Source: Desulfobulbaceae bacterium (GTDB taxonomy: Bacteria > Desulfobacterota > Desulfobulbia > Desulfobulbales > Desulfobulbaceae). From it: a stretch of 64,000 nt of DNA. The notes under the pieces were generated by a model that ran no database searches, was not told the origin of the DNA, and saw only the letters and a list, made by a program, of their open reading frames with translations. The DNA lies in the NCBI GenBank assembly GCA_023544645.1, contig JAMJFO010000004.1:1-64000 (forward strand). Reading direction: 5' to 3'. This document shows, one piece after another, positions 1-64,000 of the stretch (its first letter is position 1; each line of letters opens with the position of its first letter). A program made the position numbers and the translations under genes.

Positions 1-24
1 AACGGCACGGGTGTCCTTCTTTCG

Positions 25-54
25 GTTCCTTTCTTGGACAAGCAAGAAAGGAAC
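25..54. repeat. perfect 12-bp inverted repeat, REP-like hairpin
   Basis: Positions 25-36 (GTTCCTTTCTTG) are exactly complementary to 43-54 with a 6-base loop. It lies downstream of the ppsA terminator. There is no T run, so it is not an obvious terminator. The arm resembles dispersed hairpins seen in other Proteobacteria, but that is from memory. No gene is visible in bases 1-184. Confidence 0.5.
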
Positions 55-128
55 ATGCAAAAGCAAATTATTGGCAGAGCCTATTACCTCTGACCTGGCC
101 CAGAGAACCATGTTTTAAATGCTAAAAT

Positions 129-164
129 AAAAAAAGCGGGGATCAACAACCCCGCTTTTTTTTA
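129..164 (-). terminator. rho-independent terminator of ppsA
   Basis: A GCGGGG/CCCCGC stem with flanking A/T pairs and a short loop ends in a T run on both strands. It starts about 20 bases past the ppsA stop. Because the stem has A and T tracts on both sides, it could also stop transcription entering from the left. Confidence 0.9.
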
Positions 165-184
165 TTCAGCTCAATGGAAATCCC

Positions 185-2626
185 TTACGGTGTAATCCCC
201 ATCTCCTTTTCCTTTTCCGCCACAGCCAGCCTGGTCTTGACGGCGGTATCAGGAATGAGGCTCATGGAATCGATTCCCAGCTCCACCAGGAAGGTGGCGA
301 AATCAGGAAAGTCCGAGGGTCCCTGGCCGCAGATGCCTATCTTCTTGCCGCGGCGCTTGGCCGTGGCGATAACCATGCGGATCATCTCCTTCACCGATTC
401 GTCACGCTCGTCGGCGATGCCGGCAATGAGGCCTGAGTCGCGGTCAAGCCCGTAGGTCAGCTGGGTCAGGTCATTGGAGCCGATGGAAAAACCGTCAAAG
501 ATATCGGCAAAGGCATCGGCGGAGATGACGTTGCTGGGGATCTCGCACATGACGTACAGCTCCAGGCCGTTCTCTCCCTGGACCAGGCCGCAGTCCCGCA
601 AAACCTCGATGACCTTTTTGCCTTCCTTGGGGGTGCGGCAGAAAGGAACCATCAGCTTGATGTTGGTAAGCCCCATGTCGTTACGGGCCTTCAAAAGCCC
701 TTGGCACTCAAGCTCAAAGGCCGGCCGGTATTTCGGATCATAATAGCGGGAGGCGCCGCGCCAGCCGATCATCGGGTTTTCCTCCTCCGGCTCGTACAGC
801 TTTCCGCCCACCAGGTTGGCATACTCGTTGCTCTTGAAGTCGGAAAGGCGGACAATGACATCATTGGGATAGAAACCGGCGGCAATACGGCCGACACCTT
901 CGGCAACCTTGTCGATGAAAAACTGCTTCTTGTCGGCATAGGCGCCGGTCTTCTCGTCGATCTTTTTGACGATTGCCTGTTTTTCCGGATCGTCCGATTT
1001 TTTCAACTCTTCATAGTAGACCAGGGCCAGCGGATGCAGGCCGATATGGGAGTTGATGATGAACTCCTCGCGGGCCAGGCCGACCCCGTCATTGGGGATC
1101 TGGCACTCGGTGAACGCCTTTTCCGGGATGGCCAGGTTCATCATGATCTTGGTCTTGGTTGCCGGCAGGTCGCCCAGATCCAGTCTTTCTATCTCGAAAT
1201 CAAGGAGGCCTTCATAGATATACCCTGTTTCGCCTTCGGCGGAGGAAACCGTGACTTCCTGGCCGGACTTGATGACATGGGAACCGTTGCCGGTGCCAAT
1301 GACACAGGGGATGCCCAGCTCGCGGGAGATAATGGCAGCGTGACAGGTACGGCCGCCGCGATTGGTGACAATGGCGCCAGCGATCTTCATGATGGGCTCC
1401 CAGTCGGGATCGGTCATATCCGTCACCAGGACATCGCCTTTTTTAAAGTCATGAATATCGACGACATTTTCAATAACGTTGGCCACGCCCTGGCCGATCT
1501 TGGTGCCGACTGCCAGGCCTTCCACCAGAATCTTGCCCTTTTCCTTGAGCCTGTAGGTCTCCATGGTCCCCTTGGCAATCTGGGAATGAACAGTTTCCGG
1601 ACGGGCCTGGACAATGAACAGATTGCCGGTGCCGACATCTACGCCGTCCCCGTCCTTGGCCCACTCGATATCCATGGCCTTGCCGTAATGATCCTCAATG
1701 ATGCAGGCCCATTCGGCAAGCTTGAGGATTTCATCATCGCTGATCACATATGACCTCCGCTCCTCGGGAGTGGTGTCGATATTCCTCACCGGCTCCTTGG
1801 TGGAAGGATCATTGTCATAGATCATCTTGATCTCTTTGGATCCCAGTGTCTTGGACACGATGGGGCGCTTGCCCTGCTTGAGGGTCGGCTTGAACACATA
1901 GTACTCGTCCGGATTAACCGCGCCCTGCACGACATTCTCGCCCAGACCCCAGGCGCCGGTGATGAAGACCGCGTCTTCAAAGCCGGACTCGGTATCAATG
2001 GAGAATATAACCCCGGACGACGCGGAATCACTGCGGGCCATCTTCTGAACAACAATGGACAGATAGACGTCGAACTGACCGAACCCCTTATCATGGCGGT
2101 AGGAAATGGCCCGGTTGGTAAACAGGCTGGCAAAACAGCGTTTGCAGGCATCGATGAGCGCTTCCGGGCCGCAGATGTTCAGATAGGTTTCCTGCTGGCC
2201 GGCAAAGGAAGCGTCCGGCAGATCTTCGGCAGTGGCTGACGAGCGGACAGCCACATCCACGCCCTCGCCGTATTCCTCTTCCATCTTTTTATAGGCGTCG
2301 ATGATCGCAGTGCGGAGATCATCGGGAAATTCTGCGTTGCGAATGATGTCGCGGGTTTTTTCTCCGCGCGCCTGGAGATTGCGCATATCATGAGTATCCA
2401 GTCCTGCAAGGGCATCCTTGATGGCCTCTTCAATACCGGCGGCCTTGAGAAGATACTGATAAGCATAGGCGGTAATGGCATATCCATTGGGCACGGCAAC
2501 GCCCTTTGAGGTAAGTTTCTGGTGCATTTCACCAAGTGAGGCGTTTTTGCCGCCCACCATCGGTACATCCTCAATACCGATTTCATCAAACCAGAGAATC
2601 AATTCTTGTTCGTGTGAGGTTCCCAT
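185..2626 (-). CDS. ppsA: phosphoenolpyruvate synthase (pyruvate, water dikinase)
   Basis: Makes PEP from pyruvate, ATP and water, the entry to gluconeogenesis in an organism that produces pyruvate from acetyl-CoA. The 813 aa match the usual family size. An N-terminal ATP-grasp domain (about 20-370) begins with the typical GGKNASLGEM. The phosphohistidine segment GGRTCHAAIISRELGIP has its His near residue 429. The C-terminal PEP/pyruvate barrel carries GSNDLTQLTYGLDRD and the catalytic Cys of GICGQGPSD near residue 766. The ATG at 2626 follows a GGGAGA ribosome-binding site. It is a single-gene unit ending in a strong terminator. With the pyruvate:ferredoxin oxidoreductase (32159) and pckA (57639), the window holds three enzymes of the pyruvate/PEP node. 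Confidence 0.96.
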   Translation of the reverse strand: MGTSHEQELILWFDEIGIEDVPMVGGKNASLGEMHQKLTSKGVAVPNGYAITAYAYQYLLKAAGIEEAIKDALAGLDTHDMRNLQARGEKTRDIIRNAEFPDDLRTAIIDAYKKMEEEYGEGVDVAVRSSATAEDLPDASFAGQQETYLNICGPEALIDACKRCFASLFTNRAISYRHDKGFGQFDVYLSIVVQKMARSDSASSGVIFSIDTESGFEDAVFITGAWGLGENVVQGAVNPDEYYVFKPTLKQGKRPIVSKTLGSKEIKMIYDNDPSTKEPVRNIDTTPEERRSYVISDDEILKLAEWACIIEDHYGKAMDIEWAKDGDGVDVGTGNLFIVQARPETVHSQIAKGTMETYRLKEKGKILVEGLAVGTKIGQGVANVIENVVDIHDFKKGDVLVTDMTDPDWEPIMKIAGAIVTNRGGRTCHAAIISRELGIPCVIGTGNGSHVIKSGQEVTVSSAEGETGYIYEGLLDFEIERLDLGDLPATKTKIMMNLAIPEKAFTECQIPNDGVGLAREEFIINSHIGLHPLALVYYEELKKSDDPEKQAIVKKIDEKTGAYADKKQFFIDKVAEGVGRIAAGFYPNDVIVRLSDFKSNEYANLVGGKLYEPEEENPMIGWRGASRYYDPKYRPAFELECQGLLKARNDMGLTNIKLMVPFCRTPKEGKKVIEVLRDCGLVQGENGLELYVMCEIPSNVISADAFADIFDGFSIGSNDLTQLTYGLDRDSGLIAGIADERDESVKEMIRMVIATAKRRGKKIGICGQGPSDFPDFATFLVELGIDSMSLIPDTAVKTRLAVAEKEKEMGITP

Positions 2627-2762
2627 TGCTACATCTCCCTAACTCTAATTAAATGGAATTACATATCTACATGTGGACGGAAATATTTTCATCGTCGATC
2701 AAAAAAGAACAATGTAAAAAAAAAATCCCTGCCGGTCAACCATTACAATCAGCTTTCCCTGA

Positions 2763-2980
2763 TTAGCCCGCATTTTTCACCAGTTTTCGTTACGAAAGCC
2801 TGGAGATCGGAGTCTTCGCTTACCTGGTTCCCCACAAGCGTTTTCGACCAAAAGGGCGCGCAGGCATACTCGGAGTCTGCGCTTACCTGACGGTATGTCG
2901 AGCACCCTTGACCGAGGAAATGCTTGTGGGGGGCCGATATACAGGTTTGCAGTAGGAAAGTGGTGAGAAATGCGGGTTGA
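2763..2980. mobile_element. MITE-like non-coding element with terminal inverted repeats
   Basis: In the 483-base gap between ppsA and the phosphohexomutase gene. The left end CCCGCATTTTTCACCA (2767-2782) pairs with the right end TGGTGAGAAATGCGGG (2961-2976), 15 of 16 positions. TGATT occurs just outside each end (2760-2764 and 2978-2982), a possible target duplication. Inside are a direct repeat of 19 bases (2808-2826 and 2871-2889, one mismatch) and a perfect inverted pair CCCCACAAGC (2830-2839) / GCTTGTGGGG (2922-2931). No convincing protein is encoded. The rest of the gap holds only the promoter at 3024. Confidence 0.55.
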
Positions 2981-3023
2981 TTCCGCCGCACTCCGAAAAA
3001 ATCATCTGAAAAAAGATGCTTTA

Positions 3024-3052
3024 TTGATAAGCCGAACCTGTCGAGCTATAAT
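3024..3052 (+). promoter_or_regulatory. sigma-70 type promoter of the phosphohexomutase gene
   Basis: TTGATA (3024-3029), a 17-base spacer and TATAAT (3047-3052) stand 57 bases before the start codon at 3110. Confidence 0.7.
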
Positions 3053-3109
3053 AGAAAACAACTATTTTTTATCCGACACAAAATATACAAACATCAACCA
3101 GCGGAAATC

Positions 3110-4867
3110 ATGCAAATCCATTCCGAGATAAAGACAATCATCAACTCCCATATCGCCCCCAACGACCATGGCGCCAGCGACTATTTTTCCGCCATTAAGG
3201 AGCTGGTCCGGCAGCGCAACAACGGAGACAGCCCGGAAGAGAAGCAACTGTGGCAGGAAGCTGTCGAGACCGTCTACTCCCTGGTTCGCGATGAAATAAC
3301 AACCAATACGGGGAAGCCTCTGACAAAGATCAAATTCGGCACTTCCGGGTGGCGCGGCATGCTGGGCAAGGATATCAACGTCCACACGGTGGCCTGCGTC
3401 ACCGCCGCCATCCTTTCCATTTACGCTGACCTAGAGAACAATCCGGAACTACAGGAAGCAAGCGGGATCAGGGATTTCGACGAACTGCGGCGCCGGGGCT
3501 GCGTCATCGGATTCGACAACCGTTTCTGCGGTGACCTTCTCGCCCTGAGCGCTGTCAACGTGCTTGCGGCCAACAAAATCCGCATTTTCTATGCCGGCGA
3601 GGCCACGACCGGCGCCCTGTCGGCATCGGTCCTGGAGAGACAGGCGGCCTTTTCCATCAACCTGACCCCGAGCCACAACCCCCTTGAATACGGCGGATTC
3701 AAATACAACGCCGCCGATGCCGGTCCCGCGGCCCCGATCCTCACCGACATGATCACCGAACAATCCCGCAGAATCCTTGAGCAGGGCCGCAGCGAACTTC
3801 TTCCCGAAACCATTGACCTGCAGAGGTCCCTGGAGGCTGTCCCGGGGCTGGAACGGGAAAATGCCCTGGCCAGCTGGCAGAACCTGGTCCGCAGGAACGA
3901 AAAGCTACACGGACTTGACTATGACTCGATTATCATTGACTTTGCCACCAAGCCGGACCTGGTCATCGCCATTGACTGCGTGCACGGCGCCGCCCGGGTC
4001 AACATCGCGGATTTTTTCAAGGGCCACGATTCCGACCGCCTGATCATCCTGCGCGGCGAACCGGACGTCACCTTCGGCGGCATCGCGCCTGAGCCCTCCT
4101 CCGCCAACATGGCGCCGGTGACGGCGGCCCTGCGGGAACGAAAGGAACCGCTTAAGATAGGGGTGATAATCGATCCCGACGGCGACCGCATCCGCTTCAC
4201 CGACGGCACGGAAGAAATCAGTATGAACCATTTCGGAGCCATGGCCTATCACTTCATCCACCAGGTCAAGAACAAAACAGGCATGGTAGCCAAGACCGTG
4301 GCCACCAGCAACCTGGCCAACGCCATTGCCGCCTCGTTCAATGAAAAAGTATTCGAACCACGCGTCGGCTTCAAGGAATTCAAACCGGTCATGGGCCGGG
4401 CGCTGGTCTATTTTGAAGAATCGGACGGGATTTCGGTCATTGGCCACACTCCGGAAAAAGACGCGTACATCGGGCTCCTGCTGGCCATGGACATGGTCCT
4501 GACACTGGGAAAAAACCTCAGCGAATATCTCGCGGTCATAGAGGATCAGTACGGCACCTATTACCCTGCCCGCGACAGTGTCACCGTATCACAGCAGGGA
4601 TCCGAGTTGATGACCACCCTGGCAGGCCTGGCACAATACGCGGAAGGAACGGAAATACGCATCGGCGACAAGGCCAGGCGCATCCGGGAAGTGATAACCA
4701 TTGACGGCCGCAAGATGATCCTCGACGACAACAGCTGGATCATGATCCGTCCCTCCGGCACCGAACCAAAGGTGCGTTTTTACGTGGAGGCCAGGAGCGG
4801 GCCGGAAACAGCCCTCCTTGTTAAAACAGCAAAATCCATGCTTGCCGAAATAGGTTTACTTGCTTAG
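3110..4867 (+). CDS. phosphoglucomutase/phosphomannomutase family protein
   Basis: Alpha-D-phosphohexomutase interconverting hexose 1- and 6-phosphates for glycogen, LPS or cell-wall sugars. All family signatures are present. The phosphoserine loop TPSHNP has Ser near residue 188. The metal-binding DPDGDR is near 355. The sugar loop VGFKEFKPVM and the phosphate-binding RPSGTEPKVRF (about 547) follow. At 585 aa it is longer than the roughly 460 aa ManB/GlmM type and closer to the larger bacterial phosphoglucomutases, with an extra N-terminal helical stretch. The substrate (glucose or mannose phosphate) cannot be settled from motifs. A good sigma-70 promoter lies upstream. The stop codon is TAG, showing that TAG is a normal stop in this genome. 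Confidence 0.92.
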   Translation: MQIHSEIKTIINSHIAPNDHGASDYFSAIKELVRQRNNGDSPEEKQLWQEAVETVYSLVRDEITTNTGKPLTKIKFGTSGWRGMLGKDINVHTVACVTAAILSIYADLENNPELQEASGIRDFDELRRRGCVIGFDNRFCGDLLALSAVNVLAANKIRIFYAGEATTGALSASVLERQAAFSINLTPSHNPLEYGGFKYNAADAGPAAPILTDMITEQSRRILEQGRSELLPETIDLQRSLEAVPGLERENALASWQNLVRRNEKLHGLDYDSIIIDFATKPDLVIAIDCVHGAARVNIADFFKGHDSDRLIILRGEPDVTFGGIAPEPSSANMAPVTAALRERKEPLKIGVIIDPDGDRIRFTDGTEEISMNHFGAMAYHFIHQVKNKTGMVAKTVATSNLANAIAASFNEKVFEPRVGFKEFKPVMGRALVYFEESDGISVIGHTPEKDAYIGLLLAMDMVLTLGKNLSEYLAVIEDQYGTYYPARDSVTVSQQGSELMTTLAGLAQYAEGTEIRIGDKARRIREVITIDGRKMILDDNSWIMIRPSGTEPKVRFYVEARSGPETALLVKTAKSMLAEIGLLA

Positions 4868-4926
4868 AGTACGGCTATCAACAAGCGACAACATATCATT
4901 GCCCAACTTTATATAAAGGAAAAACC

Positions 4927-5763
4927 ATGTGGGAATATACGGATAAAGTCCAGGAACACTTCACCAACCCCCGCAATGTAGGGGAAGTCGAAGGCGCCGA
5001 CGGCATCGGCGAAGTCGGCTCCCTTGCCTGCGGCGATGCGCTCAAGCTGAGCATCAAGGTCGACGACAACGGCATCATCACCGATGCCCGATTCAAAACC
5101 TTCGGCTGCGCCTCGGCCATCGCATCCTCCTCCGCCCTGACCGAAATGGTCAAGGGCATGTCCATTGAGGAAGCGGAAAAAATTACCAACGAGGATATCG
5201 CCAACTTCCTCGGCGGCCTGCCCAAGGAAAAAATGCACTGCTCGGTCATGGGCCGTGAAGCGCTGGAGGCCGCCATCGCCAATTACCGGGGCGTCATCCT
5301 GCCCATGGCCGAAGGCGAAGTGGTCTGCGAATGCTTCGGAGTGACCGACCTGGAGATAATCCGGGCCATCCGCGAATCGGACCTGCGCTCGGTGGAGGAG
5401 ATCACCAACTTCACCAAGGCCGGCGGCGGCTGCGGAAAATGCGAGGACAAGCTGCGCGAAATCCTGCAGCAGACCGTTCAGGGACTGGAGGTCGAGCCCA
5501 AGAGAGCGAAAAAAGAGCAGAGAATGACCACTCTCCAGAAGATCAAAAAGATCGAGGAAGTGCTGGAGCGGGAGATCAAACCAACCCTGAAAAAGGACGG
5601 CGGCGACATCGAGCTGATCGATGTTGACGGCGATTTTGTCACGGTTTCCCTGCGCGGCGCCTGCGCCGGGTGCCAGTCTTCCCGGACCACCCTCAAGGTA
5701 TATGTGGAGAAAAAACTGCGGGAACTGGTCAGTGACTCGCTCATCGTCGAGGAGGGCAAATAA
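4927..5763 (+). CDS. nifU: NifU-type iron-sulfur cluster scaffold
   Basis: Three-domain Fe-S assembly scaffold of 278 aa. The N-terminal IscU-like domain (about 1-125) has its ligands in ACGDALK, FGCASA and HCSVMG. The central BFD-type [2Fe-2S] domain is CECFG plus GGGCGKCEDK. The C-terminal Nfu domain has GACAGCQSS. It accepts sulfur from NifS and passes clusters to apo-proteins. An AAAGGA ribosome-binding site precedes the ATG. The stop overlaps the nifS start. No other nif genes are seen nearby, so this pair probably serves general cluster assembly, as in other anaerobes without Isc; that is inference. Confidence 0.95.
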   Translation: MWEYTDKVQEHFTNPRNVGEVEGADGIGEVGSLACGDALKLSIKVDDNGIITDARFKTFGCASAIASSSALTEMVKGMSIEEAEKITNEDIANFLGGLPKEKMHCSVMGREALEAAIANYRGVILPMAEGEVVCECFGVTDLEIIRAIRESDLRSVEEITNFTKAGGGCGKCEDKLREILQQTVQGLEVEPKRAKKEQRMTTLQKIKKIEEVLEREIKPTLKKDGGDIELIDVDGDFVTVSLRGACAGCQSSRTTLKVYVEKKLRELVSDSLIVEEGK

Positions 5764-6953
5764 TGGACTGCGGCAGCGACAAGGTTATCTATATGGACAA
5801 CAACGCCACCACCAGGGTGGCCCCGGAAGTGGTGGATGCCATGATGCCGTTCCTCACGGACTGTTACGGCAACCCGTCCTCCATGCATATTTTCGGCGGC
5901 CAGGTCGGCAGGGCCATCACCGAGGCCAGGGAATCCATTGCCGAACTCCTGGGGGCGGAACCGGAAGAGATCATTTTCACCAGCTGCGGCACCGAGAGCG
6001 ATTCAACAGCCATTCTTTCGGGCCTCCAGACCTTTCCGGAACAACGGCATATAGTCACCACCCGGGTTGAACACCCGGCAGTCAAGAACCTGTGCGACAA
6101 CCTTGACAGCCTCACCGGCCACAAACACCGGATCACCCGCCTCCAGGTCGAAGCGGACGGGACCCTTGATCTGGACCAGTACAGAGAAAGCCTGACCGAG
6201 GACACCGCCATCGTCAGCGTGATGTGGGCCAACAATGAAACAGGGGTCATTTTTCCGGTGGAAGAAATGGCGGCCATGGCCAGGGAGCGAGACATCCTGT
6301 TCCACACCGATGCGGTGCAGGCAGTGGGCAAGATTCCTTTCAATCTCAAGGAAACCGCCATAGATTTTCTTTCGGTTTCAGGGCATAAACTGCATGCTCC
6401 CAAGGGTGTCGGGGTACTTTACGTCCGCAAGGGCACGCCGTTCATTCCCTTTATCAATGGCGGACACCAGGAGCACGGCCGCCGCGGCGGCACCGAAAAC
6501 GTTGCCTCCATAGTCGCCCTTGGCCGGGCCTGCAAACTCGCCGGGGAAAAACTGGAAGAAGAGAACACCAGGGTAAAATATCTTCGCGATAAACTTGAAA
6601 CGGGGCTGCTGGAGCAGATCCCGCGGTCAATGCTCAACGGCCACAAAACCGAACGCCTGCCCAATACGGCCAACATCAGCTTCGAGTTTGTCGAGGGCGA
6701 ATCCATTCTTCTGCACATGGACCGCTACAGGATCTGCGCCTCATCGGGATCGGCCTGCACTTCCGGCTCACTGGAACCTTCCCACGTGCTGCGGGCCATG
6801 GGTGTTCCCTTCACCGCCGCCCACGGTTCGATCCGCTTCAGCCTCTCCGTCTACAACACCGAGAAAGAAGTTGATTTTGTCCTGGAGAAAATGCCGGCAA
6901 TCATTGCCAACCTGCGGGAAATGTCCCCATTCTGGAACAAAGACGACCACTGA
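5763..6953 (+). CDS. nifS: cysteine desulfurase NifS
   Basis: PLP enzyme that removes sulfur from cysteine for Fe-S assembly on NifU. At 396 aa it is a normal group I desulfurase. The N-terminus has MDNNATT. The PLP Schiff-base Lys is in SGHKLHAPKG (about residue 209). The catalytic persulfide Cys is in GSACTSGS (about 332). The ATG overlaps the nifU stop by one base, and GAGGAGG lies just upstream inside nifU, so the two genes are translationally coupled. thyX follows 20 bases later in the same operon. Confidence 0.96.
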   Translation: MDCGSDKVIYMDNNATTRVAPEVVDAMMPFLTDCYGNPSSMHIFGGQVGRAITEARESIAELLGAEPEEIIFTSCGTESDSTAILSGLQTFPEQRHIVTTRVEHPAVKNLCDNLDSLTGHKHRITRLQVEADGTLDLDQYRESLTEDTAIVSVMWANNETGVIFPVEEMAAMARERDILFHTDAVQAVGKIPFNLKETAIDFLSVSGHKLHAPKGVGVLYVRKGTPFIPFINGGHQEHGRRGGTENVASIVALGRACKLAGEKLEEENTRVKYLRDKLETGLLEQIPRSMLNGHKTERLPNTANISFEFVEGESILLHMDRYRICASSGSACTSGSLEPSHVLRAMGVPFTAAHGSIRFSLSVYNTEKEVDFVLEKMPAIIANLREMSPFWNKDDH

Positions 6954-6972
6954 AAGGCAGCAAGGAGAGCCC

Positions 6973-7911
6973 ATGAATATCATCCCCCCGTCGTATGAGA
7001 TCCTCGATTCACTCGATCAACAGAGCCTGGCAATACGCATTGAGTACAGCGGGCGCATCTGCTACAAGAGCGAAGACCAGATCAACCAGGACTCGGCCAT
7101 TCCCTTTGTCAGGAAAATGGCGGAACACGGACACAATTCCGTCCTGGAGATGGGGGTGGTCACGCTCCGGGTATCCTATACGGATCCGCAGCTGCTCACC
7201 GAACTCATGGCGACGCAACCCCGATATCTCCACCTTGACTCCCCGGATGACCAGACTCTGCTTGTCACCGGCAGCGTCAGGGCGTTCAGGGAAATGCTGA
7301 TCTTCCACCCGGACTGCGTTCTGGTCAAGGCCATGGCCGCGTTCCTGGCCGCCCGGCACCCCTATTTTTTTGAAACCATCCTGCCGTCGTCCGGCCTGCG
7401 CAATGACGCGACCATCTCGGTTGCCAAGGTCAGCCTGGACGAGGTGGACACCATGGCGCCGGAGCTGCGGATCAAGCACCGCCATATCGGGGTGAAATTC
7501 ATAGTCAACCGCGCCGTCACCCATGAAATTGTGCGGCACCGGCCCTGCTCCTTTCTGCAGGAAAGTCAGCGCTACTGCCGGTATTCCGAAAACAAGTTCG
7601 GGGGAGAGGTGACTTTCATCAAACCCATGTTCTACCGGGAAGGCTCGCCGGAATACACCATGTGGAAAAAAGCCATGGTCGACACCGAGCAGATATACCT
7701 GAAGCTGCTGGAAACCTCCACACCCCAGGCGGCCCGCACGGTCCTGCCCAATTCCTGCAAAACCGAACTCATCGTCTACGCCAACCTTTTGGAATGGAAG
7801 CACATCTTCAAACTGCGAACCACCAGGGCAGCCGAACCGTCCATGCGCGAAGTGATGATCCCCCTCCACGAGGAACTCAGGGCCCGTTTCCCGGAACTCA
7901 CCCTCGACTGA
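6973..7911 (+). CDS. thyX: flavin-dependent thymidylate synthase
   Basis: Methylates dUMP to dTMP with FAD, NAD(P)H and methylene-tetrahydrofolate. The diagnostic motif reads RHRPCSFLQESQR (about residues 188-200). A longer open frame extends to 6595 inside nifS. The ATG at 6973 was chosen because AAGGAGA sits 6 bases before it and the earlier part only shadows nifS. The 312 aa are somewhat longer than the common 220-250 aa ThyX, as in other anaerobes. It is third in the nifU-nifS-thyX operon. No thyA is present in the window. Confidence 0.93.
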   Translation: MNIIPPSYEILDSLDQQSLAIRIEYSGRICYKSEDQINQDSAIPFVRKMAEHGHNSVLEMGVVTLRVSYTDPQLLTELMATQPRYLHLDSPDDQTLLVTGSVRAFREMLIFHPDCVLVKAMAAFLAARHPYFFETILPSSGLRNDATISVAKVSLDEVDTMAPELRIKHRHIGVKFIVNRAVTHEIVRHRPCSFLQESQRYCRYSENKFGGEVTFIKPMFYREGSPEYTMWKKAMVDTEQIYLKLLETSTPQAARTVLPNSCKTELIVYANLLEWKHIFKLRTTRAAEPSMREVMIPLHEELRARFPELTLD

Positions 7912-7961
7912 CCGGCCTCCCAGGCTGGAACTCAAGGGAAACACGAACAATCAACAGCTTC

Positions 7962-7990
7962 TTGACATCCCTGGTCTAACCTGCTAAATT
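7962..7990 (+). promoter_or_regulatory. sigma-70 type promoter of fhs
   Basis: TTGACA (7962-7967), a 17-base spacer and TAAATT (7985-7990) lie about 95 bases before the fhs start. Confidence 0.6.
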
Positions 7991-8085
7991 CTCCAGACTT
8001 GCGCTTATTCGGGCAGTTGTATTCAACACTGTCCACAGCTTTGTTCATTTACCCATATTACATAAAAAAACAAAAGGAGGAACCC

Positions 8086-9849
8086 ATGGCTCTCGATCCC
8101 ACCAAACATGCGGACTGGGAAATTGCCGAAGAAGCGGAAAGCCGAATGAAAACCGTCTACGAGCTTGGCGACATGCTCGGACTGGAAAAAGAGGAACTGC
8201 TTCCCCACGGCCATTATGTGGCAAAACTTGACTACCGAAAGATTCTTGACCGTCTCAAAGACCGGCCGGATGGAAAATATGTTGATGTGACGGCCATCTC
8301 GCCAACCCCCCTGGGCGAAGGAAAATCGACCTGTGCCATGGGCCTGGTGCAGGGGCTCGGCAAACGCAGCAAATCAGTCGTCGGCGCCATTCGCCAGCCA
8401 TCGGGCGGCCCGACCATGAACATCAAGGGCAGCGCTGCCGGCGGCGGTCTTGCCCAGTGCATTCCGCTGACCCCGTTTTCCCTGGGACTTACCGGTGACA
8501 TCAACGCCATCATGAATGCCCATAACCTGGGCATGGTGGCCCTGACCTCGCGCATGCAGCATGAAAACAATTACACCGACGAGCAGCTTGCCCAGCGCAA
8601 CCTGAAAAGGCTCGACATCCATCCCAAAAAAGTTGAATTCGGCTGGATTATCGATTTCTGCGCCCAGGCCCTGCGCAATATCACCATCGGCCTTGGCGGC
8701 AAAATGGACGGCTACACCATGCAGTCCAAATTCGCCATTGCCGTGAGTTCCGAAATCATGGCCATCCTCTCCATTGCCAGCGACCTCAGGGATATGCGCG
8801 AGCGTATCGGCAAGATCGTTGTTGCCTACGACAGGCAGGACCGCCCGATCACCACGGCCGACCTGGAAGTTGACGGCGCCATGACCGCCTGGATGGTCGA
8901 AGCCCTGAACCCGAACCTGATGCAGACCCTGGAGGGGCAGCCGGTCATTGTTCATGCCGGCCCCTTTGCCAACATCGCCATTGGTCAGTCTTCGGTCATT
9001 GCTGACCGGGTTGCCCTTAAAATCGCCGATTACAACGTTACGGAAAGCGGCTTCGGCGCGGACATCGGTTTTGAAAAATTCTGGAACCTCAAATGCCGCT
9101 ACTCGGGCCTCAAGCCCAACTGTGCCGTTGTTGTCGCAACCATCCGCGCCCTCAAATGCCACGGCGGCGCACCGATCCCGGTTCCGGGCAAACCCATGCC
9201 CGAAGAATACGGCAAGGAGAATGTCGGCTGGGTCGAGGAAGGCTGCAAAAACCTCATCCACCATATAGAGACCGTCAAGAAAGCCGGCATCAACCCGGTT
9301 GTCTGCATCAATGCCTTCTACACCGACACCGATGCCGAGATCAAGGCAGTGCGCCGCATGTCTGAAGCTGCCGGCGCACGCGTCGCCCTGTCCAGGCATT
9401 GGGAGCATGGCGGCGACGGCGCGCTGGAATTTGCCGACGCTGTTGTCGATGCCTGTGAAGAACCCAACGACTTCAAATTTCTCTACGACCTTGAGACTCC
9501 TCTCTCCAAAAGGATCGAGCTTATCGTCAAAGAGGTGTACGGCGGCGACGGTGTCAGCTACTCGCCGGAGGCCCAGGCCAAACTCAAACGGATCGAGGCA
9601 GATCCCGAAAGCAAGGAAATGGGAACCTGCATGGTCAAAACCCACCTTTCCCTTTCACATGACCCAAGCATCAAAGGGACACCGAAGGGCTGGACCCTGC
9701 CCATCCGCGACATCCTGACCTATAAAGGAGCCGGATTTGTTGTGCCGGTTGCCGGAGCCATCAGCCTGATGCCGGGCACCGCATCGGATCCGGCTTATCG
9801 TCGGGTTGATGTCGATGTTGAAACCGGCAAGGTCAAAGGCGTTTTCTAA
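8086..9849 (+). CDS. fhs: formate-tetrahydrofolate ligase
   Basis: Activates formate with ATP onto tetrahydrofolate, giving 10-formyl-THF for purines, Met-tRNA formylation or the methyl branch of the Wood-Ljungdahl pathway. The protein is 587 aa. The phosphate loop TPLGEGKST is near residue 70-78, and [13 protein letters not shown] and the C-terminal GAISLMPGT are typical. The frame is open from 7999, but the ATG at 8086 has an ideal AAGGAGG at the right distance and begins [11 protein letters not shown], a typical family start. It is monocistronic, between its own promoter and terminator. It supplies the folate one-carbon pool that ThyX upstream draws on. Confidence 0.97.
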
Positions 9850-9877
9850 CAACCATTCTCACTTTTCGCTCATCACA

Positions 9878-9920
9878 ACACTGGTCAGGGGGCTAAGTCC
9901 TTTGACCAGTGTTTTTTTTT
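9878..9920 (+). terminator. rho-independent terminator of fhs
   Basis: ACACTGGTCA (9878-9887) pairs exactly with TGACCAGTGT (9903-9912), followed by nine T. The remaining bases before the next gene are AT-rich and hold only a presumed promoter. Confidence 0.92.
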
Positions 9921-10061
9921 GTAGTATAATGACGAATAATATTGTAATCCTATAAATATAAGCATAACGAAGGGTGAAGAGGCAGGGTTTCCTCATATTC
10001 ATATTGTTCGGATCTAATGCTTGGAATAACGTCATCAAACTTTGCGCAATAATGTAAAGCT

Positions 10062-12293
10062 ATGTCAGCACCCCCAAAAACAGCTTCTCTCAAACGCACC
10101 ACGGTCAAGGATCAATCCGGCGCCAGCAAACTGAAAATCGGCGAGCTGCTCAGCAAAGCCGGCTACATCACCGCCCATCAGTTCGATCAGGCCAAATCCG
10201 AACAGAAAAAGAGCGGCAAAAGACTGAGCCACATTCTTCTTGACAACGGCTACATTGAGCAGGATACCATTGTCAACTTCCTCAGCCGGCAGCATAACTA
10301 CCCGGCCGTTGTCATCTCCAGTGAAGTCCCCAGCGATGAAGCCATCAAACTCATGCCCTATGAGCTGGCTAAAAAATACATGGCTTTCCCCATGCGCATC
10401 GCCGGAAACACCCTGCAGGTCACCATGGCCGAACCTACCGATGACGTGGAAGTTGAGGAACTGCAGAATGCCCTTGATAAAAGCCTTAATGTATGCGTAT
10501 CCTCGGCCATAGAGATCATCAACGCCTATAAAAAATACTACGAAATCGATGAGGAAGAGTACAAATCATTTTTTACCAGGCATGAAGTTGAGGAGGAAGA
10601 AGTCAGTGTTGCCGAGGTCAGCGACTTCGGCTCCCTGGTTTCTGATGCTGCGGAAGATTTTGAGATAGGCGGCAGCGAAAATGAGGATGTAGGAGGTGAT
10701 CAGTTCTCGGCTTCTGACGCGCCCATCATCAAACTGGTGAACGGGGTGCTGATCAAGGCGGTCCAGGAAGGGGTCAGTGATATTCATATCGAGCCTTTTG
10801 AAAAAAGCATGCAGGTCCGCTACCGCAAAGACGGCGCCCTGTTCAAGTCAATGAACCTGCCGCTGGCCATCAAGAACGCCCTTACCGCCCGATTGAAGAT
10901 TCTCTCCGGCCTCAACATCACCGAGCGCCGGGTTCCCCAGGACGGCCGTATCAAAATGCGGACCGGCCGCAATACAGCGGTCGATTTCCGTGTCTCAACG
11001 CTGCCGCTGCTGCACGGCGAAGGCGTGGTGCTCCGTATCCTGGACAAAAGTTCGCTCAATGTCGACCTGACCATGCTCGGTTTCGAGCCGGAAACCTTTA
11101 CCATGCTGAAACGGTGTCTCAACCGGCCGCAGGGACTACTGCTGGTTACCGGGCCGACAGGTTCCGGTAAAACCGTTACCCTGTATTCCGCGCTTAACTC
11201 GCTCAACCGTGAAGACATCAAGATCCTCACCGCCGAGGATCCGGTGGAGTTCAACTTCAAAGGAATCTGCCAGGTCAATGTCAACACCGAGGTCGGCATG
11301 ACCTTTCCCGCCGCGCTCAAAGCATTCCTCCGCCAGGATCCGGACATCATCATGGTCGGTGAAATTCGGGACATTTCAACTGCTGAAATTGCCATGAAGG
11401 CCGCCATGACCGGTCACCTTGTTTTTTCCACCCTCCATACCAACGATGCTCCCTCTTCCGTATCGCGTATGGTGGACATCGGCATTCCCCCGTATATTCT
11501 TGCCGGCTCCCTGACCATGGTCCTGGCACAGCGCCTCGGCCGCCGCCTATGCAAGGAATGCAAAACCGTCATGCATCACGAACCGGAGGAACTGCTTGCC
11601 GCCGGCTTCAACGAGGATGAACTTGACGGGCTGACCTGCTACGGAGCTGTGGGCTGCGCCAACTGCAATGGTCTCGGCTACAAGGGCCGAGTCGGTTTTT
11701 TCGAACTGCTCGAAGTTACCGAAGAGGTGGCCAAGGCCATCGCGGCCGAACTCCCGGAGGAGCAGCTGCGAAAAATCGCCATCAAGGAAGGGATGGTGCC
11801 CCTGCGGCGCGCGGCCCTCAAAAAAGTCGCCCAGGGCGTAACCAGCCTGGAGGAAGTTCTCCGCCGGACTGTCTTTCCCGAGGAAAGCCTGCCAGCGTAC
11901 ATGGTCAACCCCGATGTTGAAGAATACGAGGACGGCGACGTCATCATCCAGGAAGGCAATACCGATATTGACTTCTTCAAGCTCATCCGCGGCAAGGTGG
12001 CGGTCCTCAAATCAGGCAAAAAAATTGCCGAGATCACCGAGCCGGGAGAATACTTCGGCGAAATGTCCTCCATCTCGGGCGAGCCCAGATTTGCCTCCAT
12101 TGTCGCGCTCGGCCGCTGTACGGTGAAACGGTATCCCGGCGACAAGCTTACGGAGGTTCTGGAAAAATTTCCTGACATTTCCAGGCAGCTCTTCAAAACC
12201 ATTGTCGGACGGCTGCAGAAAGCAGACCGCATGGTCGTCAAACTGGCAGGTGGCGGCAAGCCGCAGCGGCCGCAGGTTGTCCGGCAGGCATGA
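10062..12293 (+). CDS. PilB/GspE-type secretion ATPase with C-terminal cyclic-nucleotide-binding domain
   Basis: The protein is 743 aa. Residues about 25-160 form an MshEN domain: KIGELLSKAG and RLSHILLDNG recall the paired RLGxxL(L)xxG motifs that bind c-di-GMP in MshE. Residues about 215-590 are the hexameric ATPase, with Walker A GPTGSGKTVT (Lys near 370), Walker B DPDIIMVGEIRD and the zinc Cys pairs CKECK and CANCNG. Residues about 620-735 are a CRP-like domain with the phosphate-cassette pattern FGEMSSISGEPR, keeping the Glu and Arg that hold cyclic nucleotides. The gene is not in a pilus or secretion operon; a glycosyltransferase overlaps its stop by 4 bases. The ribosome-binding site is weak. 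Type IV pilus extension or type II secretion is likely, but which one is open. Confidence 0.88.
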   Translation: MSAPPKTASLKRTTVKDQSGASKLKIGELLSKAGYITAHQFDQAKSEQKKSGKRLSHILLDNGYIEQDTIVNFLSRQHNYPAVVISSEVPSDEAIKLMPYELAKKYMAFPMRIAGNTLQVTMAEPTDDVEVEELQNALDKSLNVCVSSAIEIINAYKKYYEIDEEEYKSFFTRHEVEEEEVSVAEVSDFGSLVSDAAEDFEIGGSENEDVGGDQFSASDAPIIKLVNGVLIKAVQEGVSDIHIEPFEKSMQVRYRKDGALFKSMNLPLAIKNALTARLKILSGLNITERRVPQDGRIKMRTGRNTAVDFRVSTLPLLHGEGVVLRILDKSSLNVDLTMLGFEPETFTMLKRCLNRPQGLLLVTGPTGSGKTVTLYSALNSLNREDIKILTAEDPVEFNFKGICQVNVNTEVGMTFPAALKAFLRQDPDIIMVGEIRDISTAEIAMKAAMTGHLVFSTLHTNDAPSSVSRMVDIGIPPYILAGSLTMVLAQRLGRRLCKECKTVMHHEPEELLAAGFNEDELDGLTCYGAVGCANCNGLGYKGRVGFFELLEVTEEVAKAIAAELPEEQLRKIAIKEGMVPLRRAALKKVAQGVTSLEEVLRRTVFPEESLPAYMVNPDVEEYEDGDVIIQEGNTDIDFFKLIRGKVAVLKSGKKIAEITEPGEYFGEMSSISGEPRFASIVALGRCTVKRYPGDKLTEVLEKFPDISRQLFKTIVGRLQKADRMVVKLAGGGKPQRPQVVRQA

Positions 12294-13078
12294 GCAAAAT
12301 TTCCGTCTATATTATCGCCTACAACGAATCCGAAAAAATCAGCGACGCAATCAACTCGGTCCTGTGGGCGGATGAAATAGTTGTCGCGGACTCCTACAGC
12401 CAGGACAATACGGCCGTCATTGCCAGCGGTCTTGGCGCCAGGGTCGTCCAGATCAAATTCCAGGGTTTTGGCGATCTGCGTAACAGGGCAATGGCCGCCT
12501 GTACGCACGACTGGATATTTTCCCTGGATTCGGATGAGCGTTGCACACCGGAGGCCCGGGATGAAATTCTGGCCACCATCGACAATCCCCGGGCAATCGA
12601 TGCCTATTATATTCCCCGGCGGAATTATTTCATGGGACGCTGGATAAAGCATTCCGGGTTTTACCCTGATTACCGCCAGCCGCAGCTGTTCCGCAAGGGT
12701 TCCCTGCAATTCAAGGACGATCCGGTTCACGAAGAATACGCGGTTATCAGCAAACATCAGGCCGGCTTCCTGAAACAGTCCATCTGGCAGTTTCCCTACA
12801 AAAACCTTGAAGAAGTGGTCCACAAGGCCAACAAATATTCCACCCTGGGCGCGGAGAAACTGGCAAAAAAAGGACGCCGTGGAACAATGTTCACTGCCTT
12901 AACACGCGGTATGTGGGCCTTCTTGCATATGTATTTGCTCAAACTGGGTGTGCTGGACGGCTGGCCGGGCTTCATCATCGCCCTGGGGAATTTTGAAGGC
13001 ACCTTTTATAAGTATGCCAAGCTTTATGAACAACAGGCGGGCTGGCAGCCGCCTTTATCACCGCCGCTCAGGCGTTGA
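12290..13078 (+). CDS. glycosyltransferase family 2, LPS-core type (WaaE/KdtX-like)
   Basis: GT-A fold transferase of 262 aa. The nucleotide-sugar site starts at ISVYIIAYNESEKI, and the acidic metal motif is in FSLDSDERC. The middle part, with YYIPRRNYFMGRWIKH and YPDYRQPQLFRK, is typical of the WaaE/KdtX group that adds glucose to the LPS inner core. Donor and acceptor cannot be read from sequence. The ATG overlaps the stop of the ATPase gene, suggesting co-transcription. Its 3' end overlaps the convergent glycosyltransferase gene by about 20 bases. Confidence 0.85.
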   Translation: MSKISVYIIAYNESEKISDAINSVLWADEIVVADSYSQDNTAVIASGLGARVVQIKFQGFGDLRNRAMAACTHDWIFSLDSDERCTPEARDEILATIDNPRAIDAYYIPRRNYFMGRWIKHSGFYPDYRQPQLFRKGSLQFKDDPVHEEYAVISKHQAGFLKQSIWQFPYKNLEEVVHKANKYSTLGAEKLAKKGRRGTMFTALTRGMWAFLHMYLLKLGVLDGWPGFIIALGNFEGTFYKYAKLYEQQAGWQPPLSPPLRR

Positions 13079-13873
13079 GCGCAAGTACTGGTTGATGCCC
13101 TTCGCGCACCACACCAGTTTGCGGGTAATGGTCTGCTGCAGGATGTGATCATTGTGCTTCAGACGGGTCCGGTCATTCATTGAATGATAGAGGTGATACA
13201 CCAACCCCTTGAATTTCATGTTCTGCCGTTTGATGCCGCTATTCAACAGACGAACAATAAACTCACTGTCCTCCCGCCCCCAGCCGACAAACTCTTCGTT
13301 AAAGCCATTGACGGCAATGGCATCCTTTTTGTGAAAGGCAAAGTTACAGGTCTTGATTCCGACCAGGCTTCGGCTGGTAAAAGAAAACATTCGGGCCAAC
13401 AGTGGGGAGCGCAGACAATTTTTCCTGTTTTTTACTCCTTTATGACAGAAAGCCTGAACCATTGCTTTTCTCTCCAGAACCTTGGCCGACAGATCTTTGT
13501 CCAGCAAAACCCTGGTTCCCTGGATGAAAAAGCCGGGCCGGCAGAAAGCCAGATGGTCTTCGACAAAATGCTTTTCAAGGGCAACATCGCCGTCTACCAG
13601 GACAATATACTCTCCCGACGCCTTGGCAATAGCCCGGTTCCGACTCCTGGCAAGCCTGAAGCCCCTGTCCTTCTGCCATGAATGAATAACCGGTATTGGC
13701 GCGGAACTCGCCAGCTGTTCGACAAGAGTCTTTGTCTCCGGTCCTGAGCCGTCATCGGCCACAATGATCTCGTCCGGCAAAACTGTCTGGGCAAAAGCGC
13801 TGAGAAGCGCAACCTCCAGGGCCTCTTTCCAGTTATATGTTGTTATGATCAGGCTGATATTCAATGAATCCAC
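13058..13873 (-). CDS. glycosyltransferase family 2 with GT7-like C-terminal region
   Basis: The protein is 271 aa. The N-terminal GT2 Rossmann-like half has LIITTYNWKEALEVAL and the metal motif VLVDGDV. The C-terminal half, with GFNEEFVGWGREDSEF, matches the acidic segment of galactosyltransferase-like C-terminal domains. Probably decorates LPS or capsule. It follows the GT9 gene with an overlap of about 13 bases, forming a polysaccharide gene pair that converges on the GT2 gene at 12290. Confidence 0.85.
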   Translation of the reverse strand: MDSLNISLIITTYNWKEALEVALLSAFAQTVLPDEIIVADDGSGPETKTLVEQLASSAPIPVIHSWQKDRGFRLARSRNRAIAKASGEYIVLVDGDVALEKHFVEDHLAFCRPGFFIQGTRVLLDKDLSAKVLERKAMVQAFCHKGVKNRKNCLRSPLLARMFSFTSRSLVGIKTCNFAFHKKDAIAVNGFNEEFVGWGREDSEFIVRLLNSGIKRQNMKFKGLVYHLYHSMNDRTRLKHNDHILQQTITRKLVWCAKGINQYLRSTPERR

Positions 13874-14958
13874 CCGCCCTGGTCTCTCTGCTGCCGCAGC
13901 AGGCGGACCGTAGCGTCATACACCATGTCCACCGGTATGCGGTCCATGCAGGTCATTGTGTTGCAGGTGCGCCGGCGGCATCCCAGGCAGTCAAGATTGC
14001 CCGCCTTGACTATCACATGTTCGACCCCGTAGGGGCCGACCCGTTCGGGATGCGTTGGCCCGAAAAGCGCTACCACCGGCACCCCGGCCATTGCCGCCAT
14101 GTGCATGGGGCCTGAATCCAGACCGATATAGACGGAACAGCGGCTGAGCAGCGCAGCGGTTTCGGCAAGGTTGCATCTGCCGGCGGCAACAATGGGCACC
14201 TTGGTCATCTTGGCCTCGATGGCCAGTATATACTCCCGGTCTGCGCCGCTGCCGCCAAAAATGACCTTCATGCCTTCATTGTCAATTAACCGGTCAGCGA
14301 GCCAGGCCCATCGTTCCGGAAACCAGAACTTGGTGTTCCAGCGGGCAGTGGTATGCATATAGGCAATCCTGTCATCGGGCGTTATTCCATACCCGGCCAT
14401 CATGGCGTTTATTCTTCGCTCGGCGGCATCTCCGCTGCCGAGAAAAAAATCCTCTTCAGCTACGGAACAGCCCAGATGATCACAGAAAAGAAGATTCTTT
14501 TCCAGGGCATGGACAGTAGCCGGCGGCACTGTGATCAACTGATCCTGGAACAGGGTATTCAACTCACGGGCCCCGGCAAATCCCACCCGTTTTGCCCCGG
14601 GACTGGTACGGCCTAGCAGCCCGCTGCGAAAAGAGGCATGCAGGTCGAGAATCAGGTCATAGGGATCAGCCTGGAATTCCTTGCGCAGGTGCGCCAACGT
14701 TCTTCTTGTTTCTTTAACGGCATGGAAAAAGGCCGTTCTGCCGGCCCGCGGATCACTGGTGGAAGGGATATTGATCTGGTGAACAGCATCAACAGCCGGA
14801 TCGTTCTCTACGATCCGGGCAAATGCTTCCTGCACGACCCAGCCGATATGACAGCCCGGCCAGGTCCGTTTGAGGCAGTGGACAAGCGGCAGGGTATGAA
14901 TGATATCACCCAGGGAGCTTGGCTTGAGAATCAGGATTCTGGCGCTGTGCAAATCCAT
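13861..14958 (-). CDS. glycosyltransferase family 9 (ADP-heptose:LPS heptosyltransferase-like)
   Basis: GT-B transferase of 365 aa, of the kind that adds heptose to the LPS inner core. It begins ARILILKPSSLGDIIHTLPL, the signature of the family. The sugar-nucleotide site near the C-terminus is YIGLDSGPMHMAAMAGVP followed by ALFGPTHPERVGPYG. The frame is open up to 15117, but that would run into the end of secA. The ATG at 14958 starts right before the conserved beta strand and was chosen; it lacks a clear ribosome-binding site. WaaC, WaaF and RfaQ types are not separable here. Confidence 0.87.
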   Translation of the reverse strand: MDLHSARILILKPSSLGDIIHTLPLVHCLKRTWPGCHIGWVVQEAFARIVENDPAVDAVHQINIPSTSDPRAGRTAFFHAVKETRRTLAHLRKEFQADPYDLILDLHASFRSGLLGRTSPGAKRVGFAGARELNTLFQDQLITVPPATVHALEKNLLFCDHLGCSVAEEDFFLGSGDAAERRINAMMAGYGITPDDRIAYMHTTARWNTKFWFPERWAWLADRLIDNEGMKVIFGGSGADREYILAIEAKMTKVPIVAAGRCNLAETAALLSRCSVYIGLDSGPMHMAAMAGVPVVALFGPTHPERVGPYGVEHVIVKAGNLDCLGCRRRTCNTMTCMDRIPVDMVYDATVRLLRQQRDQGGWIH

Positions 14959-15062
14959 GGCACGTGCTGACCGGTTACCGGCAGCCACGACACAGGTTGT
15001 CAACAGAAGGAAATAAACGATCGGTGAACAATGACATGCATCTATCCGGTTCTGCGCATGGG

Positions 15063-17606
15063 TCAGGCAAGCCGCCCACAGCATTTCTTGTACTTCTTGC
15101 CGGATCCGCATGGACAAGGGGCATTGCGGCCCACCTTGTCTTCCGTCCGCTTCACCGGTTTTTGCGGCCCGGCTTCCCCGGTTCCACCCTTATTCAACTG
15201 CATTTCCTGTTCGCGCTTTCTCTGTTCTTCCTCAAGGCGGGCGACTTCATCCGGCTTAACGACCTGCACTCGCAGCAAGGTGCCGACGGTCTGCTCCTTG
15301 ACCGTTTCAATCATGCCCATGAACAGGTCGAACCCTTCTCTCTTGTATTCATTGAGGGGATTTTTCTGACCATATCCGCGCAGTCCGATCCCCTCCTTGA
15401 GATGATCCATGTTCAGCAGGTGCTCTTTCCAATGGGTATCAACCATCTGCAGCAGAATAATACGCTCAAGATGGCGCATCTGCTCCTCGCCGTTGGTTTC
15501 CTCCTGGTGCCGATACGCCGCGTTGACCGCCTCCTTCAATTTTTCAAACAGCCGGTCCGCGTTCAGGTCCAGTCGATCATGATCGCTCCATTGCAGTTTC
15601 AGATTAAACAGCTCGGCCATCCGCGCGGCGATTTCATCCCAATCCCAGTCTTCCGAAGGAACCTTGTCCCGGGCAAATTCAGCAACAACCCTGTCCACCA
15701 GGTCGTTGATCATATCATCAACAATGGGCCGGAGGTCGGTGCCTTCGAGCACTTCGCGCCGCTGGCGATAAATGACCTCGCGCTGCTTGTTCATAACATC
15801 GTCATATTCAAGGAGGTGCTTCCGGATATCGAAATGGTATCCTTCAACCTTGCGCTGGGCATTTTCAATGGCCTTGCTGATCATGTTGTGCTCGATGGGC
15901 TCATCCTCCTCCATCCCCAGCTTGTCCATGATTCCTGAAATGCGGCCGGAACCGAAGATGCGCAGGAGATCGTCCTCAAGCGACAGGAAAAATCGTGATG
16001 AGCCGGGATCCCCCTGGCGCCCCGCCCGGCCGCGCAGCTGGTTGTCAATCCGGCGGCTTTCATGCCTGCTGGTGCCGAGGATATGCAGCCCGCCGAGTTC
16101 GCGCACACCTTCGCCAAGTTTGATATCGGTTCCCCTGCCGGCCATGTTGGTGGCAATGGTAACCCGGCCTTCCTGTCCGGCGCCGGCGATGATCTCGGCT
16201 TCCCGATCATGCTGCTTGGCATTGAGCACATCGTGCCTGATGCCAGCTTTTTTGAGCATCTTGGCAATTTTTTCCGAAACGTCAATGGATATGGTGCCGA
16301 CCAGGATCGGCTGGCCCTTGGTATTCAGCTCCTTGATCTCCCTGACAATGGCCCGATACTTGGCGGCCTCGTTCTTGTAAATAACATCAGGGTAATCCTT
16401 GCGAATCATCTTTTTATGGGTGGGGATGACGATGACTCCGAGGTTGTAAATCTTGGCGAATTCCGGTGCCTCGGTATCCGCGGTGCCGGTCATGCCGGCC
16501 AGCTTGTCATACATGCGGAAGTAATTCTGGAAAGTGATGGATGCCAGGGTCTGGTTCTCTTTCTCGATCTTGACCCCTTCCTTGGCCTCCAGGGCCTGAT
16601 GCAGTCCATCGCTGTAGCGGCGTCCTTCCATGGTCCTGCCGGTAAACTCATCAACGATGACTACCTGGCCGTCCTTGACGATATAATCAACATCGCGCTG
16701 AAAAGCGAAATGGGCCTTGAGCGCCTGGTTAATATGATGCAGCTTGTCAATGTTTCGCGGATCATACAGGTTTTCCGCATCAAGCAGTTCTTCGCTCAAG
16801 GCCACCCCCTCATCGGTGAGCATGACCTGGCTGCTTTTTTCATCAAGGCTAAAGTGCAGATCTTTCTTGAAATGGCGCATGATGCTGTTGACCTTGAGGT
16901 ACAGGTCGGTTGACACGTTGGCCGGACCGGAAATAATAAGAGGAGTACGGGCCTCGTCGATAAGGATCGAATCGACCTCGTCGACAATGGCATAGTTGAA
17001 ACTGCGCTGGCAGTAATCATTGATGTCGAATTTCATGTTGTCGCGGAGATAGTCAAACCCGAACTCGTTGTTGGTGCCGTAGGTGACATCTGCCGCATAG
17101 GCTTCCCGCCTTGCCTCATCATCCATATCATGGACAATACTGCCGGTGGTCAAACCGAGAAAACGATATACCTTGCCCATCCACTCCACATCGCGGCTGG
17201 CCAGGTAGTCATTGACCGTGACCACGTGCACGCCCTTGCCCGACAACGCGTTGAGATAGACCGACAGCGTCGAGGTCAGGGTTTTGCCCTCACCGGTCTT
17301 CATCTCGGCAATGGAGCCGCGATGCAAGGTAATGCCGCCGATGAGCTGCACGTCGTAATGGCGCTCCCCAAGCACCCGCCGGGCAGCTTCGCGGACAACG
17401 GCAAAGGCCTCGACCAGCAGGTCATCAAGGGATTCGCCCTTGGCGATCCGTTCCTTGAATTCAATGGTCTTGGCGGCCAACTGCGCGTCATCCAGCGGCT
17501 GTATCTGAGGCTCCAAGTCGTTAATCCTGCTGACGACCTGACGCATTTCCTTGATCATTCGATCATTTTTACTGCCAAAAACCTTGGTGAGGGCTTTTCC
17601 GATCAT
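15063..17606 (-). CDS. secA: preprotein translocase ATPase SecA
   Basis: Motor of the general secretion pathway, pushing unfolded preproteins through SecYEG. The protein is 847 aa, close to the usual 840-900. Walker A is MKTGEGKT and the DEAD-type Walker B lies in [14 protein letters not shown]. The second helicase domain has [13 protein letters not shown] and the arginine-finger segment [15 protein letters not shown]. The C-terminal zinc/SecB-binding tail, [13 protein letters not shown], is intact. It lies downstream of the ArgA-like acetyltransferase with a gap of about 50 bases. Confidence 0.98.
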
Positions 17607-17658
17607 GTTCTCTATATGTTTCCTTGTTTTCCGGAAGACTCAGGGTCATCCGGGAGGG

Positions 17659-18141
17659 TCATTTATTGTCTGCCAGCCAGATCAATGCTTCTTCGTCGCA
17701 ATCCGGAAATTGCGGACAATGAAGGCAATCGCTCCAGATCTTGTGCGGCAGGTCGCGTTTGTCAATCTCGTGGAAACCGAGCTTGCGGAAAAAGGGGGCC
17801 TGGTAGGTCAAGGTAAATACCCGGCCGATACCAAGATGTTCCGCCTCCTCCAGGCAGACCTTGACCAGCGCCTCGCCGATGCCGATGCCCTGTTTATCAG
17901 CGGCAACTGCCAGGGAGCGTATTTCCGCCAGATCCTCCCAGCAGATATGCAGAGAGCACACCCCCTGTACGCCGTTATCATCATAAACGACAAAATCGCG
18001 CAGCTGGTCATACAGGGAGCTGATGGAACGGCCAAGCAGGAGTCCCTTGCCGGCAAAATGCTTGAGCAGGGAATGGATCTCCTTGACATCGCCCATGCGG
18101 GCAGGACGGATATTGGCTGGCACAACTTTTTCCGGCATCAT
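17659..18141 (-). CDS. N-acetylglutamate synthase-like GNAT acetyltransferase
   Basis: The 160 aa are a single GNAT domain. The acetyl-CoA site is SLAVAADKQGIGIGEALV and the substrate part is TYQAPFFRKLGFHEIDKRDLPHK. This matches the short, kinase-domain-less ArgA-type enzymes that start arginine synthesis from glutamate. A Cys-rich segment, DCLHCPQFPDC, near the C-terminus is typical of this subgroup. Start is either of two adjacent ATG codons (18141 or 18138). It sits in a same-strand run with argS upstream and secA downstream. Confidence 0.85.
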   Translation of the reverse strand: MMPEKVVPANIRPARMGDVKEIHSLLKHFAGKGLLLGRSISSLYDQLRDFVVYDDNGVQGVCSLHICWEDLAEIRSLAVAADKQGIGIGEALVKVCLEEAEHLGIGRVFTLTYQAPFFRKLGFHEIDKRDLPHKIWSDCLHCPQFPDCDEEALIWLADNK

Positions 18142-18346
18142 GAAAATTATATAGTTTACTCACTCAACAAGGAATGGTCAAGGTTCTAGAATCTGCGGCA
18201 CCCTGCAACCGCTGATCCATGTTGATAAAAGCGCAAAGTGTGTTTGCCTTGCCCCAAAAGCGATTACCTGAACAAAACAGCACAGTTATGGATATCGTTG
18301 CCAAAAAGTTGAATCTCACATACACCATACTTGCACTGCCGGCTAA

Positions 18347-18616
18347 TTATTCCTGCCCGTTCCCGGACGGTTTTTTCTTGGCCCGGGAAACCAGGGTCTC
18401 CACCTGCCGGTCACCGCCGCCGGACTTGCCCGACGCTGTTTCCACCCCCGGTCTGGCAGAGGGCAGCAGAAAAGTCTGCCCGGCCCAGATACCAAGGAGG
18501 AACATCCATAGAAACAGGCAGAAGCAGACAACCGCGATGCCGGCAATGCCCGGCAGGCTCAGCTGAAAACGATAGGTTTTCTTCGGACTCCGCTTTTTCT
18601 TTCTCCTGGCTGCCAT
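18347..18616 (-). CDS. small membrane protein, possibly a SPOR protein without its SPOR domain
   Basis: 89 aa. A basic N-terminus (MAARRKKKRSPKK) is followed by one membrane segment (about 23-50, rich in Val, Phe, Leu) and a short polar tail with Gly, Arg and Lys. The N-terminal layout resembles the anchor of SPOR-domain proteins often found next to argS in Desulfobacterota, but no SPOR domain follows: the frame stops soon after the anchor. The 200 bases downstream show no coding continuation. It lies 18 bases after argS, with an ACGGGA ribosome-binding site. Function unknown; could be a stub. Confidence 0.6.
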   Translation of the reverse strand: MAARRKKKRSPKKTYRFQLSLPGIAGIAVVCFCLFLWMFLLGIWAGQTFLLPSARPGVETASGKSGGGDRQVETLVSRAKKKPSGNGQE

Positions 18617-18633
18617 TCCCGTTGCGTCCCCGC

Positions 18634-20292
18634 CTACATGGTTTCCGGCGCGTTCAGACCGACAACATGCAATCCATTGCGAAAAACCGTCTTCAGCCCA
18701 TGGCAGAAACAGAGCCTTGCCGCAGTCAGTTCAGCATCGTCGCTGATCACCTTATGTTTGTTGTAATAGCTGTGAAAGAGTCCGGCCATGTTCATCAGAT
18801 AAAAGATTATCCGGTGCGGCGCCAGGTCTTCGGCAGCGGCGGCTATCAGGGCCGGATAGTCACCGATCACCTTGAGGAGTTCATATTCCTCGACCTCTTT
18901 CAACTGATCGAGTGAAACAGAGGCTGGACCGGCGGGAACTTCCACTCCTTTCTCCCGGGCCTGCCGTTCTATGGAGCAGAGCCGGGCAAAGGCATACTGC
19001 ACATAGTAGACCGGGTTTTCCTGGCTCTGTTTCTTGGCCAGGTCCAGGTCGAATTCAAGCTGACTGTCGGCCTTGCGCATCAGGAAGAAAAATCGCAGCA
19101 CATCGGCCCCGACCTCGTCCAGCAGCTCGTCCACGGTGATGAATGTGGCCTTGCGGGTGGACATCTTGACCTGCTTTCCTTCCCGGGTGATGGTAACAAA
19201 CTGGTGCAGAACGACCCGGACCTTGGAGTCGTCAAAGCCAAGCGCCCTGATACCGGCCATGACATCAGGCACAGTGGCAATATGATCGGCGCCGAACACA
19301 TTGACCATCCAGGTGAAACCGCGCCGGAACTTTTCCCGGTGATAGGCGATATCAGGCAGCCGGTAGGTTGGCTCACCGGTGCTCTTGATAATGACCCGGT
19401 CCTGTTCCTGTCCGAATTCCGTGGTCCTGAACCAGGTGGCGCCATCTTTCTCATAGATCAGGTCTTTGGTCCGCAGATCATCTACCACGGCGTCAACAAG
19501 CCCTTTTTCGTACAGGGTATGCTCATTGAAATAGCTGTCAAAACGCACGCCCATATTGTCCAGCGTAGTGTTGATATCAGCAAAGATCGCGGCCTGGGAC
19601 CGGTCCCGGAACACCTCGACATCGGCATCCTTGAGACTGTCGCCAAGCTCATCGATGATATTCCTTGCGATATCATAGATATAATCGCCCTGGTACCCGT
19701 CCTCGGGGAAATCACTTTCCAGCCCGAGCAGCTCAAGATACCTGGCTCTGGTCGATGCGCCAAGCACGCGCATCTGCCTTCCCGCGTCGTTGAAATAATA
19801 CTCCCTGGTAACATCATAGCCCACAGCCTCAAGCAGGCGGGCTATGGAATCACCAAGAATGGCATTGCGGCCGTGGCCGATGCTTAACGGACCGGTGGGA
19901 TTGGCGCTGACATATTCGACCATCACTTTTTGCCGGCCCCCGATAGCAGCCAGCCCGAACTGTTCACCCTGCTCGTGGACCGGAATCAGCACTGAACTCC
20001 AGACCCGGTCCCGGAGGAAAAAATTCACAAAACCTGGCCCGGCAACTTCGACCTTGGCGACAAAGTCGTCTTCACCGCTGAACATATCAGCCAGTTTTGC
20101 CGCCACCGCCTTGGGGTTCTGCTTTTCCATGCCGGCAACAACCAGGGCCAGATTGGTGGAAAAATCTCCCTGTCCCTCATGTTTCGGCACTTCAACCGTA
20201 TACTTGTCGGCTGCCGCCGAAGTCCAGAATCCTTGAACTATACCGTCCTTGAAACAGCCGTCCACACGTTCTTTAAGCTGTGATTTTATCAT
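18634..20292 (-). CDS. argS: arginyl-tRNA synthetase
   Basis: Class I synthetase of 552 aa charging tRNA-Arg. The N-terminal Add-1 domain is followed by SANPTGPLSIGHGRNAILGD, which holds the HIGH-type motif. The KMSTRKATFITVDELLDE segment is the KMSKS region. The C-terminal DALR anticodon-binding domain is recognised from YVQYAFARLCSI and MAGLFHSYYNKHKV. The length is normal. It follows alr with about 70 bases between them and precedes the small membrane protein. Confidence 0.97.
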   Translation of the reverse strand: MIKSQLKERVDGCFKDGIVQGFWTSAAADKYTVEVPKHEGQGDFSTNLALVVAGMEKQNPKAVAAKLADMFSGEDDFVAKVEVAGPGFVNFFLRDRVWSSVLIPVHEQGEQFGLAAIGGRQKVMVEYVSANPTGPLSIGHGRNAILGDSIARLLEAVGYDVTREYYFNDAGRQMRVLGASTRARYLELLGLESDFPEDGYQGDYIYDIARNIIDELGDSLKDADVEVFRDRSQAAIFADINTTLDNMGVRFDSYFNEHTLYEKGLVDAVVDDLRTKDLIYEKDGATWFRTTEFGQEQDRVIIKSTGEPTYRLPDIAYHREKFRRGFTWMVNVFGADHIATVPDVMAGIRALGFDDSKVRVVLHQFVTITREGKQVKMSTRKATFITVDELLDEVGADVLRFFFLMRKADSQLEFDLDLAKKQSQENPVYYVQYAFARLCSIERQAREKGVEVPAGPASVSLDQLKEVEEYELLKVIGDYPALIAAAAEDLAPHRIIFYLMNMAGLFHSYYNKHKVISDDAELTAARLCFCHGLKTVFRNGLHVVGLNAPETM

Positions 20293-20361
20293 TTACTCCA
20301 ATCCGTCACGTTTTCGTTGAGCCCGGGCGTCAACTCCTGCAAGGCTGAAACTATTCAGGCC

Positions 20362-21510
20362 TCAGGAGATATAATACCGAGCATTCAGATTACCAAAGAG
20401 ACACAACACTTCATAGCTGATGGTGTCCATCCAGGCGGCAACCTCATCTGCCGAGATCAGGTCGTCACCCTGGCTGCCCATGAGCACCGCTTCATCGCCG
20501 CGCCTGATCTCGCCGACCACATCAGTCACATCAACGATGGTGAGATTCATGGAGATCCGGCCCACCACTGGCGCCCGCTGTCCATGAATGAGCACTGCGG
20601 CCCGGCCAGCCAGCCGGCGCAGGTATCCATCCTTATATCCCACCGGCAGAACCGCAAGCCTGCTTTGCCGCGAAGTGACAAAGGTCTGCCCGTAGCCCAG
20701 CCCGGTGCCTGCCGGCACGGTACGGACCTGGATCACCCGGGTGGAGAAACGCATCGCCAGCTGCAATCTCTGCTCCCCTTCCCTGCCCTGGTGATTTTTT
20801 CCTTCCGGGTAACATCCGTAAAGGGCTATTCCCGGCCGGGCCATGTTGAGGATGGTGAAGCCAAAGTGCAGCAGTCCGCCCGAATTGGCAATATTGAGAC
20901 AGCAATCCTCGGGCAGCATGCCTTCAACACCTGCCACCACCTGTTGAAAACGGCCGAAGACCTCCATGGTGTTATCCGAATCAACATCATCGGCCATGGG
21001 GAAATGGGCCATTATACCGCCAAGGCGCACCCCCGGCAGATCGGTTATCTGCCTGACCAGTCCGGCGACCTCCTCGGGCAGGCAGCCCTGACGCCCCATG
21101 CCAACATCGGTCTTGACATGCACGCCGACCTCAAGGTCCATTTCAACGGCGTTCCGGGATAGATCCGTGAGTTGGAGTCCGTCAACCACAACCGGGGTCA
21201 ACCGGTAGTGCAATATTTCCGGGATCGTCTCCGGCATCAGACCCACCAGAACAAAAACCGGCTCTTCGATGCCGGCCTCACGGAGAACCCGGCCCTCGCA
21301 GGCTTCCGCCACTCCGAAGGCGTCGGCCCCTTCAGCGGCAAAAATCCGGGCGCATTCGATCATGCCATGGCCGTAGCCGTCCGCCTTGACCATGGGCATG
21401 ATCCGTGCCCCGCCTGCCCTGGCACGGCAGAGATTGAAATTATGCCGCAGGGCGGACCGGCTGATCTCAACCCTGTTCAACGAAGATGACAATGCGTTCC
21501 TCTCAGTCAT
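20362..21510 (-). CDS. alr: alanine racemase
   Basis: PLP enzyme making D-alanine for peptidoglycan. The cofactor Lys is in MVKADGYGHGM. The second catalytic base region matches VGYKDGYLRRLAGRAAVLI, and SMNLTIVDVTD is conserved. The protein is 382 aa, a normal length. The ATG overlaps the end of the upstream membrane-protein gene by 8 bases, so the two are likely translated together. Confidence 0.95.
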   Translation of the reverse strand: MTERNALSSSLNRVEISRSALRHNFNLCRARAGGARIMPMVKADGYGHGMIECARIFAAEGADAFGVAEACEGRVLREAGIEEPVFVLVGLMPETIPEILHYRLTPVVVDGLQLTDLSRNAVEMDLEVGVHVKTDVGMGRQGCLPEEVAGLVRQITDLPGVRLGGIMAHFPMADDVDSDNTMEVFGRFQQVVAGVEGMLPEDCCLNIANSGGLLHFGFTILNMARPGIALYGCYPEGKNHQGREGEQRLQLAMRFSTRVIQVRTVPAGTGLGYGQTFVTSRQSRLAVLPVGYKDGYLRRLAGRAAVLIHGQRAPVVGRISMNLTIVDVTDVVGEIRRGDEAVLMGSQGDDLISADEVAAWMDTISYEVLCLFGNLNARYYIS

Positions 21511-21952
21511 TCCTGTTCATCCGCCTGGACCATTGCAGCCAGCCATAACGACTGGACAACAGCAAAGCCCAGCCGATGGCGATATACAATGTTCCCGTAT
21601 ATCTTCCTGGTTCAAAAAAGGTCCGCAGAAGCACACCGCCGGTTACCATCACCGCGACCAGAATCCATGTTTTCCAGGAATATACCGCTCCCAGGCAGGT
21701 GCCGTCACGCATTTTTGTGATACGTTCAACTGTTCGCCTGGCCGTCCGGTCAAGGATAAAGACTGACTTGAGGGTTCCAGCAAGCAGGGCGGCAGCGATA
21801 AACCAGCCGTTCTCGGCCGGATTGATCCAGCCCCAGCCTCTGATGATCAGAATCGTTCCTATTACGGTCCAGAGGAGGGCCGCGGCAAACAGGTGAACCC
21901 TGCGATTCACCCCGGGTTTGATGGACTGCAAAGGCTTTTTCAGGCTGAACAC
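21503..21952 (-). CDS. conserved four-helix membrane protein of unknown function
   Basis: About 149 aa with four predicted membrane segments separated by a basic loop (DRTARRTVERITKMRDG). An ATG at 21982 extends the frame, but it lies inside the hairpin that ends the ferredoxin gene. The GTG at 21952 has AGGGGGA at the right distance and was preferred. The segment order (two helices, basic loop, two helices) suggests a small transporter-like or scaffold protein, but I do not recognise the family. It is coupled to alr by overlap. Confidence 0.7.
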   Translation of the reverse strand: MFSLKKPLQSIKPGVNRRVHLFAAALLWTVIGTILIIRGWGWINPAENGWFIAAALLAGTLKSVFILDRTARRTVERITKMRDGTCLGAVYSWKTWILVAVMVTGGVLLRTFFEPGRYTGTLYIAIGWALLLSSRYGWLQWSRRMNRND

Positions 21953-21972
21953 CGGCGTCCCCCTAAAACAAC

Positions 21973-22004
21973 ATAAGCCCATCCCCGTCGGGGGATGGGC
22001 TTAT
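21973..22004 (-). terminator. hairpin terminator of the ferredoxin gene
   Basis: ATAAGCCCATCCCC pairs with GGGGATGGGCTTAT around a TCG-type loop, a 14-bp perfect stem. On the minus strand it is followed by the weak T-rich stretch TTGTTTTA. It separates the ferredoxin from the membrane protein-alr unit. Confidence 0.75.
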
Positions 22005-22039
22005 GATCACATACTGCAGGTCTGATAGAATAAAGCAGA

Positions 22040-22225
22040 TCAGACTTCGGTAACAGTAATGGCGCCCTCGGGGCAGACCTCTACGCAGGTCTCGCATCCC
22101 AGGCATTCATCAGGCTCAACAGGGTCGGCCTTGCCATCAACCATTTCATACACCTGTGCAGGACATGCGTTTACGCACTCTTCATCGCCCGCACATTTGT
22201 CCTTGTCAACTATAACTTCCCACAT
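22040..22225 (-). CDS. two-cluster ferredoxin of the D. africanus ferredoxin III type
   Basis: 61-aa low-potential electron carrier. The second cluster motif CLGCETCVEVCP plus the first-motif Cys form a normal [4Fe-4S] site. The first motif reads CAGDEECVNACP: Asp replaces the second Cys of the usual CxxCxxCxxxCP. This CxxDxxC pattern is that of Desulfovibrio africanus ferredoxin III, where the site holds a [3Fe-4S] cluster that can take up a fourth metal. The ribosome-binding site GGAGG is good and the gene has its own promoter and terminator. A likely partner is the pyruvate:ferredoxin oxidoreductase at 32159. Confidence 0.93.
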   Translation of the reverse strand: MWEVIVDKDKCAGDEECVNACPAQVYEMVDGKADPVEPDECLGCETCVEVCPEGAITVTEV

Positions 22226-22323
22226 GATTCAAACCTCCTGGATTAATGAAAGATATACTGGGTCTCGGTATCTTTCGTCACAATTTGAAGCAACAACACC
22301 GTCGCGACACGACAATGTTATTT

Positions 22324-22352
22324 CTCTTATCGGAGCGGATAGGGTTTGTCAA
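22324..22352 (-). promoter_or_regulatory. sigma-70 type promoter of the ferredoxin gene
   Basis: On the minus strand TTGACA (22352-22347), a 17-base spacer and TAAGAG (22329-22324) lie about 100 bases before the ferredoxin start. Confidence 0.5.
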
Positions 22353-22518
22353 GATAAAAGATACCTTTTTTACAGGGGGCGGCAAAGACTTAACCATACA
22401 GAATTAAAAGAAAAGTGGTGCATCGCAGACAAGTGTGGCAAAAAAGCGATAAAAATTGTATGCATGGTGACAATAAGATAAAATCAGCCATCCACGATAA
22501 GAAACAGACTGAACCGTT

Positions 22519-22857
22519 ATGACCACTGAAAAAAAATGGGCTCCGGAAAAAAGTGAACGAGCCATGATAGAAGGAATCTTCGAGGGGAGCCCCGATGCCG
22601 TCGGCGTAGCCGTTATACGACTTGACTGCGGTTGCCGGAAAATGGCAGCGGTTGACAGCCATGGGGAGCCGGCCAGTAAAATAATAATGTACCGTGATAT
22701 GGCTGAATCGATATGCGACCAATGCAAAAAGGACAACGGCGACTTCATGCGGGTCACCGAACAGTTCATCAGCTGGAACGATCCTGAACCCGACGCGCGA
22801 ACCAAAAAAATGATCCTCGCCAAGGTCCTCGGCATCCAGGACCAGACAACGAATTGA
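22519..22857 (+). CDS. hypothetical protein with Cys pairs
   Basis: 112 aa, not recognised. It contains DCGCRK and, about 38 residues later, CDQCKKDNGD, which together could form a zinc or iron site. The rest is charged and soluble, with no signal peptide. It lies 28 bases before moeA on the same strand and may be co-transcribed. Its ribosome-binding site is weak. The ferredoxin gene is divergent. The frame has ordinary codon use for this genome and no better competitor on the other strand. Confidence 0.6.
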   Translation: MTTEKKWAPEKSERAMIEGIFEGSPDAVGVAVIRLDCGCRKMAAVDSHGEPASKIIMYRDMAESICDQCKKDNGDFMRVTEQFISWNDPEPDARTKKMILAKVLGIQDQTTN

Positions 22858-22885
22858 CCGGCATTTATCCCGTTTCAGCCAGCCC

Positions 22886-24127
22886 ATGAAAGGTTTTTTC
22901 CAGCTCATCAGTTCACAGGATCTTCTCAGCCTCCTGGACAGCTTTCATCCCCTGGATCCTGAACCTGTCCCTTTGCGGGACAGTCTGCACCGGATACTGG
23001 CACAGGATATTACCGCCCCTGAACCGCTTCCTCCCTTTGCCCGCTCAACCATGGACGGCTTTGCGGTCCGCGCCCGGGACACCTTCGGCTGCAGCGAATC
23101 GGAACCGGCTATCCTGCAGGTAAACGGCGAAGTCGCCATGGGAGCATCCGGACAGACGGCAGCCTTGCAATCGGGGCAGACCTGTACGATATGGACCGGG
23201 GGTGAGCTGCCGCCCAAAGCGGACGCCGTGGTCATGGTCGAATTCACCACCCGGCTGGATGACCACACCATCGAAGTGTTCCGGCCCGTGGCTCCGGGAG
23301 AGAACGTAATTCAGCGCGGCGAAGACTATGCATCGGGAACAGTCGTGCTGACAAAGGGCAGCCGGCTGCGGCCCCAGGATCTTGGTGTGCTGGCCGGACT
23401 CGGAATCATGGAAGCCTCGGTATTCCGACAACCGATGGTTGCCATCATCAGCACCGGGGACGAACTTGTAGAAATTGACCAGCCACTGACCCCGGGTAAA
23501 ATCAGAGATATCAATTCAACCACCCTGGCTGCCCTGGTTGAAGAATGCGGAGCCATTCCCGTCCCCCTGGGCATCATCGGCGACGACCTGGACAATATGC
23601 ACCAGGCATGCTGCCGGGCCCTGGAGATTCCCGCCGACCTGGTCCTGCTCTCCGGCGGCAGTTCAGTGGGCCGCAGGGATTTCACCCTCAAGGTCCTGGA
23701 AGATCTTACCGGAACGGAGCTCCTGGCCCATGGCGTATCCATCCGGCCGGGCAAACCGACCATTCTTGCGCGCCGCAAGAATACCGCCCTGTTCGGGCTG
23801 CCCGGACATGTCGGTTCGGCCATCGTTGTTTTTCACCTTTTTGTCCGTCCCCTGCTGCGAAAATATTCCGGTTTAGCCGCAGATTCCGGAATGCAGCGGA
23901 TCAAGGCCGTAACTGCCGAACAGATACCTTCCGCCATCGGCCGCGAAGAATATGTGCGCGTTTCGATCCAACGGGGAGAAAACGGCGCCCCTGATCTGGC
24001 TATTCCCATCCATGGAAAATCAGGACTCCTTCATCCGCTGGTCAGTGCGGACGGGCTGCTGGTTATCGGCCGGGATGCGGAAGGGCTTGACAGGGGAGAA
24101 CTAAGCGAGGTCATACTCTTTCCATGA
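22886..24127 (+). CDS. moeA: molybdopterin molybdenumtransferase
   Basis: Inserts molybdate (or tungstate) into adenylylated molybdopterin. The 413 aa show the usual domain order, with RSTMDGFAVRA near residue 52, ISTGDELVEID and the active-site region VLLSGGSSVGRRDFT, then LFGLPGHVGSAIVVF. It overlaps the next gene, a second MoeA homolog, by 4 bases. Pairs of MoeA proteins are common in organisms that handle both Mo and W; which metal each copy uses cannot be read here. Confidence 0.93.
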   Translation: MKGFFQLISSQDLLSLLDSFHPLDPEPVPLRDSLHRILAQDITAPEPLPPFARSTMDGFAVRARDTFGCSESEPAILQVNGEVAMGASGQTAALQSGQTCTIWTGGELPPKADAVVMVEFTTRLDDHTIEVFRPVAPGENVIQRGEDYASGTVVLTKGSRLRPQDLGVLAGLGIMEASVFRQPMVAIISTGDELVEIDQPLTPGKIRDINSTTLAALVEECGAIPVPLGIIGDDLDNMHQACCRALEIPADLVLLSGGSSVGRRDFTLKVLEDLTGTELLAHGVSIRPGKPTILARRKNTALFGLPGHVGSAIVVFHLFVRPLLRKYSGLAADSGMQRIKAVTAEQIPSAIGREEYVRVSIQRGENGAPDLAIPIHGKSGLLHPLVSADGLLVIGRDAEGLDRGELSEVILFP

Positions 24128-26046
24128 AACGCAGAATCTATCTGAAAATGAAAACCCTGGAAGAGGCGCAGCGTCTCTTCTGGTCGGAATTTGCCGGATA
24201 CCGGTCAGGCGAGGAGCAGATAGACAGCCGACGGGCAGGCGGCCGAGTCACCTCCCGTCCGGTGAGCGCCAGGCTTTCGGCGCCCGCATTTCATGCCGCG
24301 GCCATGGACGGGCTGGCTGTGGCGGCAAAGTATACCTTCGGCGCTGCCGATGATGCTCCCCTGACCCTTTTTCTCGAAAACGGGCAGGCCGTGCCGGTCA
24401 ACACCGGTCATCCACTGCCGGAGGGCAAAGACGCGGTGATCATGATCGAAAATGTGCTGCTCAGCGATGACGGACAGCAGGCGGTGATCCGGACGCCGAT
24501 CTATCCCTGGCAGAACGTCCGCAAGGTCGGCGAGGATATCGTGGCCACCGAACAGCTCTTCCCGACCAATCACCTTATCGGCCCTGCCGATATCGGCGCC
24601 CTGCTCACGGCGGGCTGCCCCCAGGTGTGGGTGCGCAGGAAACCACGGGTCCAGCTTCTTCCCACCGGCAATGAACTGGTACAGCTGGCAGACCTGGATC
24701 ATGCTCCGCCGCCAGGCAAAACCATTGAGTCAAACTGTTCGGTCCTTGCCGCTGTTGCCGACCGGGGCGGTGCTGTTCCCCAAGTCAGCCCTATTATCAA
24801 AGATGATTACGAAACCATCAAAAAGCATCTGCTGGAAGCGGTCCGGTCCGATGCGGACATGGTGGTCATCAATGCCGGTTCTTCCGCCGGCAGCGCCGAC
24901 TATACCGCCCAGGTTATCGAAGACCTTGGCGAAATCCTGGTGCACGGTATCACCATCATGCCCGGCAAACCCACTATTTTGGGAAAAATTGAAGGCAAAC
25001 CGGTGGTCGGCAACCCGGGCTACCCGGTTTCAGCCCTGATTTCCTTTGAACAGCTGGTCCTTCCCCTGCTGCAGCGCATGCAGGGCATGGAACCTACCGC
25101 GCCGGAGACCATGGAGGCGGTGCTGGGAAGGAACCTTCCTTCCCGGGGAGGAATTGAGGAATTCAGACGAATGATCACCGGCAAACTTGACAACCGTTTT
25201 ATCTGCGTCCCTTTGAAAAAAGGCGCCGGAGCCATTTCCACCATTACCCGGGCCAACACCATGCTGCGCATCCCGGCCTCTTCGGAAGGAGAATCACGAG
25301 GGAGCACTGTTCGCCTCGAGCTGCTCCGCCCCCTTGATCATATCCAGCGCACCATTCTTTGTACAGGCAGCCACGATCTGACCCTGGACCTGCTGCACGA
25401 TTTTCTCAAAAAAAGCAGCCCGGCCTATCCTCTGGCTTCCACCCATGTGGGTTCGATGGGCGGAATCATGGCCATCCGCGACGACATGACCCACATAGCC
25501 GGATCACACCTGCTGGACCCGAAGACCGGAGAATACAATACCAGCTACCTGAAACAGTACCTGGACGGCAAGGATGTTGCCCTGATAACCCTGGTGCACC
25601 GCCAGCAGGGGTTCATGGTGCCGGCCGGCAATCCGAAGAAGGTGCAGGATGTCACCGACCTCCTGCGTGACGACATAACCATTATCAACCGTCAGGCAGG
25701 TTCCGGCACCCGCGTCCTGCTGGACTTTGAACTGGAGAAAAAGGGACTTGATGCGGACAATATCCGAGGATATGACAATGAAGAATACACCCACATGTCC
25801 GTGGCAGTGGCTGTTCTCTCCGGCAAGGCGGATGCCGGACTCGGCATCCTGGCCGCGGCCAGGGCGCTGAACCTTGATTTCATCCCGCTGACCGAGGAGC
25901 GCTATGACCTGATCATCCCCCGGCAGTACCTTGACCTGCCTTCCATACAACAACTGCTGGACATTGCTCATGCAGACCGGTTCAAAAAATCCGTTGAGCA
26001 GATGGGCGGATATTCGACAAGGGAAACAGGGCGGTATATTTTATGA
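24124..26046 (+). CDS. MoeA-like protein fused to a substrate-binding (PBP-like) domain
   Basis: The protein is 640 aa. Residues about 1-405 are a MoeA domain, with AAMDGLAVAAKYTFG, LPTGNELVQLAD, NAGSSAGSADYTAQV and VVGNPGYPVSALISF. Residues about 415-625 resemble the type-2 periplasmic-binding fold also used as a ligand domain in ModE/LysR-type proteins, with GSHDLTLDLLHDFL, INRQAGSGTRVLLDFEL and EYTHMSVAVAVLSGKADAGLG. There is no signal peptide, so the binding domain stays in the cytoplasm and may sense or hold the oxyanion. Such fusions are known among archaea and anaerobic bacteria. The gene forms an operon with moeA. Confidence 0.9.
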   Translation: MKRRIYLKMKTLEEAQRLFWSEFAGYRSGEEQIDSRRAGGRVTSRPVSARLSAPAFHAAAMDGLAVAAKYTFGAADDAPLTLFLENGQAVPVNTGHPLPEGKDAVIMIENVLLSDDGQQAVIRTPIYPWQNVRKVGEDIVATEQLFPTNHLIGPADIGALLTAGCPQVWVRRKPRVQLLPTGNELVQLADLDHAPPPGKTIESNCSVLAAVADRGGAVPQVSPIIKDDYETIKKHLLEAVRSDADMVVINAGSSAGSADYTAQVIEDLGEILVHGITIMPGKPTILGKIEGKPVVGNPGYPVSALISFEQLVLPLLQRMQGMEPTAPETMEAVLGRNLPSRGGIEEFRRMITGKLDNRFICVPLKKGAGAISTITRANTMLRIPASSEGESRGSTVRLELLRPLDHIQRTILCTGSHDLTLDLLHDFLKKSSPAYPLASTHVGSMGGIMAIRDDMTHIAGSHLLDPKTGEYNTSYLKQYLDGKDVALITLVHRQQGFMVPAGNPKKVQDVTDLLRDDITIINRQAGSGTRVLLDFELEKKGLDADNIRGYDNEEYTHMSVAVAVLSGKADAGLGILAAARALNLDFIPLTEERYDLIIPRQYLDLPSIQQLLDIAHADRFKKSVEQMGGYSTRETGRYIL

Positions 26047-26141
26047 CTTCGGAGAAACCTCCGGGCAGACTTTCCCATAAACCGCTTTGTCGATTATCTC
26101 TTGTTTTTACAAAGCGCCGGCCATCTCTGCCGGGAGATTGC

Positions 26142-27923
26142 TCATGAACTCGAACAGAGCACCCGGAAGGTCTCGGCCTTCTCGCTGATCCCCCGCTTCA
26201 ACACCTCGTGGTTGTAAGCGGCGATGACGTCGCGACGTTTGATCATTCCCAGCACCCAGGGATCCTCAAGGCTCTCGACAACCGGAATCTCATCAATGCC
26301 TTTGAGGTCGAACAACTGCATGGCATCATACAGATTATCATCCGGTGTCAGGGTGATCACATTCCGGCTGCAGATCGCTCCCACCAGGTAGCAGACCCGC
26401 TGTTCCTCGTCATGCAGGATATTCTTAACGTCCTGCATCGATACGACGCCGACCATGAGCCCCTTGTGGTTGACCACCGGGAAATAAAAACTGTCCCGGG
26501 CAAAGCGGAACAGCTCCAACAAATGGTTTATATTAGCGTTTTCACTGATAAAATCAACATCCTCGGTGATCGCTTTACCAACCTTGATCGACTTCATGAT
26601 GGCAACTTCCCTGCCCTCATGAATGTCAATGCCCTCGCGGGTGAAATCCACGGTGTCGATGGAATCATCGTACAGCCTCTTGGCAGTGGTGGTTCCGAGG
26701 ATGGCCGCGATCATGATCGGGATGATGATCAGGTAGTTGCCGGTCATTTCAAACAGCAGAAAAATGGCGGTCATGGGCGCATGGGTGGATGCCGCCAGGA
26801 ACGCGCCCATACCGACCGTAGCGTAGGCTCCGGAGCTTGCCGTGTATTGCGGCATCAGCCAGTGCATGATCCCGCCAAAGGCCCCGCCAACCACCGCGCC
26901 GATAAAAAGAGATGGCGCGAACACACCGCCGGCCCCGCCCGAACCGAGGGTAATGGCGGTGGCAAAGGACTTGAGCACGATCAGGGCCAGCATGATCCAG
27001 ACCAATCCCTCTCCGGCCAGGATTTTTTCAATATATACATAGCCGTCACCCATGACTTGGGGGAAACCGATACCTATGCTCCCGACCACGAGCGCTCCGA
27101 GGATCGGCTTCAGTTGTTCATGGAGTTGTAATCCCCGGAACCAGTCGCGGATAAAATAGAAAAACCTGATATGCAGGACAGCCAGCACCCCGATTATCAC
27201 AGCCATCAGGGCATAGAGCGGTATTTCGACAAAAGGATTGATCACGTGATAATCCGGAATAGGGAAGGCCGGGATCTCGCCATAGTATGCCCGGGACACA
27301 ACCGTGGCCAAGGCCGAGGCAATGACCAGGGCGGCAAAGGACGATATCTCGTAGCTGCCCAGCAATACTATTTCGGCTGCAAAGAAAATACCGGCAATGG
27401 GCGCGTTGAAAATACCGGCGACTCCTCCGGCACAACCTGCTGCGATATACACTTTCATCCGCTTGCCGGAGACCCTGGAGGTCTGGCCGACCTTGGAGCC
27501 GAGCGCGCCGCCGATCTGGGCGATGGGCCCCTCTACTCCGGCTGAATTGCCGGAGCCGATGGTCAGGGACGTGGCAATGATCTTGATAAAAATGTTCCTC
27601 CCCTGGATGACCCCGTTCTCCAGATTGACCCGGCGCAGGAACTTGGTAAAGGCATAGCCGTTGACCTTGCCCGGAAACATGAGCGAAAGAGGAATAAGCA
27701 GGGCAGCCCCGGTCATGGGCAGAAGAGGGAGCAGAAAAAGACGCCAGCCCCCCTCGTGAATTCGGAGCAGTTCCCCTCCCTTGACAAAAATGACCTTGTG
27801 AACCAACTCCACGGACTCCCGGAATATAATGATCGCCCCGCCGGCCAGGATCCCGATGAAGGCGGCGATCAAGATCATGCGGGTGCTTTCCCCGGGCATG
27901 AAGAACTTCATTCTGGTAAGCAT
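26142..27923 (-). CDS. ClC-family anion channel/transporter with CBS pair
   Basis: The protein is 593 aa. An N-terminal ClC membrane domain (about 1-430) is followed by two CBS motifs (about 450-580, IDEIPVVESLEDPWVLGMI). The gating Glu of GxEGP is kept (GVEGP). The GSGIP filter motif is missing: the aligned stretch is about VNGYAF. The internal proton Glu after NAPIAGIFF is replaced (AAEIVLL: first Glu kept, second is Ile). The ATG at 27923 has a GGAG ribosome-binding site and overlaps the stop of the dNTPase gene by 16 bases. The altered residues suggest an anion channel or a different ion preference, by comparison with E. coli ClC only. Confidence 0.88.
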   Translation of the reverse strand: MLTRMKFFMPGESTRMILIAAFIGILAGGAIIIFRESVELVHKVIFVKGGELLRIHEGGWRLFLLPLLPMTGAALLIPLSLMFPGKVNGYAFTKFLRRVNLENGVIQGRNIFIKIIATSLTIGSGNSAGVEGPIAQIGGALGSKVGQTSRVSGKRMKVYIAAGCAGGVAGIFNAPIAGIFFAAEIVLLGSYEISSFAALVIASALATVVSRAYYGEIPAFPIPDYHVINPFVEIPLYALMAVIIGVLAVLHIRFFYFIRDWFRGLQLHEQLKPILGALVVGSIGIGFPQVMGDGYVYIEKILAGEGLVWIMLALIVLKSFATAITLGSGGAGGVFAPSLFIGAVVGGAFGGIMHWLMPQYTASSGAYATVGMGAFLAASTHAPMTAIFLLFEMTGNYLIIIPIMIAAILGTTTAKRLYDDSIDTVDFTREGIDIHEGREVAIMKSIKVGKAITEDVDFISENANINHLLELFRFARDSFYFPVVNHKGLMVGVVSMQDVKNILHDEEQRVCYLVGAICSRNVITLTPDDNLYDAMQLFDLKGIDEIPVVESLEDPWVLGMIKRRDVIAAYNHEVLKRGISEKAETFRVLCSSS

Positions 27924-29116
27924 GTCCGCTCCGGTACGTCACAGCCAATGGCACGGGCCTGGCGCAGGAAAAAATCATCGGTCATGCCGGCAATATAATC
28001 CCTGACCATGGCGGCAGGCGTCTGATTTTGCAGATATTCTTCAGTCATTGCATCTATTATGCTCTGCCCCACATCGCTGCCTCCGCCGTCCTTTCCCAAC
28101 TGGTCGAGGTAATATTCGAACAACCGGGAATAACAGATATGGATCTTGTCGAAATCGGGCTTAAAGGCCGGATTCCGGTAGATACGTTCATAATTGAATT
28201 TTTTCAGCTTCAGCATGGCCTCCGCCGCTTCGGGGCTGAACCCGATGTAATCCCTGTCTCCATCCCTGCTGTCCTCAGCTTCCCGGACATGGCGCGAATG
28301 GTCCACCAGGTCCGTAACCAATGTGTAGACAATGGTGCCGTTACTGATGCCGAGCTGTTCACCGCACTCTGTCGGGATCTCATTGCGGCTGATCAATTCC
28401 AGTTCAATGGCATCCTCGATATCACGGCCGATATAGGCGATGGTATCGGACAACCTTACCACACAACCTTCCAGCGACATCGGAACCAAAGGAGTCGCGG
28501 GCTGCCCCACCTTGACGTTGATCTCCCTGTCGAAATCGTCAAAGGTCTTCTCCCGCCTGGGGGCAAGACGGGGATTATGCACCTCGCCGTCATGGCAGAG
28601 AATACCGTCGAGCACCTGCAGAGTCAGGTTCCACCCGGCTCCTTTCCGCTCATAGCGGTCAAGGAACTGAACGCTCTGGATATTGTGCTGGAACGACTCC
28701 AGGCCGTGTGAACGGCACAGCTTCGACAAAATGTGCTCACCCTCGTGTCCAAAGGGCGGATGCCCGATATCATGCCCCAGGGCAATGGCTTCTATCAGAT
28801 CCTCGTTGAGCCCGAGGAAACGGCCGATGGTCCGGGCAATGCGTGATACCATCTGCACGTGCAGGACCCGGTGGGTTATATGATCATTGTCGATCAGCGA
28901 AAACACCTGGGTCTTATCAATATACCGGGTAAAGGAGCGAGAGTGGAGGATGCGGTCCGCGTCCTGGGCAAAAGCCTGGCGGTGCCCCCGTCGTTTTTCC
29001 GGACGCCGGCGGACAGCATCGCTACTCAGTACAGCCAGGGCTGAAAGCCTGTCGCGTTCCTCCCGGTTCAACTGGTCAAGAATTGCAAACAGGGCCTGCT
29101 CTTTTGACTCTCTCAT
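27908..29116 (-). CDS. deoxynucleotide triphosphohydrolase (dGTPase-like HD protein)
   Basis: HD-superfamily enzyme that cleaves dNTPs to nucleoside and triphosphate. The metal-binding residues are in HRVLHVQMV and ALGHDIGHPPFGHEGE. The N-terminal RRRPEKRRGHRQAFAQDADRI matches the dNTPase start. The 402 aa lie between short (about 370) and long (about 500) family members. It overlaps the downstream ClC gene. Substrate preference is unknown. Confidence 0.9.
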   Translation of the reverse strand: MRESKEQALFAILDQLNREERDRLSALAVLSSDAVRRRPEKRRGHRQAFAQDADRILHSRSFTRYIDKTQVFSLIDNDHITHRVLHVQMVSRIARTIGRFLGLNEDLIEAIALGHDIGHPPFGHEGEHILSKLCRSHGLESFQHNIQSVQFLDRYERKGAGWNLTLQVLDGILCHDGEVHNPRLAPRREKTFDDFDREINVKVGQPATPLVPMSLEGCVVRLSDTIAYIGRDIEDAIELELISRNEIPTECGEQLGISNGTIVYTLVTDLVDHSRHVREAEDSRDGDRDYIGFSPEAAEAMLKLKKFNYERIYRNPAFKPDFDKIHICYSRLFEYYLDQLGKDGGGSDVGQSIIDAMTEEYLQNQTPAAMVRDYIAGMTDDFFLRQARAIGCDVPERTCLPE

Positions 29117-29197
29117 AGGATCTGCTATTCCTTGTTATTCCAAAAAATTTATAGCATAGCAGAAAAATTTCCCCAATGAAAAGGTTTTTAAAACGGA

Positions 29198-31141
29198 TCA
29201 ATCATCTTCAACTTCCACCTGTACCAGACCGCGCACCGAGTTGCCGATATATACCGCCCCGGCCCGCCGGAGATCCTCCCTGGTCAGGATGCATTCTGCC
29301 GCCATGCCCAGGTCAAGGAGATGCCGCCTGAAGGTTCCGGGCAGCAGGCCGCACCGGACCGGCGGGGTCAGCAGACGGTCCTCTCCGGCAATGAAAATAT
29401 TGGAGATGCTGCCCTCGGCCACCTCGCCCTTCCTGTTGATGAACAGGACTTCATGGTATCTTTTTTCAAGCGCGCTTTGCCGCTCGTCGTCATACAACGT
29501 CCGCTGCGTGGTCTTGTGGTAAAGATGCACATTGTCAGGATCGGTCGGCGTGGCCGAAATAACGACTTTCGGCAATGGACCGGCGACAGCGGCTGGCTTG
29601 AGCGAGGGGCGGACATCATAATCCAGTTCCGCGGCAGTGATGCGGACGCTGCCGTCGCGATGCAGGAGCAGCCGGACTCTTGTCGGCCCGGAAAACAGAC
29701 TCTCCTGCCCGTGCAGCCGGCCGACCACCCTTTCCCGGTCAAAAGCAAAAAGAAAATATGTTGCGGAATCGGCCAGCCTTTCCAGGTGCTCGCTGAGCAG
29801 CCAGTAGCCTGATTCCGGCCGCCAGAGCAGGGTCTCGATCAATTGAAAATCCGCCTGCGGGCGGGTAAGGAATCCGGCCTTGAGCAGGCTTTCCTGCCAT
29901 TCCGCCTCGGGGTCTGAATCAAATACAATGCCTGAGCCGATACCCATTTCGCCCCGGCTCCCCTCCATCACCACTGTACGTATCGGCACATTGAATACCG
30001 ATCCTCTCGGGCCGCTGTACCCGATGGCGCCGCAATAGATCCCCCGCGGCTCTTTTTCCAGCTCGTGGATGATCTCCATGGTCCTGATCTTGGGCGCTCC
30101 GGTCACCGAACCGCAGGGAAACAGCGCCGGAATTATATCCCGGAGCCCGGGCATCGGGCCGCCGGTCGGGATGCCGTCAATGGTTGAAGTCAGCTGCAGC
30201 AGAGTATCGTATACCTCGACGTCAAACAGGCTGCGCGGCTGCACCCTGCCGCCCCCGGTCACGTGCAGAAGACGGCCGAGATCGTTGCGCAGCAGATCGA
30301 CGATCATCACATTTTCGCTCCGATTCTTCAGGTCATCCCGCAGGGACCGGCGCTGGCGCACATCCTCGTCCAGGGTCCGGCCCCGTTTCATGGTCCCCTT
30401 CATCGGCCGAACCGTAATATGATTGATGTCGCTGCGAAAAAATAACTCCGGAGAAAAACTCATGATATCCCGTCCGCCCCGGCGTATCCATGCGCCGTAC
30501 GAAACAGCCTGGTTGCGGCGCAGGGACCCATACAGAGAGGACAGCGCTCCCTTGAAACCGAACTGCAGTTTCATGGTATAATTCACCTGGTAGGTGTCTC
30601 CTGCAACGATGTATTCCTTGATCCAGTCAACGGCCCGCAGATACTCGACCTTGTCGATGCTGGTCCGCAGGCTGTCGATGACAAAAGATTCTTCGGCCCT
30701 GGTTTTCGCAGTGGCGATCACTTTTTCCAGGCCGCTCCAGTCTCCTGACCGGTGATCAATGACAATGGGGTCGGCAAAAACACCAAGTACCGCGTAGGGA
30801 GAATCAATCCCGGAAAACAGGGGCATGAGCGACGGTTCCAGCTGGTAGCCGAATTCATAGGCAAACCAGCCGGCCAGATAATACCCCCGACTCCGCAGGT
30901 CGTCGGCCTCGGCCAGAAATGCTCCGGCCTGCCCCGGCTCCGTGCAGATGATCCACTGAACCGGACCGGTGAACAGGAGGGAACGGTGCTCTTCTCCGCT
31001 GGGTCTGGCGCAGTCAAGGAAGACAAATTCGTCCTGATCCCCAAGCCAGGCATGGAGTTTTGCTGTCAAGATTTCCGGAAGCGGTTTCATAAATCTGGCA
31101 TCATTTTTCGCTTTTCCACTCATCAGAAAAACATTTTGCAT
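29198..31141 (-). CDS. fused aminodeoxychorismate synthase component I / aminodeoxychorismate lyase
   Basis: Bifunctional p-aminobenzoate (folate) enzyme of 647 aa. Residues about 20-385 are the PabB-type chorismate-binding half, with YQVNYTMKL, RPMKGTMKRG and GSVTGAPKIRTMEII. Residues about 390-640 are a PabC-type PLP lyase, with VLFINRKGEVAEGSISNIF and LPGTFRRHLLDLG. Start options are 31141, 31123 and 31090; none has a strong ribosome-binding site, and the ATG at 31090 lies closest to the conserved region. PabB-PabC fusions occur in several bacterial groups. PabA is not in the window. Confidence 0.92.
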   Translation of the reverse strand: MQNVFLMSGKAKNDARFMKPLPEILTAKLHAWLGDQDEFVFLDCARPSGEEHRSLLFTGPVQWIICTEPGQAGAFLAEADDLRSRGYYLAGWFAYEFGYQLEPSLMPLFSGIDSPYAVLGVFADPIVIDHRSGDWSGLEKVIATAKTRAEESFVIDSLRTSIDKVEYLRAVDWIKEYIVAGDTYQVNYTMKLQFGFKGALSSLYGSLRRNQAVSYGAWIRRGGRDIMSFSPELFFRSDINHITVRPMKGTMKRGRTLDEDVRQRRSLRDDLKNRSENVMIVDLLRNDLGRLLHVTGGGRVQPRSLFDVEVYDTLLQLTSTIDGIPTGGPMPGLRDIIPALFPCGSVTGAPKIRTMEIIHELEKEPRGIYCGAIGYSGPRGSVFNVPIRTVVMEGSRGEMGIGSGIVFDSDPEAEWQESLLKAGFLTRPQADFQLIETLLWRPESGYWLLSEHLERLADSATYFLFAFDRERVVGRLHGQESLFSGPTRVRLLLHRDGSVRITAAELDYDVRPSLKPAAVAGPLPKVVISATPTDPDNVHLYHKTTQRTLYDDERQSALEKRYHEVLFINRKGEVAEGSISNIFIAGEDRLLTPPVRCGLLPGTFRRHLLDLGMAAECILTREDLRRAGAVYIGNSVRGLVQVEVEDD

Positions 31142-31179
31142 GAAAAAAGTTTGGGCAAATGTACCATTATTGCCGGAAA

Positions 31180-31200
31180 ATACGAAAATTCTTTTCGTAT
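31180..31200. promoter_or_regulatory. perfect palindrome, candidate operator
   Basis: ATACGAAAA and TTTTCGTAT are exact inverted arms around TTC. It lies 39 bases upstream of the furthest pabBC start and about 200 bases before the divergent CBS/ACT gene. The rest of this gap, about 260 bases, is AT-rich and shows no gene. Confidence 0.45.
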
Positions 31201-31399
31201 CACCACATTTTCTCGGTTTATTCTTGCGGGAAAATCACTGATATTTTATATTATGAGATTACTGTATTTTTTCGAATGTCTTTCGACGTTCATTCTACTG
31301 CCTGTTTTATTTTTATACAATCTGCGTAGCCGCAGCGGCAATTCATCCGCTCGCCAGCGCTATTGAAAACCGGGGAAATAATCCAATCAGGAGGTTTGT

Positions 31400-32086
31400 A
31401 TGCTGATCAGAGACTGGATGGCCACGGCCATATTGACGGTGGACGCCAACACATCTGTCATGCGTGCCACCCGCACCATGAAGGAAAACAACATCCGCCG
31501 CCTGCCCGTGCTTTCACACGGCAAACTGATCGGTGTCGTCACTGACCGCGATCTCAAGGAAGCCTCGCCGTCGTCCACATCCGAGATCGACATCCATGAA
31601 ATGTACTACCTGCTCTCGGAGATGAAAATCAAGGACGTGATGACCGACAAATGCATCAGCCTCAAGCAGGACGACACCCTGGAGAAAGCCGCGCTGGTGA
31701 TGCTCAAGGAGAGAATTTCCGGGATCATGATTCTGGACGACGATGAAAACCTCGTCGGCCTTTTGAGCGAGACTGATATCCTGCGGGGCTTTATTGCGGC
31801 CACCGGCATCCAGGACGGCTCCTACCAGTATGTTATCGAAATGCCTGACAAACCGGGATCGACCACCAAGGTGATCGACATCCTTCGCAAAAAAGACGTG
31901 CGGGTGCTTTCCATCCTCACCTCATTCAACGAAACGTCCCGCGGGTTTAAAACCGTTGCAATCCGGATCTATGCTGACGAAGCAACCGCCAGGGAACTTG
32001 GCGACGAGATCAATGGGCTGGAAAACTACACTATAATTTTCCAGGGCAAGGATGAGCTGCACAACCTGCCCTCAAAAAGAAGGTAA
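31400..32086 (+). CDS. CBS-pair protein with ACT-like domain (AcuB-like)
   Basis: 228-aa cytoplasmic ligand sensor. Two CBS motifs (about 1-60 with RRLPVLSHGKLIGVVTDRDL, and 75-130 with GIMILDDDENLVGLLSETD) are followed by an ACT-like segment (about 140-205, EMPDKPGSTTKVIDILRKKD). The layout matches Bacillus AcuB and many Desulfobacterota proteins that bind adenylates, but no enzyme activity is implied. The ribosome-binding site CAGGAGG is excellent. It lies directly before the pyruvate:ferredoxin oxidoreductase gene with a gap of about 70 bases, so a regulatory link to pyruvate or acetyl-CoA metabolism is possible. Confidence 0.87.
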   Translation: MLIRDWMATAILTVDANTSVMRATRTMKENNIRRLPVLSHGKLIGVVTDRDLKEASPSSTSEIDIHEMYYLLSEMKIKDVMTDKCISLKQDDTLEKAALVMLKERISGIMILDDDENLVGLLSETDILRGFIAATGIQDGSYQYVIEMPDKPGSTTKVIDILRKKDVRVLSILTSFNETSRGFKTVAIRIYADEATARELGDEINGLENYTIIFQGKDELHNLPSKRR

Positions 32087-32158
32087 TAACTCTATCAATC
32101 ATATTCCCGGCCCATGGCCGACAAACAGTTAATTCTAGCGAGTAAAGGAGTTTATCAA

Positions 32159-35100
32159 ATGTCTCGAAAAATGGTCACCATCGACGGAAATCAGGCGTGC
32201 ACACACGTCGCCTACGCAACGAGCGAGGTCATTACCATCTATCCCATTACGCCATCATCACCCATGGCGGCGGAGGCGGATGCCAAGGCCAACGCCAAGC
32301 AGAAAAACATCTGGGGCTCCGTGCCGGTAATTTCCCAGATGCAATCGGAAGGAGGCGTTGCCGGGTCCCTGCACGGATCCCTGGCAACCGGCGCTCTGTG
32401 CACCACCTTTACCGCTTCCCAGGGATTGTTCCTGATGATCCCCAACATGTACAAGATCGCCGGCGAGCTTACTCCTACCGTTTTCCATATCACCGCCCGC
32501 TCCATAGCCTGCCAGGGACTTTCCATTTTTGGTGACCATGGCGACGTCATGGCCGCCCGCCAGACCGGATGGGGCATGCTCTGCTCCCAGAACGTGCAGG
32601 AGGCCCAGGATTTTGCCCTGATATCCACCCAGGCATCACTGAAGTCACGTATTCCGTTCATGCATTTTTTTGACGGCTTCCGCACATCCCATGAAATCCA
32701 GAAAATGGAGCAGCTGACCGACGAGGATATGCAGGCCATGATCGACGAGGATCTGGTAATTGCGCACCGCCAACGCGGTCTGACCCCGGACCGTCCGTCC
32801 ATGTCCGGCACCGCGCAGAATCCGGACGTCTATTTCACCGGCCGCGAAACCGTCAACAAGTATTACAACGCTGTTCCGGGAATCATCCAGGAGACCATGG
32901 ACAAATTTGCGGCCCTGACCGGGCGGCGGTACAATCTGTTCGATTACCACGGTTCTCCCGACGCCACCGATGTCATCGTTATCATGGGATCCGGCTCCGA
33001 AACCGTGTCCGCCACCGTGGACTATCTTGCCGCCCAGGGCGAGAAAATCGGCGTGGTCATTGTCCGGCTCTACAGGCCGTTTGACGCCAAGGCCATGGTC
33101 AACGCCCTGCCCAAGACCGTTGAGCGCATCACCGTGCTCGACCGCACCAAGGAGCCGGGCGCCATCGGCGAACCGCTATACCTTGATGTCCGGGCCGCTG
33201 TCGGTGAAGCTGTGGAAGCCAACCCCTCCGTATTCCCGCCCCAGATCCTTTCCGGGCGCTACGGCCTCGGTTCCGCCGAATTCAGCCCGGCCATGGTCAA
33301 GGCCGTGTTCGATAACATGGCCCACATGGCCCCGAAAAACCATTTCTGTGTCGGTCCCAACGACGATGTGACCTTCTCCAGCCTGGACTACGACAAATCC
33401 TTCAACATCGAGGGCGAGGATGTCTATCGCGCCATGTTCTACGGTCTCGGCTCCGACGGAACCGTCGGCGCCAACAAGAACACCATCAAGATCATCGGCA
33501 CTGAGACTGACAACAGCGCTCAGGGCTACTTTGTCTATGACTCCAAGAAGTCCGGCTCCATGACCGTATCCCATCTCCGCTTCGGCGAAAATCAGGTCGT
33601 GGCTCCCTATCTCATCAACAAAGCCAGTTTCGTCGCCTGCCACAACCCAACCTTCCTGGACCAGTACGACATGCTGGCCAACCTGGAAGAAGGCGGCACC
33701 TTCCTGCTGACCACCCCGCACAGCAAGACCAAGGTATGGAACAGCCTGCCGGGCAAGGTGCAGCAGCAGCTCATCGACAAAAAGGCAAAATTCTACATCA
33801 TCGATGCCATCAAGGTTGCCCAGGCTCTCGGTCTCGGCGCCCGCATCAACATGATCATGCAGACCGCCTTCTTCCTGATCTCCGGCATCCTCAAGAAAAA
33901 CGAAGCCATCAAGGCCATCAAGGACGCCATCAAGAAGACCTACGGCAAAAAAGGCGAAAAAGTCGTCAAAATGAACTACGAAGCCGTTGATGCCGCCATC
34001 AACAACATCGTCGAAGTCAAGGTGCCGAAAAAGGTCACCGGCCACGAACTGCCCCCCACCGTCCCCGAGGAAGCTCCTGACTTTGTCAAGGAAGTCACCG
34101 CCCGGATGATCGAAGGCAAGGGCGAGGAAATCAAGGTTTCCCAGATGCCTGCGGACGGCCGCTGGCCCACCGCCACCACCCAGTGGGAAAAACGCAACAT
34201 CGCGGTCAATGTTCCGGAATGGGACGAGGAGACATGTATCCAGTGCGGCCAATGCTCCCTGGTCTGCCCCCACGGCTGCATCAGGATGAAAATGTCCAAA
34301 ACCGCCGACCTGAAGAATGCGCCCAAGTCTTTCAAAACCGCCAATGCTGTCGGCAAGCAGTTCAAGGGGATGAAGTGCACGGTTCAGGTCTCCACCCAGG
34401 ACTGTGTCGGCTGCACCCTGTGCTTCCAGGTCTGCCCGGCCCGTAAAAAAGGCAAGGACGGCAAGATGACCGATGCCAAGGCGCTGAAAATGATAGTCAA
34501 CAACGAGGCCCTGCGCAAACGTGAAGATGCCAACTGGAAGTTCTTCATGAATCTGCCGGAAATAGACAACAGCATGATCAATCCGGCCACCATCAAAGGC
34601 AGCCAGCTGCTTCGGCCGCTCTTTGAGTTCTCGGGCGCTTGCGGCGGCTGCGGTGAAACCCCGTACATCAAGCTCGCCACCCAGCTGTTTGGCGACCGGA
34701 TGCTCATCGCCAATGCCACCGGCTGTTCGTCAATCTACGGCGGCAACCTGCCGACCACCCCGTACAGCAAGCGGGCAGATGGACGAGGGCCGGCCTGGTC
34801 CAACTCGCTGTTTGAGGACAACGCCGAATACGGGATGGGCATGCGTCAGACCGTCAACAAAATGGCCTCTCAGGCTGCCGAGCTTCTCGAGGCAGCGGTT
34901 GCCGAAAAACTGATCACCAAAAAAATGGCCGGCGAGCTGCTCAAGGCCAGCCAGAAGACCCAGGACGAGATCGAGGCGCAGCGCGGACGCGTTGCCGAGC
35001 TCAAGGAAAAACTGGAGGGCAGCGCAAATGTTATTGCCAGACGGCTTTACCATGTTGCCGACTACCTGGTGAAAAAATCGGTCTGGATCATCGGCGGCGA

Positions 35101-35725
35101 CGGCTGGGCCTATGATATAGGCTACGGCGGCCTGGACCATGTCCTGGCTTCGGGTGAGAACGTCAACGTTCTGGTTCTCGATACCGAGGTGTACTCCAAC
35201 ACCGGCGGCCAGATGTCCAAATCCACCCCGCGCGCCGCCACAGCCCAGTTTGCCGCCGGCGGCAAGAAAATGCCCAAGAAGGACATGGGCATGATCTTTT
35301 CCACCTACGGCAACGTGTATGTTGCCCGCGTTGCCCTCGGCGCCAACCCGGGGCAGGTGGTCAAGGCGTTCAACGAGGCGGAAGCCTATGATGGACCATC
35401 GATTATCATTGCCTACTCCCACTGCATCAACCACGGCATCAACATGGCAATGGGGCTCGAGCAGCAGAAAAAGGCGGTTGCCTGCGGACATTGGCCGCTG
35501 TATCGCTACAATCCGCAGCTCGAGGATGAGGGCAAAAACCCGCTGCACATTGATTCCAAAGAGCCGTCCATGACGTTTGCCGATTACGCGCTGGGCGAAA
35601 ACCGCTACCGGATGCTGAAAATGACCAATCCGGATATGGCTGACAAGCTGATGGAAATGTCCCAGAAGGATGTTGACAAGGCATGGAGATTTCTCAAGGG
35701 CCGCTTCCAGGCGCTGGAGGGATAA
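32159..35725 (+). CDS. nifJ: pyruvate:ferredoxin (flavodoxin) oxidoreductase, single chain
   Basis: Oxidises pyruvate with CoA to acetyl-CoA and CO2, reducing ferredoxin, or runs backwards for carbon fixation. The 1188 aa contain all domains in one chain. The pyrimidine-binding N-terminus has ITIYPITPSSPMAAEADAKA. The 8Fe-8S ferredoxin domain (about 690-760) has CIQCGQCSLVCPHGC and CVGCTLCFQVCP. The TPP domain has GACGGCGETPYIKL, GGDGWAYDIGYGGLDHVLA and NTGGQMSKSTP. The frame is open from 32114, but the ATG at 32159 has AAAGGAG at the right distance and begins at the family-typical SRKMVTIDGN. A terminator follows. Confidence 0.97.
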   Translation: MSRKMVTIDGNQACTHVAYATSEVITIYPITPSSPMAAEADAKANAKQKNIWGSVPVISQMQSEGGVAGSLHGSLATGALCTTFTASQGLFLMIPNMYKIAGELTPTVFHITARSIACQGLSIFGDHGDVMAARQTGWGMLCSQNVQEAQDFALISTQASLKSRIPFMHFFDGFRTSHEIQKMEQLTDEDMQAMIDEDLVIAHRQRGLTPDRPSMSGTAQNPDVYFTGRETVNKYYNAVPGIIQETMDKFAALTGRRYNLFDYHGSPDATDVIVIMGSGSETVSATVDYLAAQGEKIGVVIVRLYRPFDAKAMVNALPKTVERITVLDRTKEPGAIGEPLYLDVRAAVGEAVEANPSVFPPQILSGRYGLGSAEFSPAMVKAVFDNMAHMAPKNHFCVGPNDDVTFSSLDYDKSFNIEGEDVYRAMFYGLGSDGTVGANKNTIKIIGTETDNSAQGYFVYDSKKSGSMTVSHLRFGENQVVAPYLINKASFVACHNPTFLDQYDMLANLEEGGTFLLTTPHSKTKVWNSLPGKVQQQLIDKKAKFYIIDAIKVAQALGLGARINMIMQTAFFLISGILKKNEAIKAIKDAIKKTYGKKGEKVVKMNYEAVDAAINNIVEVKVPKKVTGHELPPTVPEEAPDFVKEVTARMIEGKGEEIKVSQMPADGRWPTATTQWEKRNIAVNVPEWDEETCIQCGQCSLVCPHGCIRMKMSKTADLKNAPKSFKTANAVGKQFKGMKCTVQVSTQDCVGCTLCFQVCPARKKGKDGKMTDAKALKMIVNNEALRKREDANWKFFMNLPEIDNSMINPATIKGSQLLRPLFEFSGACGGCGETPYIKLATQLFGDRMLIANATGCSSIYGGNLPTTPYSKRADGRGPAWSNSLFEDNAEYGMGMRQTVNKMASQAAELLEAAVAEKLITKKMAGELLKASQKTQDEIEAQRGRVAELKEKLEGSANVIARRLYHVADYLVKKSVWIIGGDGWAYDIGYGGLDHVLASGENVNVLVLDTEVYSNTGGQMSKSTPRAATAQFAAGGKKMPKKDMGMIFSTYGNVYVARVALGANPGQVVKAFNEAEAYDGPSIIIAYSHCINHGINMAMGLEQQKKAVACGHWPLYRYNPQLEDEGKNPLHIDSKEPSMTFADYALGENRYRMLKMTNPDMADKLMEMSQKDVDKAWRFLKGRFQALEG

Positions 35726-35764
35726 TCACCGGCTTTTTAAACAGTACCCTTAATCATCAACGCA

Positions 35765-35800
35765 AAAGGTTTCCGCGGCTATCCGCGGAAACCTTTTTTT
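35765..35800 (+). terminator. rho-independent terminator after the pyruvate:ferredoxin oxidoreductase gene
   Basis: AAAGGTTTCCGCGG pairs with CCGCGGAAACCTTT across a 4-base loop, followed by a T run. Nothing else is visible in the stretch up to 35943. Confidence 0.93.
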
Positions 35801-35942
35801 ATGTGCTGCATTCCGCACATCACCGCTCTTCAGCTGCCGCATGTGCAATTTTTAACCAGCAGGTTTCTCAAACGTCTAAAAATTAATCAGCGAAATGGAT
35901 GACAGCGTGCACCACGTCCTGCTGTGTTTCACTGGTAAGCTC

Positions 35943-35984
35943 AAAAAAAAGCAGCCAGCCCGGAATATACCGGACTGGCTGCTT
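35943..35984 (-). terminator. rho-independent terminator after the SHOCT gene
   Basis: AAGCAGCCAG(C)CCGG pairs with CCGG(A)CTGGCTGCTT, with TTTTTTTTGA following on the minus strand. Confidence 0.88.
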
Positions 35985-36009
35985 AAGGATTGATATGAAT
36001 AGAACCGGC

Positions 36010-36246
36010 TCAGCCGGTAAGAATTTCTTTCATCCGGCGGTACTCTTCTTCCGATATTTCACCATGGGCAAGTTTGCGTTTAATAATTTCCAGGGAATCA
36101 TCCGCGTCACGTTTTGAGTTATCTTTTGCCATCAGAGCCCGCACCGCCAGTACAACAATGTAGACAATTACCGCCAGGACCGCGATATTGAACAGCATCC
36201 CGACAAAGCCATAATGAAAGGGAAGACCCCAGTTACAGTTCCACAT
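36010..36246 (-). CDS. small membrane protein with SHOCT domain
   Basis: 78 aa. One long hydrophobic segment (about 14-38) is followed by a SHOCT motif at the C-terminus (IIKRKLAHGEISEEEYRRMK), a short domain found at the ends of many bacterial proteins and thought to support oligomer formation. It lies after the ZraP-like gene on the same strand, with a stable hairpin between them, and is probably read from the same sigma-54 promoter. A role in envelope or metal stress is inferred from context only. Confidence 0.8.
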   Translation of the reverse strand: MWNCNWGLPFHYGFVGMLFNIAVLAVIVYIVVLAVRALMAKDNSKRDADDSLEIIKRKLAHGEISEEEYRRMKEILTG

Positions 36247-36276
36247 ACTTTTTATCCAGTGTAAATATGAACGAAG

Positions 36277-36311
36277 CAGGCATTCCGGGATTAAAATCTC
36301 CGGAATGCCTG
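36277..36311 (-). other. intergenic hairpin between the ZraP-like and SHOCT genes
   Basis: CAGGCATTCCGG is exactly complementary to CCGGAATGCCTG around an 11-base AT-rich loop. No T run follows on the minus strand, so it may stabilise or partly stop the ZraP message rather than end it. Confidence 0.6.
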
Positions 36312-36341
36312 TTATACCTTTTACTTATTACCGTGTTAAGA

Positions 36342-36794
36342 TCACCGGCCAGGACCGGCTCCGGGGCAGCCGGGGGTCCCGCAGGAACCGTAGCCCCCCA
36401 CACCGGGATTACCGAAGGCATTAGGTGCGCCGGCGCAGCTGCCGCAACCACCTCGACCGGCAACGCGCCCGCCGCATCGGCCATACTGTTCGGTGCCGGG
36501 AGCACCTATATCACTGGCGCGGGCTATCTCTGCCAACTTTTCCTGGTTGCCTGCAATACTGGCAGTGAGCTCCCTCACTCTTTTGGCGTCGGGGTTTTCT
36601 CCGGCCATCAAGGCATTCAGTTCGGCACGATCCAAGGCAATTTCTTTGCGGATATCCGCAGTTTCGTCAAGAAATTTGGTAAAGACCGGATCATTTCCAG
36701 GGTCTGCGCTCCAGCCACGGGCATAAACATGTACCGCTACCAGGGACATGCTGACGGCCAGGACCAACGTCAGAACAACAACAATTTTTTTCAT
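36342..36794 (-). CDS. ZraP-like periplasmic metal-binding protein with Cys/Gly-rich tail
   Basis: 150 aa. A signal peptide (MKKIVVVLTLVLAVSMSLVA, cleavage after about residue 25) is followed by a helical region (PVFTKFLDETADIRKEIALD onward) like ZraP/CpxP-family heavy-metal resistance proteins. The tail of about 45 residues is rich in Gly and holds five Cys (GRCGG, GGCGSC, GSCGTPGC), instead of the His-rich ends of classic ZraP. The frame is open to 36875, but the ATG at 36794 has GGAGG upstream and starts the signal peptide. It is divergent from a ZraS/ZraR-type system and has a sigma-54 promoter, as in the enterobacterial zraP-zraSR arrangement. Confidence 0.85.
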   Translation of the reverse strand: MKKIVVVLTLVLAVSMSLVAVHVYARGWSADPGNDPVFTKFLDETADIRKEIALDRAELNALMAGENPDAKRVRELTASIAGNQEKLAEIARASDIGAPGTEQYGRCGGRVAGRGGCGSCAGAPNAFGNPGVGGYGSCGTPGCPGAGPGR

Positions 36795-36842
36795 CGGTGC
36801 AACCTCCATTAAGGTATAAGATTGTAAGTTACCCATCTTTCT

Positions 36843-36857
36843 ACAAGTAATGTGCCA
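36843..36857 (-). promoter_or_regulatory. sigma-54 promoter of the ZraP-like gene
   Basis: The minus strand reads TGGCAC-ATTAC-TTGT. GG and the -12 element are separated by exactly ten bases; the -12 has GT in place of GC. It lies about 50 bases before the start codon. Confidence 0.65.
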
Positions 36858-36938
36858 GAAAATAGCAATTATCATAATATATTGAAAATATTAGACTTGT
36901 TTTAAATTGTACATGATTTTACCATGCCCGCCTCTTGT

Positions 36939-36954
36939 CGGCACAGTTTTTGCT
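36939..36954 (+). promoter_or_regulatory. sigma-54 promoter of the two-component operon
   Basis: CGGCAC-AGTTT-TTGCT matches the -24/-12 consensus except for the first base, with the required ten bases between GG and GC. The sensor kinase starts at 37031. Between the two promoters lie TAATAT-N7-ATATTA (36875-36893) and ATTAGAC, which recurs at 36890, 36963 and 36995; these are possible activator sites, in AT-rich sequence. Confidence 0.75.
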
Positions 36955-37030
36955 GATTACAAATTAGACACAAGGCCAAACAAAATGTATAATTATTAGA
37001 CACCCTTTTGCGACAAAAACAGGTTTCCCC

Positions 37031-38842
37031 ATGATACTGAAAAAATTTACCCCCCACCGCGCGGTCATTTCATCCTGGATCGTTATCGGCATGAGCCTCA
37101 TCATGGTGGCGGCGGTCAGCGTGCTCGCTGTCTTCAACTACAACCGCCAGAAAACAGGCATGCAGCAGATGCTCAATGAGAAAGGGGCGGCCCTGATCAA
37201 ATCATTTGAAGCCGGCACCCGGACCGGCATGATGGGGAGATTCGGCGCTGAATCTCGCCTTCAGACCCTGCTGAGCGAGACCGCCTCCCAGGAGGATATT
37301 CTCTATATCGCCCTGGTTGATATCTCCGGAAGAGTCCTGGCCCACAACGATCCCGATTATATCGGCCAGCAGTTCACTTCGCCCCATACCATGAAATATC
37401 TCGCCCCGGCGGAAAAAACATCCTGGCGCACTATTGACAGAGAGGGAATGCCGGTATCATTCGAAGTCTACAGGAAGTTCCTGCCTGTTCTATCCGGTTC
37501 CCGGACACCGAAGATGCGCGAGGGAATGAGAATGAATATGCGGGGCCCCGACAACGAAACAATATGGTGTCAGCCCGGATGGATGGAAGGATTGCCGCAG
37601 GACCGAATCCTGGATCCCGAAGAACGGCCGGTCATCTTTATCGGCATGGATGCCTCCCCCTATGCGGAAGCAATGCGGGAAGATTTCCGGGCAACCCTGA
37701 TGACCTCGGCAATAATTCTTCTGCTGGGAATGGCCGGGATTGTTTCCCTTTTCTGGGCACAAAGCTATACCAGATCGAAAAAACTCCTGCGGGACAGCCG
37801 TGCCTTTGCCGCAGAGATGGTGGCCAGTCTGCCGGAAGGAATCATCGTGACCGAACCCGGGCGTACAGTCACATTTGTCAACCCCATCGCCGCGGACATG
37901 CTTGACCTCGACTCCATGGAATCCATGGGCAAGCCTACAACAGCCATCCTGCCCGCCAGCATGAATGACCTGCTGGAAGCAATCACGGCAGAGCAAAGGG
38001 TTGTTGAGAGAGAGCTTTCCTTCACCAACAGAGAGGGATCCGAACTGACGGCAGCGGTCAGCGCAACCAATATCATTTCTGAAGATGGCGACTTTGTGGG
38101 AACAATGTTCATCCTCCGAGACCTCACCCAGGTCAGGCGGCTCCAGGCCACTGTGCAGAAGCAGGAAAAGCTGGCAGCCATCGGCAACCTGGCTGCCGGT
38201 GTAGCCCATGAAGTACGCAACCCCCTCAGTTCCATCAAGGGATACGCGACCTATTTCGCCTCTCTATTCGAGCACGATAGCGAAAAGAAAAAAGCAGCCG
38301 AGGTCATGATTACCGAAGTTGAACGGTTGAACCGGGTTATATCCGAACTGCTTGAGATATCCCGTCCGTCAGACCTCAAATGCAGGGAAACAGACCTCTC
38401 CTTCCTGCTCAACTCATCAATCCGACTGGTCCGGCAGGACGCCGACGCCGGAGGCATAAGGATAACCACGTCCATCGACGAGACCATGGCGCCGCTCCTG
38501 GTTGATCCTGACCGCATCACCCAGGCACTGCTCAATCTCTATATCAACGCCATCCAGGCCATGACCGTGGGAGGAGTGCTGTCCATCAGCTCCCGGGACC
38601 AGGGCAGTGGCATAACAATCACCATCACCGACACCGGCACCGGCATGAGTGAAGACACCGGGAACAAAATCTTTGACCCCTATTTTACAACCAAAAACAC
38701 CGGCACAGGGCTGGGCCTGGCCGTGGTCAGAAAGGTTGTTGAAGCGCACAACGGCACAGTTGAATTCACCAGCCGGGAAAATCACGGAACAACATTTACC
38801 ATTTTTCTACCACGTCAACGTAAACAGGACATTGCAGAATGA
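37031..38842 (+). CDS. sensor histidine kinase, ZraS/HydH type
   Basis: The protein is 603 aa. A first membrane segment (about 14-37), a periplasmic part of about 180 residues, and a second membrane segment (about 220-243) lead to a PAS domain (about 262-375, LPEGIIVTEPGRTVTFVNP). The HisKA domain follows, with phospho-acceptor His near residue 393 (VAHEVRNPLSSIKGY), then the ATPase domain with N, G1 and G2 boxes (LLNLYINAIQAM, DTGTGMSED, GTGLGLAVV). Its stop overlaps the response-regulator start by 4 bases. By analogy with ZraS it senses periplasmic metal or envelope stress, with the ZraP-like protein as partner; the signal is not visible in the sequence. Confidence 0.92.
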   Translation: MILKKFTPHRAVISSWIVIGMSLIMVAAVSVLAVFNYNRQKTGMQQMLNEKGAALIKSFEAGTRTGMMGRFGAESRLQTLLSETASQEDILYIALVDISGRVLAHNDPDYIGQQFTSPHTMKYLAPAEKTSWRTIDREGMPVSFEVYRKFLPVLSGSRTPKMREGMRMNMRGPDNETIWCQPGWMEGLPQDRILDPEERPVIFIGMDASPYAEAMREDFRATLMTSAIILLLGMAGIVSLFWAQSYTRSKKLLRDSRAFAAEMVASLPEGIIVTEPGRTVTFVNPIAADMLDLDSMESMGKPTTAILPASMNDLLEAITAEQRVVERELSFTNREGSELTAAVSATNIISEDGDFVGTMFILRDLTQVRRLQATVQKQEKLAAIGNLAAGVAHEVRNPLSSIKGYATYFASLFEHDSEKKKAAEVMITEVERLNRVISELLEISRPSDLKCRETDLSFLLNSSIRLVRQDADAGGIRITTSIDETMAPLLVDPDRITQALLNLYINAIQAMTVGGVLSISSRDQGSGITITITDTGTGMSEDTGNKIFDPYFTTKNTGTGLGLAVVRKVVEAHNGTVEFTSRENHGTTFTIFLPRQRKQDIAE

Positions 38843-40203
38843 AGGGAACCATACTGGTAGTAGACGACGATAAAGCGCACCTCTCCATGCTCAGGACCAT
38901 CCTTGCCGGCTGGGGATTTGATGCCGAAGGGGCCGGGGACGGCTCCGAGGCCATTGCCCGCGTCCGGGAACAGCCGTACGACGCGATCCTCATGGATGTG
39001 CGCATGGCCAACATCGGCGGCATCGAAGCGCTGCAGCGGATCAAGGAACTTAATCCGGCGATCCCGGTTATCACCATGACCGCCTATTCATCGGTGGATA
39101 CCGCGGTGGAGGCAATGAAACTCGGGGCCTACGATTACCTGACCAAGCCGCTCAATTTTGACGACCTCAAAATCACCCTGGAGCGGGCGCTGGAACACAT
39201 GGCGCTGGCCCAGGAAAACAGAACCCTGAAACAACAGCTTTCCGCTGAAACCACCCTTGACAACATCATCGGCACAAGTAAATCCATGCTCAAGTTGATC
39301 GACATGGTCAAAACCGTATCACCGACCGAGGCAACCATCCTTGTTACCGGTGAAAGCGGCACCGGCAAGGAACTGATCGCCCGGGCGATCCATTCGAACA
39401 GCCCCCGCCGGGACAATCCTCTTGTCACCGTCAACTGCGCGGCCATCACCGACACCCTGCTGGAGTCGGAGCTTTTCGGACATGAAAAAGGAGCCTTCAC
39501 CGGGGCGGACAGGAAACGCGAAGGCCGATTCATGCAGGCGCACAAGGGGTCAATTTTCCTTGACGAAATCGGGGAGATCCCTCAGCATATGCAGGCGAAA
39601 CTCCTGCGGGCCATCCAGGAAAGGGAGATCCAGCGGGTAGGCAGCGACAAGGCCATCAAGGTTGACGTTCGCATCATTGCCGCCACCAACCGCGATCTTC
39701 TTGAAGATGTGCAGGCCGGAAAATTCCGGGAAGACCTTTTCTACCGGCTGAATGTCGTGAACCTGAGAGTCCCCCCGCTGCATGAACGAAAAGAAGATAT
39801 TCCTCTGCTGGCCAACCATTTTCTCGAGCACTTTGCCGAAAAAAATCGCAGGACCATGAAGGGATTTACCCCGGCGGCCATGGACCTGCTGGTGCGACAT
39901 TCCTGGCCTGGGAACGTCCGGGAGCTTGAAAACGCTCTGGAGCGCGCGGTCATCATAGCGGTGGGCGATTATATAACCGAACGGGAATTGCCGCCCGGTA
40001 TAGTTGCCCATGCCGGAGGTGATGCCGGGGAAGGACCGCACGCTGCGAACCTAGGCGGCATGCCTCTTGATGAGGTCGAAAAAGAAGCAATCATCCAGAC
40101 CCTGAAGGAAACCGGGGGGAACAAGAGTGAAGCCGCCAAGATCCTGCAGATCACGAGGACGACCCTCAATAACAAGATCAAAAAATACGATATCGCCCCA
40201 TGA
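38839..40203 (+). CDS. sigma-54-dependent response regulator, ZraR/HydG type
   Basis: The 454 aa form an NtrC-type activator. The receiver (about 1-120) has phospho-acceptor Asp near 53 in LMDVRMANIGG, where the usual Pro two residues after Arg-Met is replaced by Ala. The AAA+ domain (about 140-380) has GESGTGKE, the sigma-54 contact loop GAFTGA, and the Walker B segment GSIFLDEIGEI. A Fis-type helix-turn-helix (NKSEAAKILQITRTTLNNKI) ends the protein. Because both this operon and the divergent ZraP-like gene have sigma-54 promoters, autoregulation and activation of the divergent gene are the natural reading. Confidence 0.94.
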   Translation: MKGTILVVDDDKAHLSMLRTILAGWGFDAEGAGDGSEAIARVREQPYDAILMDVRMANIGGIEALQRIKELNPAIPVITMTAYSSVDTAVEAMKLGAYDYLTKPLNFDDLKITLERALEHMALAQENRTLKQQLSAETTLDNIIGTSKSMLKLIDMVKTVSPTEATILVTGESGTGKELIARAIHSNSPRRDNPLVTVNCAAITDTLLESELFGHEKGAFTGADRKREGRFMQAHKGSIFLDEIGEIPQHMQAKLLRAIQEREIQRVGSDKAIKVDVRIIAATNRDLLEDVQAGKFREDLFYRLNVVNLRVPPLHERKEDIPLLANHFLEHFAEKNRRTMKGFTPAAMDLLVRHSWPGNVRELENALERAVIIAVGDYITERELPPGIVAHAGGDAGEGPHAANLGGMPLDEVEKEAIIQTLKETGGNKSEAAKILQITRTTLNNKIKKYDIAP

Positions 40204-40400
40204 ATGTGTCCGATTCCCGGCTGTTCATTTGCCGCGGAAGGGTAATTTGACTACGAGGATTACCGGGATCACATTTATCAAATCCCGGCCCTCCCGAATT
40301 TTATCAGGATAGAGAACCAGGCAAAGCTGCGGCAAGATTTTCGCCCACTTGCCAGATCAACACCACAACGCAACATCTCCGGCGTGAAGCAGGAACATTC

Positions 40401-40640
40401 TCAATCGATCGGCGCGCCTTTCCGGTTCTCCAGAATCTGTTCGATCTCCTTTCGTGGAGTAATGTCTTTTTCATAGAGATACACAATACAGTCGGTGCAG
40501 ACATTGAATACGTAATGAAAATCACATGCTGACCTTGCCACTTCCCAGCAATGAACATCATCAGAATCCTTGCCGGCGCAATAATCAAAGACATTGCAGT
40601 GCACACCCGGTCCATTCTTAATCGCCGTGATTTGTTCCAT
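40401..40640 (-). CDS. Cys-rich small protein of unknown function
   Basis: 79 aa with six Cys: HCNVFDYC, VHCWEVARSAC and VCTDCIVYLYE, followed by a charged helix. The spacing suggests a bound metal (zinc or iron-sulfur) and the CxDCxVY part recalls small cytoplasmic proteins common in Desulfobacterota, but I cannot name the family. The ribosome-binding site AGGAGGGAG is excellent, supporting a real gene. It stands alone between the two-component system and the accessory region. Confidence 0.72.
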   Translation of the reverse strand: MEQITAIKNGPGVHCNVFDYCAGKDSDDVHCWEVARSACDFHYVFNVCTDCIVYLYEKDITPRKEIEQILENRKGAPID

Positions 40641-41099
40641 GTTCTCCCTCCTGTGTTAATATGGCATGAATTTAGAAGCTCAAAACGACCCTGATTTCAA
40701 CTCAAGGCTGCAGGATTCACCAGAATATCCTCCGGGAAAAGCAAAATCAATGCCATTAAATACCATTTTGCTCTTAGGAACAAATCTACTGTCATCACAG
40801 CACGTTACGTGTTTACGCATGCCTCAGACATCAACTTTGCTGCCAAATCCGCAACTTTTTTTTAACACCATGTTAACAGCGTTCACAAACAGGTGAACAG
40901 GCATTACATTTCTTACCTCCGCATGACGATGAAATAAAAATACTTATAAATGGTCTTCAAAGCACTGCGGATGGGGGGTGGGAAAATTGGGGAAAAGCGA
41001 TATGCTTTCACCGGATTTGCCCAACCTCCGCTTATCGGGTAAAAAGAGTGAAGAGGGTTTTTAACCCGGGGCTTTACATAATCCCGGGCGCCGGGAAAA
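40641..41099. other. non-coding stretch with palindromes, left edge of the accessory region
   Basis: No credible gene. It holds the first copy of the 22-bp direct repeat (40857-40878) and, right after it, the perfect inverted repeat GTTCAC-AAACAG-GTGAAC (40881-40898). Confidence 0.6.
40857..40878 (+). repeat. 22-bp direct repeat, copy 1
   Basis: Seven T followed by AACACCATGTTAACA. The core TTAACA-CCA-TGTTAA is palindromic. An identical copy lies at 47811-47832 in the same orientation, so the two flank the DUF488-to-ku region. Confidence 0.85.
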
Positions 41100-41145
41100 A
41101 GGAGAACGAATCATGTCGGTCGAGGAGAACGAATCATGTCGGTCG
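41100..41145 (+). repeat. 23-bp tandem duplication covering a ribosome-binding site and start codon
   Basis: The unit A-GGAGAACGAATCATG-TCGGTCG occurs twice back to back (41100-41122 and 41123-41145). The first copy has its own ATG at 41113, out of frame with the DUF488 gene, giving a 12-codon upstream frame that stops at 41149-41151. Confidence 0.9.
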
Positions 41146-41492
41146 CCGTAAAACGTGTATATGAGAAGTCAGCGCCCGGTGATGGATACCGTGTTCTCGT
41201 TGACCGGATCTGGCCGCGAGGCCTGTCAAAAAAAGAAATCGAAATCGATGAATGGTTGAAAGACGCGGCGCCGTCTGACCGGTTACGGAAATCTTTCCAC
41301 AGCGGCGGGTTGACCTGGGCTGAATTCCGGAATAGCTATCTTTCCGAACTGAAGAGCCACCGGAATGAGCTTCGTCGGTTAGCCCGGATTGCCAAAAAGG
41401 GTCGAGTCACCCTGATGTTCAGCGCCCATGACCAAGAACACAACAATGCCATAGTTTTGATGCAGTATTTAAAGATGCTGGGAGCCGAGTGA
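41136..41492 (+). CDS. DUF488 family protein
   Basis: 118 aa, a complete short DUF488 protein: VKRVYEKSAPGDGYRVLVDR, WPRGLSKKEIEIDEW, LKDAAPSDRLRKSF and the terminal LMFSAHDQEHNNAIVL. The biochemical role of the family is unknown. The ATG belongs to the second copy of a 23-bp tandem duplication that also repeats the ribosome-binding site. First gene of the accessory region. Confidence 0.9.
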   Translation: MSVAVKRVYEKSAPGDGYRVLVDRIWPRGLSKKEIEIDEWLKDAAPSDRLRKSFHSGGLTWAEFRNSYLSELKSHRNELRRLARIAKKGRVTLMFSAHDQEHNNAIVLMQYLKMLGAE

Positions 41493-41647
41493 GCCTCCCT
41501 CTTTTGGTCATTTTGGTATCGGATGATTGACCGCGTGACGGATTGAACGGTGCTGACTCAACAATTATTTAATCCAACTGCTCGAACTGACCGCAGGGCA
41601 AGCTTTTTTACTGCATGGTTAACGGGAAAGCGAACAAAGGAGGCCGA

Positions 41648-42199
41648 ATGAGCAACGGAGCAACCCCATATCAACAACGCTCGACATTTATTTCAGTAGT
41701 TGCGTGGATATTTATCGTTTTAACAGGGTTTGGCGCTTTAATCGGTCTTATGCAGAATATAATGGTCCATACCATGTTTTCCGTGCCGGAAATGCAGACG
41801 GCCATGAACAGTCCCGAGGCAGCTTCCGAAATACCCACTTTTGTACGGTTTATGTTTAATCATTTCAGGTTATTCGTATTTTTAATGTTCGCCATGACTC
41901 TTTTCACCCTCATTACTTCCATAGGAGTATTAAAAAGGAAAAATTGGGCGAGAAGAGTATTTATCGGGATACTCGGCCTATCCATTCTTTTGCTCTTGGG
42001 AAGTATCGCAGCTCAATTTTTCTTTTTCCCCGGTTCCTCCGGTTTCGGGTCCGAGGAAATTCCTGCTGAAATGAAAACCATGATGACTTTCATGCAGGTG
42101 TTTTTTGCATTTTTCTATGGTGGCATTGCCGTAATCCTGGGCTGGATCATTAAAAAACTTCTCAGCGCCGGCATTGCTCTTGAATTTCAACGGCAATAA
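41648..42199 (+). CDS. four-helix membrane protein of unknown function
   Basis: 183 aa. Membrane segments are seen at about 17-38, 72-95, 105-130 and 150-172, with short polar loops. The frame extends to 41615, but the ATG at 41648 has AAGGAGG upstream. I do not recognise a family; it resembles generic small DUF membrane proteins. The AT content is higher than in the neighbouring core genes. Confidence 0.72.
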   Translation: MSNGATPYQQRSTFISVVAWIFIVLTGFGALIGLMQNIMVHTMFSVPEMQTAMNSPEAASEIPTFVRFMFNHFRLFVFLMFAMTLFTLITSIGVLKRKNWARRVFIGILGLSILLLLGSIAAQFFFFPGSSGFGSEEIPAEMKTMMTFMQVFFAFFYGGIAVILGWIIKKLLSAGIALEFQRQ

Positions 42200-42428
42200 A
42201 AAATTCAGCCGCACGGTTTAAACAGGCTCATTCCTATGCCGTTATTGCTCCCCGGGGGGAAAATTCGTTGGGACTGGATGGCCAAAGGGGAAAGATTCAA
42301 CCTCATCGTATTACTTTTTAACCGCATCATTGGCTCTTGCAGGCTTTACTCTTCCGGGAAACGTCCACACGGAGAGTTAAACTTTGACCGGGGAGCGAAG
42401 TAAAGCAAAGGAAACGAGGAGAGAAAAA

Positions 42429-42742
42429 TTGAAAATCCATGTCGGGACCAGCGGATACGGATACAAGGAATGGAAAGGAAGTTTCTACCCTGCAAAAATT
42501 TCGTCCCAGGAGATGCCGCGCTCCTATTCCGAACGACTCAGCGCGGTGGAGATCAATTATACCTTTTATCAATGGCTGGCAAAAATTCGTTCGCAAAAAT
42601 GGCAGCGGGCTTTCGTTTTTTTCAAGCACGATGAAGACGCGGGGGGGGGGCTAAAATGGCCCTGCGCTTCCAAGAGCTGGCCGGGGCAAAAAAAGCGGAT
42701 CCCGGGAAAAAATGCCGTAACCGGCCCGGATCAGTTGCCTGA
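42429..42742 (+). pseudogene. DUF72 (YecE-like) remnant with internal deletion and frameshift
   Basis: The N-terminal part from a TTG start (LKIHVGTSGYGYKEWKGSFY, then FYPAKISSQEMPRSYSERLS and VEINYTFYQ) matches DUF72. It then runs straight into a C-terminal piece (RAFVFFKHDEDA), missing about 150-200 central residues. A run of ten G at 42641-42650 shifts the frame; the rest continues in the frame of MALRFQELAGAKKADPGKK to a TGA at 42740. A complete DUF72 protein has about 240-300 aa. This gene cannot make a working product. Confidence 0.82.
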
Positions 42743-42760
42743 GACGGTCCGCATTCGCGC

Positions 42761-43822
42761 TCAGGAATCCTGTGCTGGCAAACCAATGATCGTGCGGACC
42801 GTATCCATGAGGGAGGCAAATGCGGAATCATTGTCAAGGGATGCAGTGCGAAGTGCCATGGCATCGCTGCCCCTTGCCCCGAGGCCAATTTCCACCGCTC
42901 TTTTCACCTGCCTCATTTGCCAGGGAGATACCGATGCGAGCGGCGGCCACTGCCCGAATGATTTGATAATCCCCAGCCCCACCACATCGCAGGCGAGGCG
43001 GTCGCCGCCGGCAAGAATCAGGTTTGTTTCCCGGGTTTTTCCCTCCCATGGCCCGCCTTCCACCATGGTCCTGGTGCCGTCAACGATATTCAGATCCGGC
43101 CTGAAGGCAAGATTAAGTTCAGCCACCACTTCTTCCCAGTGTTTCAGGTCCACCAGATAAGGCCGTTGACTGAAATGGGTGGCGCCGACAAAATTCTTGA
43201 GACAGATGGAATAGCCTGCGTACCGATGAGTCTTGATGACCGGCAGGTTGATGACCCGGTCTACCTTGAAAAACCATTCCGTGACCTCCACTTCCCTGAG
43301 ATAGCGGCCGTTTATCTCCACCCTGACCCAGGCGTGGTCTTCGAAAAAAAGGGTTCCAGCTCCCGCCTGCCGCGCAGCGGCGGCAATGCCAGTCCGCTCC
43401 ATATTTTTTGCGGTCCCGCCCCGGATGAGGGCAGACATATCACCCACATACACGGTGGAGGCCCCCGCTTCATACAACAGCTCGACCACTGCCCTGACCA
43501 CCTCCGGATTGGTGGTTGTCGGATGCCTCCGCCCTCCCACCACGTTCGGTTTGACCAGGACGCTTTTTCCCTTTATCTCCAGGGGCTCCAAACCTCCTAT
43601 CAGGGAAACGGCCTGTTCGACCATCGCTTTCACCTCCCTGCCCCCGACAGCTGCAACGAGGGAATTTCCGTAGGCACGGAAAGGATTGCCGCCGACCGCC
43701 GGCTCAGCCTTTCTCGTCGCGCCGGACAAAAAGACCTTGATGCTGTGCCTGCTCCTGAAGATGCCGAAAGCGGCCCCCACAGCCGCCAAGGTGACCAGAA
43801 ACGCCCTTCGTCCGAATGTCAT
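42761..43822 (-). CDS. DUF362 family protein with twin-arginine-like leader
   Basis: 353 aa. The N-terminus TFGRRAFLVTLAAVGAAFG looks like a Tat signal or anchor with the RR pair. The DUF362 body has LVKPNVVGGRRHPTTTNPEV, VINLPVIKTHRYAGYSICLK and NLILAGGDRLACDVVGLGI. The frame is open to 43933; the ATG at 43822 was chosen because it starts the leader and has GGGAAAG upstream. Some DUF362 proteins carry a ferredoxin domain; this one does not. Function unknown. Confidence 0.85.
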   Translation of the reverse strand: MTFGRRAFLVTLAAVGAAFGIFRSRHSIKVFLSGATRKAEPAVGGNPFRAYGNSLVAAVGGREVKAMVEQAVSLIGGLEPLEIKGKSVLVKPNVVGGRRHPTTTNPEVVRAVVELLYEAGASTVYVGDMSALIRGGTAKNMERTGIAAAARQAGAGTLFFEDHAWVRVEINGRYLREVEVTEWFFKVDRVINLPVIKTHRYAGYSICLKNFVGATHFSQRPYLVDLKHWEEVVAELNLAFRPDLNIVDGTRTMVEGGPWEGKTRETNLILAGGDRLACDVVGLGIIKSFGQWPPLASVSPWQMRQVKRAVEIGLGARGSDAMALRTASLDNDSAFASLMDTVRTIIGLPAQDS

Positions 43823-44148
43823 TGGTTCTTTCCCATGGCTTAAGATATAACTCAGCCCGATGCTGAGCAGTAACACATTTTTGTCTCTCATGACGAGATA
43901 AGCAAAAGAAATGCCATCCCGGATCCGAAACAAAAAAAATTCACCGCACCGTTTTTTAAATGCTCCTTTCCTGCATGATTATTGCAATATTTGTCTCATA
44001 ATGCAAAAATCAGAATGGCACCATGGAAACAGCAACATTTTGAAAAGACGAAAACGTCGGTCCCTTTAATGCCAGGAGGACTGGCCACTGATGGGACTGG
44101 CCACCCTTTCATCTTATTAACTGTCGGGGTGAGAAGCCATGGGGATGC
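43823..44148. other. non-coding gap before the ligD remnant
   Basis: No gene seen. GGACTGGCCAC occurs twice, 16 bases apart (44078-44088 and 44094-44104), a short tandem repeat. Confidence 0.5.
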
Positions 44149-46631
44149 ATGGGATTAAAAAATTATCAACGAAAACGTGATTTTTCCAGGACCGGGGAGC
44201 CTCGGGGCCGGGGAGATGCCGGCCGGGGCGGCAATCTGTTCGTGGTCCAGAAGCATGCAGCCACCAGACTGCATTATGATTTAAGGCTGGAATTCGACGG
44301 GGTGCTGAAAAGCTGGGCAGTTCCCAAGGGTCCGAGTCTTGATCCCGCGGTAAAAAGGCTCGCGGTCCAAGTGGAGGATCACCCGCTGGAGTACGGCGCC
44401 TTCGAAGGCACCATCCCCAAAGGAGAGTATGGGAGTGGGACGGTCATGCTCTGGGACAGAGGAATCTGGGAACCGGAAGGCGATCCTGAACAAGATCTTG
44501 CCAGGGGAAAACTGTTCTTTTACCCTGCGCGGAGAAAAATTGCGCGGCTCCTGGGCCCTGGCGCGGATGAAGGGCAAGGACGGACAGCCCACGAAAAACT
44601 GGCTGCTGATCAAACATAAAGACGATGAGGCGGTATCGGAAAGCACTTACTCCATTGTCGAAAAACAGCCCTTCAGCATCGCCACCGGACGATCCCTTGA
44701 GGAAATAGCCGCGGGAAAGGAGTCGACCCATCCCCCGTCCGATGCCGGGCGGGCCCCTGACCCTTCGCAATTGGCCAACGCCCGCAAGGAATCCCAGCCG
44801 GCAGTCCTGAAGCCCCAGTTGGAAACCCTGGCTGATGAGCCGCCATCCGGGGAAGAATGGGTCCATGAGATCAAGCTCGATGGTTACCGTGTTCTCGCCG
44901 GGATCAAGGATGGCCGGGTTACGCTTCTTACGCGCAGCGGCAAAGACTAGACCGGCAAATTCACCGCGGTTGCCGAGGCACTGCGGACCTTCCCGGAGAG
45001 GCAGGCCATCCTGGACGGTGAAATAGTCGTTCTGCGGGAGGACGGTATTTCTGAGAGGCCCTGCAGGATCATCTCAAAGGCGGCGGAGCCGGAAAATTGG
45101 TGTATTACCTGTTCGATCTTCCCCACTGCAAGGGGTACGATCTCACCCGGGCCCCTCTGCTGCAACGCAAAAACCTGCTGCATTCCCTTCTGGAGAGGAT
45201 GTCGCCGGCGCAGGAAACCATCCGGTTCAGCGACCACATCCAGGGAAGCGGCAAAGCGGTTTACCAGCACGCCTGCCGCCTGGCTGCGGAAGGAATTATC
45301 TCCAAGGATACCACCGGTGGTTACGAACAAAAAAGGTCCCGGGGCTGGTTGAAAATCAAGTGTCATCAACGGCAGGAATTTGTCGTGGGGGGGTGGACTG
45401 ACCCCGGCGGCTCGCGTACAGGTTTTGGCGCGCTGCTGCTGGGATATTACGATAACAAAGGGCTGGTTTATGCGGGCCGGGTGGGAACCGGTTTCAGCGA
45501 GAGCGCCCTTCGGCTCCTGGCCGCACAACTGCACAGGATCGAGCAGAAAGACTCCCCTTTTCGCAATCCCCCTTCCGGAACTGATGCCCGGGGTGTTCAC
45601 TGGGCAAGACCGCAATTGGTGGCCGAAGTTAAATTCCGGGAATGGACCAGGGACAACATTTTGCGCTAGGCTTCCTTCAAAGGTCTGCGGAAGGACAAAT
45701 CTCCGGGCGAAATCGTCCGCGAAACACCGGCCGTGAGACCTGGCAGCGAAACGACCCGGGCGAAGAGACCGGCAATGACCGTGAGGAAACAATCTCCCTC
45801 CCTTGCTGTGGTGGCCGGGGTGAGGGTGTCGCATCCGGACAGGATTCTCTACCCCGACTAGGGGGTCACCAAACGGGCGCTGGCGGAGTTTTATGTAACC
45901 ATTGCCGACCTTATCATGCCCATGTCGTTCACCGTCCATTGACACTGCTGCGCTGCCCGGACGGCAGGGTGGGGGAGTGCTTTTATCAGAAACACCTCAG
46001 GGAGTCGATTCCGGCTGCGCTGCGTGCCATCCCCATCAGGGAAAAGAATACTACCACGGACTACATCGTCATTGACGATATCAAGGGACTGATTACGCTG
46101 GTGCAGCTGGGGGTGTTGGAAATTCATCCCTGGGGCAGCAGTGAAACCAAAATCGAGAAGCCGGATACCCTCACCTTCGACCTTGACCCGGGGCCAGGTA
46201 TGAAATGGCCGGAGGTGATCGAAGCTGCCGGGCTGGTGCGCCGCAGGCTGGAGGAGCTCGGCCTGATTTCATTTGTCAAGACCTCGGGAGGAAAAGGCCT
46301 GCACCTGGTGGTGCCGATCCAGCGCCGGTCCGGGTGGGAGGAAGTCAGGGCTTTCGCCAGGGCGGTCGCCCTGGATCTGGTCAGGCGCCGGCCCGACCGG
46401 TTCACCGCGGAGATGAAAAAAGTGAAAAGAAAAGGGAAAATATTTATCGATTATCTTCACAACAACCGGGGAGCGACCACGGTTGCGGCTTTTTCCACCA
46501 GAGCCTGGGCCGGGGCGCCGGTATCCACCCCGATCCGGTGGGATGAATTGACCTGGGGCTTGACGCCGGACAGGTACCGGATCGACAATCTTCCCAGGAG
46601 ACTGGCAGCATTGAAAAGCGATCCCTGGTAG
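44149..46631 (+). pseudogene. ligD: decayed ligD (ATP-dependent non-homologous end-joining ligase)
   Basis: All three LigD domains are recognisable in the order phosphoesterase, ligase, polymerase. The phosphoesterase part has [20 protein letters not shown] and VPKGPSLDP. The ligase part has the adenylation motif EIKLDGYR. The polymerase part has VGECFYQKH, LTFDLDPGPG and KTSGGKGLHLVVP. The gene is broken by three frameshifts: one extra T in the run at 44518-44521, about four missing bases near 45053, and one missing C near 45919. Three in-frame TAG codons stand at 44948, 45667 and 45859, where homologs have Trp, probably Gln (or His), and Gln. Converges on ku. Confidence 0.88.
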
Positions 46632-46696
46632 GATTTTTTTGCGGTCCGCCAAAGGATAACCCGGGCCATGTACCAGGCCCTGAAATAGACGCCGGG

Positions 46697-47500
46697 TTAT
46701 GCCACCCTTTTTTTTCCAGACCCGAAACGGTTTTTAATGATTTCCATCAGGTCGATAATCTCGGCTCCTTCCCCTTCCGCTTCCGGCGGTTTCGCCAGCG
46801 GTTTCCGCAACGGAACGATTTTGCCGCCGGCTTTGGCGTCAATCAGTGCCATGACCCGGTCCCGGTACACATCCCGGTATTGGACGGGGTCAAAGGTATC
46901 GGCCATTGCCGAGACCAGCTGTTCGGCCATGGCCAGTTCCTTCCGGTCAATTTCCCTGCCGGCCGGGAGCTTCAGATCCGCCAGCGACACAACCTCTTCG
47001 GTGTGTCTGAGGGTGATCAGGATCGGATAACGCTGCTCCAGGCGCAAGACCCCGAAATATTGCTTATTTCGCATGACCCACCTGGCAAGGCCTTCTATTT
47101 CGTTTGAGCCCAGCGCATCGATCATGGCAAAATAAGATTCCCGGTCACCGTCTGGTCCAAGAAAATAAGGCCGCTCATACCAACGGTGATCGATGCCTGC
47201 GCCCGGGAGAAACTGGAAAATTTCGATATCCCGGGAAGGTTCCGGTTCGAGTTTTTTCAACTCCTGCTCGGCAAGGATGACCATGCGGCCGTCTTCGGTC
47301 TCGTAACCGTGGCGTATCGCCTCGGACGGAACAACCTCGCCGGTTTCGGGGTGGATCTTTTCCTGTTTGACCGGGGTCTTGTCTTTTTCGTGCAACAGCC
47401 TGAAATGGACTCTCTTCTCCTCAACCGCTGAGTACAGTTTGACCGGGATGGAACTTTCCCCGAGCCGGATTACTCCCTTCCAGATTGCCCGTGCGGTCAT
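46697..47500 (-). CDS. ku: Ku protein for non-homologous end joining
   Basis: 267-aa bacterial Ku, which binds DNA double-strand ends as a homodimer and recruits LigD. It starts MTARAIWKGVIRLGESSIPV; the core has VHFRLLHEKDKTPV, ERPYFLGPDGDRESYF and the C-terminal basic tail ends NRFGSGKKRVA. The ATG at 47500 has GAGGAGG upstream; a codon at 47515 would place that site inside the gene. The reading frame is intact, while its usual partner ligD next door is broken, so Ku either works with another ligase or is a leftover. Confidence 0.93.
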   Translation of the reverse strand: MTARAIWKGVIRLGESSIPVKLYSAVEEKRVHFRLLHEKDKTPVKQEKIHPETGEVVPSEAIRHGYETEDGRMVILAEQELKKLEPEPSRDIEIFQFLPGAGIDHRWYERPYFLGPDGDRESYFAMIDALGSNEIEGLARWVMRNKQYFGVLRLEQRYPILITLRHTEEVVSLADLKLPAGREIDRKELAMAEQLVSAMADTFDPVQYRDVYRDRVMALIDAKAGGKIVPLRKPLAKPPEAEGEGAEIIDLMEIIKNRFGSGKKRVA

Positions 47501-47960
47501 AGACTGCCTCCTCATTGCGTTTCAATGGCTGCGGTGAGAATCGTCGACCCCTTTTGGCGAAGGATCAGGCGACTGCTCATCTGCGGTAGATCATGTATCC
47601 CGGAATTCATTTGCAAAAAACGCTCCATAGAATCAAATCCCCTTTTATTTGTGACCGCTGTCAGGCAAAGATGACCAAAAACAGCCGGGACAAGGTGACA
47701 GCAAACCGAAAATCTGCAGAACTCGGCATGACCAATCGGTACTTATCCTGGGCACCGGAAATAATCCTGCCGGACAGGACTTTGCGGTTTTGGCGAACAC
47801 TGAAAGGACATTTTTTTAACACCATGTTAACAAGGGGCTCGATCCGAACGATTCCATAACACTCTGCCTCTCACCCGTTTTCTCCCACACTTGTCTCTTA
47901 TTGAATATTTCACGCAAATACATTTATTTATCACGATTTACTTCTGGCCGCCCACTATGA
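47501..47960. other. non-coding stretch, right edge of the accessory region
   Basis: A frame of 88 codons at 47593-47859 has no recognisable features and no ribosome-binding site. The stretch contains the second copy of the 22-bp repeat and then AT-rich sequence leading to the nrf control region. Confidence 0.55.
47811..47832 (+). repeat. 22-bp direct repeat, copy 2
   Basis: Identical to 40857-40878 in sequence and orientation. The flanking bases of the two copies do not match, so the shared unit ends sharply. Confidence 0.85.
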
Positions 47961-48038
47961 TACCATTCGGTACCGTACAGTCACCCGCCACGTTACCATT
48001 CAGTAGCATATCGTCGCCAATTATGTCACCGCTGGGTA
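47961..48038 (+). promoter_or_regulatory. three phased palindromes upstream of nrfHA, candidate activator sites
   Basis: TACC-ATTC-GGTA (47961-47972), TACC-ATTC-AGTA (47994-48005) and CACC-GCTG-GGTA (48027-48038). Their centres are exactly 33 bases apart. The nearest is about 70 bases and the furthest about 138 bases before the -12 element, the usual range for sigma-54 activator sites. The third extends to GTCACC-N4-GGTAAC. Confidence 0.65.
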
Positions 48039-48090
48039 ACATTTAATTGCGCATACCATGCAAATATCCGAAACAACGACATTTATTTTC

Positions 48091-48106
48091 AGGCACGGTG
48101 TTTGCT
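48091..48106 (+). promoter_or_regulatory. sigma-54 promoter of nrfHA
   Basis: AGGCACG-GTGT-TTGCT matches the -24/-12 consensus except for the first base, with exactly ten bases between GG and GC. It lies about 150 bases before the nrfH start. Confidence 0.8.
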
Positions 48107-48253
48107 ACAATATGGGTAAGGAACGATTGCTGCCGGCTCTTCCAGATGAGACGCGAGACGCGGGAGCGCCACGCACGATGGGGCAAGCGTTGTTGAATGA
48201 AAAAATGCCAATGCGTTCAAGGTCGGGCTGAACAAAAGCACAAGAGGTGAAAT

Positions 48254-48784
48254 ATGGAAACCAAAAAAATAATGAAATATGTTTCGGTTCTCGCTGTGGC
48301 CTCGGCAATCGGCATGTTTGCCTATGTTGTTCACGCTTCCAGGGTAACTTCATATCTTTCGGAGGATCCGAAAGTATGCATCAACTGCCATACCATGAAT
48401 TCCCTGTATGCAACCTGGCAGCACAGCTCTCACCGGGGGAACGCCACCTGCGTGGACTGTCATCTGCCACAGGAATCATTCGTTGATAAAATTCTGGCCA
48501 AGTCCAGGGACGGATTCAACCATTCCTATGCCATGACCTTCAGGACCTACCTGACGGAGAATATCAGGGCAAGTGAAGATGCCCGGCAAAGGATCCAGGC
48601 AAACTGCATAGCCTGCCACCGGGAAGCTGTCTCCGAAATAACCGCCAGAAATGAACTCTATCATGCTGATGGGGACAGTGGACGGTTCCAGCGCAAATGC
48701 TGGAGTTGCCACAGGGATGTGCCCCATGGCAGGGTAAGGGGACTGACCGCAACGCCGGGCAACATAGGGGTAAAGGAAATTTAA
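48254..48784 (+). CDS. nrfH: cytochrome c nitrite reductase small subunit NrfH
   Basis: Membrane-anchored tetraheme quinol oxidase of the NapC/NirT family that feeds electrons to NrfA. The protein is 176 aa with one N-terminal membrane segment (about 7-28) and four CxxCH motifs: CINCH, CVDCH, CIACH and CWSCH. Heme 1 is followed by TM (CINCHTM), as in the D. vulgaris protein where this Met is the unusual heme ligand. AGAGGTG lies upstream of the ATG. nrfA follows after 140 bases in the same unit. Confidence 0.95.
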   Translation: METKKIMKYVSVLAVASAIGMFAYVVHASRVTSYLSEDPKVCINCHTMNSLYATWQHSSHRGNATCVDCHLPQESFVDKILAKSRDGFNHSYAMTFRTYLTENIRASEDARQRIQANCIACHREAVSEITARNELYHADGDSGRFQRKCWSCHRDVPHGRVRGLTATPGNIGVKEI

Positions 48785-48924
48785 CAAACTTTTACAGAGC
48801 TAAGAACAATGGATGAGCATAAGGCCAGACCATGGGGCATCACGCTGATCCGTCGGCAAAGCAAATTTTGCGAAACCGACAAATCCAACGAAGAAAACTG
48901 AATTTTACGAGGAGGAATTGAGGG

Positions 48925-50436
48925 ATGAAAAAATCAACGCTACTCACTGCAATTTCAGTGGCAGCCATCGTGCCCATGGCATTACTGGCAATTTCAATCA
49001 ATGAGAACAAAGCGGAACAACAGGCCCTGAACACCGTACCGCCGATTAAAAAATTTGAAACGCGAAGCTCTGAATGGGGCAAGCACTACCAGCGCCAGTA
49101 TGACTCGTACATGCAGACCAAAAAAAGCGACAAGATTGACGACGTACTTGAAGGCAATCCGGCCCTGCTCGTGCTGTGGGCGGGATATGGTTTTTCCAAG
49201 GATTACAATGCCCCGCGCGGCCATTATTACATGCTGGAAGATAATATCAACACCCTGCGAACCGGCGCCCCGGTCGATGGAAACACCGGTCCCATGCCTA
49301 CCGCCTGCTGGACCTGCAAGTCCCCCGATGTGCCCCGGCTCATTGATGAAATCGGCGAAGAAGACTTTTTCACCGGCAAGTGGGCCAGGCACGGCAGCGA
49401 GATCGCCAATCCCGTTGGCTGCGCCGACTGCCATGACAACGAGACCATGAAGCTCACCATAACCAGAAAATTCCTGACCAGGGCGCTGGATGCTGAAGGC
49501 TCCCTCAAGGCGGCGGATGCCAGCCACCAGGACATGAGGTCCCTGGTCTGCGCCCAGTGCCATGCCGAATATTATTTCAAGAAAACCGAATGGACCGACA
49601 AGAACGGGCAGAAACAGACCGCCGGCGTGGTCACCTTTCCATGGGCCAATGGATTCAGCGTCGAAGCCATGGAAAAATATTATGACGATATCAGCTTTGC
49701 TGACTGGACCCATAAGATCAGCAAGAGCCCGATGCTCAAGGCCCAGCATCCCGGCTATGAAATATTCAAGACCGGCGCCCATGGATTGAACGACGTGGCC
49801 TGCGCCGATTGTCATATGCCCTACGTTCGCGAAGGCGCGGTTAAATATTCATCGCATAATGTCGGCAGCCCGCTGGACCACATGGCCAACACCTGCCTGA
49901 ACTGCCACAGCGAAGACGAAAAAACGCTCAAGGAAACTGTGGCCAGGAAGCTGGAGAGAAAGAATGAACTCAGCAAAACCGCCATGGACGTTATCGCCAA
50001 AGCGCATCTTGAAGCGGGAAAAGCCTGGGAGCTTGGCGCAAGCGAGGCCGAAATGAAAGATATACTCCAAGACCTCCGTCATGCCCAGTGGAGATGGGAC
50101 TTTTCCATCGCCAGTCACGGCTCCTTCTTCCACGCACCCGAAGAAACACTGCGAATCCTGGGATCGGCAATCAACAAAGGCCAGGATGCCAGGGTGAAAT
50201 TACGTACGGTATTGGCCAAATATAATGCCGCCGACTACGCAGCCCCGGATTTCTCGACCAAGGAAAAAGCGCAGGAAGTGATCGGGCTGCCGTACCAGAA
50301 ACTGGTTGAGGAGAAAAAATCTTTCCTGGGTTCTCTGCGTACGGAATGGATTGAAGAGCAGAAGAAAAAAGGGCTGTATGATCCGGCCTCACGCGAGGGA
50401 ATGGTTTTCAATACCTCATACGCCCCGGCCAAATAA
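48925..50436 (+). CDS. nrfA: ammonia-forming cytochrome c nitrite reductase NrfA
   Basis: Periplasmic pentaheme enzyme that reduces nitrite to ammonium with six electrons. The protein is 503 aa. An N-terminal signal or anchor (about 4-25) is followed by the catalytic heme motif CWTCK near residue 128 and four CxxCH motifs: CADCH, CAQCH, CADCH and CLNCH. The KxxxQ segment of the Ca site and the FKTGAHGLNDVACADCHMPY stretch are as in the family. The ribosome-binding site is GAGGAGG. With NrfH it forms the complex known from Desulfovibrio, allowing nitrite respiration and detoxification in sulfate reducers. Confidence 0.97.
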   Translation: MKKSTLLTAISVAAIVPMALLAISINENKAEQQALNTVPPIKKFETRSSEWGKHYQRQYDSYMQTKKSDKIDDVLEGNPALLVLWAGYGFSKDYNAPRGHYYMLEDNINTLRTGAPVDGNTGPMPTACWTCKSPDVPRLIDEIGEEDFFTGKWARHGSEIANPVGCADCHDNETMKLTITRKFLTRALDAEGSLKAADASHQDMRSLVCAQCHAEYYFKKTEWTDKNGQKQTAGVVTFPWANGFSVEAMEKYYDDISFADWTHKISKSPMLKAQHPGYEIFKTGAHGLNDVACADCHMPYVREGAVKYSSHNVGSPLDHMANTCLNCHSEDEKTLKETVARKLERKNELSKTAMDVIAKAHLEAGKAWELGASEAEMKDILQDLRHAQWRWDFSIASHGSFFHAPEETLRILGSAINKGQDARVKLRTVLAKYNAADYAAPDFSTKEKAQEVIGLPYQKLVEEKKSFLGSLRTEWIEEQKKKGLYDPASREGMVFNTSYAPAK

Positions 50437-50462
50437 CCAAAACTCATCATAAGCAAACCAAA

Positions 50463-50498
50463 AAACTCCCTGTGCTCAACACCCAGGGAGTTTTTTTT
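50463..50498. terminator. bidirectional terminator between nrfA and the TauE gene
   Basis: AAAAAACTCCCTG pairs with CAGGGAGTTTTTT, giving T runs on both strands between convergent genes. Confidence 0.92.
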
Positions 50499-50509
50499 GG
50501 TCACTTCCC

Positions 50510-51307
50510 TCACAGCAAACCGGAAAGCATTTTCACCCCCACGATCAACAGCAGGACGGCAAAAAGACGCTTGAGCCCGGGAACCGGCAGCCAGTGGGCA
50601 AGCCACACCCCAAGAGGGGCGGTCGCCATGCTGGCGCTTACCACTCCCAGCAGGGCAGGAAGATAGACATAACCGACTGAATAGGAAGGCAAACCAGCAG
50701 CGCTCCAGCCGGTGAGCATATAGCCCACGGTGCCGGCAACGGCAATGGGGAACCCGATGGCCGCCGAGGTGCCGATGGCATGGCGCACGGAAATATTGCA
50801 CCAGATCATGAACGGCACGGAAAGGGTTCCGCCGCCAATGCCCATCAGGCTGGATACAATGCCGATACCGCTGCCGGCCCCAAACATTCCCGCATATCCC
50901 GGCATTTCCCTTGAAGATTTCGGTTTTCGGTCCAGAAGCAGCTGCACGGCAACATACAATAAAAAGATTCCGAAGAACCCTTTCAGGAGGTTGGTTGACA
51001 GCAGGGAGGCGATATAGGCGCCAAACAGCGTTCCGGTAATGATGCCGGGGACAATGCGCCGCACAATGTCCCAGTGCACGGCGCCGCGGCGATGATGGGC
51101 CATGAAACTGGAGATGGAGGTAAAGATGATGCTGGCCAGGGAGGTGCCCAGGGCGATATGCATAATGTGCTCATGGGGCATGGCCAGACCGGTAAAGCAG
51201 AAAACCAGCATGGGCACGATCACCAGTCCCCCGCCGATCCCCATCAGCCCGGCCAGGATGCCGGCAACGGCGCCCAGGGCCAGATAGATGGCAAATACAG
51301 ACAGCAT
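50510..51307 (-). CDS. TauE/SafE family permease
   Basis: 265-aa membrane protein with about eight helices. The two halves each carry the family signature: GILAGLMGIGGGLVIVPMLV and GIVSSLMGIGGGTLSVPFMI. Members export sulfite, sulfoacetate or related anions; the substrate here is unknown. The upstream 72-aa gene ends 5 bases before its start, so the two form an operon. A second paralog lies at 54061. Confidence 0.9.
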   Translation of the reverse strand: MLSVFAIYLALGAVAGILAGLMGIGGGLVIVPMLVFCFTGLAMPHEHIMHIALGTSLASIIFTSISSFMAHHRRGAVHWDIVRRIVPGIITGTLFGAYIASLLSTNLLKGFFGIFLLYVAVQLLLDRKPKSSREMPGYAGMFGAGSGIGIVSSLMGIGGGTLSVPFMIWCNISVRHAIGTSAAIGFPIAVAGTVGYMLTGWSAAGLPSYSVGYVYLPALLGVVSASMATAPLGVWLAHWLPVPGLKRLFAVLLLIVGVKMLSGLL

Positions 51308-51312
51308 ACGGA

Positions 51313-51531
51313 TTATGCCCGCGCCAAAGACGGGTAACGCCGATTGAGGTTGCAGATGGTCGACTGGCTGACCGCAGTATCCAGGTTGCGGAAAAACAAT
51401 AGAGCATGTTTATCTCCAGGATCTTTGGCCAGCCGTTCCTCGTACATCGCAAAGAGCCTGGTGATCACATGCGTGGTCTCATCTTCGGCCAGTGAGCCGA
51501 TTACCTCCCAGAGATCATTGACGCTTCTCAT
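51313..51531 (-). CDS. small conserved-looking protein of unknown function
   Basis: 72 aa, soluble and helical (VNDLWEVIGSLAEDETTHVI, AMYEERLAKDPGDKHALLFF), with no Cys pairs or membrane segment. The ribosome-binding site GGAGGTG is good. It stands 29 bases after the methyltransferase-like gene and 5 bases before the TauE/SafE permease. No family recognised. Confidence 0.7.
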   Translation of the reverse strand: MRSVNDLWEVIGSLAEDETTHVITRLFAMYEERLAKDPGDKHALLFFRNLDTAVSQSTICNLNRRYPSLARA

Positions 51532-51560
51532 CTTGCAGCACCTCCATTCGTTCTATAATG

Positions 51561-52781
51561 TTAAAAGGTCGGCATGGGGACCTTGCCCCATTTATGCTCA
51601 CCTGATGCCATGATGACCGATACAACCTTTTCTTCGAATCGATCATAATCGACAAGAAGGGCGGGCGTCCTCTCCAACCCGAGACCAAACAGTCTCTCGG
51701 AGGGCATGGGATCACCGTTCTTATCCGTGACTGCCACGAAGATGAAACGTTCAACGTCATAGTCGGTGGCAATGCCGCCCAACGTCCCGATAAAATTATA
51801 AAAGATACGGAAAAATTTTCCCAGCCCGCCCTTGAACCTGTGCTCGTGCCACTCCAGCACCTCGGGGAACCGCTGAATAATATCATCCGAAAACCGGCGA
51901 TTCTCGTCCGTCACCAGCGCGGTCAGGAAAAAATCACCGGGCATGATATAGGCAAGATTCACCTCCTGGTGGTCTGCCAGGAACTCCCGGACATCGTCTG
52001 ATTGCAGGACATGGCTGTACAATTCCCTGATTTCCCCAGGTGAACGCTCAAACACCGGCAGCAGGTCGACCTGCCCTTCAATCGGCACCAGCGGCAGCTG
52101 CTTGATGGTATATGACCTGATCCCCATGGCCGCCAGAATGGATAACGACAGGACAACAACATAACTCACCAGGATTCCGCACCATTTTGGTTTGATCCAG
52201 CCAAACAGGAGCGCAAACAGTTTTCCTCCCGGTTCGCCGGGCAAAAACATGGGAATGCCGGCCATGTATTTTTCGTACACCCCGGGAACCTCGTGCTTCA
52301 TCCGCCACTCTTCATTTCTGGCAAGGATGTAGTAGATATAGAGCATGGTTATAAAAAAAATAAGGACAATGAACCGGGGCCAGTACAGGAGCAGACCAAA
52401 ACCGGAAACGGCAAGGAACAGGTATTGCGGGTGTCTTATTTTTGCATAAAAACTGAAGGTGACCACCCCTTTGCCGGTAAACCTGCCCCAGTACAGAGGA
52501 ACTGCCGCGGCCAGAAAGAGGAGCAGGCCAATGACCAGCAGCACCTGCAGGTAGGAGATTGCGAGAATTACCGGATCATCCAGAAAAACCATGTGCGGCA
52601 GAAAAAACTCCGTTGACCAGCTCGTCAGCCTTGATGATGCCAGGAAATTGAGTATGGGGGCATACACGGAATAAAAATAGAGGGCAAAGGGAGAAATCAT
52701 GATGATGATTTCAATGGTAATCAGACAGTAAGCGAGTATGGAACCATACAGCAACAACTTCTGTCCTTTGTTGGCTCCCAT
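51561..52781 (-). CDS. isoprenylcysteine-methyltransferase-like membrane protein with soluble C-terminal domain
   Basis: 406 aa. The N-terminal half has about six membrane segments and the methyltransferase-type signature AKIRHPQYLFLAVSGFG, then RNEEWRMKHEVPGVYEKYM, as in ICMT/PEMT/NnrU-like proteins. Residues about 225-405 form a hydrophilic extension with one further membrane helix at its start; I do not recognise it. The frame extends to 52814, but the ATG at 52781 has GGAGG upstream. The modified substrate cannot be inferred. Confidence 0.78.
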   Translation of the reverse strand: MGANKGQKLLLYGSILAYCLITIEIIIMISPFALYFYSVYAPILNFLASSRLTSWSTEFFLPHMVFLDDPVILAISYLQVLLVIGLLLFLAAAVPLYWGRFTGKGVVTFSFYAKIRHPQYLFLAVSGFGLLLYWPRFIVLIFFITMLYIYYILARNEEWRMKHEVPGVYEKYMAGIPMFLPGEPGGKLFALLFGWIKPKWCGILVSYVVVLSLSILAAMGIRSYTIKQLPLVPIEGQVDLLPVFERSPGEIRELYSHVLQSDDVREFLADHQEVNLAYIMPGDFFLTALVTDENRRFSDDIIQRFPEVLEWHEHRFKGGLGKFFRIFYNFIGTLGGIATDYDVERFIFVAVTDKNGDPMPSERLFGLGLERTPALLVDYDRFEEKVVSVIMASGEHKWGKVPMPTF

Positions 52782-52960
52782 TTTTAATACCTCCGGCACG
52801 TTATCAATTACCAATGTTTCATATTATAGCATAGTCATCGCAAGATAAACATGAAACACGCGGTCATTTAGAGCAAAAAGAGCAGTCCTGTTACGTCATG
52901 GCAAAAATTTCGCACATTCGTTCGAGATAAGCGCGCCTGCAAGTCTTTGAATGACATTTC

Positions 52961-53887
52961 ATGATGCCGGATATCGACGGGTTCGAGGTTATCCGGCAAC
53001 TGAAGGACAACAAAGACACCAGAAACATTCCGGTTATTTTTGTTTCGGCCCTGGGCAAAACCGAAGATGAAGCCAGGGGGCTTGAACTCGGCGCTGTTGA
53101 CTATATTTCCAAACCGTTCAGCATCCCGGTGGTAATGGCCCGGATCAGGACCCACCTGGAACTCAAGGCATTTCGAGACAATCTTGCCCGCGATGCCGAC
53201 GAACGCAGTATGGAACTTGATCTTACCCTTGCGCACCTCAAAAAAGCATACATGGAGCTCAACGAGGTCCACAATCAGATCCGCTCATCATGGATCGAGA
53301 CCATTTATCGGCTCACCAAGGCCGCGGAATACAAAGACGAAGAAACCGAAGACCATATCCGACGGGTGGGTTTATACACCAGGGAGCTTGCCCAGACCAT
53401 GGGCATGGATAAAGAGTTTGTCGATGCCATCTATTACTCGGCGCCGATCCATGACATCGGCAAGGTCGGCATACCCGATGAAATACTGCTCAAACCGGCA
53501 AACCTGACGCCGGAAGAAACAAAAATCATCAAAAGCCACACCATCATCGGCGCGAGGATACTGGAAGATTCCGGCTCGTCTTTTCTCGATATGGCCAGGG
53601 ACATAGCCCTGTCACACCATGAACGGTGGAACGGTACCGGATATCCCTTTGGCCTGACAGGTGAAGACATCCCCCTGGCCGGCAGGATCATGAACATCGT
53701 CGACCAGTACGATGCCCTGCGCAGCAGGAGGCCGTTCAAATCATCCTTTTCCCACACCAAGGCCTTTGAAATAATCACCAGGGGCGACGGCAGGACAAGC
53801 CCGGAAGATTTTGACCCCGCCGTCCTTGAAGGCTTTATCAGGTGTGCGGCAAAATTCAACGAAATCTATCATACTCTGGCCGATTGA
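52961..53887 (+). CDS. HD-GYP domain protein with N-terminally truncated receiver domain
   Basis: 308 aa. The HD-GYP phosphodiesterase domain (about 115-290) is complete, with HIRRVGLYTRELAQ, HDIGKVGIPDEIL, HHERWNGTGYPFGL and the following DQYDAL, so c-di-GMP hydrolysis is plausible. The receiver starts at MMPDIDGFEV, just after where the phospho-acceptor Asp would be; only the last half (VIFVSALGK, DYISKPF) remains. Upstream bases do not encode the missing part in any frame and an in-frame TGA stands at 52952. There is no ribosome-binding site. This is either a 5'-truncated pseudogene or a phosphorylation-independent form. Confidence 0.75.
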   Translation: MMPDIDGFEVIRQLKDNKDTRNIPVIFVSALGKTEDEARGLELGAVDYISKPFSIPVVMARIRTHLELKAFRDNLARDADERSMELDLTLAHLKKAYMELNEVHNQIRSSWIETIYRLTKAAEYKDEETEDHIRRVGLYTRELAQTMGMDKEFVDAIYYSAPIHDIGKVGIPDEILLKPANLTPEETKIIKSHTIIGARILEDSGSSFLDMARDIALSHHERWNGTGYPFGLTGEDIPLAGRIMNIVDQYDALRSRRPFKSSFSHTKAFEIITRGDGRTSPEDFDPAVLEGFIRCAAKFNEIYHTLAD

Positions 53888-54060
53888 AGCTGCCTAACTC
53901 CTCACAAGGCATGTCAACGATATGATTGATGCCCCAACATGTCAAAGGCGCCGCAGATTTGCACCAGTCAGGGCAGGCTGCTCCCGGCACGAAGTCAGCA
54001 ATCGGGCGAAGATGCGGCACCTGCGGCCATTTACGCGCAAACGAACCGGAACAGGACCGA

Positions 54061-54834
54061 TCAGAACAGCGATATCCATATCCTGATTGCTGCTAGGGCG
54101 ATCACCCCGGCAAGAATCTGTCGCAAAATACCCACCCTTGCCCTGTTGCTGAGATGGGCCCCAACCATTGCGGCAGGAATGACTGTCAGGACGACGGGGA
54201 TGGCCAGCAGCCATTCGATCTGCCCGGTAATAGCCTTACCGGCAAAACCGGCCGCGCATGAAATCAACACAATCCCCAGATTGCTGCCGATGGCAATTCG
54301 CGTGGGGATATGAACATAAGAGGTCATCAGGGGAATCAGGATAAAGGAGCCTCCCTGTCCGACCATTCCGCCGAACAGCCCCACGGCGGCAGCCGCAACC
54401 ACTGCGCGGAACCGGCTGAAGTCCAGCAGATAGATATCCGGCCGTTCACAGTCATTTTTCACCGGCACAAACATCAATATGGCCGCGGCAAACGCCAGGC
54501 CGGCAAAAATAAAAAGCAGGACCTGGTTGGGTATCCAACGGGCTGCAGCCCCGCCGAAAAGGGAGGCAATAAATATGCTGACCCCCATGAAGAGGGAGAG
54601 CCGGTCGGAAACGAACCTGAAGCGACGGTGAGCCCATCCCCCGGCAAGGGAGGCGGCCAGCCCCTGGACAATGGTCAGACCGGCGACAATTTTCATGGAA
54701 AGAGGCTCAAAACCAAACAGGGGCGGAACATAGAGAAGAAGCGGAGCCATGATGATTCCCCCGCCGATGCCCAGCAGACCGGAAAGGGATCCGGTTATCA
54801 GCCCGAGAATGCCGATGAGCAGGTAAAGCCCCAT
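54061..54834 (-). CDS. TauE/SafE family permease, second copy
   Basis: 257 aa, about eight helices, with GSLSGLLGIGGGIIMAPLLL and GLFGGMVGQGGSFILIPLMT. The frame extends upstream into selD, but the ATG at 54834 overlaps the selD stop (TAATG) and starts right at the first helix. Substrate unknown. It is co-transcribed with selD, an uncommon neighbour; a role in selenium or sulfur oxyanion export is a guess from position only. Confidence 0.87.
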   Translation of the reverse strand: MGLYLLIGILGLITGSLSGLLGIGGGIIMAPLLLYVPPLFGFEPLSMKIVAGLTIVQGLAASLAGGWAHRRFRFVSDRLSLFMGVSIFIASLFGGAAARWIPNQVLLFIFAGLAFAAAILMFVPVKNDCERPDIYLLDFSRFRAVVAAAAVGLFGGMVGQGGSFILIPLMTSYVHIPTRIAIGSNLGIVLISCAAGFAGKAITGQIEWLLAIPVVLTVIPAAMVGAHLSNRARVGILRQILAGVIALAAIRIWISLF

Positions 54835-55889
54835 TACGCTTCCAGCGTGATACCTACCGAATCGTCCGTTATTTCCCCGATTTTTACCGCTGCCGAAACA
54901 CCTGCCGCCCAAAGCGAGGATACCAGTTCGTCCGCCTGAGACCCCGGCAGGGCAAGCAGAAGCCCGCCGGAAGTCTGCGGGTCGTAGAGCAGCTCCTCCT
55001 CGGGACTGCTGAGCGCGGCCCTGAGCTCGAAATTGTGCCTGGCAACCATTCTGCGGTTCGCCTCGTTGCTGCCCGTAGTCTCCCCTTTTTCGTACATTTC
55101 CAGGGCGCCGGGATAGAAAGGCAGTTTGCGGTAGCTGACAACAACCCTGGAATTACATCCATGGGCCATCTCCACGAGATGGCCGAGAATGCCGAAGCCG
55201 GTGACATCGGTGCAGGCATGCAGATCATGCTGCAGCGCCTTTTCCATGGTCAGTCCGTTAAGAAAAGCCAGCTGCGGCAGCACTTCCCGCTCCAGCTCCC
55301 GGAACGAAAATTTACCTGATCGAACGGCGTTAAACAGCACTCCTGAACCCAGGGGCTTGGTAAGGACCAGAGCATCCCCTGGTCTTGCCCCGGCATTGGT
55401 AATGACCCGGTCCGGATGAACTATGCCGTTGACGCAGAGACCGTATTTCGGTTCCTCGTCATCAACTGTATGGCCGCCGACCATGCAGGCCCCGGCTTCA
55501 ACCACCTTGTCATGTCCACCGCGTAGGATATCGTGCAGCATCCCCATGTCAAGGAGCTTGGAAGGAAACATGACGACATTGAGAGCGGTCAGAGGTTTTC
55601 CCCCCATGGAATAAATATCCGATATGGAATTGGCGGCGGATATCTGCCCGAACCAGTAAGGGTCGTCCACCGGGGGCGTGATGAAATCAACGGTATTGAT
55701 CATGGCGATCTCGTCGTTGAGCCGATAGACCGCGGCATCATCCGAGGTTTCGATCCCGACCAGCAGGTTCGAATCAGTGGGAGGCGCAAGACCTTTCAGT
55801 GCGTCCGACAAGTCCGTCGGACCTATTTTCGCTGCTCAGCCGCAGGTGCGGGCAAGGCCGGTCAACGTCTTCTTTTTGAAAAATCCCAT
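54834..55889 (-). CDS. selD: selenide, water dikinase SelD, itself a selenoprotein
   Basis: Makes selenophosphate from selenide and ATP, for Sec-tRNA and selenouridine. Ordinary ORF calling would start at a TTG at 55811 and lose the catalytic N-terminus. Reading on from the ATG at 55889 gives KKKTLTGLARTCG-U-AAKIGP, with an in-frame TGA at 55838-55836 exactly where SelD proteins have their active-site Cys or Sec, three residues before the conserved Lys (U-A-A-K). A hairpin follows the TGA. The rest is typical: LVGIETSDDAAVYRLND, DIYSMGGKPLTALNV, CMVGGHTVDDEE and TDVTGFGILGHL. The total is 351 aa, the normal length. SelA, SelB and tRNA-Sec must lie elsewhere. Confidence 0.93.
55803..55822 (-). 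promoter_or_regulatory. bacterial SECIS hairpin in selD
   Basis: On the minus strand GTCCGAC, loop GGACTT, then GTCGGAC form a perfect 7-bp stem that begins 13 bases after the TGA codon; the loop begins 20 bases after it. This fits the spacing known for bacterial SECIS elements bound by SelB. Confidence 0.75.
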
Positions 55890-56031
55890 CACAATTCCCC
55901 GGTATAGCAATTAACAATAAGACAATACCACAACATAGGACGATGCTATTATCAAGAGGGGTGAAAGTCAACGAATATATTCCATTCCAAGCCCGGTATG
56001 ATATTGCCCGGGAACAGTTGCAGCTCCGTCC

Positions 56032-57639
56032 TTAACGGACAGGGCCGGCTCGGCGGATATCCTCGCTTATTTGGCCGGCAAACTGGGCAAAATTCTCGGC
56101 AAACATGGCGGCCAGCCTCTCTGCCTGTGCGTCATAATCTTCGGGATTTTCCCAGGTACTGCGAGGGTTGAGCATCTTTTCCGGCACATCAGGGCAGTGC
56201 AGAGGAATATGCAGGCCGAAAAAACGCTCCTGGTCAGTGGGGACATCATCCAGCTTGCCATCCAGGGCGGCGTTCACCATTGCCCGGGTGAATTTGAGGG
56301 GCATACGCTTCCCGATCCCGTACGGGCCGCCGGTCCAACCGGTATTGATCAGCCAGACCCGGGACCCGTGCTTCTTGAGTTTTCTGCCCAGTAATTCCGC
56401 ATACCGCATGGGATGCATGGGCATAAACGGCGCCCCGTAACAAGCGCTGAATACCGGCGACGGCTCAGTCACCCCCCGTTCCGTTCCGGCCACCCGGGCG
56501 GTATATCCTGAAAGGAAATGATACATGGCCTGCTCCCTGGTCAACCTGGCTATCGGCGGCAGCACACCGAAGGCATCGGCGGAAAGGAAAATGATAGTCT
56601 GGGGATGGCCGCCAAGCCCTGTCCGGCTGGCGTTGGGGATGGCGGAGATGTGATAGGAGCCTCTGGTATTCTCGGTGAAGGTATCGTCGTCAAGATCGAC
56701 CATCCGGGTGCAGGACTCCAGCGCGACGTTTTCCAGGATGGTGCCGAACCGTCTGGTGGTAGAATAGATCTCCGGTTCCGATTCCGGAGACAGCCTGATC
56801 AGCTTGGCATAGCAACCGCCTTCAAAATTAAAAACCCCGTTATTGCTCCACCCGTGTTCGTCATCGCCGATGAGGGTGCGGCCGGCATCGGCGGACAGGG
56901 TTGTTTTGCCGGTACCGCTGAGGCCAAAAAAAAGGGCCGTCTCATCATTCCTGCCGATATTGGCTGAACAATGCATGGGCAGTACGCGTTTCTTCGGCAT
57001 CAGGTAGTTCATGACCGTGAAGATCGATTTTTTTGTTTCCCCGGCGTAACTGGTTCCGCCGATGAGGATCAGCTTCTTCTTGAAGTTAATAATGATGAAA
57101 GTTTCCGAATTGGTGCCGTCAAGGGAGGGGGAGGCATGAAAGCGCGGCGCGTTGATCACCGTAAATTCAGGAACATGGACGGCCTGCTCCTCCGATGTGC
57201 CCTGGATGAACATGTTCCGGGCAAAAAGGCTGTGCCAGGCATACTGCGAAATGATGCGCACCGGCAGCCGATAATCGGTATCCGCACCGGCAAAGCAGTC
57301 CTGAACGTACAGATCCTGGGTCTGCAGGTGCATGGCCATCCGTTTATGGAGCTGGTCAAAGTATTCCCGGGAAATGGGCGGATTCACCCTGCCCCACCAG
57401 ATATCTTTCTGGGGAGTTTTTTCCTGCACCACGAACTTGTCGTCTGCGGAGCGGCCGGTGTGGTGCCCCGTCCTCACCGTTATCGGCCCGAGATGGGACA
57501 GGCGTCCCTCTCCGCGGACCAGAATTTTTTCATACAGTCGCGGAGTGGGAAGATTCCAGAATACCTCGTTGAGATTTGTCAACCCGTGATTTTCCAGACC
57601 GTAATGACTCTTCTGCCAGACACATTTCTCTTGCTTCAT
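56032..57639 (-). CDS. pckA: phosphoenolpyruvate carboxykinase (ATP)
   Basis: Interconverts oxaloacetate and PEP with ATP/ADP. The protein is 535 aa, the normal length. The substrate site has RTGHHTGRSADDKFVV, the kinase-1 motif is FFGLSGTGKTTLS, the kinase-2 region has LIGDDEHGWSNNGVFNFEGG, and the C-terminal nucleotide part has NTGWTGGPYGIGKRMPL. The frame extends to 57654, but the ATG at 57639 has GGGAGAG in front and was preferred. It stands alone upstream of selD. With ppsA it gives two routes to PEP. Confidence 0.96.
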   Translation of the reverse strand: MKQEKCVWQKSHYGLENHGLTNLNEVFWNLPTPRLYEKILVRGEGRLSHLGPITVRTGHHTGRSADDKFVVQEKTPQKDIWWGRVNPPISREYFDQLHKRMAMHLQTQDLYVQDCFAGADTDYRLPVRIISQYAWHSLFARNMFIQGTSEEQAVHVPEFTVINAPRFHASPSLDGTNSETFIIINFKKKLILIGGTSYAGETKKSIFTVMNYLMPKKRVLPMHCSANIGRNDETALFFGLSGTGKTTLSADAGRTLIGDDEHGWSNNGVFNFEGGCYAKLIRLSPESEPEIYSTTRRFGTILENVALESCTRMVDLDDDTFTENTRGSYHISAIPNASRTGLGGHPQTIIFLSADAFGVLPPIARLTREQAMYHFLSGYTARVAGTERGVTEPSPVFSACYGAPFMPMHPMRYAELLGRKLKKHGSRVWLINTGWTGGPYGIGKRMPLKFTRAMVNAALDGKLDDVPTDQERFFGLHIPLHCPDVPEKMLNPRSTWENPEDYDAQAERLAAMFAENFAQFAGQISEDIRRAGPVR

Positions 57640-57694
57640 AGTCTTCTCTCCCATATGACCATAGTCATCTCCACTGTATGCATTAAAAAATGTC

Positions 57695-58606
57695 TTACCA
57701 GTGGGGCTGATTGCCGATGCGATTATTCATCACCTCAAGGGTATTGCTGATGACAACAAAGGCATCCGGATCTATTGCGCGAATAAGGTTTTTCATCTGG
57801 CCGATCTCCATGAGCGGCACCACCGTGTACAGGATATGTTCCTCCCGTCCGGAAAAGCCGCCCCGCCCTTCGATAACTGTCACCCCCCGCCTGATATCCT
57901 TGAGAATTTCCCTGGAAATGGCTTCCCAGTGGGGCGATATGACAAAAACCGCCTTGCGCTGGCTCAGGCCGGTCACCACGATGCTCGTCACCTTGGAACT
58001 GACAAAAATAACGATGAGCGTATACAGCAGGGCATCCAAAGAATAAAAAAGGGCAATCAGGAGCAGGACCATGAGATTCACCGTAAGTACAGTGTTGCCC
58101 AGGCTGATGGAAAAGCGGCGCAGCAGCATGACCGACAAAATATCGAGCCCACCCTGTGATCCCGAAGAACGCAGGGCAATCCCCGCGCCACTGCCGTATA
58201 TCAACCCGGCCAGCAGCGCAGCGAGAATCTTGTCCTCTATCTGGACGGGATAATGGATCGATGTGAGCGCAAGTGTGAATGTCAGGGCCCCGACAATGCT
58301 GTAAACAAAAAATCTGCGGCCGATGGACATCCAGGCCAGCAGAAAAAGGGGAATATTGATCAGAAGATATATCCACCCCAGGTTGAGAAAAGGAATAGAA
58401 TTATGAATGACCAGACTCAGCCCGGTTATGCCGCCGGTGGCGAAATTTTTGGGGATCAGGATACCGTTGACGGCAATGGCGCACAAGGCGCTGCCGAAAA
58501 AAATCTGCACAAGATCAAGCAGCAGGCGCTGCGGCGTGGTGTAAACCGGCTGTACCCTGCACTGTGACAGGTCAGGTTTGGTCTGGGGTATGGTGTTTGC
58601 TTCCAC
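57695..58606 (-). CDS. YitT family membrane protein
   Basis: 303 aa. Five to six membrane helices (about 25-200) with the family stretch AVNGILIPKNFATGGITGLS are followed by the cytoplasmic DUF2179 domain (about 215-300, FVISPHWEAISREILKDI and GRGGFSGREEHILYTVVP). It starts at a GTG with a weak GAGAAA site. The family is widespread but its transport role is unknown. Confidence 0.88.
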   Translation of the reverse strand: MEANTIPQTKPDLSQCRVQPVYTTPQRLLLDLVQIFFGSALCAIAVNGILIPKNFATGGITGLSLVIHNSIPFLNLGWIYLLINIPLFLLAWMSIGRRFFVYSIVGALTFTLALTSIHYPVQIEDKILAALLAGLIYGSGAGIALRSSGSQGGLDILSVMLLRRFSISLGNTVLTVNLMVLLLIALFYSLDALLYTLIVIFVSSKVTSIVVTGLSQRKAVFVISPHWEAISREILKDIRRGVTVIEGRGGFSGREEHILYTVVPLMEIGQMKNLIRAIDPDAFVVISNTLEVMNNRIGNQPHW

Positions 58607-58644
58607 TGGTTTCTCAGATGTATATCCACTTTTTCAAGGGTTAT

Positions 58645-59145
58645 TCAATCCCTGCAGAGACTGGCCCAGCGGGCGGGAAGTAAATCCGTATCCATTCGGA
58701 GCTCCTCGCAGAATGCTGTTATGTCTTCAGCTGTACAGTTGACGGAGGAAACGCGCAGGAACTGGCTGGTGTCAGCAAACTCCCGTTCCATGAAAGCCAC
58801 CAGGGCTCTGGCCACCGTGTTATTGAAACCATGGCACTGCCGACCTATCCTCTGGCTGAAATTCTGCAGCCGTCGCCAGTTCACAATCGAACGGGCCGGC
58901 CCCCTGTACAGGCCGAGATCCCGATTATCGGGGTCAAGATCGCGCAGGACAATTTCCCTGGCCCTGGCAAGCGCCGCATCGTGCAACTGATGCAGTTCTT
59001 CCTCGGTGAGGGTAATCTCCGGGCCCTCCTCGTCCTCCTCAAGGTAATAAAGGGTAGTATGCAGGGCGATCTCCGGGATTTCACCGGAGTTGCGCAGGAT
59101 AATCAACTCCTCCTCCAGAATTGCTTCCCGGTCCTCCGGTATCAT
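58645..59145 (-). CDS. hypothetical protein coupled to hemA
   Basis: 166 aa, acidic and soluble. The N-terminal half has many Glu (EREEL-type stretches) and the second half is helical with SIVNWRRLQNFSQRIGRQCH and FMEREFADTSQFL. Not recognised. The ATG at 59145 overlaps the hemA stop in the common ATGA form, although a codon at 59157 is also open. Position at the end of the heme cluster suggests co-expression, not function. Confidence 0.72.
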   Translation of the reverse strand: MIPEDREAILEEELIILRNSGEIPEIALHTTLYYLEEDEEGPEITLTEEELHQLHDAALARAREIVLRDLDPDNRDLGLYRGPARSIVNWRRLQNFSQRIGRQCHGFNNTVARALVAFMEREFADTSQFLRVSSVNCTAEDITAFCEELRMDTDLLPARWASLCRD

Positions 59146-60434
59146 TCTTCGGGGCAATCATCCTGCTGGTCCAGCCTGAAAAGATCGCGAACCATATTGA
59201 TCCTTTCCCGGCGGTCGACACAGCGGTTATTGTCTGATTTCAGGAACTGCAACGGATTATGCAGCATCTTGGCCACGATGGCCGAGGCCATCTTTTCGAT
59301 GGACTTCTGTTCTTTGGGGCTGATATCCTTCATCCTGCCAAGGGTCTTTTCCAGTTCAAACCGGCATATTTCGTCAGCCATTCCGCGCAGCTCGACAATG
59401 GTCGGGTTCACCTCCATGTTGTCGAGCCAGTGGCTGAACTTCATGGTCTCCTCGGCGACAATCCGCTCGGCCTTGACCGCTTCCTTATCACGTTCAGCCT
59501 TGTTCATCTCCACAATACTGCTCAGATCGTCAATATCGTAGAGGTAGACGTTGTCGAGGTCGTTGATGTCCTGGTCGAGATCCCGCGGCACGGCAATATC
59601 GATGAAGAACAGGGGCCGGTTGCGGCGTTCGCGCATGACCGGCTTCACATCCTTTTTACTCAGGATGGTGCCGGTGGCCCCGGTTGAACTGATAATTATA
59701 TCAACATGCTCAAGCTGTTCGATCAGCTCATCCAGGGAAACAGCCTGGCCGTTGAAACGGCGGGCGAGATTTACCGCCCGCTCCAGAGTCCGGTTGGCGA
59801 CAACCACGTTGGCCACCCCCTGGCCGACAAGATGCTCGGCCGCCAGTTCCGCCATTTCGCCGGCGCCGACCAGCATGACCGACTTGTTATCAAGCTGCCC
59901 GAAAATCTTGCGGGCAAGTTCCACAGCCGCATAGCTTATGGAAACGGCGCTGGCGCCGATCTGTGTTTCAGTGCGGACCCGCTTGGCGGCAAAAAAGGAT
60001 TTATGCAGGAGCTTATTGAGGACCGAACCGCTGGTTTTCTGTTCAGAGGCAAACCGGTATGCTTCCTTCAGCTGTCCGAGGATCTGCGCCTCACCGACGA
60101 TCATCGAATCAAGGCTGGAGGCGACCATGAACAGATGCTGTACAGCCTCTTCATTTTCGTAATGGTAGACGTATTTGTCCAGTTCCCGGCCCGGCACGGC
60201 ATTGCCGAACAGGAAGTTGAGCACCTTTGCTTTGGTTGCAGCGGGATTCTCGGTTGTGTAGAGCACCTCCACCCGGTTGCAGGTCGACAGGAGATAATGC
60301 TCTTTGATCCCGTCCAGCTGCCCCAGCTTCCGCAGAGGTTCTTCATAGCCTCCGGACAGGGCCAGCTTTTCCCTGATCTCGAGCGGGGTGGTTTTATGGT
60401 TGACGCCGAGGAGGACGATTGAATCACGAGGCAT
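59142..60434 (-). CDS. hemA: glutamyl-tRNA reductase
   Basis: First enzyme of the C5 heme/siroheme pathway, reducing glutamyl-tRNA to glutamate semialdehyde. The 430 aa show the catalytic Cys in LLSTCNRVEVLYTTE, the His-rich NHKTTPLEIREKL, the NADPH-binding segment MLVGAGEMAELAAEHLV and the C-terminal dimerisation helix. It overlaps the upstream ccsA gene by 11 bases. Supplies tetrapyrrole for the multiheme cytochromes and siroheme enzymes. Confidence 0.97.
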   Translation of the reverse strand: MPRDSIVLLGVNHKTTPLEIREKLALSGGYEEPLRKLGQLDGIKEHYLLSTCNRVEVLYTTENPAATKAKVLNFLFGNAVPGRELDKYVYHYENEEAVQHLFMVASSLDSMIVGEAQILGQLKEAYRFASEQKTSGSVLNKLLHKSFFAAKRVRTETQIGASAVSISYAAVELARKIFGQLDNKSVMLVGAGEMAELAAEHLVGQGVANVVVANRTLERAVNLARRFNGQAVSLDELIEQLEHVDIIISSTGATGTILSKKDVKPVMRERRNRPLFFIDIAVPRDLDQDINDLDNVYLYDIDDLSSIVEMNKAERDKEAVKAERIVAEETMKFSHWLDNMEVNPTIVELRGMADEICRFELEKTLGRMKDISPKEQKSIEKMASAIVAKMLHNPLQFLKSDNNRCVDRRERINMVRDLFRLDQQDDCPEE

Positions 60435-61242
60435 AGGTATGTATTCCGCCCAGGAGATAATTTACTCCCCACAAGGTAAAAAGCACTGCCAGAAAAGCGA
60501 CAATAGTCATAATCGCAGCCGGCCTCCCCCGCCAGCCGACGGTAAACCGCTGATGGACCAGGGCCGCGTACAGGAACCAGGTTATCAGCGACCAGGTCTC
60601 TTTCGGATCCCAGTGCCAGTAGGCTCCCCAGGCCTGCTTGGCCCAGATCGAACCGGTGATGATCCCCAAGGTAAGCAGGGGGAATCCCACAGACAGGCAG
60701 TGATGATTGAGTTTATCCAGCGCATCCAGTGAAGGCAGACGGGAGTAGAACATACCGAAACGCTTGCGTTTGATCTCCCGCTCCTGCAGAAGATACATTA
60801 TTCCACCGATGCAGGCCAGGGCCAGGAAACCGTCCGCGACAATGGATACCGAGGCATGGAACGGCAGCCACCAGCTCTGCAGGGCCGGCACCAGTGGCAG
60901 TATTTCCCGTGAAGCCAGGGCGGCGATGAACATCAGGATTACCGTCATCACGCTGACAAAGGTGCCTAAATTCTTGACCGTATAGCGCCAGCGAAAAGAA
61001 AGGTAACACCAGACGATGGCCCAGGCAAAAAAGGATACGGTTTCATGCTGCGAGGTGATGGGCGTATGCCCCGCCTCTAAATAGCGGGTAATGATGTTCA
61101 GGGTGTGCAGCAGCCCGCCCGCCAGAAAAATCTTGCGGGCGATCTGACGGACATTGTTTTTCTGCGACAGAAAAAAAACAACATACGTCGACATTGCCGC
61201 AAAATAGACAACTAAACTGATTTGGAACAGCAGGTAACTCAT
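60424..61242 (-). CDS. cytochrome c assembly protein CcsA/HemX
   Basis: 272-aa membrane protein with about eight helices. The tryptophan-rich heme-handling motif WGAYWHWDPKETWSLITWF is present. In this position before hemA it is often called HemX; CcsA proteins export heme to periplasmic apocytochromes. The frame is open to 61344, but the ATG at 61242 overlaps the siroheme-gene stop (TGATG) and starts right at the first helix. Together with NrfH and NrfA, c-type cytochrome maturation is clearly needed. Confidence 0.88.
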   Translation of the reverse strand: MSYLLFQISLVVYFAAMSTYVVFFLSQKNNVRQIARKIFLAGGLLHTLNIITRYLEAGHTPITSQHETVSFFAWAIVWCYLSFRWRYTVKNLGTFVSVMTVILMFIAALASREILPLVPALQSWWLPFHASVSIVADGFLALACIGGIMYLLQEREIKRKRFGMFYSRLPSLDALDKLNHHCLSVGFPLLTLGIITGSIWAKQAWGAYWHWDPKETWSLITWFLYAALVHQRFTVGWRGRPAAIMTIVAFLAVLFTLWGVNYLLGGIHTYAS

Positions 61243-61916
61243 CAAGTATCCAGTTTCGGTAGATTGATCTCCAGCAGAGTGTCCGGACCCAGAATTTTTT
61301 TCAGATGATTCTGCAGGATATCGATCTGTCCGGTCCTTATCCAATCAATTATATCGTTGTGGAGTATTTTTTTATAGATTTTTTTCCTTTCCGCCTGGGA
61401 AACACTCTCCATTCCCGATCCTGCATGCTGCCGCACCTGGGCCATAAGCTGCAGCAGGGTTTCATACTCCGGCCCGAATTCTTCTTCCAGCTGTTTTCTG
61501 ATAAGCGCCGCCACTGCCGGGCTTTTGCCGGTGGTCGAAACCGCCAGGGTCAGATCGCCTCGTCGCACCGTGGCCGGCACATGAAAGGTGCAGGAATCAG
61601 GATCATCGGCCACATTAATCAGCTGGCCGTTCTCACCGGCCCGGCGGCGGATCATCTCCTGGATCTCACGGCTGCTGGTGGCCGCAAAAACCAGAAATGC
61701 GTCGTCAAGGTCATCATCGCTGTATGATTTGCGTTGCCATTCAATCGCTCCCCGCCCGGCAAGACCGGCAAGCTCCACCGACACCTCCGGGCTGACCAGC
61801 CGAACAGCCGCTCCGCATTCCAGCAGACCTTTCACCTTGCGCTCCGCCACTCTCCCTCCCCCGATAACAACACATGCCTTTCCGGAAATATCAAGCAGGA
61901 CAGGGTAAAGAGACAT
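61242..61916 (-). CDS. precorrin-2 dehydrogenase / sirohydrochlorin ferrochelatase (CysG N-terminal type)
   Basis: 224 aa. The NAD-binding start is CVVIGGGRVAERKVKGLLEC, followed by LVSPEV; the middle has the catalytic region VADDPDSCTFHVPATVRRGD and STTGKSPAVAALIRK. This domain oxidises precorrin-2 and in some members inserts iron, giving siroheme for sulfite reductase. It lies between the methyltransferase and ccsA in one operon, the common order in sulfate reducers. Confidence 0.92.
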   Translation of the reverse strand: MSLYPVLLDISGKACVVIGGGRVAERKVKGLLECGAAVRLVSPEVSVELAGLAGRGAIEWQRKSYSDDDLDDAFLVFAATSSREIQEMIRRRAGENGQLINVADDPDSCTFHVPATVRRGDLTLAVSTTGKSPAVAALIRKQLEEEFGPEYETLLQLMAQVRQHAGSGMESVSQAERKKIYKKILHNDIIDWIRTGQIDILQNHLKKILGPDTLLEINLPKLDT

Positions 61917-61920
61917 AAGC

Positions 61921-62613
61921 TTACTTTTTGGGTATCAGCCTGTTCATGATGACCACCCGGTCTTCCTCAAGGCTGCGCAGAGTCTTTTTCGAGGCGGATA
62001 TATTGTATTCCTCCTCGGCCATCTGCAAAAAGGGCTGCAGACTCTGGCGCCGGACATCATGCGCCAGATAGATGACACCTTCAGGCTTCAGCGCTCCGCG
62101 CATAACATTGAGCAAGGGTTCGAAGAATTCCTCCCGGAACAGAATTTCCGCCCCGACAATAATATCGTATCGCTCCATCTTCGGGGGATTTTTCCAGTCT
62201 AGCATCATGCAGGCAACATTGTCCAGTTTGCTGGCCGCGGCGCTGACGCGTTCAAAGTCAAGTATCAGCTCTTCATAGTCCGACAGGGTCACGTCGCATC
62301 CGGCGGCCGCGGCAGCGAGGCCGGGCACGCCCAGACCGGCGCCCAGCTCCAGCAGCGTGGTCCCCTTCTTAAAATTCTGCCCGCCGAGATACTGGGCAAG
62401 GACAATGGCTGCTTCCCACAGCTTGACCCAGAAAGGAAAATCAGCGACATTGCTCAGGGCTTCCTTGCCGTCCAGCATCGATTCAAGATCGGAAACGGTG
62501 AGCAGGTTCAGCCGTGTCTCCCCGAACTGCAGGGGCTCAAAACCAACCTGGTACTCTTCTCTGATGTTCTGATACAGTTTCTGCTCCGCGGCAGGCAGTG
62601 TTCGTGGATCCAT
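61921..62613 (-). CDS. SAM-dependent methyltransferase (lysine methyltransferase-like)
   Basis: About 230 aa. The SAM-binding motif I is LLELGAGLGVPGLAAAAAGC, followed by VTLSDYEELILDF and the later YDIIVGAEILFREEFF. The pattern resembles METTL21-type protein lysine methyltransferases. The substrate is unknown. An upstream ATG at 62643 is open; the one at 62613 begins the conserved part (MDPRTLP) but has a weak ribosome-binding site. First gene of the heme/siroheme run. Confidence 0.8.
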   Translation of the reverse strand: MDPRTLPAAEQKLYQNIREEYQVGFEPLQFGETRLNLLTVSDLESMLDGKEALSNVADFPFWVKLWEAAIVLAQYLGGQNFKKGTTLLELGAGLGVPGLAAAAAGCDVTLSDYEELILDFERVSAAASKLDNVACMMLDWKNPPKMERYDIIVGAEILFREEFFEPLLNVMRGALKPEGVIYLAHDVRRQSLQPFLQMAEEEYNISASKKTLRSLEEDRVVIMNRLIPKK

Positions 62614-62736
62614 AATATTTTCCGTTTCCTTATGACAAAACAAGTGAGGCAGGTGTGCCGGGTATCCCGGCCACCAGACATTGTATGTACTGTATTACGG
62701 ATATTATTGAAAGGCAAGGTCTCCGGACAGGGCGAT

Positions 62737-63546
62737 TCAACGGAGCAGGTACCAGCCCAGCCCGACACCGGAGACAAGCAGACAGTAATAGCCGAACCAC
62801 TCCAGTTTACCCCGCCGGACAATCTTCATCAACAGAACAATGGCATAATAACCTGAAATCGTCGACGCCAAGGTGCCGGTCATGATAGCCAGCAGTCTGT
62901 CATCGGGCGGCGGCGAAGCAATCAAGTCTCCCGTATTCAGAACTACTGCACCCAAAATGGCGGGGATAGACATGATGAACGAAAAACGGGCCGCGGTTTC
63001 CCGGCTCACCCCGAGCAATATCCCGGCAAAGATGGTGCTGCCGCTGCGCGACAGTCCAGGCATGATAGCCAGGGCTTGGGCCACGCCTATCATCAGCGCC
63101 CGAGGCCGGTTAACGGCCTTTCCCTTGTCATGTATGAAGCGGGTCAGGATCATGGTCACACCGGTCAGGGCAAGCATGACAAAGGTGACCAAATTATTAT
63201 CAAATATCCGATCAATGGAGTCTTTGAGCAAAAGGCCGACGGCCACTGCCGGCAAAGTAGCAATGATAATATTGATGTTCCATTGAAAGAACAGGGCGAG
63301 TTCAGGATCAGCCTGACGAACGGCGCGAGACGCAAACAGCGCGCGGAACATCTGCAGCAGGTCCTTGCGAAATACGAAAATGACCGAGACCAGGGTCCCG
63401 CAGTGAAGGAACACTTCAAAGGAAATGCCCGGCTCATAAAAGTTGAGGATCTCCGAGCCGATAACCAGATGACCGGAACTCGATATCGGCAGAAATTCGG
63501 TCAATCCCTGCACAATCCCGAGAAGAAGCGCTTTAACAAGATCCAT
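62737..63546 (-). CDS. uppP: undecaprenyl-diphosphatase
   Basis: 269-aa membrane enzyme of the BacA family that removes a phosphate from undecaprenyl diphosphate, recycling the cell-wall lipid carrier. The two signatures are present: QGLTEFLPISSSGHLVIGSE near the N-terminus and MPGLSRSGSTIFAGILLGVS further on. About eight helices are predicted. Loss or overexpression changes bacitracin sensitivity in other bacteria. Confidence 0.96.
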   Translation of the reverse strand: MDLVKALLLGIVQGLTEFLPISSSGHLVIGSEILNFYEPGISFEVFLHCGTLVSVIFVFRKDLLQMFRALFASRAVRQADPELALFFQWNINIIIATLPAVAVGLLLKDSIDRIFDNNLVTFVMLALTGVTMILTRFIHDKGKAVNRPRALMIGVAQALAIMPGLSRSGSTIFAGILLGVSRETAARFSFIMSIPAILGAVVLNTGDLIASPPPDDRLLAIMTGTLASTISGYYAIVLLMKIVRRGKLEWFGYYCLLVSGVGLGWYLLR

Positions 63547-63562
63547 CTTTCATTTGCCCATA

Positions 63563-63600
63563 AAAAAAGTCGGCTGATGCGCTTGCACCAGCCGACTTTG
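63563..63600 (-). terminator. rho-independent terminator after the small secreted protein gene
   Basis: AAAGTCGGCTG pairs with CAGCCGACTTT; on the minus strand a run of seven T follows. It lies between the secreted protein and uppP, both on the minus strand. Confidence 0.9.
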
Positions 63601-63626
63601 TATAGCCTGAAAAAAAACGGAAGGAC

Positions 63627-63827
63627 TTAGCAGCCTTCGTATGCTTTCTTGCTGCTTGCCTTAACTTTAGCTTTGTCACCTGCTTTCAGCTTGTCAGCGT
63701 CTTTGCAAGTCATAACGACTTTGTCGCCGTCCACGCTTTCCACCTTACAGTCGACAGTGGCAGCCATAACCATGCTTGAACTCATAACAAATGCCGCGAC
63801 CATTGCTGCGATAACCAACTTTTTCAT
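63627..63827 (-). CDS. small secreted protein
   Basis: 66 aa. A clear signal peptide (MKKLVIAAMVAAFVMSSS) ends at VMAA, leaving about 43 residues that begin TVDCKVESVDGDKVVMTCKD and include three Cys. The short beta-rich pattern recalls an OB-like fragment, but no family is recognised. It has its own strong promoter, a GGAG-type ribosome-binding site and a terminator, so it is probably abundant. Confidence 0.82.
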   Translation of the reverse strand: MKKLVIAAMVAAFVMSSSMVMAATVDCKVESVDGDKVVMTCKDADKLKAGDKAKVKASSKKAYEGC

Positions 63828-63888
63828 TCCATTCTCCTTTTAAAGAAATTATGAATTGCTTAAAAACTTCCTCACAATTTACCTAAAA

Positions 63889-63917
63889 ATCATAAAGTGT
63901 TGCCAAAGTGTTGTCAA
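63889..63917 (-). promoter_or_regulatory. consensus sigma-70 promoter of the small secreted protein gene
   Basis: On the minus strand TTGACA (63917-63912), a 17-base spacer and TATGAT (63894-63889) lie about 60 bases before the start codon. The last bases of the window beyond it show no gene. Confidence 0.85.
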
Positions 63918-64000
63918 GAAAAACCCTGAAAAGTTTTTTTAATACCTTCTCTGCTGGAATATGCACCTCAAAGGATCTCCAGCAAATCCTTTTCCAGGAG

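Follow-up and report, generated by a model that had tools for sequence, protein, structure and literature searches.

A predicted selenocysteine-containing SelD with a conserved in-frame TGA and a synonymously constrained hairpin in a Desulfobulbaceae genome

SelD containing selenocysteine (Sec), with the profile TIGR00476 and the motif UxxK, is listed as a selenoprotein family (PMC13188914, PMC1794560). SelD ranks among the most widespread selenoproteins, and several Deltaproteobacteria are listed, including Desulfotalea psychrophila (PMC1794560). Among the solved structures, the best relative of the protein described here is SelD of Aquifex aeolicus (PDB 2yye, 2zod and 2zau; 224 bits for 2yye), while the Escherichia coli enzyme (PDB 3u0o) scores 211 bits. 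The window, that is, the whole stretch of 64,000 nucleotides analyzed here, belongs to a draft genome of 153 contigs and carries a minus-strand gene that matches this family closely when a single TGA is read through. The product scores 348.1 bits against TIGR00476 (cut-off 125; profile positions 2-310 of 311), contains the Pfam domains AIRS and AIRS_C, and has read-through homologs in the same order that are 81% identical. The features of the locus are as follows.

54834..55889, minus strand: selD coding sequence with the TGA read as selenocysteine (351 aa, stop TAA)
55836..55838, minus strand: in-frame TGA, Sec18, aligned with the catalytic Cys/Sec of SelD
55839..55889, minus strand: 17 codons 5' of the TGA, encoding the conserved protein segment FKKKTLTGLARTCG
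55842..55844, minus strand: TGC codon for a clade-specific invariant Cys two residues before Sec (C-G-U motif)
55803..55822, minus strand: predicted bacterial SECIS hairpin within the coding sequence, stem GTCCGAC/GTCGGAC, loop GGACTT
54061..54834, minus strand: TauE/SafE-family permease gene

The initial annotation had placed the start of selD at the ATG at 55889-55887, with one TGA at 55838-55836 in an otherwise open frame, and these coordinates proved exact. The read-through product is MGFFKKKTLTGLARTCG-U-AAKIGP..., with the N-terminus MGFFKKKTLTGLARTCGUAAKIGP.... U18, K21 and the conserved motifs DDA, GGHT/DD and DVTGFG line up with their counterparts in the chains of A. aeolicus and E. 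coli, and the TGA site corresponds to Cys in solved SelD homologs and in a second SelD of the same genome. Alignment with the solved relatives thus bears out the proposal that Sec occupies the catalytic Cys/Sec position, three residues before the conserved Lys. A mechanical ORF finder, the only gene caller applied, instead starts selD at TTG 55811 and returns 325 aa, losing 26 codons. This is exactly what would be expected of an ordinary truncated gene in which the TGA is a real stop and the product lacks the active-site loop, and the fact that no other stop is as common in the window as TGA also favors it. However, such a product would lack both the active-site Sec/Cys and the Lys. TTG 55811 lies inside the hairpin, at the junction of the loop and the 3' arm, and no ribosome-binding-like motif was found before it, whereas the ATG is preceded by GGGGA. 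Furthermore, across the clade the 17 codons 5' of the TGA keep their amino acids while their synonymous sites are mostly free, which indicates that they are translated. We therefore regard a truncated gene as very improbable.

Conservation of the TGA was assessed among homologs in 80 named contigs and in relatives of the genome to which the window belongs; every member of the same clade (clade A) that covers the site has it. All 94 distinct close homologs have TGA at the Sec site and none has Cys. A class-wide survey of 155 genomes listed, by our count, 56 clade A copies covering the site, and these likewise all carry TGA, with no Cys. A single base change would be enough to turn TGC or TGT into TGA, so that an ordinary Cys-SelD could in principle be disguised by a sequencing error. 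The initial annotation had named this as a possible refutation; because TGA is kept in every clade A homolog covering the site, across independent assemblies, the codon is not an error of this kind, and we consider that explanation vanishingly improbable.

The hairpin lies where it had been proposed: the TGA is followed by 13 bases (55835-55823), GTCCGAC (55822-55816), GGACTT (55815-55810) and GTCGGAC (55809-55803), which places the loop 20 nt from the TGA. The minimum-energy fold adds one pair inside the loop, so that the loop may comprise 4 nt rather than 6. According to published bSECIS limits (PMC13188914), the loop should have 3-9 nt with a G in the first two positions, the stem 4-16 bp, the distance from the TGA should be 16-37 nt, and the MFE should be at most -7.5 kcal/mol. 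The selD hairpin falls within these limits, as the initial annotation had suggested might be checked, with a stem of 7-8 bp, a loop of 4-6 nt starting with G, a distance of 20-21 nt and an MFE of -12.8 kcal/mol. The limits are also satisfied by all 100 clade A genes tested and by those genes of the other SelD group that encode Sec, although their hairpins pair in a different register. Taken as a single sequence, the fold is mildly unusual (z = -1.69). When codons were synonymously recoded with the protein fixed, 19% of the recodings folded equally well and 16% met the bSECIS model, while the perfect 7-pair stem at this site was retained in 0.8%. Owing to its weak significance, the single-sequence fold was not relied on as evidence for a SECIS element. 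Rfam, searched with its gathering thresholds and with permissive ones, yielded nothing relevant for the hairpin; we know of no curated bacterial SECIS family in that database.

Comparison across the 94 distinct genes is more informative. The hairpin is formed by precisely the codons +5 to +11 counted from the TGA, which have observed synonymous entropies of 0.00, 0.00, 0.40, 0.43, 0.42, 0.00 and 0.24 bits, against expected values of 1.95, 1.90, 1.79, 1.35, 2.22, 2.46 and 0.96 bits. These codons are nearly frozen, as exemplified by GGT/AGT and by CCG and TCG, each present in 94 of 94 genes. At codons +1, +2, +4, +12 and +13, synonymous variation is close to the codon-usage expectation, and at codons -5, -3, -1 and +3 the constraint is somewhat above it. 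The presence of TGA in all clade members covering the site, together with this synonymous freezing of the hairpin nucleotides, removes the doubt about the hairpin. A constraint of this kind is sensible only with Sec insertion, which argues further against a sequencing error. These clean codon statistics indicate that the selD coding sequence also serves as a SECIS element.

The genome as a whole appears equipped to decode Sec. The expectation that the organism would possess the decoding machinery was borne out by the recovery of selA (642 bits), of selB along the whole model (378 bits) and of a tRNA-Sec with anticodon TCA (74.2 bits; cut-off 47). In the same genome, a full-length gene for the alpha subunit of formate dehydrogenase (FdhA; 1444 bits) contains a single in-frame TGA, and two other FdhA-like frames have a TGA at a UHxP motif and a hairpin with a GGTCT loop 18 nt after it. 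The loops of the clade selD genes (GGATCT, GGCTCT, GGTTCT and GGACTT) resemble these GGTCT loops. Genome-wide reassignment of TGA to a residue other than Sec, such as Trp or Gly, would also explain why the frame is open once the TGA is read as a residue. Nevertheless, TGA terminates 20 of the 31 plausible genes in the window and is thus an ordinary stop there, the site aligns with Cys in SelD homologs, and selA, selB and tRNA-Sec are present; reassignment is extremely improbable. Given the clade-wide TGA, the codon pattern, the decoding machinery and the use of TGA as an ordinary stop, we reject all three rival readings: that TGA is reassigned, that the gene is truncated, and that the codon is a sequencing error.

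A protein with a SelB-like GTPase domain (L144:800-1852; 212 bits, below the selB cut-off) lies near a Cys-SelD, YedF and double-cubane-type genes and is possibly a second or split SelB. On the selB contig, open frames consisting of repeats such as 'APHAGAWIET' and 'FQSTPPRGGR' (L155:16149-17735) were judged by eye to be a CRISPR array translated falsely into protein, as is usual for such arrays.

Four things are directly established: the reading frame, conservation of the TGA, constraint on the hairpin, and a genome that contains the decoding machinery. On these grounds, a genuine Sec-containing SelD at 54834..55889 is very well supported by the sequence data, and the initial reading of the locus stands. 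The gene almost certainly encodes a SelD, the enzyme that uses ATP to convert selenide to selenophosphate, and this SelD would itself be a selenoprotein through UGA/SECIS decoding at residue 18. From what is known of the family, we infer actual Sec insertion and SelD enzyme activity along the following lines. SelB with GTP and Sec-tRNA-Sec would bind the mRNA hairpin just 3' of UGA 55838, so that selenocysteine would be placed at residue 18, three residues before the catalytic Lys. Sec18 would then be the selenium-handling residue of a flexible N-terminal loop and would handle selenide. The resulting selenophosphate would go to SelA for Sec synthesis, and the genome is predicted to decode Sec in other proteins too, as in formate dehydrogenase. 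Two other consumers of selenophosphate, selenouridine synthase (YbbB) and the Se-cofactor protein YqeB, were searched for and did not turn up in the genome, and Sec synthesis is therefore the main known use of selenophosphate here.

In a protein tree, a quick one with long outgroup branches, the window SelD falls into clade A, which separates with support 98 from the remaining SelD proteins of the same order and is about 45-50% identical to them. The C-G-U motif, with Cys two residues before Sec, is invariant in this clade (94 of 94 distinct genes). Directly after the selD stop comes the ATG of the TauE/SafE-family permease gene (PF01925, 134 bits). Among the 96 clade loci that extend far enough downstream, 60 have a TauE/SafE permease as the next gene on the same strand, usually no more than about a dozen bases away. 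This recurrent proximity makes the permease at 54061..54834 a candidate transporter of selenium or sulfur oxyanions with a link to Sec-SelD. In a literature search of partial coverage, no report on TauE with SelD, or on two selD genes, was found. The reason for this frequent pairing of Sec-SelD with a permease that would be a candidate selenium transporter is a larger question. Desulfopila aestuarii DSM 18488 has three clade A selD genes (L060, L067 and L101), all with TGA, and clade A selD genes occur in contigs labeled Nitrospirota (Magnetocorallium) and Acidobacteria (L077 and L127), reflecting either lateral transfer or mis-binned contigs.

The second SelD of the genome (G000:C76:36098-37093) has Cys in the catalytic loop (GCAAK) and scores 369 bits against TIGR00476; it belongs to the same family as the window SelD and is 46% identical to it, with Cys in place of Sec. 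Its locus (L141:8078-9121; G000:C76, about 36077-37120) lies near nif genes and genes for a double-cubane-cluster reductase and its activase, and in the Cys-SelD loci of relatives YedF is a neighbor. The linkage of YedF, CoA-dehydratase-type proteins and the activase with SelD was already described by Lin et al. 2015 (PMC5322559). In the tree, the Cys-SelD forms group together with two Sec-encoding genes as sisters, a topology that fits replacement of Sec by Cys. The idea that Cys-SelD always co-occurs with Sec-SelD was discarded: in the class survey, two genomes (G105 and G118) each have one listed SelD, of the Cys type and with no internal stop. Another larger question is why a number of genomes of the class retain a pair of SelD proteins, of which one always has Sec and the other sometimes has Cys. 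A division of labor between Sec-SelD and Cys-SelD is plausible. A specific version of it for this lineage is offered tentatively and is, in our view, rather unlikely: the always-Sec clade, having a C-x-U redox pair as well as its own TauE/SafE permease to move an oxyanion of selenium or a related one of sulfur, would supply Sec synthesis, and the Sec-independent Cys-SelD would serve a separate selenium/redox route (YedF and the double-cubane reductase cluster) and could start up Sec synthesis.

The window SelD resembles known Sec-SelD proteins in family score, Sec at the catalytic site, the UxxK motif, a downstream bSECIS hairpin and its occurrence in Deltaproteobacteria, but differs in belonging to a distinct clade with an invariant Cys two residues before Sec. 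With A. aeolicus SelD it shares the xAAK(I/V)GP motif, although the crystallized chain of that hyperthermophile has Cys, and SSG precedes its catalytic residue where the window protein has TCG. The E. coli enzyme agrees in family and catalytic loop, its GCGCK aligning with GUAAK, but has Cys for Sec, and it carries its extra Cys two residues C-terminal to the catalytic one, where the window SelD has it two residues N-terminal. Sec-containing SelD is an already well-known selenoprotein family, to which the window gene adds a member.
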